From positions 1 to 37,556 of IMG/VR virus record IMGVR_UViG_3300037296_000103: a DNA stretch of 37,556 bases; one strand, written 5' to 3'. Shown here one piece after another: positions 1 to 37,556 of this stretch. Numbering within the stretch: position 1 is the first letter of the stretch; each line of letters starts with the position of its first letter. A program made the translations under genes and the position numbers. The notes under the pieces are model-generated. The model did no database searches. It was not told where the DNA came from and was given only the letters and a program-made list of their open reading frames with translations. Source of the DNA: a virus.

Positions 1-45
1 TTATATACGTATATAAGGCGCATATGGTGCATACACCTTTGCGCA
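1..45. other. Left hairpin telomere (telL arm)
   Basis: Bases 1-16 form a perfect palindrome (ttatatac/gtatataa) centred between bases 8 and 9. From base 9 onward the sequence equals the reverse complement of the right end for 37 nt (9-45 against 37507-37471) and then diverges. This is the geometry of a protelomerase target resolved into two hairpins with the same core but different flanks. Bases 1-8 are most simply read-through around the hairpin tip, so the real left end is base 9. The neighbouring protelomerase gene supports the call. Confidence 0.85.
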
Positions 46-46
46 C

Positions 47-160
47 ATATACACCATGACGCATGTTTGTACTCTGCTTAAAGGTGTATGCATCATGATA
101 AATGCGTTGCAGTGTATGAATACAGGTTGTATAATTGCCGCTATGCTTAACGGTGTATGC
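47..160. promoter_or_regulatory. GGTGTATGC-type repeats around the protelomerase promoter
   Basis: The nonamer GCATACACC lies inside the telomere arm (29-37). Related copies follow at 47-55 (ATATACACC), 83-91 and 152-160 (both GGTGTATGC), with a weaker AGTGTATGA at 112-120. The last two full copies sit in a longer repeat, CTTAA(A/C)GGTGTATGC, at 77-91 and 146-160; the second lies just before the protelomerase ribosome-binding site. Similar words occur near the right end (GCATACACC 37428-37436, ATATACACC 37452-37460). Because the word is shared with the telomere arm, I infer these are protelomerase binding sites and that the enzyme may repress its own gene. Confidence 0.6.
107..135 (+). promoter_or_regulatory. 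Promoter of the protelomerase gene
   Basis: A perfect -10 box TATAAT (130-135) is separated by exactly 17 nt from a fair -35 box TTGCAG (107-112). Transcription would start near 142, giving a short leader that contains the GGTGTATGC copy at 152-160. The weaker repeat at 112-120 overlaps the -35/spacer junction, so a protein binding these repeats would block the promoter. Confidence 0.65.
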
Positions 161-177
161 CAAAGGAGGCTCGAACG

Positions 178-1740
178 ATGGGCAGGAAGGTTGATCTAGA
201 GGACGTAACTCGCACATTGCTGGAAGGCGTGCGCGCTATCGATGGCGACGCGGAACTGAGCCGAGGCGACAAAACTAAGCGGCTGGCGCGGCTCGCCGAT
301 CGCATTAAAAACGGTCTGTACGAGGATCGCCGCCGGAAGGACGAGGACAAGCTCGCGCCGGCCAGCTACCGCCGTTATCTGACCATCATCCGCAACGCGG
401 TCACCGCACAGAACTGGCGGCATCACGCGCTCGAGGAGTCCGTCGGGCGCATCGCCCGCAAGCATCCTCAGTGGGCCGAGGCGCTGCAGGCGATGCTCGA
501 TCACGCCGACATCAAGGATCTGCGATTCGCGCACCGCGACCTATTGGTCGAGGTTCGCCGGGCGCGCGACGACGACGCCTACGAGGCTATCCGCACGCTC
601 AAGCTCGACCACGAGATCATGCGGCATCTGACCCTTCCCGCCGCCACGAAAGCCGAGCTCGCGTCCGAGGCGGTCGAGCGCCTCGAGGTCCAGGCGACGA
701 ACTCGGTCGAGATAAATTTTCATTGGCTGATGGCCACGATCAACGACCTGCTGTCGGCGCAGCAACTGCGCGGCGACGGCACCGTCTCGCCCTACTTCTC
801 GCATCTGACCCTCGGCATCGCCCTGGCGACCGGCCGGCGCGAAATCGAGGTGCTCAAGCTGGGCCGGTTCAAGAAGGCGGGCGAGTTCGAGCTCGAGTTC
901 GCCGGCCAGGCCAAGCGCCGCGAGGGCGTCGATTACTCTGACAGCTATCGGATCTATACCCTCGTTTCCGCTGACCTGGTGCTCGCTTCGATCAAGGCGC
1001 TGCGGGATCTGCCCGAGGTCCAGGAGCTGCAGGGAATGGATAACGTCGCGGTGAACAATCGGGTGCATAGCAACCTGAACCAACTGACAAAGCGCGTATT
1101 CAACGACCCGCGACGCGTGTTCAAAGACAGCCGCAAGATATGGGCGCGTGCCGTTTTCGAGCTGCACTATGCGCGCGATCCGAAGTGGAAAAAGGTCAAC
1201 GAAACCGTGTTCTGGCAGGCGATGCTCGGCCACGAGGACATGAGCACGCAGGAAAGCTACAAGGCCTTTAAGCTCGACTACACCAAGCCGGCCGAGCCGG
1301 TGGCCGAGGTGTCGGGCAAGTGGGCGAGCCGCCTCGAGGCGCTGCAGTCACTCGACGGGAACGAGCGGATAAAGGCGAGCTCGTCGCTGCACAAAATCCA
1401 CCAGTGGGTTAAAGCTACCGTCAAAGCCGCGCCGGAGGCGCGGATCTCGCAAAAAGCGATACAGACCAACGTCGGCAGCTACCGGCCCAACATCAAGGAA
1501 TATCTAGAGATCGCGGCCGAGGCGTTGGCCACTCCGAACCGTGGCATCGCCGAGGTCGCGGCGCCGGTACCGAAAGAGGTGGCCAAGGCGAAACCGCATC
1601 TGACCGTTCACCAGCTCGAGGATGGTCAGTGGCAGGCCGTGGCCCGCGTCAACGGCGTGGAGGTGGCCACGGTCGTCGACGGCGATCGCATGGGCGCGAT
1701 GCACAAGGCCTACGAGGAGGCTATCGGGTCAGCGTCTTGA
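178..1740 (+). CDS. tel: Protelomerase (hairpin telomere resolvase)
   Basis: The 520-residue protein should cut the palindromic replicated telomere on both strands and rejoin the strands as closed hairpins, converting circular or concatemeric DNA to a linear plasmid. It shows the tyrosine-recombinase-like catalytic set of TelN/TelK: an ATGRRE motif (R220/R221), a lysine on a beta-hairpin (GQAK, K246), basic residues in the SRKIWAR segment (K320, R324), and H352 (LGHED) nine residues before the nucleophile Y361 (QESYKAF). The H-to-Y spacing of nine matches TelK. It is shorter than N15 TelN (631 aa). The start at 178 is preferred over the in-frame ATG at 157 because an AAAGGAGG site (162-169) lies 8 nt upstream. 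The C-terminal 150 residues or so are probably a DNA-binding extension. Residue assignments are by motif and were not aligned. Confidence 0.92.
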   Translation: MGRKVDLEDVTRTLLEGVRAIDGDAELSRGDKTKRLARLADRIKNGLYEDRRRKDEDKLAPASYRRYLTIIRNAVTAQNWRHHALEESVGRIARKHPQWAEALQAMLDHADIKDLRFAHRDLLVEVRRARDDDAYEAIRTLKLDHEIMRHLTLPAATKAELASEAVERLEVQATNSVEINFHWLMATINDLLSAQQLRGDGTVSPYFSHLTLGIALATGRREIEVLKLGRFKKAGEFELEFAGQAKRREGVDYSDSYRIYTLVSADLVLASIKALRDLPEVQELQGMDNVAVNNRVHSNLNQLTKRVFNDPRRVFKDSRKIWARAVFELHYARDPKWKKVNETVFWQAMLGHEDMSTQESYKAFKLDYTKPAEPVAEVSGKWASRLEALQSLDGNERIKASSSLHKIHQWVKATVKAAPEARISQKAIQTNVGSYRPNIKEYLEIAAEALATPNRGIAEVAAPVPKEVAKAKPHLTVHQLEDGQWQAVARVNGVEVATVVDGDRMGAMHKAYEEAIGSAS

Positions 1741-1975
1741 CGCTGGCGAGGTGAACAGATGCCGGGGCTTGCCCCGGCATTTCTTTTTGAGCGGCAACGG
1801 AATAGGCGGCCTCGTGCAACTGCTCGACCTGCTGCAGCTTCTCGCGCAGCACGGCCAGGCCTTCGGCTAGCTCTTCCTGGGTGAGCTGGTGAGCGCTGAG
1901 CCCGAGCATTTGGCTGATCGCCAAGGCACTGCGGATCCCCGCGCTTGTGTTGTCCATCATGTTGAGAATTGGCAC
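1721..1975 (-). CDS. Small helical protein downstream of repA, unknown function
   Basis: This 84-residue reading frame starts with GTG at 1975, chosen because GGAG lies 8 nt upstream; in-frame ATGs also occur at 1960 and 1957. It lies 57 nt beyond the end of repA on the same strand and is probably cotranscribed with it. The middle (TQEELAEGLAVLREKLQQVE) is predicted to be amphipathic helix. I do not recognise a family. Its last codons overlap the 3' end of the tel gene by 20 bp and run through the tel terminator, so its C-terminus is encoded by hairpin sequence. A role in replication control is possible only by position. Confidence 0.5.
   Translation of the reverse strand: MPILNMMDNTSAGIRSALAISQMLGLSAHQLTQEELAEGLAVLREKLQQVEQLHEAAYSVAAQKEMPGQAPASVHLASVKTLTR
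1759..1788 (+). terminator. Terminator after the protelomerase gene
   Basis: A perfect 10-bp stem (ATGCCGGGGC / GCCCCGGCAT, effective loop about CTTG) is followed by a T-rich tract (tttcttttt). It lies 19 nt after the tel stop codon and inside the 3' part of the opposing small gene. Confidence 0.85.
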
Positions 1976-2032
1976 GTTTCCTACTCCTTGGCTCGCTAAT
2001 GTCAAATGGCCGTGCTGGTTATGCGTACAGTA

Positions 2033-5000
2033 TCACAGCCCGGTTTTTTGCATCAGCCGCGCCACGTACTCCAGTTCAAACCCGATGCGCCGTTCGTCGG
2101 CTCCTGGTCTGACCCAGCCCTCGAGAATGTCCCGTCGAAACGCCCCCACAACCTGCGCCAACGGGATACCGAGGGGCTTTGAACAGCGAACAGCGACCGC
2201 GTAGATTTTTTCCGCCAGGCTCAAGGGATACTTTTCTTCGGAGTCTTTAACCTCTCCCTGCAAAGTGTCCCTGTCGCGCTCGAGGGCGCCCTGCTGGGCT
2301 GGGGCTTCGCCTGCAGGCTGCTCGAGGGTTTTCGGCTCGTAAGGGGCCGCCGTCTCGTGCGTGGCCAGTGAGTGAACGCCAATGGCTGCACGCTGCTCGA
2401 CGTAAGCCATGATGACCTGCCAGGTATCGGCATCGATCTCGAAAACATTGCGACCGTTCGTCTTGCGCTTATGCACGCTGACGCCGAGGCGCTCGATGAT
2501 TGATTTGACGACCGTCGTCGCGCAGGCCTTGGCCGTCAGTGAGGGCAACAGGCGCCCCAGCTTGAGGGCGTTGTAAAGATCGAGGCTCGCTTGATCCGCG
2601 CGGATCTCCGCGAGGATCTGGCGGCACTGGTCGACGGTGAAGGATCCCTCGCCCGTGAAGCGGTCCAGGCCGAGCGTTTCGAAGGTCTTGACCAGGAACG
2701 CGCGGGCCGCCGACTTGTAGCGGTGCTGAGTCAGTACGACGCGCGCTTTGCGTTGCGCCTGGTCGTAGGCCTGGGCTTGCTCCTCGCTCGACTGCAGCAG
2801 CTCCATAGCGACGACGCGGCTGATGCCTCGGTCGTCATAGAACGCGACGTCGTCCGGGGTCGGCTCGTCGACGCCGAGTTGATTGGCCATGTGGTAGCGG
2901 TCGACCTGGGCGCTCTCGCGCTCGCTGCGCACCTCCTGGCGATTCAGGCGTGCGAAAGTCTCGTCGTCCGGGGTCTCGACGCTGTTGATCAGATCCATGC
3001 GCTTTTCGAACACCAGGACGGCGCCGAGCTCGCGGTTTGCACGCGATTCCTTGGTGCGCTCCGGGTCGTCCAGGTTGGCGCGATGCACCTGGTAGCCGTC
3101 GCTGATCAGCATCAGCAGGAAGTTATTCGCGAAATCGTTCCGCGCGCGGTTCTCGCTGGTGGTGCTGGCCAGATAGGTGATGTCGAAGGCGGTTTTCTTG
3201 CGAACGAAGCGGACCTCGCCCTCGCCCTCCTCGAAGCCGAACGTCTGTTCGTCAGCCTGCAGCATCCCGCGATAAAGGGCCTCGCTGTCGGTCTGGCGCT
3301 GCGCTGACGCGTGGCCGAGGCCGACCAGGTAGTGACGGGCTGTCCGATCGCGGCGAAGCATCTGGATCGCATCGGAGGGGCTGACGGTCTGGCCGCTGAA
3401 TAGGCCGACGTGGTGGTCGAAGTGCGCGGATCCGCCGAAGGTCATCGACACGCCGGAGCTGATGGCCGGCGAGTAGATCAGCACGTCATATTTCACGGCC
3501 TCGCCGTCGGGGTCGCGCAGGAATGCGGCGACCTCTGGCTCGCCTTTGTTGCCCTGGTGGACGACCAGCATCCGAACGGGCTTGATCTCGCCCGCCTCCT
3601 GGCGCTCCTCGATCACGGCCGCGAGCTTTTTGCAGCTCTCGACCGAGTCGTTCGCCATCAGGACGCGTTTGCCGGCCGAGATCCAGTCGAGGGCAACCTG
3701 CCAGACGGTTTCGTCGTCAGAGTGGTCGACGCGGATGTGCTCGGCGCTGCCGGTCACTTCGATGATGGTGATTTTCTCGCCAGGGCGAGCGAGCTCGCAG
3801 AACTCGACGACGTTGTCGTTCGCGTCGGCGTCGCACAGCAGCACGCGCTTCGCGTCGCGCACGGCGTCGATCAGGGCATCGTAAACGCGGACGCGACCCT
3901 CGACCGGGCCGGAGGCGACGTGGCTGATGACCTGGCCGGCCTCGTCGATGCAAAGGGTGTCCACGGTGGTGAACCAGGAACGCTCGTCGGCGTTGTAGAA
4001 CTTGGGGGCGGTGATCGAGTTGACGCAGCAGGCGAGGTGCGAGACGTCGCGCATCCACGCGGCCATAACTTGCTTGTAGTGGTGGACCAGGCCGTCGGTT
4101 TTATAGCTGCCGTCGCGGTTGCGCGCGGCCTTGCCCTGGTTGTCAGTGACCCGATTCAAACGCGCCGCCGCGTCGTCGAGCAGCGAGACGCGGTGCGCAA
4201 CATAGGCGCCCTTCGCCGCGTCGCGGATCAGTGGTGCGATGACCTTCTCGGTTTTGCCGCTGCCCATGGGCGCGCGCAGGATGATGCAGCCCTCGATCGA
4301 CTCGATCAGGTGAACCAGGTGCGCGGGAATCTCGACGTTGCCATGCGCCTGGCGCACGCCCTCGATGCGTAGGTGCTGAATGTGCCCCTTCGCCAGGGTG
4401 GCCGGCGAGAACGAACGCAGCTCGGCGGCTTGGGTGATCTTTTGCTTTGCGAGCCACTGGCAGAACGACCGCAGCTTAGGCCGGTCGACCTTCGGGCCTT
4501 CCGGGATATGTTCCATCACCAGTTTGAGAACGGCCTCGCCCGAATACTTGATCGGAACCAGCAACATGCCCGCGTTGATCGCCTGGCGCGCGGCCTTCTC
4601 GGCGGTTACGCCGGAGAACTGGAGGCGCTGCAGGGTGTAGGCGAACCAGTCTTTGTAAGGCTTGAACACGGTAGAGCGGGCGCGCAGGGCCTTGGCCATG
4701 GCCTTCAAACCGAAAGCGAGGTGGTAGTCGTTCCAGTCGGTCGGGCCTTTCTTGTCGGCCTTGAACTTGGCGATCGCCTCGGCGCCGAGGGTGTCGAAAT
4801 TAGGCACCAGGGCCGGCGAGTTGCAGTCGCGCGCGAGCTCGAGGGCGGCCAGCATCCCGGCGTTACCTGCGACCGGCTTCCATTGGTCATTATCGACCGC
4901 GTTGCGGATCTGCAGGTTCGGGCATCGCTTGGCGTAGGCGGCGACGACCTTTTTCAGGTTGTCGACGTTGAACGTCACGATTACCGCGACGTTATTTCCG

Positions 5001-5887
5001 GCCTCGTGCTCGGCAAGCCAGACGCTTGCGCCGGTGGCGAAACCTTCGGCGGCATAGACCAGCTCGGCCGACTCGAGGTCGCCGATGATGCAGTGCGCGC
5101 CGTCCATTTTCACGCCGGTGCCCTGGCGCTTCTTGTCAGCGTAGAGGCGTTGCAGGCCGAGGAACAGGCCGTCGATGTTGTACAGGGGAACCGCTGTAAA
5201 ATAACCGTGACCGTCACGCATACGCTTCATTTGAAAGCGTGACACAACCGCGCTGATGCCTTTGGCGACCAGGTAGGGGGCCGATCCGTCCTCGTCGCTG
5301 ATCAGCTCGACGAAGCCGTCGCGGATCTTGCCGCCGGCTTCGTATTGGTAGGCATGGCGTCCGCCGCAGTGCCAGGTCGACTCGTAGGCCAGGCGCTCGC
5401 CCTGGACCATGGCCTCGGCCTTGCGGGCCTTCTCCTCGGCGGCCTTGCGTGCCGCCTCGCGCGTGGCGCGCTCGGCTTCCTGCTTTTTCAGCCACTCGTC
5501 ATGCTTCTTGCTGGTAGTCGTGCCGCCCTGCTCGCGGAAAAGTTCGAGCAGCGCCGCGAAGCCTGACCAGCTCGATTTGCCGACGGCAGGATTGTTGTTC
5601 GTGAAGTTGACGAAGGGATACTCGAACTCGTCGGCCCGCTTGATCGAGGCCCACGCCATGACCTTGCCCCGGTGGGCCTTGTCAGTGACCGAGGCCGCGC
5701 CTTTGGGGCGAGTCTTTTGGCCATCCCAAGTGATGTCGCGTTGCAGCGCCGACCATTTAATGCCGACGTCTGCCGCAGCGGCGGCGATGTCGTGCTCGAA
5801 ATAATCGACCAGGGCATAAGGGTCAGAGCGAAACCGTTCCTCATAGAAACGGGCGAGCGCGCTTGTGTTGTCATTCCTATTGTGCAT
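2033..5887 (-). CDS. repA: RepA: multidomain primase-helicase replication protein
   Basis: The 1284-residue protein is close in size to N15 RepA (1324 aa), the single replication protein of that linear plasmid-prophage. A Toprim-like primase region shows AEGFATG (E281), VDNDQW (D332, D334) and TDWND (W385). A helicase follows with Walker A APMGSGKT (539-546, K545) and a DEAG box (D648/E649), then a region with SSGVSM and a QMLRRDRTAR helicase motif, resembling origin-binding-protein helicases. The C-terminal 300 residues are charged and may bind DNA. The start is ATG 5887 because AAAGGAA lies just upstream; an upstream TTG at 5920 has no such support. In N15 the origin lies inside repA; I cannot locate it here. 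The ribosome-binding region is embedded in an 8-bp-phased repeat array. Confidence 0.88.
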   Translation of the reverse strand: MHNRNDNTSALARFYEERFRSDPYALVDYFEHDIAAAAADVGIKWSALQRDITWDGQKTRPKGAASVTDKAHRGKVMAWASIKRADEFEYPFVNFTNNNPAVGKSSWSGFAALLELFREQGGTTTSKKHDEWLKKQEAERATREAARKAAEEKARKAEAMVQGERLAYESTWHCGGRHAYQYEAGGKIRDGFVELISDEDGSAPYLVAKGISAVVSRFQMKRMRDGHGYFTAVPLYNIDGLFLGLQRLYADKKRQGTGVKMDGAHCIIGDLESAELVYAAEGFATGASVWLAEHEAGNNVAVIVTFNVDNLKKVVAAYAKRCPNLQIRNAVDNDQWKPVAGNAGMLAALELARDCNSPALVPNFDTLGAEAIAKFKADKKGPTDWNDYHLAFGLKAMAKALRARSTVFKPYKDWFAYTLQRLQFSGVTAEKAARQAINAGMLLVPIKYSGEAVLKLVMEHIPEGPKVDRPKLRSFCQWLAKQKITQAAELRSFSPATLAKGHIQHLRIEGVRQAHGNVEIPAHLVHLIESIEGCIILRAPMGSGKTEKVIAPLIRDAAKGAYVAHRVSLLDDAAARLNRVTDNQGKAARNRDGSYKTDGLVHHYKQVMAAWMRDVSHLACCVNSITAPKFYNADERSWFTTVDTLCIDEAGQVISHVASGPVEGRVRVYDALIDAVRDAKRVLLCDADANDNVVEFCELARPGEKITIIEVTGSAEHIRVDHSDDETVWQVALDWISAGKRVLMANDSVESCKKLAAVIEERQEAGEIKPVRMLVVHQGNKGEPEVAAFLRDPDGEAVKYDVLIYSPAISSGVSMTFGGSAHFDHHVGLFSGQTVSPSDAIQMLRRDRTARHYLVGLGHASAQRQTDSEALYRGMLQADEQTFGFEEGEGEVRFVRKKTAFDITYLASTTSENRARNDFANNFLLMLISDGYQVHRANLDDPERTKESRANRELGAVLVFEKRMDLINSVETPDDETFARLNRQEVRSERESAQVDRYHMANQLGVDEPTPDDVAFYDDRGISRVVAMELLQSSEEQAQAYDQAQRKARVVLTQHRYKSAARAFLVKTFETLGLDRFTGEGSFTVDQCRQILAEIRADQASLDLYNALKLGRLLPSLTAKACATTVVKSIIERLGVSVHKRKTNGRNVFEIDADTWQVIMAYVEQRAAIGVHSLATHETAAPYEPKTLEQPAGEAPAQQGALERDRDTLQGEVKDSEEKYPLSLAEKIYAVAVRCSKPLGIPLAQVVGAFRRDILEGWVRPGADERRIGFELEYVARLMQKTGL

Positions 5888-5890
5888 TTT

Positions 5891-5930
5891 GTTCCTTTGC
5901 GCAAAAACGCAAAAGCACAAAAGAACATTC
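5891..5930. promoter_or_regulatory. 8-bp-phased repeat array before repA
   Basis: Five consecutive octamers occupy this stretch: GTTC-CTTT, GCGC-AAAA, ACGC-AAAA, GCAC-AAAA and GAAC-ATTC. Four of the five boxes fit GNNC and most spacers are A/T runs. The array covers the repA ribosome-binding site and the bases before it. Matching arrays lie at 9826-9897, 12125-12204 and 37127-37174. A protein bound here would hinder repA transcription or translation. The best candidate is the ribbon-helix-helix ParB encoded at 36138-36434; this is inference. Confidence 0.6.
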
Positions 5931-5939
5931 GTTAGACAC

Positions 5940-6112
5940 TCGACCGCGTGGTGCTACACTTGAACTTCAACATTCGCTGTTGGCTACAACTGAATAACCT
6001 GCCCGCAAAACAGATTATTCGCCAAAGGTTGAGCTCTACTGTTGCACCCTTTCGGGGTCGGCAGTCATTCGAATAAGGCCCCGGGGTTACCAGCCCCCGG
6101 GGCTTTTTCTTT
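5940..6112 (+). ncRNA. Candidate antisense RNA over the repA leader
   Basis: The segment is noncoding on both strands yet ends in a strong rightward terminator (6078-6112) with no rightward gene before it. The simplest explanation is a short rightward RNA complementary to the leader of the leftward repA message, as in counter-transcript copy-number control. I find no convincing promoter: the best -35-like words (TTGAAC at 5960, TTGGCT at 5980) lack a well-spaced -10. The 5' end given is arbitrary. Confidence 0.3.
6078..6112 (+). terminator. Orphan rightward terminator in the repA leader
   Basis: A perfect 9-bp stem (GCCCCGGGG / CCCCGGGGC, 8-nt loop) is followed by TTTTTCTTT. The opposite strand has no T-run after the hairpin, so it acts rightward, although no rightward gene lies upstream. 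Confidence 0.8.
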
Positions 6113-6160
6113 GGTGCCTTGCAAAGCTATTAACTGCGGGGTGGCCGCAGTCTACGACAT

Positions 6161-6177
6161 TTATTCAGAATCTCGAA
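6161..6177. promoter_or_regulatory. Repressor operator copy between cI-like gene and repA
   Basis: The 17-mer here (TTATTCAGAATCTCGAA) matches the operator-region 17-mer at 6944-6960 (TTATTCGGAATCCCGAA) at 15 of 17 positions. It lies 16 bp beyond the stop codon of the repressor gene and upstream of repA, so repressor bound here could affect leftward transcription into repA. Confidence 0.5.
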
Positions 6178-6193
6178 ACCTTGACATTCCCGT

Positions 6194-6859
6194 TTATCGA
6201 ATAACCCCCTTTTCGATGATCATTCGCATGCCTGTCACGACCCCTACAACCTGGAAATTCCCGTCGATCGAGACCATCGGGAATTGAGGGTTTAGCGGTC
6301 GAAGGTACCGCTGTGCTCCGTCCTGGATCAACCTTTTAAACGTCAGCTCCTCGGCCTTGTGCGTATAGCCGACGACCAGGTCGTTCGCCTCGGCCACGCG
6401 CCGAGGGTTCACGAAGATGGTCGACCCGGCTGGAAACGCCAAGCCGCTGGGTGAATGCATGGTGTCATCGGGCACGATTAGGGCGAACATGCCGGGCGTC
6501 GAATTCTCAGGCGGTAAAACCCACGGGGTATTAGCTGGAAGCCGCGTAATATCGGGGTTTAGCTTCCATTCTGCCGCCATGTGCCACGGTACGACGGGTA
6601 CCCTTTCGGCGGTTTCTGTGGGGTTCCGAACGGCGCCGGGGTTGGTCGCTTCCTCGATCAGCGCCTCGACGGTAGTGCCCAGCGCTTTCGCCACTGCATA
6701 AGCGGCCATCACGTTGGGCAGGCTCATGCCGTTCTCGGTCGTCGATAGCGTGCTCGTATTGATCGCGTTCCCTGCTGCCTCGCATAGCGCCGACTGGCTC
6801 CATCCGCGTGCCTGCCGCCGCGCCTTTATGGCCGGCCCGATGTGCTGAATATCTTTCAT
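6194..6859 (-). CDS. CI-like phage repressor (HTH plus S24-type domain)
   Basis: The 221-residue protein has an N-terminal helix-turn-helix (about 8-60, GWSQSALCEAAG) and a C-terminal LexA/CI-like S24 domain (about 95-215). It should bind the operators at 6888-6960 and keep lytic genes off. The position of the usual catalytic serine (family pattern G/D-D-S-M) is occupied by threonine: PDDTM. The partner lysine is present (TFKRL). No clear Ala-Gly or Cys-Gly cleavage site is visible in the linker. It may therefore not self-cleave with RecA, or do so poorly. The ATG at 6859 has GAGGG upstream. It is divergent from the early operon and points at repA. Confidence 0.82.
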   Translation of the reverse strand: MKDIQHIGPAIKARRQARGWSQSALCEAAGNAINTSTLSTTENGMSLPNVMAAYAVAKALGTTVEALIEEATNPGAVRNPTETAERVPVVPWHMAAEWKLNPDITRLPANTPWVLPPENSTPGMFALIVPDDTMHSPSGLAFPAGSTIFVNPRRVAEANDLVVGYTHKAEELTFKRLIQDGAQRYLRPLNPQFPMVSIDGNFQVVGVVTGMRMIIEKGVIR

Positions 6860-6887
6860 AGGTGGCCCTCTCAGTCCCTTGCATATT

Positions 6888-6960
6888 TTCCGTTCGGAAT
6901 CGATAAGGATTCCACTCGGTATCCTGAATTTTAGTTGATCTTTTTATTCGGAATCCCGAA
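6888..6960. promoter_or_regulatory. Operator region with divergent early and repressor promoters
   Basis: Three dyads are visible: TTCCG-TT-CGGAA (6888-6899), GGATTCC-ACTC-GGTATCC (6907-6924, imperfect) and TTCGG-AATC-CCGAA (6947-6960). They share the words TTCGG/GGATTCC, as expected for one repressor. The third overlaps the -35 of the rightward promoter. The second fills the spacer of a possible leftward promoter (-35 TTCAGG as 6928-6923, -10 TATCGA as 6905-6900, 17-nt spacer). Confidence 0.65.
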
Positions 6961-6974
6961 GATGTCGCTATAAC
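6947..6974 (+). promoter_or_regulatory. Early rightward promoter
   Basis: A -10 box TATAAC (6969-6974) follows a weak -35 TTCGGA (6947-6952) by 16 nt. It would start the operon beginning at 7007 and is overlapped by the dyad at 6947-6960. Confidence 0.45.
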
Positions 6975-7006
6975 GATATCGGACGCTTTTCGGGAGAAAA
7001 AGTGCT

Positions 7007-7618
7007 ATGCAGGGTAGGACGGAACGGGAAATCGTGCTGCGGCACACGAACCAATGGTTCATGCAATCGGAGTGGAACGTCGAGCGGTTCGCGCACGAGC
7101 TGCTAGCCCCCGCCCTGATCGCCGAGGGGCTGATCGAGGTCGCCCTCGAGGAGTCAGACGGTGCCGCTTATCTGAAAGAGCGAAAAGCCTGGGCGACACG
7201 CCTCGGCCGCATCTTCAACGGCACGAGCTCGTTCCCTCTCGAATGGAAGTGGACCTGGATCGGCTGCCTGCCGGCTCGCATCGCTGACGACGTTCGTCGG
7301 GAATGCATCGAGCTCGTCGGCGGCCTTGATATCCGCGTTCCTCGCATCGCCTACCCGGCCCGCCCCTCTTCCGTTCCGTCCGACCTGGCCAAGGTGCTGC
7401 AGGAGTTCGGAACCTTTGTCGCTGCCGCGACCCCGGCTCATGACGGGAGCTATTCGCTCCGCGACGACCCGGAGGCGGTCGACCTGATGCTGCGCGAAGG
7501 CCTTGACGCCGTTCTGAGCATGATCAGCGAGCTCGCGTCGGTCGCCGTTGGTACTGGCCGCGCGCTGCCGGATCTGGCCCGCCTGGAGCGCTTCGCGAAG
7601 GCGGTGGCCCATGGGTAG
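7007..7618 (+). CDS. First early protein, possible YdaT-like regulator
   Basis: This 203-residue protein is the first gene rightward of the operators, the place of Cro/CII-type or YdaS/YdaT-type genes. A central segment (NGTSSFPLEWKWTWIGCLPARIADDVRREC) loosely resembles the FRWL...LPaIl..LP.elr pattern of YdaT-like phage proteins, but I would not assign it on that alone. The C-terminal half is helical. GGGAG lies about 10 nt before the ATG. It overlaps the next gene by 8 bp, so the two are translationally coupled. Function unknown. Confidence 0.7.
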   Translation: MQGRTEREIVLRHTNQWFMQSEWNVERFAHELLAPALIAEGLIEVALEESDGAAYLKERKAWATRLGRIFNGTSSFPLEWKWTWIGCLPARIADDVRRECIELVGGLDIRVPRIAYPARPSSVPSDLAKVLQEFGTFVAAATPAHDGSYSLRDDPEAVDLMLREGLDAVLSMISELASVAVGTGRALPDLARLERFAKAVAHG

Positions 7619-7943
7619 GCATGCGACCGTGATCATGGGGCCAGACGGCAAGCCGCTGGGGCCTGCCGAGCGGCAGCGCGAGCTCGCCCGCCGGCGGCAA
7701 GAGCGCAAGCGCACTGCCGAAGGCGCGAACCTGGTGCGAGCGCAGTCCCTCCCCTACAAGTTCGACGTATACCCGGGCACTCGCGACGACCTCGACCTTA
7801 TTTGCCAGACCGAGGGTTTCGAGCAGTGGGCCGAGTTCTTCACCCTCGTGGCCCGCAATGTGGCCGATCAGATTAGGCGTGACTGTCACGATTACAGCCC
7901 GCTGCTCGCCTTCCCGTCACGGAAAAAGGAGGGCGCAGAATGA
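7611..7943 (+). CDS. Early phage protein, unknown
   Basis: The 110-residue protein starts at ATG 7611 within the end of the preceding gene. A second in-frame ATG at 7635 is possible. The N-terminal third is very basic (GPAERQRELARRRQERKR), suggesting nucleic-acid contact. The remainder (PYKFDVYPGTRDDLDLICQ) is globular-looking and not recognised. It ends with an ATGA overlap into the next gene. Confidence 0.65.
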   Translation: MGRHATVIMGPDGKPLGPAERQRELARRRQERKRTAEGANLVRAQSLPYKFDVYPGTRDDLDLICQTEGFEQWAEFFTLVARNVADQIRRDCHDYSPLLAFPSRKKEGAE

Positions 7944-8254
7944 TCTCGCGCGTGAAATCGAAGTTCTTCAAGCCGACCGGCGACGTGAAATTCCGCATCA
8001 CAAACGAGCGCCTGTCGGGCGTGAACCGCGTCCGGATCGAGGGCGAAGTTTTCGGCGCTCGAGGCTCGACGGTGAAGCACTTCGGATCGGCGGACGAAGC
8101 CGACGCGTTCTTTGACGCGATGACCGAGGAAGGCGCCGAGGCCTGGTGGCAGACGTTGTTCGAGAAGGTCAACGAGGAGTTCGCCGGCCTGCTCGAGCGC
8201 GACTTCCTGCACGGCGCTGGCGGATCCGCGCCGCTGGGGCTGTTCCATGCCTGA
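7940..8254 (+). CDS. Early phage protein, unknown
   Basis: The 104-residue product has a strong AAGGAGG site upstream. The first half reads as beta strands (VKFRITNERL, VNRVRIEGEVFG) and the second as acidic helices (EADAFFDAMTEEGAEAWW). There are no cysteine clusters or membrane segments. I do not recognise the family. Its place in the early operon suggests a DNA-metabolism or host-takeover accessory role. Confidence 0.65.
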   Translation: MISRVKSKFFKPTGDVKFRITNERLSGVNRVRIEGEVFGARGSTVKHFGSADEADAFFDAMTEEGAEAWWQTLFEKVNEEFAGLLERDFLHGAGGSAPLGLFHA

Positions 8255-8489
8255 CGCCTGCGACTTTATGACCGACCTGCAGCTCGATATCGGCGCCGCG
8301 TTCATGGACGCGCGCGCCTCTCGCCTTGCCACGCCCCCCGACCTGGTCGTGCTCGCGCCTGCCACGCACTGCAGTGGGTGCGGCAAGCCTCTGAGCCTCG
8401 ACCGCATGCTCGCAATGCCAGGAACCGAGCACTGCGCGCCTTGCAAGGCCTTCGCCGAACGAAAGGAGTCGGGCCAATGGAGGCGATGA
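8247..8489 (+). CDS. TraR/DksA-type zinc-finger protein
   Basis: The 80-residue protein carries a C4 zinc finger in its C-terminal half, CSGCG...CAPC (C-x2-C, 17 or so residues, C-x2-C), after a short helical N-terminus. This is the architecture of small phage- and plasmid-encoded TraR/DksA homologues. TraR of F binds RNA polymerase in the secondary channel and mimics DksA/ppGpp. The start overlaps the preceding gene by 8 bp. Confidence 0.72.
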   Translation: MPDACDFMTDLQLDIGAAFMDARASRLATPPDLVVLAPATHCSGCGKPLSLDRMLAMPGTEHCAPCKAFAERKESGQWRR

Positions 8490-9328
8490 GTCTGTCTAGC
8501 CGTCCCGTCGCTTCGTCTGCCGGCCCTGTTTCCGGTGCGCTCTACGTCCTGGACCGCACCGAAAGCCCGGCCAAGCCGGCGGCCAAGATCAACCCGCGCC
8601 CCCTGCCCGAGGTGATCGAGCACGACCGCGCGATCATGCGCGATCTCGTCCTCGGCGCCTTCCTGGGCGCGCAGCACTTCCGCGAGGACGACGGCAAGTT
8701 CGTCGGCCAGTACACGACCGAAAACACCCGCGAGGCCTTCCCGGCGCACCTCGAGGCGCTGCGCGAGTGCCCTGCCGAGGATGGTGACCACGTCGGTCGC
8801 CTCCCCGCCGCATACGTCGCCAGTCTGGCGAAAGGAACCACCCGCGTGATAGCCAGCGAGACCCGCCCGAAAAAGAAGGCCTCGATTCCCCTCGGCCCGC
8901 TCGCCTTCCAGGACGCGCACGTCGTCCGAGCCGTTGCCAGCCTGTCGCCTGAGCTGCAGCACTGGATTCGCTACGCCTACGCCGACTCGAAGCTGTGGGA
9001 CGACGAGGCGGGCGCGGTGGCGGCCCTGTGGGCGCGCCACGAGCCAACGCTCGGCAAGATCCAGGCGAAGACGCTGCAGAAGGTCCGGAGCCTGGCGCAC
9101 CTGGCCGTTCAAGACGTCAAGCGTGCGGCGAACTGCGGCAAGGTGCTGCATCAGCCGGCCCGCCTGCAGCAGTTGCTCGGCGTGACCGTGGCCAATTGGG
9201 ACAAGCATTGGGCCGGCCGCTGGCAGGCGCTGCGCGAGACGCTGCTCGAGCTCGACCGCGAAGCGCTGACCGAGCTTTGCAAGGCCATGCGCGGCTATGG
9301 CTTCGTTTTGCTCGATAGGGGGCTGTGA
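8477..9328 (+). CDS. Candidate late-gene regulator (Q-antiterminator position)
   Basis: This 283-residue protein starts at ATG 8477 with AAAGGAG 8 nt upstream. It is rich in helix, with a segment LSPELQHWIRYAYADSK followed by a conserved-looking end (LLGVTVANWDKHWAGRWQAL). The pattern of an aromatic helix-turn-helix near the C-terminus, and the location near the end of the early operon just before the late promoter and two terminators, fit a Q-type antiterminator. Sequence evidence for that family is weak; there is no visible zinc motif. It overlaps the following gene by one base (TGATG). Confidence 0.55.
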   Translation: MEAMSLSSRPVASSAGPVSGALYVLDRTESPAKPAAKINPRPLPEVIEHDRAIMRDLVLGAFLGAQHFREDDGKFVGQYTTENTREAFPAHLEALRECPAEDGDHVGRLPAAYVASLAKGTTRVIASETRPKKKASIPLGPLAFQDAHVVRAVASLSPELQHWIRYAYADSKLWDDEAGAVAALWARHEPTLGKIQAKTLQKVRSLAHLAVQDVKRAANCGKVLHQPARLQQLLGVTVANWDKHWAGRWQALRETLLELDREALTELCKAMRGYGFVLLDRGL

Positions 9329-9642
9329 TGGCCGCCCTTGCCTGCTCGCAATGCGGCGCGCCTCCTGTGCGCCGCCTCGACCCGAACAGTGATATGCGTG
9401 TCTATGTCTGCACTGGGTGTAAGCATCGCGGCGAGCTGACGACGTCAGAGCCGCGCGCGCTGGCTTCCTGGAACCTGATCAACGACCCGGATCTGCCTCG
9501 GCACGGCTGCAAGGCGGCCCCGCTGCCGCGTTTTCGTCAGCGCGACGGCCTGTGGGGCGCGTATTGCTCGTGCGGCTTCGACGATGCGGGTTATCGCTCT
9601 CTCGAGGGAGCCCGTGCCGGCTGGGCGAGGGCGCTGCGATGA
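9328..9642 (+). CDS. Zinc-ribbon protein of the Lar restriction-alleviation type
   Basis: The 104-residue protein begins with CSQCG and VCTGC (two CxxC pairs), followed by SEPRALASWN. That is the Lar-family arrangement in which a zinc ribbon precedes a helix ending in AxxxWN. A second, degenerate half (CSCGFDDAGYRSLEGARAGW) repeats the theme. Lar proteins reduce host restriction by modulating type I enzymes. Here the function is inferred from pattern only. The ATG at 9328 overlaps the preceding stop. Confidence 0.6.
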   Translation: MAALACSQCGAPPVRRLDPNSDMRVYVCTGCKHRGELTTSEPRALASWNLINDPDLPRHGCKAAPLPRFRQRDGLWGAYCSCGFDDAGYRSLEGARAGWARALR

Positions 9643-9866
9643 CGCGCCAGGTTCTGCGAATCGACCGCTGCACTGATCCGCTCATGTGGTACCGCGAGCA
9701 CGTCGGCTACCTGGTCGACTATCGCGGCCCGGACGGCCCGAACTTCTACCTGTCGCGCGAGGTCGCTGGTTACACAAACATCGTTCGCCGTGGCGACGCC
9801 ACGCTGCTCGAACTGGAAGACGAAGCCATAAAAGAACAAAAGAACATTTGCACTTTTAGGCATTAG
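9639..9866 (+). CDS. Last early-operon protein, unknown
   Basis: The 75-residue protein starts at ATG 9639 with an ATGA overlap. It is compact, with many aromatic residues (MWYREHVGYLVDY, NFYLSREVAGY), and no family is recognised. Its last eleven residues are encoded by the 8-bp-phased repeat array at 9826-9897, so the array either extended into the gene or constrains its C-terminus. Confidence 0.6.
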   Translation: MTRQVLRIDRCTDPLMWYREHVGYLVDYRGPDGPNFYLSREVAGYTNIVRRGDATLLELEDEAIKEQKNICTFRH

Positions 9867-9897
9867 CGAAAAAATGCAAAAGGGGTATTGCACAAAA
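9826..9897. promoter_or_regulatory. 8-bp-phased repeat array at the late promoter
   Basis: Nine consecutive octamers have spacers made only of A and T (AAAA, AAAA, ATTT, TTTT, ATTA, AAAA, AAAA, TATT, AAAA) in an otherwise GC-rich genome. Boxes are CCAT, GAAC, GAAC, GCAC, AGGC, GCGA, ATGC, GGGG and GCAC; four match GNNC. The last unit overlaps the -35 of the candidate late promoter. See the arrays at 5891, 12125 and 37127. Confidence 0.6.
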
Positions 9898-9916
9898 GTC
9901 CGGATTAAAGTCTAAT
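9888..9916 (+). promoter_or_regulatory. Candidate late promoter
   Basis: The -10 box TCTAAT (9911-9916) differs from consensus at one base. It is spaced 17 nt from TTGCAC (9888-9893). The transcript would run through two terminators into the lysis genes, as in Q-dependent late operons. Confidence 0.5.
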
Positions 9917-9944
9917 AACTGCTCTAATGCGACACATGCAAACC

Positions 9945-9969
9945 AAAAGCCCGCCACGTGCGGGCTTTT
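9945..9969. terminator. First leader terminator before the late operon
   Basis: A perfect stem AAAAGCCCGC / GCGGGCTTTT with a 5-nt loop can act in both directions. It lies about 25 nt after the expected late transcription start. Confidence 0.8.
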
Positions 9970-10045
9970 GCGTTTCTGGTCGAAGCGTCCGCAAGCGGCG
10001 CACCTCTCCCTGATCCGCCGGCCCTCTCGCTTTCGGATCCCTTCG

Positions 10046-10070
10046 CCCCGCCATCGTGCGGGGTTTTTTT
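10046..10070 (+). terminator. Second leader terminator before the holin-like gene
   Basis: The stem CCCCGC / GCGGGG with a 6-nt loop is followed by seven T. It stands 20 bp before the holin-like start codon, so late transcription must pass it. Confidence 0.85.
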
Positions 10071-10089
10071 ATTCCTGGAAGCATCCCCG

Positions 10090-10332
10090 ATGGCCAACAA
10101 ACTGCAGCCGCTTGCCGAGCTGGGCGCCGTCGAGGGCGCGAAACTGATCCCGGGCGCGACGGGGTTCATGATCTACGGCGTGACCCTGCAGACCTGGGCG
10201 CTGCTGATCCCCGTGCTCTATTACCTGGTGCTGCTGGTCGACCTGGTCGGCCGTCGCTGGGTCGTGCCGCTGATCAAGATGCTGCGCGCGCGTGGCAAGC
10301 CTGCCGAGGGCGAAAGCGATGACGCTGATTAA
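10090..10332 (+). CDS. Putative holin
   Basis: The 80-residue protein has a strongly hydrophobic stretch (about residues 20-50, LQTWALLIPVLYYLVLLVDLVG) with a basic and then acidic tail. It directly precedes, and overlaps by 14 bp, an endolysin gene. Size, membrane segment and position fit a holin that permits endolysin release or activation. One long hydrophobic region is clear; a second is doubtful. The upstream reading frame extends to 9958, but the ATG at 10090 follows GGAA and begins a normal N-terminus (MANKLQ). Confidence 0.68.
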   Translation: MANKLQPLAELGAVEGAKLIPGATGFMIYGVTLQTWALLIPVLYYLVLLVDLVGRRWVVPLIKMLRARGKPAEGESDDAD

Positions 10333-10867
10333 ACGCATCATCGCGGCCGTGACGCTGTCGCTGGCCGCTGCAGGCTTCACCGTGAACGAGACGGGCCTGC
10401 CCGCGCCGGTCGAGCGCGCCGCCATCATCGCCGGCCTGATGATCCTCACACCGGAAATGGAAGGCACGGAATTCGAGGCCTACCCCGACAGCGGTGGCGT
10501 CTGGACGATCTGCACCGGGCACACGAAGGGCGTCCGCCCTGGTGACCGGGCGACGCCTGAGCAGTGCGCGGCGTACCTGCAGGGCGATCTCGGCGGCGCC
10601 GTCGACTTCGTCATGCGCGCCGCGCCAAAGGCATCGATCTGGCAAAAGATCGCCCTTGCCGACTTCGTCTACAACGTCGGCGCGACGGCTTTTGCTCGGT
10701 CGACGCTTTACCGCCTGACCGTCGCGGGCGACTACGTGGCGGCAGCAAAACAGTTCATGCGATGGCGCTTTGTTGCTGGTCGAGACTGCGGACTCGTGCA
10801 GAGCAATTGCGCGGGGATCATCTTCCGGCGCGCTCTGCAGCGGGATCTCTTTTTGGTGGGCTTATGA
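10319..10867 (+). CDS. Endolysin, GH24 lysozyme with N-terminal SAR-like segment
   Basis: The 182-residue protein hydrolyses peptidoglycan glycan strands. The T4-lysozyme catalytic triad is recognisable with exact spacing: E48, D57 (AYPD) and T63 (VWTICTGHT), with 9 and 6 residues between them as in T4 E11/D20/T26. The N-terminus (LIKRIIAAVTLSLAAAGF) is a weakly hydrophobic Ala/Gly-rich segment typical of signal-anchor-release lysozymes of the P21 type, implying export by Sec and activation when the membrane is depolarised. ATG 10319 overlaps the holin gene. Confidence 0.9.
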   Translation: MTLIKRIIAAVTLSLAAAGFTVNETGLPAPVERAAIIAGLMILTPEMEGTEFEAYPDSGGVWTICTGHTKGVRPGDRATPEQCAAYLQGDLGGAVDFVMRAAPKASIWQKIALADFVYNVGATAFARSTLYRLTVAGDYVAAAKQFMRWRFVAGRDCGLVQSNCAGIIFRRALQRDLFLVGL

Positions 10868-11382
10868 ATCGACTTTATGGACTTGCAGCGGTCGCGGTGA
10901 TCGCCGTGCTGCTCTACGCGCTCGGCTGGCTCGGCGGCGCTGGTCACGAGCAGGACAAGACAAAGCAGCTCGAGGTCGCGCAACTGCGCCATGCCTTCGA
11001 GCAAGGCCAGGCGCTCGGCGTGGTTCGCGACCGCGTGGTTACGGAATACGTCGACCGCGTCCAGGTGATCGAGAAGGCCGGCCGAACAATCATCAAAGAG
11101 GTTCCCGTTTATGTCTCTGCAGAAGCCGATCGCGCTTGCACTGTTCCTGCTGGCTTTGTCCGGTTGCACGACGCAGCCGCCGCAGGTCTGCCCCCCTCTG
11201 GTTCTGCCGGAGCTGCTGATGCGCGACCCGCAGGCGTTGCGCTCTCTACCGTCGCCGAAACCGTCGCCGGAAATTACACCTCCTGCAACGGCAACGCCGA
11301 GCAACTGAAAAGCCTGCTCGAGCTGCTGCGCGACTACCAGGTGCGACCCGGCCATGCCGGTGCCACTGGAAAAGATCCCTGA
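10864..11382 (+). CDS. Rz: Rz-like inner-membrane spanin subunit
   Basis: The 172-residue protein has one N-terminal membrane anchor (YGLAAVAVIAVLLYALGWL), then a charged helical periplasmic domain (QLRHAFEQGQ..., VTEYVDRVQVIEKAG), as in Rz spanins that fuse inner and outer membranes at lysis. It overlaps the endolysin by an ATGA and contains the whole Rz1 frame (11111-11308). The C-terminal part past about residue 80 is constrained by the overlapping Rz1 frame and is Ala/Gly-rich. Confidence 0.82.
   Translation: MNRLYGLAAVAVIAVLLYALGWLGGAGHEQDKTKQLEVAQLRHAFEQGQALGVVRDRVVTEYVDRVQVIEKAGRTIIKEVPVYVSAEADRACTVPAGFVRLHDAAAAGLPPSGSAGAADARPAGVALSTVAETVAGNYTSCNGNAEQLKSLLELLRDYQVRPGHAGATGKDP
11111..11308 (+). 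CDS. Rz1: Rz1-like outer-membrane lipoprotein embedded in Rz
   Basis: The 65-residue frame lies entirely inside Rz in the +1-type overlapping frame. It has a signal peptide ending in the lipobox LSGC (C19) and a mature part very rich in proline, the hallmarks of Rz1 outer-membrane spanins. An AAAGAGG sequence lies 9 nt upstream of ATG 11111. It would pair with Rz across the periplasm. Confidence 0.82.
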   Translation: MSLQKPIALALFLLALSGCTTQPPQVCPPLVLPELLMRDPQALRSLPSPKPSPEITPPATATPSN

Positions 11383-11460
11383 TCGAGTGGAGTCGCGGAT
11401 CTCGGTCGTTATAACCCTATGGGCAGCGCTTCCGCTGCATGTGCGCAAGGAACCAAACGC

Positions 11461-11931
11461 ATGACCCCAGACGAACAGCAGATCGAGACGAAGATCGCCT
11501 CGCTCGGTCTCACTGCCCCCCGGATCACTCCCCAGCGTATCGACAGCCTGGTCGAGTCGCTGGCCTTCGACATCCATCACATACCAGGCACGACCGTGAT
11601 TCTGGCCTCGGCGTTATTGCCGAGCGGGATCTATGTCGCGACCGGCTTCTCGAGCTGTGCCAGTCCGTCGAACTTCCGCTATGAGGTCGGCGTCGAGGCT
11701 GCGACCAAGCAAGCCCGCGCCATGGCTCGCGAGAAGCTGTGGGAGCTCGAGGGCTACATGCTCAAGCAGACGCTGTATCAACTGCGCAGCGTGAACGCGG
11801 CCGATGCCCTGGGCGAGATCCGCGCCACGCTCGAGAAGCGGTGCGCGGCTGTCAGTGGTGACGCCTCGGCGTGCGCCTGTCCTGGCGGTCCGTGCTCGGA
11901 AGCGATCGCCCTCGGTTGCGGCGGCGTCTGA
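11461..11931 (+). CDS. N4 Gp49 / Sf6 gene 66 family protein
   Basis: The 156-residue protein shows the pattern of this phage family: a paired strand with GTTVILASALLPSGIYVATG, then CASPSNF, a helix of the EVGVEAATKQAR type, and a KLWELEGY motif. The family function is unknown. ATG 11461 is chosen because AAGGAA lies 9 nt upstream. The end (ACACPGG) is cysteine-rich and unusual. It lies between lysis genes and the terminase region. Confidence 0.75.
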   Translation: MTPDEQQIETKIASLGLTAPRITPQRIDSLVESLAFDIHHIPGTTVILASALLPSGIYVATGFSSCASPSNFRYEVGVEAATKQARAMAREKLWELEGYMLKQTLYQLRSVNAADALGEIRATLEKRCAAVSGDASACACPGGPCSEAIALGCGGV

Positions 11932-12124
11932 TGCACCAAAAAGGAGCGCGCCGGGCCTTTTGGGTCCTCCCCCGCCCCCTCCCCCCTCACGGGTGTGGAA
12001 CTCGCGGGATTCGCGCGTGTTCCGGCTCGGTTTTCCGGTCCTTTCTTCTGTTCTGAGGCCCTGCCAGACTGCATCGCTCGGCTGACCCCGCAGCCAGACG
12101 CGGCGGGGCCTCAACCCAAAACAC
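11932..12124. other. Noncoding region before terminase, candidate cos site
   Basis: This gap has no supported gene. It holds a run of nearly pure C (tcctcccccgccccctcccc, from 11968), an imperfect dyad near 11998-12024 (GGAACtCGCG ... CGCGcGTGTTCC), and GC-rich repeats near 12090. Lambda-type terminases cut at cos just before the small-subunit gene, so this is the expected place. I cannot identify the nick sites. Confidence 0.35.
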
Positions 12125-12204
12125 CAAGGCGCAAAAGCGGATAAGTTTAAAAGGACTTATGCGCTTTTGTTCCTTTGTTCCTTAACTCCTTTGGTCCTTT
12201 CTCC
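12125..12204. promoter_or_regulatory. 8-bp-phased repeat array before terS
   Basis: Read on the minus strand, ten octamers occur in register: GGAG, GACC, GAGT, GAAC, GAAC, GCGC, GTCC, AAAC, CCGC and GCGC, each followed by a mainly A/T tetramer. Six boxes fit GNNC. It ends 2 bp before the terS ATG and replaces any ordinary Shine-Dalgarno sequence. If terS is translated, a bound protein here could interfere; the array may also mark the packaging region. Confidence 0.5.
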
Positions 12205-12206
12205 CC

Positions 12207-12779
12207 ATGGGCAAGATCGTCAGCAAAAAGGAGTTCGGGGAACTGATCGGCAAGTCGCCGCGCTGGATCTCCAAACTGATCGAGGAAGGCATGCCAACGG
12301 CAGGCGGTGGCGGTCGGGGCGTCGAGGTCCAGATCGACAGCGAGGCCGCGATCAATTGGCTGATCGCCCGCGAGGTTCGCCGCGAAATGGGCGAAGACGG
12401 CGACGACGAGGAGGGGCTCAATTCGGCCTCGACCGAGGATCGCCTGCTCAAGAAGGCCCGCCGCGAAAAGCTGCAGATCGAAATCGACACGTCACGCGGT
12501 CGCCTGCTGCCGGCCGACGCGGTCGCGCAAATTCTGATTAGCGTCGCCGCCGTCTACGCGACCCAACTTGACGCGCTGCCCTCGCGCTGCGCTGCCGACC
12601 TGGCGGTGATCGATGACCCTGCCACCATCCGAGCTCGAGTTTTTGAAGAAACGCGGCGTATCCGCGCGGCTACTGCCGACCGTCTCGAACGTCGAGCATC
12701 TGACCTCGCTGCGGACCTTGACGAAATCGATCAAGCGAGCGGCGAAGATGGTCCAGGCGCCGCCGCCTCGGACCGCTGA
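12207..12779 (+). CDS. terS: Terminase small subunit (Nu1-like)
   Basis: The 190-residue protein opens with a winged-helix DNA-binding domain (VSKKEFGELIGKSPRWISKLIEEGMP) like lambda gpNu1, which recognises cos and loads the large subunit. A helical middle (KKARREKLQIEIDTSRGRLLPADAV) provides oligomerisation and TerL contact in this family. The start has no good Shine-Dalgarno sequence; the upstream bases are a pyrimidine-rich repeat array. It overlaps TerL. Confidence 0.87.
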   Translation: MGKIVSKKEFGELIGKSPRWISKLIEEGMPTAGGGGRGVEVQIDSEAAINWLIAREVRREMGEDGDDEEGLNSASTEDRLLKKARREKLQIEIDTSRGRLLPADAVAQILISVAAVYATQLDALPSRCAADLAVIDDPATIRARVFEETRRIRAATADRLERRASDLAADLDEIDQASGEDGPGAAASDR

Positions 12780-14766
12780 CGAATGGGCACGCGATAAGCG
12801 AATCATGCCCCCATCGGCGCCGATCCCTGGCCCGTTTAACCCTGACACGAACCCCTATATGCGCCCGGTCGCCTGGGCCTTCGCTCAACCGTGCTTCTCG
12901 CGCGTCACGTTCGTGATGGGCACGCAAATGGGCAAGTCGGTGACGATGGAAAACGTCATCGGTCACCGCCTCGACGAAGATCCGACGCCGTGTCTGTACG
13001 TCGCCCCGACTAAGCCGCTTATCACCGGCACCGTCGAGCCGAAGTTCATGGCCATGTTCGACGAGTGCAAGTCGCTGGCCATTAAATACGAGGCCCGCAG
13101 CACGCAAGCCGTCAAGTGGATCGGCGGCACGAAATTCCGTTTTGCTTGGGCAGGATCCGCGACCGAGCTGGCCGCCGACTCTGCCGGCCTGGTCCTGGTC
13201 GACGAGGTCGATCGAATCGTCAACACGGGCGAGGGCGACACGACCGAGATCATCGAGGCCCGGGGCGACGCCTACGCGGACTCGAAAGTCGGTTACACCG
13301 CCACGCCCACGCACGGCAAGGCCGAGCGGCGCAAAGACGAGCGAACCGGGCTCTGGCATTGGGTGCCGACCGACGTCAAAAAGCTCGGCTCGAAGGTCTG
13401 GCAGCTCTGGCAATCTGGCACCCGCCACGAGTGGGCGGTCCCGTGTCCGACCTGCAGCGAATACTTCGTGCCCTGGTCGGGGCTGCTCTGGTGGCCTGGC
13501 AAGGGCTCGCAGGACGAATGCACGCCCGACGAAGCGTTCAAGCATGCGCGGCTCGTCTGCCCGTGCTGCGGCGATATGATCGAGGACAAGTTCCGCCCCT
13601 GGATGAATGCTCGAGGCGTCGCAGTGGCGCCCGGCGAGTCGATCGCCAAGGGCGGCAAGATCGAGGGCACGGCCGACACGGCGGGCTTTACGCATTTTTC
13701 CTACTGGGTTTCCGGCTTGTGCTCGTTCGCGGTGAAAAAGTCTTACGGCTTCCTCGCGAAAAAGCTCCTGGCCGCCCTGCGCGATAACGACCCGGCCAAG
13801 CTGCTGGCCGTCTACAACACCGGATTCGGCGAGATCTACGCCGAAGCGGGCGACGTGCCGAGCTGGGAAGAACTGCGCGCGCTGTGCTGGGGTTACAAGG
13901 CGGGCGAGCTGCTGCTCGAGCCGCTGCGGATCTATTGCACGATCGACGTCCAGAAAAATCGGCTCGTTTACGTCGTGCGCGCCTGGTTCGCCGGCCTAGG
14001 CTCGATGCTCCTGGAGCACGGCGAGCTATGGGGCGAGACCGATCAGGACGCCGTTTGGGATCAGCTCTCGGAGCTGATCGACACCGAATACGGCGAGCAC
14101 GGCATCAGCCTGACCGGCATCGACATCGGCTACCGCGACGACCAGGTTTACACGTTCATCAACCTGCACAAGGGTCGCGCGGTCGCCCTGCGCGGTCGCG
14201 AGAAGCTCGACAAGCCGTTTCGAAAGGAAGTCGTCGAGGTCAACAAACAGGGCAAGACGCGCAAGCGCGGCGACGCCCGGTGGGCCTTCGATTCACCCCT
14301 CGCGAAACGCTGGGTGCATAGCCGTTTCGGCCGGCCGGACAACCGCCCGGGCTGGTGGCTGCTGCATCAGCAGGTCACCGACGACTATTGCAAACAACTG
14401 GTCGGCGAGGAGTGGCACGAGTCCGACGGCACGTTCCACCAGGTCGGCGAAAACCATTACCTCGACTGCGAGGCGATGCAGTACATCCTCGCGCTGCGGG
14501 ACAAGCTGCACAAGCGCAACACCGGCGCCCTGACGCGCGCCGAGCTGCTGCAGCAAGTGCGCCCCGAAGCGGCTCCCGCTTCGTTGCCTGCGCGCGAGGC
14601 GGCTGACTCTGAGCCAGCCCCCGGCCCCGACCCGATCGAACTGATCCGTCATATCGCCGCCGACGAACCGATCCCGCCGAAACCTGCGCCCCGTGCTCGT
14701 CGTGAAGACGCGCCCAAGGCCAAGGCGCGAGCGGGCCGCTTCAAGGTGATTCGAAAATCACGATAG
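12748..14766 (+). CDS. terL: Terminase large subunit (lambda GpA family)
   Basis: This protein packages DNA and cuts cos. The N-terminal segment RTADEWA...MPP is the GpA signature. A divergent Walker A (GTQMGKS, about 58-64) and Walker B (LVLVDEVD, about 148-155) form the ATPase, followed by a GYTATPTH coupling motif. A zinc-ribbon (CPTC...CPCC) is typical of GpA. The nuclease half has IYCTIDVQKNRL and GIDIGYRDD acidic motifs. The start is uncertain: ATG 12748 (672 aa) gives a modest overlap with terS, whereas ATG 12613 (717 aa) would overlap by 167 bp. A non-ATG start just upstream of 12748 is also plausible, since lambda GpA has about 15 more residues there. Confidence 0.92.
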   Translation: MVQAPPPRTADEWARDKRIMPPSAPIPGPFNPDTNPYMRPVAWAFAQPCFSRVTFVMGTQMGKSVTMENVIGHRLDEDPTPCLYVAPTKPLITGTVEPKFMAMFDECKSLAIKYEARSTQAVKWIGGTKFRFAWAGSATELAADSAGLVLVDEVDRIVNTGEGDTTEIIEARGDAYADSKVGYTATPTHGKAERRKDERTGLWHWVPTDVKKLGSKVWQLWQSGTRHEWAVPCPTCSEYFVPWSGLLWWPGKGSQDECTPDEAFKHARLVCPCCGDMIEDKFRPWMNARGVAVAPGESIAKGGKIEGTADTAGFTHFSYWVSGLCSFAVKKSYGFLAKKLLAALRDNDPAKLLAVYNTGFGEIYAEAGDVPSWEELRALCWGYKAGELLLEPLRIYCTIDVQKNRLVYVVRAWFAGLGSMLLEHGELWGETDQDAVWDQLSELIDTEYGEHGISLTGIDIGYRDDQVYTFINLHKGRAVALRGREKLDKPFRKEVVEVNKQGKTRKRGDARWAFDSPLAKRWVHSRFGRPDNRPGWWLLHQQVTDDYCKQLVGEEWHESDGTFHQVGENHYLDCEAMQYILALRDKLHKRNTGALTRAELLQQVRPEAAPASLPAREAADSEPAPGPDPIELIRHIAADEPIPPKPAPRARREDAPKAKARAGRFKVIRKSR

Positions 14767-14773
14767 GCCCCCA

Positions 14774-15289
14774 ATGGAACCGACAACCCTACACGCCGGC
14801 GACTCCGTGTCCTGGGAACGGCTCGAGCCTGCTTATCTGGCCGGCGCGGGCTGGTCCCTGCGCTACGTATTCACCGGCCCCGAACGTCACCAGGTCGTCG
14901 CCATCGGCGGCGCGCCGTACCGCGTCGAGCTGTCGGCCGGCACCACGGCCACATGGGCGCCCGGCCTTTACCGCTGGGTCGCCCTGGCGGTCAACGGCGA
15001 CGAGCGGGTGACGGTTGCGCATGGCCGACTCGAGGTTTCACCGAACCTCGAAACGGCCGAGCCGCTCGACGCCCGATCGCATGCCGAGCGAATGCTCGAC
15101 CTGGTCGAGGCGGCGCTCGAGAAGCGCATCCCGAAGGACCAACAAAGCTACGAGATCGACGGCCAGCGGCTCGACCGGATCCCGATCGAGCGGCTCAACG
15201 CCTTGCGCCTGCAGTACCGGCGCGAGATCCAGCGCGCCCGAAGCAACCGCTGGCCGCTGGGTCGTCCGATCCGGCGCATTCTGAGGTAA
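14774..15289 (+). CDS. gpW-like head-tail joining protein with N-terminal extension
   Basis: Residues about 105-160 (AERMLDLVEAALEKRIP...YEIDGQRLDRIPIERLNALR) match the fold pattern of lambda gpW, a 68-residue head completion protein: helix, beta hairpin, helix. Here it follows an extra 90-residue beta-rich domain (SVSWERLEPAYLAG, ERHQVVAIGGAPYRVELSAG). The position between TerL and portal is that of gpW. The function of the extra domain is unknown; it may be decoration or adaptor. Confidence 0.7.
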   Translation: MEPTTLHAGDSVSWERLEPAYLAGAGWSLRYVFTGPERHQVVAIGGAPYRVELSAGTTATWAPGLYRWVALAVNGDERVTVAHGRLEVSPNLETAEPLDARSHAERMLDLVEAALEKRIPKDQQSYEIDGQRLDRIPIERLNALRLQYRREIQRARSNRWPLGRPIRRILR

Positions 15290-15293
15290 CCCA

Positions 15294-16793
15294 ATGAATC
15301 CGCTGAAATGGTTCGGCACCTGGGGCAAGCGCTCCGCGCCGCCACCGATCGAGCGCCGCGAGCCTACGGTCCGCAGTCGTTCGTTCAAGATGGCGGGCGG
15401 CGGTGGCCTCTCTGCAGCCTGGGCGCGCCGCTCAACCAATGCCGACGCGAATCAGGCGATATTCGGCGACCACGAAACACTGAGGCAGCGCGCCCGCGAG
15501 CAGTCGGTCAACACGGCCACGCTCAAACGCTTCTATCGCCTGCTGCGGCAGAACGTCGTCGGCCCCTACGGCATCCGCCTGCAGTCGAAGGCGGTCCTGC
15601 CCGATGGGCTTCCGGATCGCATCACCCGCCGGCTGATCGAAAAGGAGTGGCAAAAGTTCTGCAAAAAAGGGCAGTTCGACGTCGCCGGGCGTTATTCCTT
15701 TGTCACGTTTATGTGGCTGTGGGTCGAGACGCTCGCCCGCGACGGCGAGGTCCTGGTCCGCATCGTTCGCAACTGGTCGAACCGCTGGGGTTTCGCGCTG
15801 CAGATCCTCGAGGCCGATCGCCTTGACCTGACGCTAAACACCCTCCTCGACAACGGCAACCGCATCCGCATGGGCGTCGAGCTCGACGACTGGGAGCGCC
15901 CGGTCGCCTATTGGCTGCTGCGCGATCACCCCGGCGACGTCATCCGCCGCGCCGAGGAGCGTTATGACCGCATCCCCGCGACCGAAATGATCCACACGTT
16001 CGACCCGTGGCGCCCGCATCAGTCGCGTGGCTTCACCTGGACGCACGCCTCGGCCCTGGACGTGCATCACCTGGACGAGTTCCGGCAAGCCGCCCTCGTG
16101 AAGGCGCGGATCTCCGCGTCGCTGACTGGGCACTACGTCCAGGACGCCGAATGGCTCGACCCGCCCGACGAGGATGATGACCCGCCGATCGAGGAGGAGA
16201 TCACCCCGGGCGAGGGCAAGCTGCTGCCCTACGGCGTGGACTTCAAGCAACTGAACACGCAAGGGCCTGGCAGCGATTACGCGGCATTCGTGAAGGATGG
16301 CAACCGCAACGCGGCGGCCGGCCTGGGGCCGAGTTATCACCGCCTCGCGCATGACCTCGAGGGCGTCAGCTTCTCGAGCCTGCGCTCTGGTGAGCTGGAC
16401 GAGCGCGATTTTTACAAGTGCGTCCAGGAGTTCGCGATCTCCGAGCTGCTCGACCGCGTCGGCGAGGAGTTTCTCAACGCCTCGATTCTCCGCAACGTGA
16501 TCAAGATCGCCCCACGCGACCTGGAACGCTCGACCGAGCTGGTCTGGCAGGCACGCGGCTGGGATTGGGTGGATCCGCTCAAGGATTCGAAAGCCGCCTC
16601 GGAAAGCATCGGCAACCGCACGAAATCCCGCTCCGAGTACATCCGCGCCAACGGCGACGACCCCGACGAAGTGTTCGCGGAAATCGCAGCCGAGGAGGAG
16701 CAACTCCGAAAGCTCGGCTTGGCGCCTATCCACAAACCATCGAAAGAGGAACCGCCGGATGACAAAGCCGACGACGCCCCCGACGACGACTAG
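15294..16793 (+). CDS. Portal protein (lambda gpB family)
   Basis: The 499-residue protein forms the dodecameric DNA gateway at one capsid vertex. It shows the lambda-type portal features: an N-terminal segment with LRQRAREQSVNTATLKRFYRLLRQNVVG, the central FMWLWVETLARDGEVLVRI region, and YDRIPATEMIHTFDPWRPHQSRGFTW. The acidic C-terminus (DDKADDAPDDD) overlaps the next gene by 35 bp. Confidence 0.9.
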   Translation: MNPLKWFGTWGKRSAPPPIERREPTVRSRSFKMAGGGGLSAAWARRSTNADANQAIFGDHETLRQRAREQSVNTATLKRFYRLLRQNVVGPYGIRLQSKAVLPDGLPDRITRRLIEKEWQKFCKKGQFDVAGRYSFVTFMWLWVETLARDGEVLVRIVRNWSNRWGFALQILEADRLDLTLNTLLDNGNRIRMGVELDDWERPVAYWLLRDHPGDVIRRAEERYDRIPATEMIHTFDPWRPHQSRGFTWTHASALDVHHLDEFRQAALVKARISASLTGHYVQDAEWLDPPDEDDDPPIEEEITPGEGKLLPYGVDFKQLNTQGPGSDYAAFVKDGNRNAAAGLGPSYHRLAHDLEGVSFSSLRSGELDERDFYKCVQEFAISELLDRVGEEFLNASILRNVIKIAPRDLERSTELVWQARGWDWVDPLKDSKAASESIGNRTKSRSEYIRANGDDPDEVFAEIAAEEEQLRKLGLAPIHKPSKEEPPDDKADDAPDDD

Positions 16794-18651
16794 CGCCCCG
16801 CTGCCGGTCCTGCGGACGCTCCAGTCCGCGCCAGTCACGCGGGCGCTCGGCGTCGACCTTTCAACCCTCGACCAAGAAAACCGCACCGTCGAGATCGCTG
16901 TCTCGAGCGAGTACCCCGTCCGGCAATGGTTCGGCATGGAAGTGCTCGACCACACCGACGCGGCGATCGACCTCGAGCGCATGCGCTCCGGCGCGCCGGT
17001 GCTTATTCAGCACGAGCGGCATTCGGCCTGGTCGCAGGTCGGCGTCGTCGAGGAGGTATGGCTCGCCGCCGATCGCAAGTTGCGCGCGCGGATCCGCTTC
17101 TCGAAAGGCGACGAGGGCTCGCGGATCTTCAACGACATCGCCGACGGCATCCGCCAGAACGTCTCGGTCGGTTACATCCCGCTCGAAATGGTGCTCGAGC
17201 GCAGCGAGGCCGGCCTCGATCACTACCGCGTCACCCGATGGCAACCGTTCGAGGTTTCCGTCGTTTCCGTGCCCGCTGACCCGTCCGTCGGGGTAGGGCG
17301 TTCCCAAGCTGAAACCACGCACACCGTAATTGTTAGAGGTAGCACGATGCCCAAAGAAAATACCCCGGCGGAACCGACCACCGTCACCGCCGATCCGCTC
17401 GTCGCGGAACGCTCCCGCATTGCCGACATCATCGCCCTGGGCGATCGTTTCGGGCAGCGCGATCTCGCGACCGAGGCCGTTGGCCAGGGTCACAGCATCG
17501 ACCAGTTCCGGGCGCTGCTGCTCGAGCGCCAGGCGCCTAACGCGCCGAAGCCGGTCATCATCACCGCCCCGAAAGATGGCGAGCGCGACCTGCCAGGCTT
17601 CGCGAAAGACGTCTCCGCGCGTTCCCTCGGCCTGACCGATAAGGAAATCGGCGAATACTCGCTGATGCGCGCCATGAACGCCTACGCCGAAAAGGACTGG
17701 TCGAAAGCCGGCCTCGAGCGCGAGGTAAACATCGCCCTCGGCGATACCCTCAAGAAAGAGGCGCGCGGCTTCTACGTGCCGCACGATCTGCTGATGGCCG
17801 GCTATCGCGCCGGTATGTCGAAAGGTGAAGTCGGCAAGGGTGGCGAGCTCGTCGCGACCGAGCTGCGCATCAGCGAGTTCGTCGACATCCTGCGCAACAA
17901 GACAATCATGGCCCGCCTCGGCATGCGCCTGCTCGGCGGCCTGGTCGGCGACCTGGATCTGCCGAAAAATGTCAGCGGGTCGAACTTCTACTGGCTCGGC
18001 GAAGGCCAGAACGTGCCCGACAGCTCGTTCGACCTGAGCACCGTGCCGCTGTCGCCGAAAACCATCGGCGGCGCGATCCCGGTGACCCGCCGTCTGCGCA
18101 AGCAGGCCTCGAAGTCCATCGAGGCGCTGATCATCAGCGACCTGATCGACGGCCTGGGCGTTGCGATCGACCTGGCCATGCTGACCGGCACCGGCGCCGA
18201 CAACATGCCGCTCGGCCTGCTGAACGCTGCCGGCATCCCGGCCCTGGCCTACCTGGGCGCCGGCATCGACTTCGATGCGGTCGTCGAGATGGAAACCAAG
18301 GCGTCGACCTTCAACGTCGAGGGCGATTCGCTGGCCTACCTGACCAGCCCGACCCAGCGCGGCGCGGCCAAGCGCAAGCAAGTGTTCGACGGTACCGGCG
18401 AGCGTGTGTGGACTCGTGACAACGAGGTCAACGGCTACAAGGCAACCGCGAGCAACCAGGTGCCGGCTGATACCTGGGTTTACGGCGACTTTTCGCAGAT
18501 CGTCTGCGGCATGTGGGGCGTTCTGGATCTCAAGCCCGACCCCTACGCGCTGGCCGGTAGCGATGGCCTGATGCTCCGCGTCTTCCAGGACGTCGACGCA
18601 GCCATCCGCCGCACCGAGTCGTTCGTCATCGCCAAGAAGGCGGCGGCGTAA
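16759..18651 (+). CDS. Prohead protease fused to HK97-type major capsid protein
   Basis: The 630-residue polypeptide joins two activities usually encoded separately. Residues 30-180 are an S78 prohead protease, with the presumed triad H85 (LIQHERHS), S136 (QNVSVGY) and E165 (PFEVSVV). After a linker (185-300) comes an HK97-fold capsid protein, with an N-arm region, then SFDLSTVPLSPKTIGGAIPVTRRL, the AMLTGTGADNMPLGLLN loop and a C-terminal VFQDVDAAIRRTESFVI strand. The protease would free the capsid part during maturation. An internal ATG (residue 197) could also make a capsid-only product. GAGGAA lies upstream of 16759. Confidence 0.9.
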   Translation: MTKPTTPPTTTSAPLPVLRTLQSAPVTRALGVDLSTLDQENRTVEIAVSSEYPVRQWFGMEVLDHTDAAIDLERMRSGAPVLIQHERHSAWSQVGVVEEVWLAADRKLRARIRFSKGDEGSRIFNDIADGIRQNVSVGYIPLEMVLERSEAGLDHYRVTRWQPFEVSVVSVPADPSVGVGRSQAETTHTVIVRGSTMPKENTPAEPTTVTADPLVAERSRIADIIALGDRFGQRDLATEAVGQGHSIDQFRALLLERQAPNAPKPVIITAPKDGERDLPGFAKDVSARSLGLTDKEIGEYSLMRAMNAYAEKDWSKAGLEREVNIALGDTLKKEARGFYVPHDLLMAGYRAGMSKGEVGKGGELVATELRISEFVDILRNKTIMARLGMRLLGGLVGDLDLPKNVSGSNFYWLGEGQNVPDSSFDLSTVPLSPKTIGGAIPVTRRLRKQASKSIEALIISDLIDGLGVAIDLAMLTGTGADNMPLGLLNAAGIPALAYLGAGIDFDAVVEMETKASTFNVEGDSLAYLTSPTQRGAAKRKQVFDGTGERVWTRDNEVNGYKATASNQVPADTWVYGDFSQIVCGMWGVLDLKPDPYALAGSDGLMLRVFQDVDAAIRRTESFVIAKKAAA

Positions 18652-18675
18652 ATAGAACCTGATGCGGGCAGGTGA

Positions 18676-18697
18676 GGGGGCTTCGGCCCCCTTTTTT
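18676..18697 (+). terminator. Terminator after the capsid gene
   Basis: A GGGGGC-TTCG-GCCCCC hairpin with a stable tetraloop is followed by six T. It lies inside the late operon, so it may reduce downstream expression relative to capsid. Confidence 0.85.
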
Positions 18698-18721
18698 ATC
18701 TGACCTGCGGGAGCAAAGAAC

Positions 18722-19141
18722 ATGGGAATGCAAGTATTGACCGCATTTATCGTGCTGCTGACTGACATCATGCAGCACGGCGATATGATCCCGGTCGGCA
18801 CGACCCTCGAGGTCGAGAAGCGCCTCGCGGATCAATGGAAGGGCTCCAAAATCGCCCGAGCTGCGACCGACGAGGAAATCGTCGAGTATCAGGGCGACGT
18901 GGCCGAGGCCGAGGCGCTGCTCGATGACGTCGACGGTCTGACCGAGCAGAAACGCGCCCTCGAGGGCGAGCTCGAGAAGCTCCAGGAGCGGAAAACCGAG
19001 CTCGCCGGTGATCTGCAGGCGCTCGAGTCCGACGTCGCCGACCTGGGCAAGGAGAAAGAAACCCTCGGCGCCGAGGTCAAGGCCCTGGAAGCGGCCAAGG
19101 CTGCAGCCGAAAAGCCGGTCGTGGCGGCTAAGCCGAAGTGA
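18722..19141 (+). CDS. Coiled-coil protein in lambda FI position
   Basis: The 139-residue protein has a short beta-like N-terminus (GDMIPVGTTLEVEKRLADQW) and then a long predicted coiled coil (about 55-125, many Leu/Glu heptads such as LEGELEKLQERKTEL). It lies between capsid and the FII-like gene, which is the position of lambda gpFI, a protein that helps terminase dock on proheads. Sequence identity to FI cannot be claimed. GGGAG is 9 nt upstream of the ATG. Confidence 0.65.
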   Translation: MGMQVLTAFIVLLTDIMQHGDMIPVGTTLEVEKRLADQWKGSKIARAATDEEIVEYQGDVAEAEALLDDVDGLTEQKRALEGELEKLQERKTELAGDLQALESDVADLGKEKETLGAEVKALEAAKAAAEKPVVAAKPK

Positions 19142-19515
19142 TCGGCGAGGATGACCTCGAGGCGTTCTTCGATCCGGACGAGTTCGGGCTCCGGCTCGTG
19201 CTGATCGTGGACGGCCAGGCTCCACGCGAGATCCTCGGCATGCAGAACCCGCGCGATCGGTCCGGGCCGCTGTACCGCTCCGGCATCGATCCCAACGCGG
19301 CAAACCTGCGCGTGCGGCCCGACCAGGTGAAAGTCCAGGTCGCGACGCGCGACGTGCCCGAGCTGTACCGGGCGCAGCGCATCGAGGTCGACGGCGTCGC
19401 CTGGTCGATCGCCAACGTCGAACCGCTCGGCCGGATCCGCTCGCTGATGACCCTCGTGCCCTACGGGGCGCGGGAATCCAAGCCGGAGCGCGGAAAATGG
19501 CAGGCTACGAACTAA
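19138..19515 (+). CDS. Head-tail connector, lambda FII-like
   Basis: This 125-residue protein starts with GTG at 19138, overlapping the preceding TGA (GTGA), so it is likely translationally coupled. The beta-rich sequence (LRLVLIVDGQ, VKVQVATRDVPEL, QRIEVDGVAWSIANVEPLG, RSLMTLVPYG) fits the small beta-barrel head-tail stopper of the FII type. Its position supports the role. Confidence 0.7.
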   Translation: MIGEDDLEAFFDPDEFGLRLVLIVDGQAPREILGMQNPRDRSGPLYRSGIDPNAANLRVRPDQVKVQVATRDVPELYRAQRIEVDGVAWSIANVEPLGRIRSLMTLVPYGARESKPERGKWQATN

Positions 19516-20018
19516 ATCTGCAGGCGGACGGCTGGTCCAGCGTCGAGGAGCTCCTCCGGGACGCTCCGAAAAAACTGGACCTGGCCGCCGCCCGTGCCCT
19601 GCGCAAAACCGCGCTATGGCTGCGCACGCACAGCACGCGGGAAATCGCCCGCGAGCTGCGCATCACGCAAAGCCCGGTTCGTCACCGCTACATCATCAAC
19701 AGCCGATCGACCGCGAACGAAGTCAAGTTGTGGGTAGGCCTGAACCCGATCAGCGTGCATTACCTGGGCACGCCTGAGCAGACCCCGACCGGCGTCAGGG
19801 TCGGGCACCGCGCCTACGACGACGCGTTTATCTCCCCGATGAAAACCCGGCACCGCCTCGTTTGGCGGCGCAAGGGCCGCGAGCGCCTGCCGATCGAGCG
19901 CGTGACGGAAGATTGGGACGGCCCGGCCATGGACGTGCTGTCGCGCTGGGAAAAGCGCGCGATGGAGCGGTTCGCCGAGCTGTTCGAACAGGAAGCCCGT
20001 TATGTCCTCAGTCAGTAA
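19497..20018 (+). CDS. Minor tail / tail completion protein, gpZ-like
   Basis: The 173-residue protein has the pattern of the prophage minor tail protein Z family: an N-terminal helix with AAARALRKTALWLRTHSTREIARELRI, then a beta region with VKLWVGLNPISVHYLG and a basic loop. Lambda gpZ completes the tail end that joins the head. It overlaps both neighbours. Confidence 0.75.
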   Translation: MAGYELNLQADGWSSVEELLRDAPKKLDLAAARALRKTALWLRTHSTREIARELRITQSPVRHRYIINSRSTANEVKLWVGLNPISVHYLGTPEQTPTGVRVGHRAYDDAFISPMKTRHRLVWRRKGRERLPIERVTEDWDGPAMDVLSRWEKRAMERFAELFEQEARYVLSQ

Positions 20019-20550
20019 GGTTTTCCGGCCGCTCGACAAGCTGTCGGATCTGTTTTTCGCGATCGGTGACGCCATCCATGCCGCAGGCCTGGGCGTCAGC
20101 GTGGCGAATTACGAGGAGTGGGACGGTTACGTCGGCGACGCGACCGTGCTGGTCGAGCTCGAGCGCACGTCGCCGAGTGAGCGGCAGAACGACGGGCGTT
20201 ATGCCCACACCGTGAGCGTGACACTGCATGCAGTAGTCGCCCGCTCGCGCAAATTTGCAGCGCTCGAGGCGGGCAACCTGGCCACATGCCTCGAGCGCCT
20301 GGCTGATCTCAATCGCTGGGGCTTCCGTGGCCTGAACTGCGAGGTGCCGTGCGACATGCACAGCGGCCCGTCGATGTTCCAGAAGGGCGACGACGGTTAT
20401 GACGCCTGGGGCGTGACGTTCCGCCAGGTGATCACGCCAGGCATGCCGACCGAGGAGCCGCGCATCACTAGCATGCCGCTGGTTTCTTGGCGGCTCGATG
20501 ATGATTCGCCCCTTTCCGAGGACGAGTTCGCACCGCTCGAGGGGGCGTAA
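20002..20550 (+). CDS. Tail terminator or neck protein, putative
   Basis: The 182-residue protein lies between the gpZ-like gene and the baseplate spike gene. The sequence has alternating strands and helices (DATVLVELERTSPSE, YAHTVSVTLHAVVAR, AALEAGNLATCLERL), a pattern seen in tail terminators such as lambda gpU. That is inference from place and secondary structure. A Pro/Asp-rich tail ends the protein. Confidence 0.55.
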   Translation: MSSVSKVFRPLDKLSDLFFAIGDAIHAAGLGVSVANYEEWDGYVGDATVLVELERTSPSERQNDGRYAHTVSVTLHAVVARSRKFAALEAGNLATCLERLADLNRWGFRGLNCEVPCDMHSGPSMFQKGDDGYDAWGVTFRQVITPGMPTEEPRITSMPLVSWRLDDDSPLSEDEFAPLEGA

Positions 20551-21170
20551 TGTTCGACGCATACCTGCGCCTCTCCCTGGCGCCGATCCTCGATCGGCTC
20601 CTCGAGCTCGAGGCGGAAATCGATGATCTGCAGCGCCGCGCCGAGGGGCAGGCCCGCCTCGGTACCGTGACCAGCGTCGACACCACGTCCGGCACGTGCA
20701 AGGTCAGCCACGGCGATCTGACGTCGCCGCCGGTGAAGTACTTCAACCCGGCCGCCGGCGAGGTGAACGAAACCCGTCACCCTTCGGTCGGCGAGCAATG
20801 CCTGCTGATCAACTATGGCGGCGGTGATGGCAGCGCGCAGTCGGTCGCCTTGTGCGGCTTGCCGCGCGACTCGTTCCCGCTGGCCTCGACGGCGCCCGAG
20901 CTGGTCCGGCGCACGTACCCGGACGGCACCGAAAGCAGCTATGACCACGCCGCCCACGCGTTCAACTGGAAGAACGGCCCGCTATCAGTGAAGGCCGACC
21001 GCGAGGGCATCGTCGTGATGCTGGGAGCGGTGGGCTTCAAGGTCACCGCCGCCGGCTTCTCGCATGTGGGCGGCCTGGTCGATCACAACGGCACGAACAT
21101 CGGCGAGACGCACGTCCACGACGACACGCAGCCGCAGGTCGGAGCCGTATCAGGACAACCGAAAAAATGA
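20550..21170 (+). CDS. V: Baseplate spike protein, P2 gpV-like
   Basis: The 206-residue protein forms the membrane-piercing tip of a contractile tail. It shows an OB-fold segment (GTVTSVDTTSGTCKVSHGDL) followed by the GEQCLLINYGGGDGSAQSVALCG strand region. A C-terminal HVHDDTQ presents the H-x-H motif that binds an iron ion at the tip of P2-type spikes. The ATG overlaps the preceding stop (TAATG). Confidence 0.9.
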   Translation: MFDAYLRLSLAPILDRLLELEAEIDDLQRRAEGQARLGTVTSVDTTSGTCKVSHGDLTSPPVKYFNPAAGEVNETRHPSVGEQCLLINYGGGDGSAQSVALCGLPRDSFPLASTAPELVRRTYPDGTESSYDHAAHAFNWKNGPLSVKADREGIVVMLGAVGFKVTAAGFSHVGGLVDHNGTNIGETHVHDDTQPQVGAVSGQPKK

Positions 21171-21499
21171 TCGGAATCGACCGCGACACGGGCGCCACGC
21201 TCGACGATTGGCCGCAGTTCGTCCAGCGCGCGACCCGCGCCCTGACGACGCCGCTCGGCACGCGGCAAAAGCGCCCGCTGTATGGGTGCCGGCTGCCGAC
21301 GCGCCTGGCCAAGAACATGGGCGACGGCCTGCTGATCCTCGCGCAGGGCGACGCCATCGACGCCTTTTACAACCAGGCGAACGGCATCAGCGAGTTCAAG
21401 CCGGAGACGGTCATCGCGACCCGTGAGGGCGCCGGGCTGCGCCTGCGCCTTGCCGGTACCTGGAAAAACCGAAAAATGTCGTTCGAGGTGGTCACGTGA
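21167..21499 (+). CDS. W: Baseplate protein, P2 gpW / T4 gp25-like
   Basis: The 110-residue protein has the gp25-like pattern: an N-terminal MIGIDRDTG, the RALTTPLGTRQKRPLYGC helix-turn and a C-terminal beta hairpin. In P2 and T4 this protein links the sheath start to the baseplate wedge. An ATGA overlap couples it to the spike gene. Confidence 0.9.
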   Translation: MIGIDRDTGATLDDWPQFVQRATRALTTPLGTRQKRPLYGCRLPTRLAKNMGDGLLILAQGDAIDAFYNQANGISEFKPETVIATREGAGLRLRLAGTWKNRKMSFEVVT

Positions 21500-22494
21500 G
21501 CACGATGCTTATTCCCGGGCTCAACCAACTGGCCGAGCCGGAGATCGTCAAGGTCGAGCAGTTCGAAACGCTGCTCGAGGAATTCAAGGCCGAAACGCTG
21601 GCCTACATCCAAGCGCGCGACCCGGAGAAGGCCGCGCGGGTCGCCGAGTCGCTCGAGAGCGACGGCGAGCTGCTGTCGCTGCTGCTGCAGGCCGTGACCG
21701 TGCGCCTGCAGACACACGAACGCCGCTACAACGCGCGAATCAAACAAATGCTCGCCTGGTGGGCCGAGGGCACGAACCTCGACGCCCGCCTCGCCGACAT
21801 GGGCCTCGAGCGCCGCGTCATCAGCGAAGGCGATCCGAATGCCTTCCCGCCGGTACCGGCCGAGGAGGAGTCCGACCTCGACGCGCGGATCCGCTATTAC
21901 TTGGCGCCGCACGCCCCGGCCGCCGGTTCCCGCCTGCAGTACCGCCGCGAGGCGATGACCCTCGGCGAGCGCGCCAAGGTAAGCGTCCAGGCGCCGACGG
22001 CGAACCAGGTTGTCGTCACCTACACGTTCGGCGCCGACAGCATGGCGGCCAAGGTGAAGGACGCCAACGGTCGCCAGGCCGCCCCGGGCCAAGTCGCCGT
22101 CACGGTGCTGGCTCGCGATGGTGATGGCACGCCGTCGGCGGATCTGCTCGACACGGTTCGCGCGCACTTTGCGCGTGATGACGTGTGCCCCGAGACGGAT
22201 CTCGTGACCGTCCAGGCCGCCGAAATCGTTCGGTACCAGATCCGCGCGATCGTCTACATCAACGCCGGCCCTGACTCCGCGCTGACGAAAGACCAGGGCG
22301 AGGCCGCTCTCGCGGCCTACGCGGGCGAACGTCACATCCTGGAGGGTTACGTCGACCCGAGCCGGATCGACTACGTGCTGCACGCGGCAGGCGCTGAGCG
22401 GCTCGAGCTGCTCGAGCCGCTGGCCCCGATCGAATGCACCGCCAGCCAGGCGCCCTTTTGTGAGGGCGTCGAGATCGAGGTCCGGACGCTATGA
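21496..22494 (+). CDS. J: Baseplate wedge protein, P2 gpJ-like
   Basis: The 332-residue protein contains the baseplate J architecture: RYNARIKQMLAWWAEGTNLDARLADMG, then EESDLDARIRYYLAPHAPAAGSRLQYRREAM, and the PTANQVVVTY/TVLARDGDGTPSADLL strands. It starts at GTG 21496 overlapping the gpW stop; an ATG at 21505 is an alternative. Confidence 0.9.
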   Translation: MSTMLIPGLNQLAEPEIVKVEQFETLLEEFKAETLAYIQARDPEKAARVAESLESDGELLSLLLQAVTVRLQTHERRYNARIKQMLAWWAEGTNLDARLADMGLERRVISEGDPNAFPPVPAEEESDLDARIRYYLAPHAPAAGSRLQYRREAMTLGERAKVSVQAPTANQVVVTYTFGADSMAAKVKDANGRQAAPGQVAVTVLARDGDGTPSADLLDTVRAHFARDDVCPETDLVTVQAAEIVRYQIRAIVYINAGPDSALTKDQGEAALAAYAGERHILEGYVDPSRIDYVLHAAGAERLELLEPLAPIECTASQAPFCEGVEIEVRTL

Positions 22495-23126
22495 GTGACG
22501 AAGCCCCGCGGCTGAGCGTGTTGCCGCCGAACCGCTCGCTGCTCGAGGCCGGGCTAGACCTGGCATTCGACAAGCTGCTCGAGCGGATCCAGCCGCCATT
22601 TCCGGCGCTGATGGATCCGCAGACCACGCCTGCCGAGTTCCTGCCCTACCTGGCCGCCGATCGCGGCGTAAACGAATGGTCGGCGAGTGGTAGCGAGGCA
22701 GAAAAGCGCGCCACGGTGGCCGGCGCCTGGTCGGTCAAGCGCCTGGCCGGCACTCGTCACGCCCTGGCTCTGGCGGTGCATGGGCTGCAGATGCGCCCGC
22801 AGGTGACAGCCTGGTACGAAATGAGCCCGCCAGGCGCGCCATATACCTTCGATGTGATCGCATGGGCTGATCGGCCGTTCGACGAGGCGACAAACGCCCG
22901 GCTCGATCAGCGCCTCGCTAACGCCAAGAGCGAGCGGGATCTGCTGACGATCCGTATTGGCTTGAGTGCCACCTCGCGCACCTACAAGGCCTCGGCGCTG
23001 CTTTGCGGCGAGACGACAACCATCTATCCGCTGCAGACCACCGCGCTCGAGCAGCGCAACCCGGTTTATATCGCGGCGGCACTGAACACGGTCGAGATGA
23101 CCACCATTTACCCGCTGGAGGCGTGA
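22491..23126 (+). CDS. I: Tail protein I (P2 gpI-like)
   Basis: The 211-residue baseplate protein has the gpI signature RLSVLPPNRSLLEAGLDLAFD near the start and LPYLAADRGVNEW. In P2 it connects the baseplate to fibres. Near its C-terminus two similar segments occur (GETTTIYPLQT and VEMTTIYPLEA), a short internal repeat. Confidence 0.88.
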   Translation: MSDEAPRLSVLPPNRSLLEAGLDLAFDKLLERIQPPFPALMDPQTTPAEFLPYLAADRGVNEWSASGSEAEKRATVAGAWSVKRLAGTRHALALAVHGLQMRPQVTAWYEMSPPGAPYTFDVIAWADRPFDEATNARLDQRLANAKSERDLLTIRIGLSATSRTYKASALLCGETTTIYPLQTTALEQRNPVYIAAALNTVEMTTIYPLEA

Positions 23127-24814
23127 TGGCACAGCAAGAGTTTTACACCATCCTGACGTCGGCCGGCCTGGCCTACGAAGCGAATCGTAAGGCCTTGGGC
23201 TTGCCGATCAAGTTGGTCGAAATGTCGGTCGGCGATGGAAACGGCGCAGTCTATAACCCGGGCGCCGCGCAAACAGCCCTTGCGCGGGAAGTGTGGCGCG
23301 GGCCGATCAATGCGCTGCTGCAGGATGCGACAAACCCGAGCTACCTGGTCGGCGAGCTGTCTCTGCCCGATGACGTTGGCGGCTGGTACGTGCGCGAGGT
23401 GGGCTTCTGGACCGATAGCGGGATCCTCTACGCGATCGGCAAGTATCCGGAGAGTTTCAAGCCGCAGCTTGCAACCGGAGCCGGGAAAGAGTTCTACATT
23501 CGGGCGATCTTCGAGACCAGTAACGCCGAATCGGTCACGCTGGTGGTCGATGATACAGTCGTCAAAGCGACGCGGGCTTATGTGGTCGACTACGTCGCTG
23601 CCGAGCTGGCCAAGCGCGATAGAAAAAATTCGGTACGAGTGGCCACCACTGCGGCGATCGTCCTGACGGGGCCGCAGAGTGTCGACGGCGTTGCGGTGGT
23701 CGCGGGCGACCGAGTTCTCGTGAAAAACCAGGCCGACGGCACGCAAAACGGCATCTATGTGGCCGCTGTCGGCGCATGGTCAAGGGCGGCTGATGCCGAC
23801 GCGAGTATCGAGGTGACCCCGGGCCTGCTCGTGCCGGTCGAGGCGGGTGCGGCGAACGGTGACAGCGTTTGGCAGTTGGTCACCGATGCACCGATCGCGC
23901 TCGGCGCCACTGCCCTGGCCTTCGAGATGTTGGCCGGCCGCACTGGCATCAGCGCGGGCACCTATCGATCGGTTACGGTCGACAAGTACGGCCGAATCAC
24001 GGGCGGTACCAATCCGACAACGCTTGCGGGATACGGCATCACAGATGCCCTGAAGGTTGGCTCGCCGAGCACTCAACACCCGATTCTGGCTGCTAGTCAG
24101 GAAGGCACAACGTATCAGCATACGGCGCTTGAAGTTCGCGAAGCCCTGGCGGATTCCGGGCCCGGTCAATCTGAGGGTAAGGCGCCCTCGATCGGCTGGC
24201 ACTGGGGTGGTCTGCTGGGTATGCGAATGTGGATGAGCAGCGCGGGGCGCCTTATGTGGGGCTCGTCGGCGTTCCATACCACCACGACGGGAGCAACGCA
24301 GGAGGAGGCAGAGACGGGCGAAAACCAGGACGCTTGGATGTCGCCTCTGCGCGTGTTTCAGGCAATCGCTAAAAAGGTCGTGCAAGCGACTGAGACCGTG
24401 CTCGGCGTGGCTAAGGTTGCGACAAGCGTCCAAGTTAATGCCGGTGCGGATGATGCGACGATAGTCACGCCGAAAAAGCTCCGGCTCGGTTTTTCGATCA
24501 GCCCCGGCATCAACGGATTCATAGCGCTGCCTTCCTGGCTGGGCGGCTTTATCTTCCAATGGGGCCGGCTCACGATTACGCAGTCGGCGATCAATGCGCC
24601 GGTTTCGGCGAACTGGATTTACACGCTAGCGTTTCCTGCTAACTGCTTTTCCGTTTGGGCATTCCAGCACACGCTAGGAGGCAACGGAAATGGGTCGCTG
24701 CTTGAGCGTCTTTGCGGCGGTGGTGACCCCGGCCTAGGCGCTGCAACCTTCTACATAGCGGACGCAGACGCCGCCGGCAGTTACACGCTGCGCGTTTTTG
24801 CTATTGGCAATTAA
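23126..24814 (+). CDS. H: Tail fibre protein (P2 gpH-like)
   Basis: The 562-residue protein begins with the conserved phage tail-collar/fibre N-terminus (FYTILTSAGLAYEANRKALG...LVEMSVGDGNGAVYNP) that attaches to the baseplate. A middle segment (SVRVATTAAIVLTGPQSVDGV...RVLVKNQADGTQNGIYV) is a repeat unit common in fibres, followed by a shaft and a C-terminal receptor-binding tip from about residue 340. The tip region has visibly less GC-biased codons than the tail genes around it, which suggests host-range exchange. ATG 23126 overlaps the gpI stop. Confidence 0.9.
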   Translation: MAQQEFYTILTSAGLAYEANRKALGLPIKLVEMSVGDGNGAVYNPGAAQTALAREVWRGPINALLQDATNPSYLVGELSLPDDVGGWYVREVGFWTDSGILYAIGKYPESFKPQLATGAGKEFYIRAIFETSNAESVTLVVDDTVVKATRAYVVDYVAAELAKRDRKNSVRVATTAAIVLTGPQSVDGVAVVAGDRVLVKNQADGTQNGIYVAAVGAWSRAADADASIEVTPGLLVPVEAGAANGDSVWQLVTDAPIALGATALAFEMLAGRTGISAGTYRSVTVDKYGRITGGTNPTTLAGYGITDALKVGSPSTQHPILAASQEGTTYQHTALEVREALADSGPGQSEGKAPSIGWHWGGLLGMRMWMSSAGRLMWGSSAFHTTTTGATQEEAETGENQDAWMSPLRVFQAIAKKVVQATETVLGVAKVATSVQVNAGADDATIVTPKKLRLGFSISPGINGFIALPSWLGGFIFQWGRLTITQSAINAPVSANWIYTLAFPANCFSVWAFQHTLGGNGNGSLLERLCGGGDPGLGAATFYIADADAAGSYTLRVFAIGN

Positions 24815-24823
24815 GGAGATCGC

Positions 24824-25204
24824 ATGCTCTACAGTAAGAACACCGGTTGCATCTACTTGCTGGCCATTCACGGCGACGCGATCCCGCCCGATGCGGTGCC
24901 TATCTCAGCGAAGCGCTACGACGAGGTAATCGCCAACCCCGCCCCCGGAAAGGTACGCAGTCACGACGCCGAGGGCTTGCCGATTCTGGTAGATCCGCCC
25001 CCGCCTGCGGCGCTTACGCGTGACCAGATCGAAGGGCAGCGTTTGCGCGCCTACGCCGACCCGCTGACTGGCTCCGACCGTTACTTCGCCGAGGCGCAGC
25101 GCGAAACGCTGCTCGGCAACGCCGAGGCCGCAGACGCGGCAAAGGCTCGGGGCATGGCTCGGTTCGCCGAGATCCAGGCCGAGTTTCCCTGGCCGACTGA
25201 GTAA
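24824..25204 (+). CDS. Tail fibre assembly chaperone
   Basis: This 126-residue protein follows the fibre gene directly. It has a short N-terminal beta part, a Pro-rich linker (VDPPPPAALTRDQIEGQRLRAYADPLTGSD) and a C-terminal helix ending FPWPTE, as in phage fibre-assembly proteins. It would help trimerise or mount the fibre. AAGGAG precedes the ATG. Confidence 0.85.
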   Translation: MLYSKNTGCIYLLAIHGDAIPPDAVPISAKRYDEVIANPAPGKVRSHDAEGLPILVDPPPPAALTRDQIEGQRLRAYADPLTGSDRYFAEAQRETLLGNAEAADAAKARGMARFAEIQAEFPWPTE

Positions 25205-25222
25205 GCCGCGCCGCCACTCCTG

Positions 25223-25246
25223 AAAGCCCCCGCCCTGGGGGCTTTT
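25223..25246 (+). terminator. Terminator after fibre assembly gene
   Basis: The stem AAAGCCCCC / GGGGGCTTT with a 5-nt loop is followed by TTTT and then GCGTTTCTGAGG leading into the next ATG. It separates the fibre module from a probable moron. Confidence 0.82.
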
Positions 25247-25265
25247 GCGTTTCTGAGGATCTCCA

Positions 25266-25940
25266 ATGTTTGAAAAGACCCAACGGGGCGCCGGCTGGCT
25301 CCTCGCGATTCTGTTCGCCTCGCTGCAGTGGCTCGCGCTCCTGGTGGTGCGCGTCGTGCTGATCCTGGTCGGCCTGCCGGTCGTTGCGCTGGCGATGCCC
25401 TTCTCTGTGATCGATCACTCGGTCAGCGACGGCCGCCTGATCGAGAACCTGCCGCGCTGGGCGTGGCTGTTCGGCAACGATTACGACGGCCTGCAGGGCG
25501 ATAAGCGCGGCTGGTGGGACGACAATTGCGACGCGGCGGTTCTGTTCGGCCTGCTGCCGCTTCTGCGTCGGCTCGGCGTGCCGCTGGATCCGCTGACCAA
25601 AACGGATTGGCTGGCCCGCTGGTGGTGGGCGGCGGTGCGCAACCCGGTAAACAACCTGCGGCTAGTGCCCGGCTTTAACTGCCCTGTCAGCGAGTGCGTG
25701 ATTCGCTTCCTGGGCGCGTCTGTCGTCGAAGATAAGCCGGGCTATTCCGGCTGGCAGTTCGTCGCCGCGCGGCACGCTGGCGGCCGTTCCCGGTGGTATG
25801 GCTTCTACCTCGTCCACCAATGGAACACCACGCGCGCCTTCGTGCTGCGTCTGGGCTACAAGATCAAGCCCGAACACGAGGGCAGCGACGAGCCTGGCAA
25901 GGGCATGACGTACAAAATCAACCCGTTTAAGGCCATCTGA
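25266..25940 (+). CDS. Membrane-anchored protein, probable moron
   Basis: The 224-residue protein has one or two N-terminal membrane segments (about 10-45, WLLAILFASLQWLALLVV and VVLILVGLPVVALAM). Its soluble part contains DYDGLQGDKRGWW and WWWAAVRNPVNNLRL, motifs I associate with an uncharacterised phage family. It is not a tail component of P2, yet it sits between fibre assembly and sheath genes with a terminator on each side (25223-25246 and 25969-25989). That insulation is typical of an added gene; a role at the host membrane, such as superinfection exclusion, is possible. Function unknown. Confidence 0.65.
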   Translation: MFEKTQRGAGWLLAILFASLQWLALLVVRVVLILVGLPVVALAMPFSVIDHSVSDGRLIENLPRWAWLFGNDYDGLQGDKRGWWDDNCDAAVLFGLLPLLRRLGVPLDPLTKTDWLARWWWAAVRNPVNNLRLVPGFNCPVSECVIRFLGASVVEDKPGYSGWQFVAARHAGGRSRWYGFYLVHQWNTTRAFVLRLGYKIKPEHEGSDEPGKGMTYKINPFKAI

Positions 25941-25968
25941 CCTCGGCCACTTCCTGACCCTTCCCCGA

Positions 25969-25989
25969 AGCCGCGAAAGCGGTTTTTTT
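25969..25989 (+). terminator. Terminator after the moron-like gene
   Basis: A short CCGC-GAAA-GCGG hairpin with a GNRA loop is followed by seven T. Confidence 0.75.
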
Positions 25990-26010
25990 GTGCCTGGAGA
26001 TTGAGCACAC

Positions 26011-26241
26011 ATGGCAAAGCAAACCAAGCGTTACCAGGTCCTGCGCGGCTACCCCGCCGGCGGCGGCCACTGGACGAAGAAAGGCGACGTCGTCGAGCTG
26101 ATGGACGTCCAGGCGCTCGCCCTGGTCCAGGCCGGGCGCCTCGAGCACGCCCCGGCGCCTGTCGCTGAGCCAGAAGCCGCAGCAGCGGCCCCCGAAGCGG
26201 AAGCCGCCCCGGCACCCGCAACCAAGAAAACCACGAAGTAA
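26011..26241 (+). CDS. Small protein before the tail sheath
   Basis: The 76-residue protein has a compact beta-like N-terminus (YQVLRGYPAGGGHWTKKGDVVELMDVQALALVQAGRL) and a low-complexity Ala/Pro/Glu tail ending in lysines. Such small proteins often precede phage sheath or capsid genes. It resembles in outline the N-terminus of the protein at 18722. Role unknown. Confidence 0.6.
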   Translation: MAKQTKRYQVLRGYPAGGGHWTKKGDVVELMDVQALALVQAGRLEHAPAPVAEPEAAAAAPEAEAAPAPATKKTTK

Positions 26242-26253
26242 GGAACCAGGCGA

Positions 26254-27420
26254 ATGGCTGAGGTAACCAATTTCGAACACAACGGCGTATCGGTCGAGGC
26301 GACCGAGTCGCCCGAGGCCATGGGCGGGCTGGGCGATAACGTCATCGGCCTGGTCGGTACCGCCCCGAACAAGGCGCTGGGCGTTCCGCTGAACGCGCCT
26401 TTCCGCATCAACTCGCGCACCCTTGCCGCCATGCTGGACCCGACCGGCACGCAAGCCGGCTCGTTGTTCATGGTGGTGGATCAGATCCTCAAGGTCGTGA
26501 CCGTGCCGATTTACGTGATCGTCGTCGAGGAGGGCGCTACGCCGGCCGACACGCTGAACAACGTCATCGGCGGCGTCGATCCGGCGACCGGCCAGATCCT
26601 CGGCATTCCGGCGCTGGCCACCGCGCCCGAGGTGCCGACCATCATCGGCGCCCCGGGCTTCTCCGATATGCAGGCCGTGCATAGCGAACTCGCCAGCTTC
26701 GGCAAGCGGATCCGCGCGCGCGTGGTGGTCGACGGCGTCGACCTGGACGTCGAGGGGCAAGTCCTGAACAGCGGTTCGATCGGCGGCGCCGAGCTCGGCT
26801 ATGACCGCGTTTACCTGGTCCACCAGATGCCGGCGGTCTACTCCAAGGCGGCGAAGGCGAACGTCTTCCTGCCGCCGTCCTCGCTGGCCATCGCCGCGAT
26901 GGCTGCGGTCAAGCAATGGGAAAGCCCGGGCAACCAGGTGACCTATGCGGCCGACGTCTCGCGGACTGTCGAATACAACATCCTCGACAAGTCCACGACC
27001 GGCGATCTGCTGAACCGCTACGGCGTCAGCTACTACGCCCGCACCACGCTCGGCGGCTTCTCGCTGATCGGTAACCGCTCGATCACCGGCAAGTTCATCA
27101 GTTACGTCGGCCTCGAGGACGCCATCACCCGCAAGCTCGTGAAAGCGGCGCAAAAGGCGATGGCGAAGAACCTGACGAAGTCGTTCATGGAGCAGGAAGT
27201 CAAGCGAATTGACGACTGGATTCAGACGCTCGTGGCCGACGAGACCATCCCGGGCGGCAAGGTGTATTTGCACCCCGAGCTGAACAGCGTCGAGAAGTAC
27301 AAAAACGGCACCTGGTACGTCTGCATCGATTACGGCCGCTACGCGCCGAACGAGCACATGATCTACCAGCTCAACGCCACCGATGAAATCATCGAAGAGT
27401 TCCTGGAGGACGTCCTTTAA
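26254..27420 (+). CDS. FI: Tail sheath protein (P2 FI-like)
   Basis: The 388-residue protein has the contractile-sheath pattern: an N-terminal FEHNGVSVEATESPEAMGGLGDNVIGLVGTAP, a middle GDLLNRYGVSYYARTTLGGFSLIGNRSITG and the C-terminal VDDAI-like region (YVGLEDAITRKLVKAAQKA). It forms the outer tail tube that contracts to drive the spike through the envelope. Confidence 0.92.
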   Translation: MAEVTNFEHNGVSVEATESPEAMGGLGDNVIGLVGTAPNKALGVPLNAPFRINSRTLAAMLDPTGTQAGSLFMVVDQILKVVTVPIYVIVVEEGATPADTLNNVIGGVDPATGQILGIPALATAPEVPTIIGAPGFSDMQAVHSELASFGKRIRARVVVDGVDLDVEGQVLNSGSIGGAELGYDRVYLVHQMPAVYSKAAKANVFLPPSSLAIAAMAAVKQWESPGNQVTYAADVSRTVEYNILDKSTTGDLLNRYGVSYYARTTLGGFSLIGNRSITGKFISYVGLEDAITRKLVKAAQKAMAKNLTKSFMEQEVKRIDDWIQTLVADETIPGGKVYLHPELNSVEKYKNGTWYVCIDYGRYAPNEHMIYQLNATDEIIEEFLEDVL

Positions 27421-27926
27421 TGTTCACGAACCGCGTTAGACAAGCGATCGCGGCAACCCTGCAGGGTCTGCCACTGATGCAAACGGTCGAGGAGTTCGAC
27501 CCGCCCCCGATTGAGTTCGAAATGGAAGAGTTCCAGGGCGGCCGATTCGTTTCGGAAGAAATGGCCAAGGGCATGAAGGCCTTGACGGCCAAGCTCACGC
27601 TGCAGGGCGTTGGCCTGCCAATTATGGCAGCGCTGGGCGTCAGCGGCGGCGATAACGTGCTGCTGACGGTGCAGGAGGCCGGCGAGGACGGCGACGGCAA
27701 CGAGTGGGTGACGTACCACGTGTGCGGCGGCAAGCTGAAAAAGCTCGAGGAGAAAACCCTCAAGATGAAGGACAAGCCTGTCACCATCCTTGAAATCGCC
27801 CTGACGACCTACACCCGCGCAGAAATGGGCGTTCCGGTGATCGACATCAACACCCGCACGCAAAAGGTCGTGGTCAATGGCGTTGACATGATCAAGGGCG
27901 CCCGCCGCCTGGTCGGCATGGTGTAA
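27420..27926 (+). CDS. FII: Tail tube protein (P2 FII-like)
   Basis: The 168-residue protein forms the inner tail tube. It shows LPLMQTVEEFDPPPIEFEMEEFQGGRF and the strand pattern of FII, with VKGRRLVGM-like ending. The ATG overlaps the sheath stop codon (TTTAATG), so both are made in a fixed ratio. Confidence 0.9.
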   Translation: MFTNRVRQAIAATLQGLPLMQTVEEFDPPPIEFEMEEFQGGRFVSEEMAKGMKALTAKLTLQGVGLPIMAALGVSGGDNVLLTVQEAGEDGDGNEWVTYHVCGGKLKKLEEKTLKMKDKPVTILEIALTTYTRAEMGVPVIDINTRTQKVVVNGVDMIKGARRLVGMV

Positions 27927-27945
27927 CCGCTGCAACCCTCCTAAA

Positions 27946-27966
27946 GCCGCCTCCGGGCGGCTTTTT
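27946..27966 (+). terminator. Terminator after tail tube gene
   Basis: The stem GCCGCC-TCCG-GGCGGC is followed by five T and CGTTTCTGGAAGG before the next ATG. It could lower expression of chaperone and tape-measure genes relative to tube and sheath. Confidence 0.83.
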
Positions 27967-27988
27967 CGTTTCTGGAAGGAAAACTCGC

Positions 27989-28555
27989 ATGACCTGGACG
28001 CCTAAACCGCTGCCGCTGCACTGGCCGATTCAACTGCCCGACGGCTCGACCCTCGACACACTGACCCTTCGCGCCTTCACCGTGGCCGAGCATCGTGCCG
28101 CGCTCGCCCGCGCCGGTACCGACGAGGATGCCCGTTTCGAGGAGCTGGCCGTCCTGGCCACCGGCCTGACGCTCGAGACGATCGAGGAGCTCAAGCGCCC
28201 GGACTACGTCAGCCTTTCCGCCTGGCTGGCCGAATACGTCAACCAGCCGGCCTATTTCTTCACCGGCAAGAAGCCGGAAAACCCTGACGACGTGCCGATG
28301 CTCGTGCCGATCCGCAGTTTCGGCCAGACCGTCGACCGGATCCGTCTGCAAGTGCCGACGATGAAAGCGACGAAGGTGATGATGGCCGAGAAGGATCCGG
28401 CCAAAGCCGCCGAGTTCATCAGCTCGCATTGCACCGGCATTCCGCCTACCGACATCGTGAAGTTGTCGCTGCCAGACTGGCACCAGTTGCAGGGGCGCCT
28501 CGGTGATTTTTTGAACAAACCGGCGGACTACTTTCGGAGCGCGACGTCGAAGTGA
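27989..28555 (+). CDS. E: Tail assembly chaperone E (tandemly duplicated domain)
   Basis: The 188-residue protein lies between tube and tape measure, the place of P2 gpE or Mu gp41. It has two related halves of about 85 residues: one ends LKRPDYVSLSAWLAEYVNQPAYFF (about 69-91) and the other LSLPDWHQLQGRLGDFLNKPADYF (about 159-182). P2 E has one such unit (91 aa), so the gene seems to have doubled. A slippery heptamer at 28507-28513 shifts a fraction of ribosomes into the E' frame. The protein should bind the tape measure during tail assembly. Confidence 0.85.
   Translation: MTWTPKPLPLHWPIQLPDGSTLDTLTLRAFTVAEHRAALARAGTDEDARFEELAVLATGLTLETIEELKRPDYVSLSAWLAEYVNQPAYFFTGKKPENPDDVPMLVPIRSFGQTVDRIRLQVPTMKATKVMMAEKDPAKAAEFISSHCTGIPPTDIVKLSLPDWHQLQGRLGDFLNKPADYFRSATSK
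28507..28513 (+). other. Programmed -1 frameshift site TTTTTTG
   Basis: The heptamer T TTT TTG sits in the correct zero-frame register (codons GAT TTT TTG, residues 173-175 of E). It is the same slippery sequence used in P2 E/E'. After a -1 slip the frame stays open to 28677. Confidence 0.85.
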
Positions 28556-28677
28556 TCCTCGATGTCGTGCCCCTCGTTTACCACGTGAGCGAGGCGGAAA
28601 TTCTGGAGTGGGACGCCGGCAAGGGCCTGCGGCGCTATGAACTGGCGCTCGCGCGCCTCGGTGTAAAACGGGAGTAA
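28513..28677 (+). CDS. E': E' extension of the tail chaperone, made by -1 frameshift
   Basis: In the -1 frame 54 further codons follow the slippery site, ending with TAA at 28677. The segment VPLVYHVSEAEILEWDAGKGLRRYELALAR matches the P2 GpE-type pattern (hydrophobic strand, YH, a helix, then W with Arg-rich helix). The full fusion would be about 229 residues. An in-frame GTG at 28552 overlapping the E stop could also start a separate 41-residue protein, but the shared heptamer makes frameshifting more likely. Confidence 0.8.
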   Translation, partial: EQTGGLLSERDVEVILDVVPLVYHVSEAEILEWDAGKGLRRYELALARLGVKRE

Positions 28678-28683
28678 TAGGGC

Positions 28684-31236
28684 ATGGCCGAATCGAAGTA
28701 TTCCCTGCGGCTGGCTGCCGTCGACGGCTTCTCGAAGACGTTCGGCGATTTCAGCAAGAAGGCCGGCGCCCTCGAGGAGGACATCAAGGCCACGCGCTCC
28801 GAAATCTCGAAGCTCAACAGCGCCGCCCGCGACGTTTCGGGTTATGTGAAGCTCGAGGGTCAGCTCGGCAAAACGAAGGCCCTACTGCAGCAGACCCGCG
28901 TCGAGCAGGCCAGCCTAGGCCGCGCGCATACCGACGCGGCGGCCAAGGTCGAGCAGCTCGGCGTCGAGTATGTTGCGGCGTCTACGGCCCTCAAGAAGCT
29001 GGAGACCGCGACCGGCGCCAGCGCGGCCGAGGTGAGCAAGGCCCGCGCGCAGCAGCAGCGCCTCGGCTCGGCCCTGGCCGGGGCGACGGCCGAGGTCAAG
29101 AAGCTGGAGACCGCGCAGGACAAGAACACCGCGAGCGTTCGCACGCTCGAGGCGGCGCAGCGCGCGGAAGCGAACCAGCTAAAGCGCCTCGAGACGTCCT
29201 TGACCGGCGCCGGAGTGGATACCGCCAAGCTGGCGACCGAGCAGAAGCGCCTCGAGTCCGCGACCGAGCAGGCGAACGCCGCGCTGCAGGCGCAGCGGGC
29301 TCGCCTGGACGCGGTGCGCCAGGCGCAGGGGCGTATCGACGGCAACCGGGCCGCTCGCGCGGATCTCCGGGGGCAGATGGTCGAGACCGCCGCCATCGGC
29401 TACATGGCCGCCAAGCCGGTCGCGCAGGCGATGGAACTCGAAGTCGCCATGGCCGACGTGGCCAAGGTGATCAAGTTCGAGGGCAACCAGCGCGAGGAGA
29501 TGTCGAACGCGAACCTGAAACTGGCGCGCGACCGGCTGATCTCCTCCGGCGGCATCACGGCCGTCGACCTGGCAAAGATCCAGTACGCGGCCGGGCAATC
29601 GGGCATCGGCAACGACGAGAAGACGTCCGAGGGCAAGCAACGCGCGGTGATGGACTTCACCCGCGACGCGGCGATCATGGGCGGCGCGTTCGACCTGGGC
29701 GCCGAGGAGGCCAGGTCGATCATGGCCGGCTGGCGTGCGTCCATGGGCCTCGATCGGGAGAAAACGCTCGACCTGGCCAACGCAACGAACCACCTCGGCA
29801 ACAGCTTTAACGCCACGCCCGCCGACATCGCGTCCGTCGTGAAACGCTATGGCGCGGTGGGGCAGGCCTCCGGCTTGAAACCTGAGCAAAGCGCGGCACT
29901 GTCGGCGGCACTGCTCAACCCGGGAACCGAGAAGGAAATCGCCGGTACCGGCATGAAAAACTTCCTCGCGGCGCTGACCAAGGGTGACGCGTCGACGAAG
30001 GGGCAGCGCGAGGCCTGGTCGAGCCTGGGCATGGATCCCGGCGACCTGGCGCGGCAGATGCAGCAGGACGCCCCGGGCACGATCATGGAAGTGCTGAAAG
30101 CCATCAAGGCGCAGCCGGTCGAGGAACAATCGGCGCTGACGACGCAGTTGTTCGGCTCGGAGTCGATCGGCGCGATCATGCCGATGCTGCAGAACCTGGG
30201 CGAGGTCGAGCGCGCGTTCGGCATGGTGGCCAGCTCGGCCGACCGTGCGGGCTCGATGATGACCGAGGCCGAGGGCAAGGCGAACACGGCGCGCGGTGGC
30301 TGGGATGCCTTCGTCGCGCGCCTGACGCGCCTCTCGACGCTGGTCGGTAACGCCATGCTGCCGGCGCTGAATGCCACGCTCGTGCCGCTGGGCGCACTCG
30401 TCGACGGCCTGTCCTGGTTCGCCGAGACGTTCCCGATGATCACCTCCGGCCTTGCCGTCGCCGCTGGTGGCCTGGCCGCGCTCAAGGTCGGCGCGCTGGG
30501 ATTGAAGTTCGTCGGGCTGATGGTCGGCCAGGCGTTCAACCGTGCCGGCCTGGCCCGCGCCAAGCTCGACGCGACGACATTGCGCTCGGCTACCACGGCC
30601 GACGCTGCAGTTCTGCGCCTAAACGCCGCCATGGGTCGTCTGGGGGTCGCTGGCGGCCTTGGCGGGGCAGGGGCAGGCGGAAGGCCAGGGAAAGGGGGGA
30701 AGGGCCTCGGTGGCAAGATGGCGGGCCTTGCTGGCCGTGGCGCGGCGCCTCTCGTGCTGGCGGCGGGGGCGATGAACCTGGCGAGCGTGATCAGCGACGG
30801 CGGCACCAGTGAGGAGATCGGCGGCGCGGCTGGCAGCACTGCCGGCGGTCTCGGCGGCATGTGGGCCGGCGCGGCTGCAGGCGCGGCGATCGGCTCGGTC
30901 GTGCCCATCGTCGGCACGGCGGCCGGCGGTATCGTTGGCGGCGCAATTGGCGGCCTGGCGGGCAGCAGTGCGGGCGAGTGGATCGGCGAGAAGTTGGGCG
31001 CCCTGGTCGACCGGCTGAGCTCGCCCGAGGCGACCGCGAAAGAGATCGTGACCAATACCGACAACCGGCAAACCACGTTCGCGCCCGTGATCACCATCCA
31101 GGGCGCCGACCAAGCCACCTCGCAGGCGCTGGGCGATTCGATCATGCAGCGGATGAAGGCCGAAATGCTGCCCATGATGGCCATGGATCCGCTCGCTGTT
31201 CGGCGTGGCGCCGCATTGACTGACGGGAGTAACTGA
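28684..31236 (+). CDS. T: Tail tape measure protein (P2 gpT-like)
   Basis: The 850-residue protein sets tail length and may help DNA ejection. Residues 20-220 are almost wholly coiled coil with many Leu/Glu/Lys heptads. A tape-measure core follows (about 235-560, MAVADVAKVIKFEGNQREEMSN...). After that come hydrophobic and Gly/Ala-rich segments (about 570-620, 660-770) that may insert in the host membrane. GGGAG lies upstream of the ATG. Confidence 0.92.
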   Translation: MAESKYSLRLAAVDGFSKTFGDFSKKAGALEEDIKATRSEISKLNSAARDVSGYVKLEGQLGKTKALLQQTRVEQASLGRAHTDAAAKVEQLGVEYVAASTALKKLETATGASAAEVSKARAQQQRLGSALAGATAEVKKLETAQDKNTASVRTLEAAQRAEANQLKRLETSLTGAGVDTAKLATEQKRLESATEQANAALQAQRARLDAVRQAQGRIDGNRAARADLRGQMVETAAIGYMAAKPVAQAMELEVAMADVAKVIKFEGNQREEMSNANLKLARDRLISSGGITAVDLAKIQYAAGQSGIGNDEKTSEGKQRAVMDFTRDAAIMGGAFDLGAEEARSIMAGWRASMGLDREKTLDLANATNHLGNSFNATPADIASVVKRYGAVGQASGLKPEQSAALSAALLNPGTEKEIAGTGMKNFLAALTKGDASTKGQREAWSSLGMDPGDLARQMQQDAPGTIMEVLKAIKAQPVEEQSALTTQLFGSESIGAIMPMLQNLGEVERAFGMVASSADRAGSMMTEAEGKANTARGGWDAFVARLTRLSTLVGNAMLPALNATLVPLGALVDGLSWFAETFPMITSGLAVAAGGLAALKVGALGLKFVGLMVGQAFNRAGLARAKLDATTLRSATTADAAVLRLNAAMGRLGVAGGLGGAGAGGRPGKGGKGLGGKMAGLAGRGAAPLVLAAGAMNLASVISDGGTSEEIGGAAGSTAGGLGGMWAGAAAGAAIGSVVPIVGTAAGGIVGGAIGGLAGSSAGEWIGEKLGALVDRLSSPEATAKEIVTNTDNRQTTFAPVITIQGADQATSQALGDSIMQRMKAEMLPMMAMDPLAVRRGAALTDGSN

Positions 31237-31619
31237 TGCCGCAGCAATTGGCACTCGGCGAGTTCGTGTTCGGGCTCGCCACGGGCTTTCCCTACGACCG
31301 CCTTGCACGCAAGACAATGGGCGGCTGGGTCGACCTGGACATCATCAGCAGCAAACCCCTGTCGCATAACACCGGCCAGGGGCTCGAAACCTTGCGCCTG
31401 AGCGGGAAAGCGCAGTGGGGCGCGGGGATGGCCAAGGTCGACGAGCTGCGAGCCATGGCGAACAGCCGGGCGCCGTTCACGCTGGTGGACGGCCTCGGCC
31501 GCAACTGGGGGCGCTGGCGTATCGACGGGGTAAGCGAGGATCAGGAGCGTGTCATCGATGACGGCACCGCCTCGCTTTTGAACTGGACGCTCGAGCTATC
31601 GGAATTCGTCAATGCGTAA
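31236..31619 (+). CDS. U: Tail protein U (P2 gpU-like)
   Basis: The 127-residue protein follows tape measure as in P2. Diagnostic segments are LGEFVFGL, RKTMGGWVDLDIISSKPLSHNTGQG and GAGMAKVDELRAMA. P2 gpU is needed for tail completion. ATG overlaps the preceding TGA. Confidence 0.88.
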   Translation: MPQQLALGEFVFGLATGFPYDRLARKTMGGWVDLDIISSKPLSHNTGQGLETLRLSGKAQWGAGMAKVDELRAMANSRAPFTLVDGLGRNWGRWRIDGVSEDQERVIDDGTASLLNWTLELSEFVNA

Positions 31620-31824
31620 GGTCAGAACGATCGCCGGTGACACGGCGAACACGCTGCTATATCGCGAGCTCGGTCGGTCGGATGACGCGGCCGAGGAGGC
31701 CTTTTGGCTGGTCAATCCTGACCTCGCGGAATACGGCACCGTATTGCCGGCCGGCGTGCGGGTCGCGCTTCCTGAGCTGGCCAACGCGCCCGCGCAGGCG
31801 GCGCCGCTGACGGCCTGGGACTAA
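31612..31824 (+). CDS. X: Tail protein X (P2 gpX-like)
   Basis: The 70-residue protein matches the small tail X family, which has a LysM-like fold: VRTIAGDTANTLLYRELGRSDDAAEEAFWLVNPDLAEYG and then LPAGVRVALP. It overlaps gpU by 8 bp. Confidence 0.88.
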   Translation: MRKVRTIAGDTANTLLYRELGRSDDAAEEAFWLVNPDLAEYGTVLPAGVRVALPELANAPAQAAPLTAWD

Positions 31825-31833
31825 GGGGGAAGC

Positions 31834-32031
31834 ATGGCGGACAAACCGAAGTGGATCGACTGGAACGAGCTCTCGCGGCTCGGTCTGCTCGAGCGAATCA
31901 ATCGCGAGATCCTGCACCCGCTGGGCTATGCGGTCGCGCGTGACGTGGAATCCGGGAGCTCTCCGGGCGCCCTCGTCTCGCCGGACGGGGCGTGGGCATA
32001 TCCCGAGGATCTCGAAGGCGGGGGCGAGTGA
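31834..32031 (+). CDS. Small inserted protein between X and D
   Basis: This 65-residue protein (core WNELSRLGLLERINREILHP) is not one of the P2 tail genes. GGGGGA precedes its ATG and it overlaps gpD by one base. The sequence resembles small uncharacterised phage proteins seen scattered among different phages. It may be a regulatory or host-interaction add-on; function unknown. Confidence 0.68.
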   Translation: MADKPKWIDWNELSRLGLLERINREILHPLGYAVARDVESGSSPGALVSPDGAWAYPEDLEGGGE

Positions 32032-33050
32032 TGGAAATCGGATATACCCCGGCCGTCGAGGTCTACGGCGCGAACGCGGCGCTGATCAATGCGCGGCTCG
32101 TGGATTGGGAGCACGTCGACGCCGCCGGCATCGAGTCGGATCAACTGAAATTGACCGTCAACATCGAGGGCCTGGACGGCCTGCCTAGCTTCGACAACAA
32201 GATCGGTTTGCGCGTGGGCTACCAGGAGACCGGGCTCGTCGATAAAGGCGAGTTCACGGTTACGCGCGTGACGCCGCAGCTATTTCCGGCGCTGATGCTG
32301 ATCGTCGCCACGGCGGCACCGTTCAAGGTCACGGATCCGACCGGCTTCAAGGCCAGACGCTCCGAAACCTACGCCATGACCACGCTCGGCCAAGTGTTCC
32401 GGCGCGTGGTCGGCCGGCATGGGTTTACGCCTCGCGTCGCTGCCGACCTCGAGGCGATCGCGGTCGTTCACATCGACCAGTCGAACGAGACCGACGCGGC
32501 GTTCCTGACGCGCCTGGCCAAGCGTTTCGACGCGGTCGCGAAGCCGGTCAACGACCTGTATGTTCTGGCGCGGCGCGGGCAGCTCAAGACGCTGAGCGGC
32601 AAGCCGATGCCGAAGGTCACGCTGTCGGTGACGCAGGACAACCGGCCAGGCAGCAAAGCGTTCATCGCGGCCAGCATCGACAACGATGCGCGGATCCGCG
32701 TCAAGGGCGTTAAAACGGCCTGGTGGGATGGCGGCAGCGGAAAGGAGATCATTGTCGAGACGGGCAGCGAGCCGTTCCGCAAGGTGCGCCAGCGCTACCA
32801 GAACGAGGGCGAGGCCAAGGCCGCCGCCGAGGGCGAGCTGCGCAAGGCCAAGCGCCAGGAGGCAAAGCTCCGGATCGACTGCCCGGGCAATCCGGCGTTC
32901 GGCGCCGAGGGCCTGGTCGAACTCGATGCGACGTGGCCATCGTTCATGCGTGGCGATTGGTCGATCGACAAGGTGACCTCGAGCGGATCCAGGCAGCAGA
33001 GCTACCGCTGCACGATCGAGGCGAGTTATCCGGACGGAAAGCAGGAGTGA
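32031..33050 (+). CDS. D: Baseplate hub protein D (P2 gpD-like)
   Basis: The 339-residue protein has the gpD/T4 gp27-like hub pattern: YTPAVEVYGANAALINARLVDWEHVDAAGIESDQLKLTV at the start, RRVVGRHGF and later SKAFIAASIDNDARIRVKGV. The hub carries the spike. Start ATG 32031 overlaps the preceding stop; upstream in-frame ATG 31992 lies inside the previous gene and is not needed. It is the last gene of the late operon. Confidence 0.9.
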   Translation: MEIGYTPAVEVYGANAALINARLVDWEHVDAAGIESDQLKLTVNIEGLDGLPSFDNKIGLRVGYQETGLVDKGEFTVTRVTPQLFPALMLIVATAAPFKVTDPTGFKARRSETYAMTTLGQVFRRVVGRHGFTPRVAADLEAIAVVHIDQSNETDAAFLTRLAKRFDAVAKPVNDLYVLARRGQLKTLSGKPMPKVTLSVTQDNRPGSKAFIAASIDNDARIRVKGVKTAWWDGGSGKEIIVETGSEPFRKVRQRYQNEGEAKAAAEGELRKAKRQEAKLRIDCPGNPAFGAEGLVELDATWPSFMRGDWSIDKVTSSGSRQQSYRCTIEASYPDGKQE

Positions 33051-33054
33051 CGCG

Positions 33055-33087
33055 CGCCCCATGGCTTCGGCTGTGGGGCGTTTTTTT
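33055..33087 (+). terminator. Late operon terminator
   Basis: A long stem (CGCCCCATGGC / GCTGTGGGGCG with one mismatch, TTCG loop) is followed by seven T, directly after the gpD stop. Confidence 0.9.
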
Positions 33088-33096
33088 GTGCCCATG

Positions 33097-33133
33097 AAAA
33101 AGCCCCCACTGCCTCGCGGCGGTGGGGGCTTTT
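33097..33133. terminator. Bidirectional terminator between converging operons
   Basis: The stem AAAAGCCCCCAC / GTGGGGGCTTTT has A and T tracts on both sides. It can stop both the rightward late operon and the leftward accessory operon. Confidence 0.85.
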
Positions 33134-33146
33134 GTCGTTTCTGGTC

Positions 33147-33503
33147 CTAGTTCAAGCGATCGAGCACGGCGGCCGGCATCGATGGCGAGCCATTGCCGAC
33201 GACCAGGTGCGGCAGATCCTGGTAAGGCCCTGGTCCTTTCTGCTCGAGGTGGTCGACGACCTGCCGGGCCTTGCCGTTGGCCGTTGCCCAATCGTCGCCG
33301 GCCTGGATCCAGACGCTCGGCGCCCCGGCGTATTCGCAGACGGCCCACGTGTTGCCGCTGTCCTCGATCGCCTTGCAACTCGGCTCGAAGCCGGCCGCCC
33401 GGTGGGCGTTGGCCAGGCCGCGCGTTTCCTTTCCGCGCAGATCCATCACCAGCGCGCCGAGTATGCCGAGGGCGATCGCGCCCCCGATTACTGCTTTTTT
33501 CAT
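33147..33503 (-). CDS. Exported or membrane-anchored small protein
   Basis: The 118-residue protein begins MKKAVIGGAIALGILGALVMDL, a basic start followed by one hydrophobic segment, so it is exported or anchored. AGGAGG lies 9 nt upstream. The mature part (GFEPSCKAIEDSGNTWAVCEYAGAPSVWIQAGDDWATANGK) has two cysteines that could form a disulphide. Family not recognised. It is the last gene of the leftward operon and has its own terminator upstream (33541-33565). Confidence 0.7.
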   Translation of the reverse strand: MKKAVIGGAIALGILGALVMDLRGKETRGLANAHRAAGFEPSCKAIEDSGNTWAVCEYAGAPSVWIQAGDDWATANGKARQVVDHLEQKGPGPYQDLPHLVVGNGSPSMPAAVLDRLN

Positions 33504-33540
33504 CCTGCAGCCCCTCCTAAGTTGGCGGGCGCAGGGTAAC

Positions 33541-33565
33541 AAAAAGCCCGCCGAGGGGCGGGCTT
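33541..33565 (-). terminator. Leftward terminator upstream of the last accessory gene
   Basis: On the minus strand the stem AAGCCCGCC / GGCGGGCTT is followed by TTTTT. It ends transcripts from the small gene at 33592-33732, partly insulating the 118-residue gene. Confidence 0.78.
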
Positions 33566-33591
33566 GTGGGTGTGGTGACATCCGGGCCGGG

Positions 33592-33732
33592 TTACTCCTC
33601 CTCGTCGCGAAGGCGATCCTGCTCCTGTTCCCATTCGCACATGCTGACGTGCTCGAACCAGTCGTCCTCGTCGCGGAACTCGTGGCGGTCGCAGTGCGGG
33701 CAGTCGGCGTAAAAAGGTTCGGGGTCATGCAT
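33592..33732 (-). CDS. 46-residue acidic protein with CxxC motif
   Basis: This frame has an AGGAG site 8 nt before its ATG (33732). The product reads MHDPEPFYADCPHCDRHEF near the start, with a CPHC pair, H17 and a later cysteine (SMCEW) that could make a zinc knuckle. It ends in a run of Asp/Glu/Arg. Small phage zinc-finger proteins of this kind are common. Function unknown. Confidence 0.65.
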   Translation of the reverse strand: MHDPEPFYADCPHCDRHEFRDEDDWFEHVSMCEWEQEQDRLRDEEE

Positions 33733-33737
33733 GGCCT

Positions 33738-33950
33738 TTACTCCTGGTCGGCTTCTTTCTGGCCGCTGATGCGCCAGCTACCTAGTGGCAGCGTCTCGTC
33801 GATCACGACCTTTATCCCGCCGATCGTTAGCGGATCTGGCAGCGCGTCGGTCTCTGCTTTCGTCTTGTGTAGCACGCCGCCGGCCATGAATCGCAGGCCG
33901 GCATGCAGCAGCTTGCGGTAGCGTCTCGCGTCGGCCGCGTCCTGGTCGCC
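33738..33950 (-). pseudogene. Frame lacking a good start, fused in phase to the preceding gene across a TGA
   Basis: The frame reads GDQDAADARRYRKLLHAGLRF and continues for about 70 codons to TAA at 33738. The DA-x-RYRKLL segment is typical of the beginning of many small phage proteins. It is in the same frame as the upstream 75-residue gene and is separated from it only by TGA (33953-33951). No ATG, GTG or TTG precedes that segment. The first ATG (33887) would give 49 residues without a ribosome-binding site. It could be a gene whose start was lost, or one reached by TGA readthrough. Confidence 0.45.
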
Positions 33951-34178
33951 TCAGCCCGCGTTCATCAGTTCAGCCACCCGGTCGGCCTTGACCGTGGCCA
34001 GGGTTTCCGAGCAGTCGTCGCAGCCGAGGAAGAACAGGCACTCGATGTCGCCGGTTCTGAGGCGGCCTTGCTGAGCCCCGGAGCGGTTTTCGTTGGTGGT
34101 CTGCCAGGTCAGGTTTTCGCTGCCGCACTCCTTGCGTTTGGCGATCATCGACGGCCTGAATGCCAGGGCGCGGGTCAT
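33951..34178 (-). CDS. 75-residue phage protein with Cys motif
   Basis: The ATG at 34178 overlaps the stop of the DUF2528-like gene (ATGA). The protein reads MTRALAFRPSMIAKRKECGS with a later GCDDCSETLATVK; four cysteines in two groups may bind zinc. Similar short proteins occur in Pseudomonas phage accessory operons. Function unknown. Confidence 0.68.
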   Translation of the reverse strand: MTRALAFRPSMIAKRKECGSENLTWQTTNENRSGAQQGRLRTGDIECLFFLGCDDCSETLATVKADRVAELMNAG

Positions 34179-34600
34179 TGCGACACCTCCTCGAGCTCGA
34201 CGTCGTCGAATCCTGGCACGTCGACTGCTGCCTCGAGGCAGCGGATCCCGCACCATCCGAACGGGTTGCCCTCCTCGGATCCGCCCCAGCCTTCCTCGTC
34301 GTGAAGATCCTTTGTCCAGATCGGCCCCGGGCTGTCGTTGAAAATGGGGCCTCTGGTCTTCTCGGTGAAGTCGGTTCCGCCATGGCGCAGCATCATGTTC
34401 ATCAGGTTGGATCCAGCGAAGCGAATCACGGCCCGCACGACGTCGCCGTCCTCGGCGCTTTCGCGGTCGTCGTTGCTGCTCCAAAAATCGTTGATCATCT
34501 TCGCGCGCTCGGCGGTCAGGATTGAATGATCGACCTCGAGGGTGACGCTGTAGTCCTTCCACGAGTCTTTGACGGTGTAACGCTTGATAGTGGTCGTCAT
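34175..34600 (-). CDS. DUF2528-like phage protein
   Basis: The 141-residue protein begins TIKRYTVKDSWKDYSVTLEV and continues LTAERAKMINDFWSS and GDVVRAVIRFAGSNLMNMMLRHGG. This is the pattern of the DUF2528 family found in phages and plasmids of Pseudomonas and relatives, of unknown role. A Trp/Gly-rich end contains two cysteines (GWCGIRC). Confidence 0.72.
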   Translation of the reverse strand: MTTTIKRYTVKDSWKDYSVTLEVDHSILTAERAKMINDFWSSNDDRESAEDGDVVRAVIRFAGSNLMNMMLRHGGTDFTEKTRGPIFNDSPGPIWTKDLHDEEGWGGSEEGNPFGWCGIRCLEAAVDVPGFDDVELEEVSQ

Positions 34601-34603
34601 GGG

Positions 34604-35362
34604 TCATGCTTCCTTTTTTGGCCAGGTTTCGAGGTCGAGCTCGACGCTGCAGTGCGGGCAATTCCCGTCGGCCTCCCCGCGCGCAGTCATCGAAACCGGC
34701 AGATGGCAGTTCCAGCACGGGAACGCCTGCTCGACACCCTCGGCTGGCTGCTGCTCGAGGAGGGTTTCGAGATCCTGGATCAGAACGTCGTGCGTGGAGT
34801 GGCTGAACCCTTGCGATAGGTGGAGTTCGCATCGCGCAATCGCCACGCGCAGTCCCGCCTCGAGCGCCTTGGTTTTCTCGCTCTGGACGGATAGGCGCCC
34901 CTCGAAATCCTTGATCAGCACGTCAAGGCGCGTCTGTGGGAAGCCTTGCGACTGCAGGGCCTTGCACCGGGCAATCGCCCACTCAAGCCCGGCGCGCGCG
35001 CCTGGGGCCTGCTCTGGCAGCGGCGCCTCGATCTCGACGTCGCGGCTGATCGCTGCGGTCATGTAGGCTTGCCCGTCGCGGATCTCAACCGTGCCGAGGC
35101 AGTGGTGAACCTTGCCGGTTATGGCGCTTCCCATTGGCATGGTGAGCAGTACAAGGCGCCCTAGCAGTTCGCGCAGGCCTTGCTCGTCGCACAGCAGCTC
35201 GCCGACGAGGTCGTCCTCGACGAACTCCATCACTTCATCCCACAAGTCGTCGCCTGCCTCGTCGCGCGCGGCGAACTTTTCGGGGTACATGGCGACGACC
35301 AGCTCGTAAAGCTCGAGGTCACTGATCCGGCTGGCGTTCTTCATTTTCGTGGCGTTGGTCAT
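34604..35362 (-). CDS. 252-residue accessory protein with internal repeat and zinc ribbon
   Basis: Three parts are visible. Residues 14-110 are acidic and helical (DLELYELVVAMYPEKFAARD, then LVLLTMPMGSAITGKVHHCLG). Residues 124-157 and 169-202 are a tandem repeat (GLEWAIARCKALQSQGF... and GLRVAIARCELHLSQGF..., each ending DVLI.D.E..L). The C-terminus is a zinc ribbon with C216/C219 (CWNC) and C235/C238 (CPHC). GGGAG lies 9 nt before the ATG. Function unknown; the ribbon suggests nucleic-acid or protein binding. Confidence 0.7.
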   Translation of the reverse strand: MTNATKMKNASRISDLELYELVVAMYPEKFAARDEAGDDLWDEVMEFVEDDLVGELLCDEQGLRELLGRLVLLTMPMGSAITGKVHHCLGTVEIRDGQAYMTAAISRDVEIEAPLPEQAPGARAGLEWAIARCKALQSQGFPQTRLDVLIKDFEGRLSVQSEKTKALEAGLRVAIARCELHLSQGFSHSTHDVLIQDLETLLEQQPAEGVEQAFPCWNCHLPVSMTARGEADGNCPHCSVELDLETWPKKEA

Positions 35363-35508
35363 TGCTGGTCACTCCCTTGTGTTGGCTGGTCGTCATATTC
35401 AGGTTTTGCGGTGTAAACGCGCCAGATGAAAGCGCCGATCGCCACCAGGGCGCCCCCGAGGAGGCCGAGCAGGATCTCGAGCGAGCTGGAACTGCTGCGG
35501 CGGCTCAT
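35359..35508 (-). CDS. 49-residue single-pass membrane protein
   Basis: The frame starts at ATG 35508 with GGAG 8 nt upstream and an ATGA overlap with the preceding gene. A Ser/Arg-rich N-terminus is followed by a hydrophobic helix (LEILLGLLGGALVAIGAFIW) and a polar tail. It overlaps the next gene. Role unknown. Confidence 0.65.
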   Translation of the reverse strand: MSRRSSSSSLEILLGLLGGALVAIGAFIWRVYTAKPEYDDQPTQGSDQQ

Positions 35509-35912
35509 GCTTTGGGCTCCTGTCCTGGGTGAGCGTAGTGCGGCACCGGGGCGCTCGTGACCTCTGCCTCGAGCCAGGTGCGGAAGGGCACACCGTCGAC
35601 CTGGCCATCGATATGCGCGGGCAGGCGTCCGGGCAGCGCGCGGACGTAGTCGGCGAGCTCGATGCATTCGGTCTGGCAGGTGCGAACGCGGTGCTGCAGC
35701 AGCGACTTCTCGTCCTCGGCGCCGGTGATGGCGTCCAGGAGCGGGCGAACGATCTCGTCGGCCGCCGTCACGATCTCGACGATTTTCGGGTCCGGCTTGC
35801 GTACCTGGCCGAGGTAGTGGTCGAGCATGCGAACGGCGCGATAGTCGCGACGCATGGCGGCGGCAATGCGCTGGGCAGCGGCCTCGAGGGCGCGGGCTTG
35901 GCTGGTCGTCAT
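35505..35912 (-). CDS. 135-residue helical accessory protein
   Basis: The product is helical and charged (ALEAAAQRIAAAMRRDYRAVRMLDHYLGQ) with two cysteines (RTCQTECIEL) in the middle. It overlaps its upstream and downstream genes by a few bases, as throughout this operon. Family not recognised. Confidence 0.68.
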   Translation of the reverse strand: MTTSQARALEAAAQRIAAAMRRDYRAVRMLDHYLGQVRKPDPKIVEIVTAADEIVRPLLDAITGAEDEKSLLQHRVRTCQTECIELADYVRALPGRLPAHIDGQVDGVPFRTWLEAEVTSAPVPHYAHPGQEPKA

Positions 35913-36064
35913 TATGCGGCCCTCGCGATAGCGGCCAGGGCGTCGACGCGCAGGCGGGCGGGCATGTGCTGCAGGATGAACGCGCAGGCCAGGGCGCGAG
36001 CCGTGGGGCCTGCGATGCGGGCGAGCGGTAGGTTTGACGCGGTGGTATAGTCGTTCGCTGACAT
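35912..36064 (-). CDS. 50-residue helical protein
   Basis: The frame runs from ATG 36064 (GAGAGG about 9 nt upstream) to TAA, which overlaps the next start (TAATG). It reads MSANDYTTASNLPLARIAGP and ends as an Ala/Leu/Arg-rich helix. Overlap on one side, a ribosome-binding site and matching codon use support it as a real gene. Function unknown. Confidence 0.62.
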   Translation of the reverse strand: MSANDYTTASNLPLARIAGPTARALACAFILQHMPARLRVDALAAIARAA

Positions 36065-36137
36065 GGGTTAGATCCTCTCAGGGTTTTTGCTTGTGTCTGC
36101 CTGGTCAGCGGTTGCCGCCGCTGGCCGGGCGCCTCTC

Positions 36138-36434
36138 TCAGTTCAAGGCGTCCAGGCGCCGTTTCAGTTCGGCGACATTGCCGACGTCGAACCGCCCCTC
36201 GCCGCGCTTGTACTTCTCGAACAGGTCGTCGATCGCCTCGAGCAGCAGATGCTTTACCGGCGTCTCGCTCATGCCCTTAATTTCCTGCAATCCCTGGTGA
36301 TAGCGCTTCGGCGCCAGCAGCGGGATTTTCTTCTCGGTCGGGTCGTTGGTTACCGCCGCGCGCGCCTTCTCGACGTGTGCGGGCGTGGCCGGCGCTGCGC
36401 CGCGCTGGCTGGGGCGTTGGGTGCTCAGGCTCAT
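36138..36434 (-). CDS. parB: Small partition protein ParB (ribbon-helix-helix, ParG-like)
   Basis: The 98-residue protein overlaps parA by 4 bp (ATGA). The N-terminus is Pro/Ala-rich and disordered, as in ParG, whose mobile tail stimulates the ParA ATPase. Residues 35-75 (KIPLLAPKRYHQGLQEIKGM, then SETPVKHLLLEAIDDLFEKY) fit a ribbon-helix-helix domain: a short strand and two helices. Unlike ParG it has an extra 20-residue helical tail. It should bind the centromere and repress the parAB promoter. The array at 37127-37174 is the obvious target. Confidence 0.8.
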   Translation of the reverse strand: MSLSTQRPSQRGAAPATPAHVEKARAAVTNDPTEKKIPLLAPKRYHQGLQEIKGMSETPVKHLLLEAIDDLFEKYKRGEGRFDVGNVAELKRRLDALN

Positions 36435-37078
36435 TGCAGGATCTCCAGAACTTCGGTGGTCAGTGCTTCGATCTCGGCCCGCGCCTCGTCGGTGGGTCGC
36501 AGATCCATCACGCTCCGGCCCTTCGGCACGCCGTCAACGTAGGCGACGCGCTGGTGCGTGCGAGCCTCGAGGATGGGCAGCTCTAGGCCCTGCAGCGCGC
36601 TCTCGACTTCGCGCGCCAGGCGCGTGCCCTGGATCGCTCGCGCCACCAGCATCGCGGCGCGTGGTTTCCCGTCGGCCAGCTCCTGCCGGTCTTTCACGAG
36701 CTGCACCAGGTCGCCACATGCCCAGATGTCGTACTGGCTCGGCTGGACCGGGATCAACACCAGGTCGGCGACCTTGATCGCGGCCGACGTTAGCTCGCTG
36801 ACCTGCGGGATCCCGTCGATGACCACGAACTCATAGGCGCCAGCCACGCGCGGCAGGTCGCGCGCCAGTTGCTTGCCCATGGAGATAACCGGCACGTGCC
36901 AGGCGACGTCGTTGCCGTCCTGTGCGGCGGCCCAGTCGGTCGCCGAGCCTTGGTCGCTGTTGAGGTCTACGATCAGCACGCTATGGCCACGCGCAGCGAT
37001 GCACGCGGCGAGGTTGGTGGACGTGGTCGTCTTTGTGGTGCCGCCCTTTTGGTTGAGCACCGAGATTATTTTCGGCAT
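36431..37078 (-). CDS. parA: Partition ATPase ParA (short, type Ib)
   Basis: The 215-residue protein has the deviant Walker A of ParA/MinD proteins, KGGTTKTT (11-18, signature lysine K11, catalytic K16), a DLNSDQGS box and a VIDGIPQ segment. It lacks the N-terminal helix-turn-helix of type Ia ParA, as usual when paired with a small ribbon-helix-helix ParB. It would form ATP-dependent patterns on the nucleoid that move plasmid copies apart. ATG 37078 follows AGGA at 8 nt. The upstream ATG at 37156 lies inside the repeat array and promoter and is rejected. Confidence 0.9.
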   Translation of the reverse strand: MPKIISVLNQKGGTTKTTTSTNLAACIAARGHSVLIVDLNSDQGSATDWAAAQDGNDVAWHVPVISMGKQLARDLPRVAGAYEFVVIDGIPQVSELTSAAIKVADLVLIPVQPSQYDIWACGDLVQLVKDRQELADGKPRAAMLVARAIQGTRLAREVESALQGLELPILEARTHQRVAYVDGVPKGRSVMDLRPTDEARAEIEALTTEVLEILQ

Positions 37079-37119
37079 GGCTGGATTCCTGGTGATGGGT
37101 TTGTCGGTCAACGAGTGCA

Positions 37120-37148
37120 AGAATAGGAACAAAAGAACAAAAGAGCAA
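37120..37148 (-). promoter_or_regulatory. parAB promoter
   Basis: On the minus strand a -35 TTGCTC (37148-37143) and -10 TATTCT (37125-37120) are spaced by 17 nt. The spacer and -35 coincide with three units of the 8-bp array, so array binding would repress the operon. Confidence 0.65.
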
Positions 37149-37174
37149 TAGAACATTTGTACAAAAGATCATAA
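37127..37174. repeat. Six tandem 8-bp repeats, candidate centromere and operator
   Basis: Six octamers run without gap: GAAC-AAAA, GAAC-AAAA, GAGC-AATA, GAAC-ATTT, GTAC-AAAA and GATC-ATAA. All six boxes fit GNNC and all six spacers are pure A/T. The 4+4 layout matches the tetramer-box plus A/T-spacer operators of ParG-type proteins. It lies immediately before parA and overlaps its promoter. Confidence 0.75.
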
Positions 37175-37197
37175 AAAAAAGCGGCGCGCTAGCGCCC
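37171..37197 (-). terminator. Leftward terminator upstream of parA
   Basis: On the minus strand a GGCGC-TAGC-GCGCC hairpin is followed within 2 nt by eight T. It would block transcription entering from the telomere side. Confidence 0.65.
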
Positions 37198-37458
37198 ACC
37201 TTGTCCGCCTGTATTGGTTCGTCCCTTCTCCGCAGGCTGGAGCCCGCCAACGGCGCGGGTTTCCCGCGCCATAAACGCCAGCGCGAAGCGCTGAGTCCTT
37301 TTAGGGTATGCCCTGCCCAAGCCATCCGAGTGGCTTCTCGTCCTGGGCGATTACTGATTCACCAAAGCAAGGCCGCGCGCCAAGGTGCTGCCTAGATACA
37401 AGGTGTAAAGGTGCATGCACACTATAAGCATACACCCTGGCACATAACCCAATATACA
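37198..37458. other. Noncoding subtelomeric region
   Basis: I find no supported gene in this 261-bp stretch. It holds a perfect hairpin GGCGCGGG-TTT-CCCGCGCC (37252-37270) without a T-run, a smaller one AGCGC-GAA-GCGCT (about 37281-37293), and near its right end GGTGTA/GCATACACC words (37402-37436) shared with the left subtelomere. It could encode a structured RNA or be a binding region for protelomerase or replication proteins; neither can be shown. Confidence 0.5.
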
Positions 37459-37556
37459 CCCATACGCACATGCGCAAAGGTGTATGCACCATATGCGCCT
37501 TATATACGTATATAAGGCGCATATGGTGCATACACCTTTGCGCATGTGCGTATGGG
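37459..37556. repeat. Right hairpin telomere, 98-bp perfect inverted repeat
   Basis: The two 49-nt arms (37459-37507 and 37508-37556) are exact reverse complements, centred on TATATAC/GTATATA. The right arm does not continue as the left end of the window would; it continues as the complement of the right end. This is what is read when a polymerase goes round a closed hairpin (or from a head-to-head telRR junction). The real right end is base 37507. The innermost 37 nt of the arm match the left telomere. Confidence 0.92.

What the first reader, a model, noticed from the sequence alone, without database searches (positions are those of the whole stretch)
37127..37174. Six perfect-phase GNNC-W4 octamers at the parA promoter
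All six boxes and all six A/T spacers fit the pattern, and the array covers the -35 and spacer of the parAB promoter. This matches the tetramer-box plus A/T-spacer operators of ParG-like ribbon-helix-helix proteins. The same phased pattern recurs at three other control regions, suggesting a dispersed regulon of the partition protein, comparable in idea to the scattered N15 centromeres but with a different protein type.
Basis: partly seen in the sequence, partly recalled or inferred. Interest (0 to 1): 0.85.

Follow-up and report, generated by a model that had tools for sequence, protein, structure and literature searches.

The report
Dispersed partition-protein operators in telomere phages
A virus that lives in bacteria as a linear plasmid carries the same 8-bp-spaced binding pattern at four control points (its segregation, replication, late-gene and DNA-packaging genes), probably so that one small segregation protein can both share out the plasmid and help keep the virus quiet.

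Summary
Window 37127-37174 holds six consecutive perfect GNNC+W4 octamers upstream of parA. Three further in-phase arrays lie at the repA start (5891-5930), the late-promoter region (9826-9905) and the terS leader (12129-12200), and nowhere else. Shuffles give none.

The window is a telomere phage (linear plasmid prophage) related to phiHAP-1 and VP882. Arrays recur at the same four positions in relatives: parA 17/17, repA 17/17, terS 16/16 scored, late region 14/16. N15 and PY54, which use another ParB type, have none.

The box letters switch together at all four sites. Phages whose ParB has KKIP at the predicted DNA-reading strand use GAAC/GTTC (64 boxes, against 1 GTAC). Phages with KQLK use GTAC (35, against 0). 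This supports one protein, ParB, reading all four arrays. ParA's nearest solved relative is TP228 ParF, partner of ParG, which binds tetramer boxes with AT-rich spacers.

Best reading: a ParF/ParG-like type Ib partition system with dispersed operator/centromere arrays that autoregulate parAB and probably couple segregation to replication, late-gene silence and packaging. Binding, centromere activity and regulation are inferred. The RHH fold of ParB has only weak direct support. One recombinant (G007) breaks the box rule at terS.

The parts
37127..37174 (.). parA-promoter array: six perfect GNNC+W4 octamers (proposed ParB operator/centromere)
   Evidence: array also at this position in 17/17 phages examined
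37120..37148 (-). parAB promoter: -10 TATTCT (37125-37120), 17-bp spacer, -35 position TTGCTC (37148-37143) lying inside the array
   Evidence: sequence; same array/-10 phase in other clades; not called by the sigma-70 scanner
36431..37078 (-). parA, 215 aa, ParF-like Walker ATPase
   Evidence: Pfam AAA_31 7.5e-23; PDB best hit TP228 ParF 4dzz 3.4e-25
36138..36434 (-). parB, 98 aa, proposed RHH centromere-binding protein
   Evidence: Antitox_RHH hit in 23/25 homologues, below the curated cut-off in the window protein; ribbon-helix-helix order of elements in a low-confidence model
5891..5930 (.). repA-leader array (5 in-phase octamers), ending just upstream of the repA ATG and containing its Shine-Dalgarno-like AAAGGAAC
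   Evidence: 17/17 phages
2033..5887 (-). repA, primase/helicase replication protein
   Evidence: phrog_4913, 1.5e-295
9826..9905 (.). late-region array (10 in-phase units, several degenerate) downstream of Q and lar
   Evidence: 14/16 phages
9888..9916 (+). late-promoter-like TTGCAC-17-TCTAAT, its -35 inside the array, followed by terminator 9944-9970 and the lysis genes
   Evidence: sequence, terminator; TTGCGC-17-TCTAAT in G005 and TTGACC-17-CCTAAT in G017; not called by the sigma-70 scanner
12129..12200 (.). terS-leader array (9 in-phase units), ending 6 bp before the terS ATG (12207)
   Evidence: 16/16 phages scored
37459..37556 (.). 98-bp perfect palindrome: telomere (protelomerase target), where the contig folds back
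   Evidence: protelomerase gene 157-1740 +

Best explanation
The arrays are binding sites of the phage's own partition protein ParB (98 aa, probably ribbon-helix-helix), one dimer per GNNC box with A/T spacers, cooperatively along an 8-bp-period array. Shown here: the arrays are real, confined to four control regions, conserved by position across related phages, and switch box type together in step with ParB's predicted DNA-reading strand. Inferred: (1) at parA the array embeds the -35 and spacer, so bound ParB represses parAB (autoregulation). (2) One or more arrays act as the centromere; ParB on DNA stimulates the ParF-like ParA through an N-terminal tail (invariant R25 is a candidate arginine finger) and segregates the low-copy linear prophage. 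(3) At repA the array covers the ribosome-binding region and abuts a conserved promoter of a small RNA running opposite to repA, so ParB level feeds into copy control. (4) At the late promoter and terS leader, bound ParB helps keep late and packaging genes silent in the prophage.
For: Shuffle tests; same four positions in relatives with 5-unit scores of 23-30/30, p 0.003 against local Markov shuffles for nearly all; reversed-pattern control 0 in 20 records; concerted box switch matching KKIP versus KQLK in ParB; none in N15, PY54 or an unrelated Vibrio phage-plasmid with a distant ParA. A DNA-only search with a 17-base piece of the array hit L127, which proved to be a new member with the array at its parA promoter, a KKIP ParB, GAAC boxes and no GTAC. 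ParA nearest to ParF. ParG's parH site is tetramer boxes with AT-rich spacers, and ParG also represses at the parFG operator (PMC7308502; PMC5016525).
Against: No binding or expression data. ParB's RHH membership is weak: Pfam hits below the cut-off, no PDB sequence hit, AlphaFold monomer pLDDT 54 with no strand formed. All replication, lysis and packaging proteins also co-vary with clade, so the box switch does not exclude another reader. In recombinant G007 the terS array is of GTTC type although its ParB is KQLK type. The late array was not found in G011 and G014.
Confidence: 0.78

Rival explanations
1. ParB binds only the parA array (operator plus centromere); the other three arrays belong to other readers that share an 8-bp A/T-phased architecture, such as RepA iterons at repA, terminase TerS (cosB-like) at terS, and Q or a host factor at the late promoter.
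For: Each array lies beside the gene of a plausible alternative reader. In G007 the terS array follows the terS module rather than ParB type. The terS array ends in a near-invariant GGTCCTTTCTCC..ATGGGCAAGAT, as expected of a packaging site.
Against: Four unrelated readers would all have to use GNNC+W4 at exactly 8 bp and switch between GTAC and GAAC/GTTC together. Iterons usually have longer units (own knowledge).
Confidence: 0.15
2. The arrays are structural A/T-phased DNA (host nucleoid-protein sites or promoter UP-like elements), not specific operators.
For: The spacers are A/T runs in a 64% GC genome, and the arrays lie at gene control regions.
Against: The G and C of each box and the exact 8-bp register are conserved while box centres switch by lineage; 8 bp is out of helical phase; N15 and PY54 have none.
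Confidence: 0.05
3. Chance pattern in A/T-rich intergenic DNA.
For: Short A/T-rich runs are common in promoters; unrelated A/T-rich viral loci chosen for holding two octamers do hold occasional 4-unit arrays (12 in about 0.6 Mb outside the family).
Against: 0 in shuffles; positional conservation in relatives; reversed-pattern control 0.
Confidence: 0.02

Closest known systems
TP228 ParF-ParG-parH (type Ib partition)
   Same: ParF-like ATPase; small CBP with a disordered N-terminal tail; tetramer boxes with AT-rich spacers; array at the par promoter (PMC7308502, PMC5016525)
   Different: TP228 has its operator and centromere together upstream of parFG; here arrays sit at four distant control regions of a phage; ParB is not detectably homologous to ParG by sequence
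pSM19035 delta/omega with six parS sites
   Same: RHH CBP whose repeat arrays overlap promoters of partition and copy-control genes (copS, delta, omega), serving as both centromere and operator (PMC9499535); four contiguous repeats are needed there, and arrays here have about 5-10 units
   Different: 7-bp contiguous heptads without spacers; a Gram-positive plasmid; no late or packaging genes involved
N15 SopB and IR1-IR4
   Same: Linear plasmid prophage with several separate centromere sites (PMC7205306; location in control regions from own knowledge of Ravin and Lane 1999, Grigoriev and Lobocka 2001)
   Different: SopB is a large HTH ParB with single inverted repeats; no octamer arrays in N15
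phiHAP-1, VP882, VHML, vB_VpaM_MAR
   Same: Same phage type, ParA relatives, arrays of the same period
   Different: Arrays are not annotated in the records seen; Vibrio and Halomonas members use mainly GTAC boxes, and three of them have an extra array upstream of a small leftward gene

Membership tests
Type Ib (ParF/ParG-like) partition system | Small ParF-like Walker ATPase without an N-terminal HTH | tested here: met
   215 aa; best PDB matches 4dzz (TP228 ParF, 3.4e-25) and 5u1g ParA, the latter cited in the TP228 complex paper
Type Ib (ParF/ParG-like) partition system | CBP encoded directly downstream of parA, with a ribbon-helix-helix domain | tested here: inconclusive
   Position met (36138-36434, overlapping parA by 4 bp). 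RHH: Antitox_RHH hits in 23/25 homologues, 20.6 bits against a 27.2 cut-off in the window protein; low-confidence model with unstructured tail, extended segment, helix 43-55, helix 60-76
Type Ib (ParF/ParG-like) partition system | Disordered N-terminal tail with an arginine finger acting on ParA | tested here: inconclusive
   Residues 1-38 have pLDDT below 50; R25 is invariant in 23 homologues; no activity test
Type Ib (ParF/ParG-like) partition system | Array of short repeats overlapping the par promoter | tested here: met
Type Ib (ParF/ParG-like) partition system | CBP binds the array, represses parAB, and the array acts as centromere | not testable with these tools
   needs EMSA, reporter and stability assays
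ParG proper (sequence family) | Detectable sequence homology to ParG | tested here: not met
   profile searches of the PDB sequences found no ParG
N15-type SopB partition | Large HTH ParB and inverted-repeat centromeres | tested here: not met
   ParB is 98 aa; sites are direct octamers; N15 lacks arrays
Telomere phage (linear plasmid prophage) | Protelomerase gene and telomere palindrome beside it | tested here: met
   ResT-TelK_cat 5.7e-28; 98-bp perfect palindrome at the contig end

The most novel reading that the evidence does not exclude
The partition protein of these telomere phages is a genome-wide prophage regulator: by coating arrays at parAB, repA with its opposing small RNA, the late promoter and terS, it ties segregation, copy number and lytic silence to one protein level, so that loss or titration of ParB helps trigger lytic growth.
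Probability: 0.35. Interest if true: 0.8.

Novelty: new variant of a known kind. Interest (0 to 1): 0.62.

Why it matters
It would show that telomere phages with an unrelated partition protein arrived at the same layout as N15: partition sites scattered over replication and lytic control regions. It would also place a type Ib CBP as a link between plasmid segregation and the lysis-lysogeny decision in VP882-like phages, where lysis control is being studied but partition is hardly discussed beyond gene naming in the passages read here. The box/strand correspondence across lineages gives a ready set of natural specificity swaps to test.

Tried and rejected
Chance and simple A/T-richness: rejected by shuffles, period and reversed-pattern controls. 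AlphaFold monomer of ParB: too low in confidence (pLDDT 54); Foldseek on it gave nothing. PDB profile searches with ParB: no hit. Rfam on the window: no match. RNAalifold on the repA-cI small RNA: no good consensus beyond the terminator. A set-aside lead, L144 (29% GC, three arrays in 7 kb), showed no relative of the window's ParA or ParB in the 7 kb held. Wu 2011 and Ravin and Lane 1999 were not in the paper library.

Full report
WHAT IT IS IN. The window is a 37.5-kb virus record with 64% GC. It has a protelomerase (157-1740 +; Pfam ResT-TelK_cat), a RepA-type replication protein (2033-5887 -), a CI-like repressor (6194-6859 -), a CII-like activator, a Q-like antiterminator, Lar, an endolysin and terminase, and parA-parB on the minus strand next to a 98-bp perfect palindrome at the contig end. 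This is a telomere phage of the phiHAP-1/VP882 type. Relatives lie in Pseudomonas and Stutzerimonas contigs and in Pseudomonas plasmid records.

THE ARRAY. The six octamers at 37127-37174 all fit GNNC+W4. The window holds exactly four arrays at a strict 4-unit threshold (at least 22 of 24 positions), and shuffled sequence holds none. Read in phase, the repA array has 5 units, the late-region array 10 (some degenerate), the terS array 9 and the parA array 6.

POSITION. parA: the array runs over the -35 position and spacer and abuts the -10-like hexamer. The same register between array and -10 occurs with TATTCT, TAATCT and TATATT in different clades. repA: the last units contain the Shine-Dalgarno-like AAAGGAAC and stop at the ATG (5887); on the other side the array abuts the -35 of a promoter pointing away from repA (5933-5960). 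Late region: the -35 (TTGCAC, 9888-9893) of a 17-bp-spaced promoter-like pair lies in the array, followed by a strong terminator (9944-9970) and the lysis genes, the layout expected of a Q-controlled late promoter (inference). terS: the array runs to 6 bp before the ATG.

CONSERVATION. In 16 relatives with usable sequence (14 IMG/VR contigs, phiHAP-1 and VP882) plus the window, best 5-unit scores upstream of parA are 25-30 of 30 (16 scored; the array of the 17th, G015, is). Upstream of repA they are 23-28 (17/17), upstream of terS 25-29 (16/16 scored; phiHAP-1 was not scored there but has an array at 39134-39173, just before its record end, with terS at base 1). In the late region 13 score 26 or more and G012 has its array some 370 bp after lar; G011 and G014 lack it. 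Nearly all have p = 0.003 (the floor) against Markov shuffles of the same stretch. VHML, MAR and the Pseudomonas plasmid pPHPALO418 also carry arrays at parA. N15, PY54 and a Vibrio phage-plasmid with a distant ParA have none. The pattern read backwards gives zero matches in 20 records where the forward pattern hits 18.

CONCERTED SWITCH. Grouping phages by the residues at the predicted ribbon of ParB, KKIP phages (window, G001-G003, G005, G006, G010, G017) have 64 GAAC/GTTC boxes and 1 GTAC over all arrays. KQLK phages (G008, G011, G012, G014, G016) have 35 GTAC and 0 GAAC/GTTC. Leaving the parA array out, the counts are 42 to 0 and 0 to 16 (distinct arrays counted once per group; these are related sequences, so counts are not independent events). 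phiHAP-1 and VP882 use mainly GTAC. A switch at four non-homologous places in step with one protein's reading strand is the main evidence that ParB reads all four. The exception is G007: its ParB and its parA and repA arrays are KQLK/GTAC type, but its terS module and terS array match the G005 type, consistent with recent module exchange. A DNA-only search with an array fragment then hit L127, which on inspection is a new member that obeys the rule (KKIPLLAP ParB, GAAC boxes, array at parA followed by TATTCT).

PROTEINS. ParA's closest solved relative is TP228 ParF over its full length. ParB homologues hit Antitox_RHH in 23 of 25 cases but below the curated score in the window protein. The AlphaFold monomer is poor (pLDDT 54) yet has the order unstructured tail with a helix at 19-29, extended segment, helix 43-55, helix 60-76, as an RHH chain would; the ribbon forms only in the dimer (own knowledge). 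In TP228 the ParG tail folds into a helix on ParA and carries an arginine finger (PMC5393062; PMC5016525); here R25 in the predicted tail helix is invariant in 23 sequences. This is a lead, not a test.

MECHANISM. Most likely ParB binds each array cooperatively, represses parAB, nucleates a partition complex at one or several arrays, and modulates repA/small RNA, late and terS expression. The binding steps are strongly suggested; the regulatory outcomes are inferred from where the arrays sit. pSM19035 omega is the best precedent for one RHH protein whose parS sites overlap promoters of partition and copy-control genes (PMC9499535).

LIMITS. No experiment; no dimer model; co-variation cannot separate ParB from other clade-specific proteins except through recombinants, of which only one was seen. 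The literature search covered open-access papers only and found no description of these arrays.

Noticed in passing
window 5933-6106 +: Conserved putative small RNA between repA and cI, running opposite to repA: promoter with -35 abutting the repA array, core CTGCCCGC(T)AAAACAG in nearly all relatives, strong terminator at 6075-6106; no Rfam match. Candidate antisense copy-control RNA for repA.
   Followed up: partly
L002:22689-22736, L105:22250-22289, L001:23805-23836: VP882, MAR and phiHAP-1 have an extra array directly upstream of a small leftward gene of unknown function (phrog_27479 in the two Vibrio phages); no counterpart seen in the window.
   Followed up: partly
L144:88-127, 1929-1992, 6307-6338: An A/T-rich (29% GC) virus contig carries three similar 8-bp arrays, one upstream of an integrase-like gene, without a relative of this ParA/ParB in the 7 kb held: perhaps another operator system of the same architecture.
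   Followed up: partly
window 12160-12220: Near-invariant GGTCCTTTCTCC..ATGGGCAAGAT at the terS start and no clear Shine-Dalgarno: possible packaging (cos) site overlapping the terS array.
   Followed up: no
L070 (G007), terS array 36992-37031 of the record: Apparent module exchange in G007: terS/terL and terS array of the Stutzerimonas-type phages joined to KQLK-type par and rep modules.
   Followed up: partly
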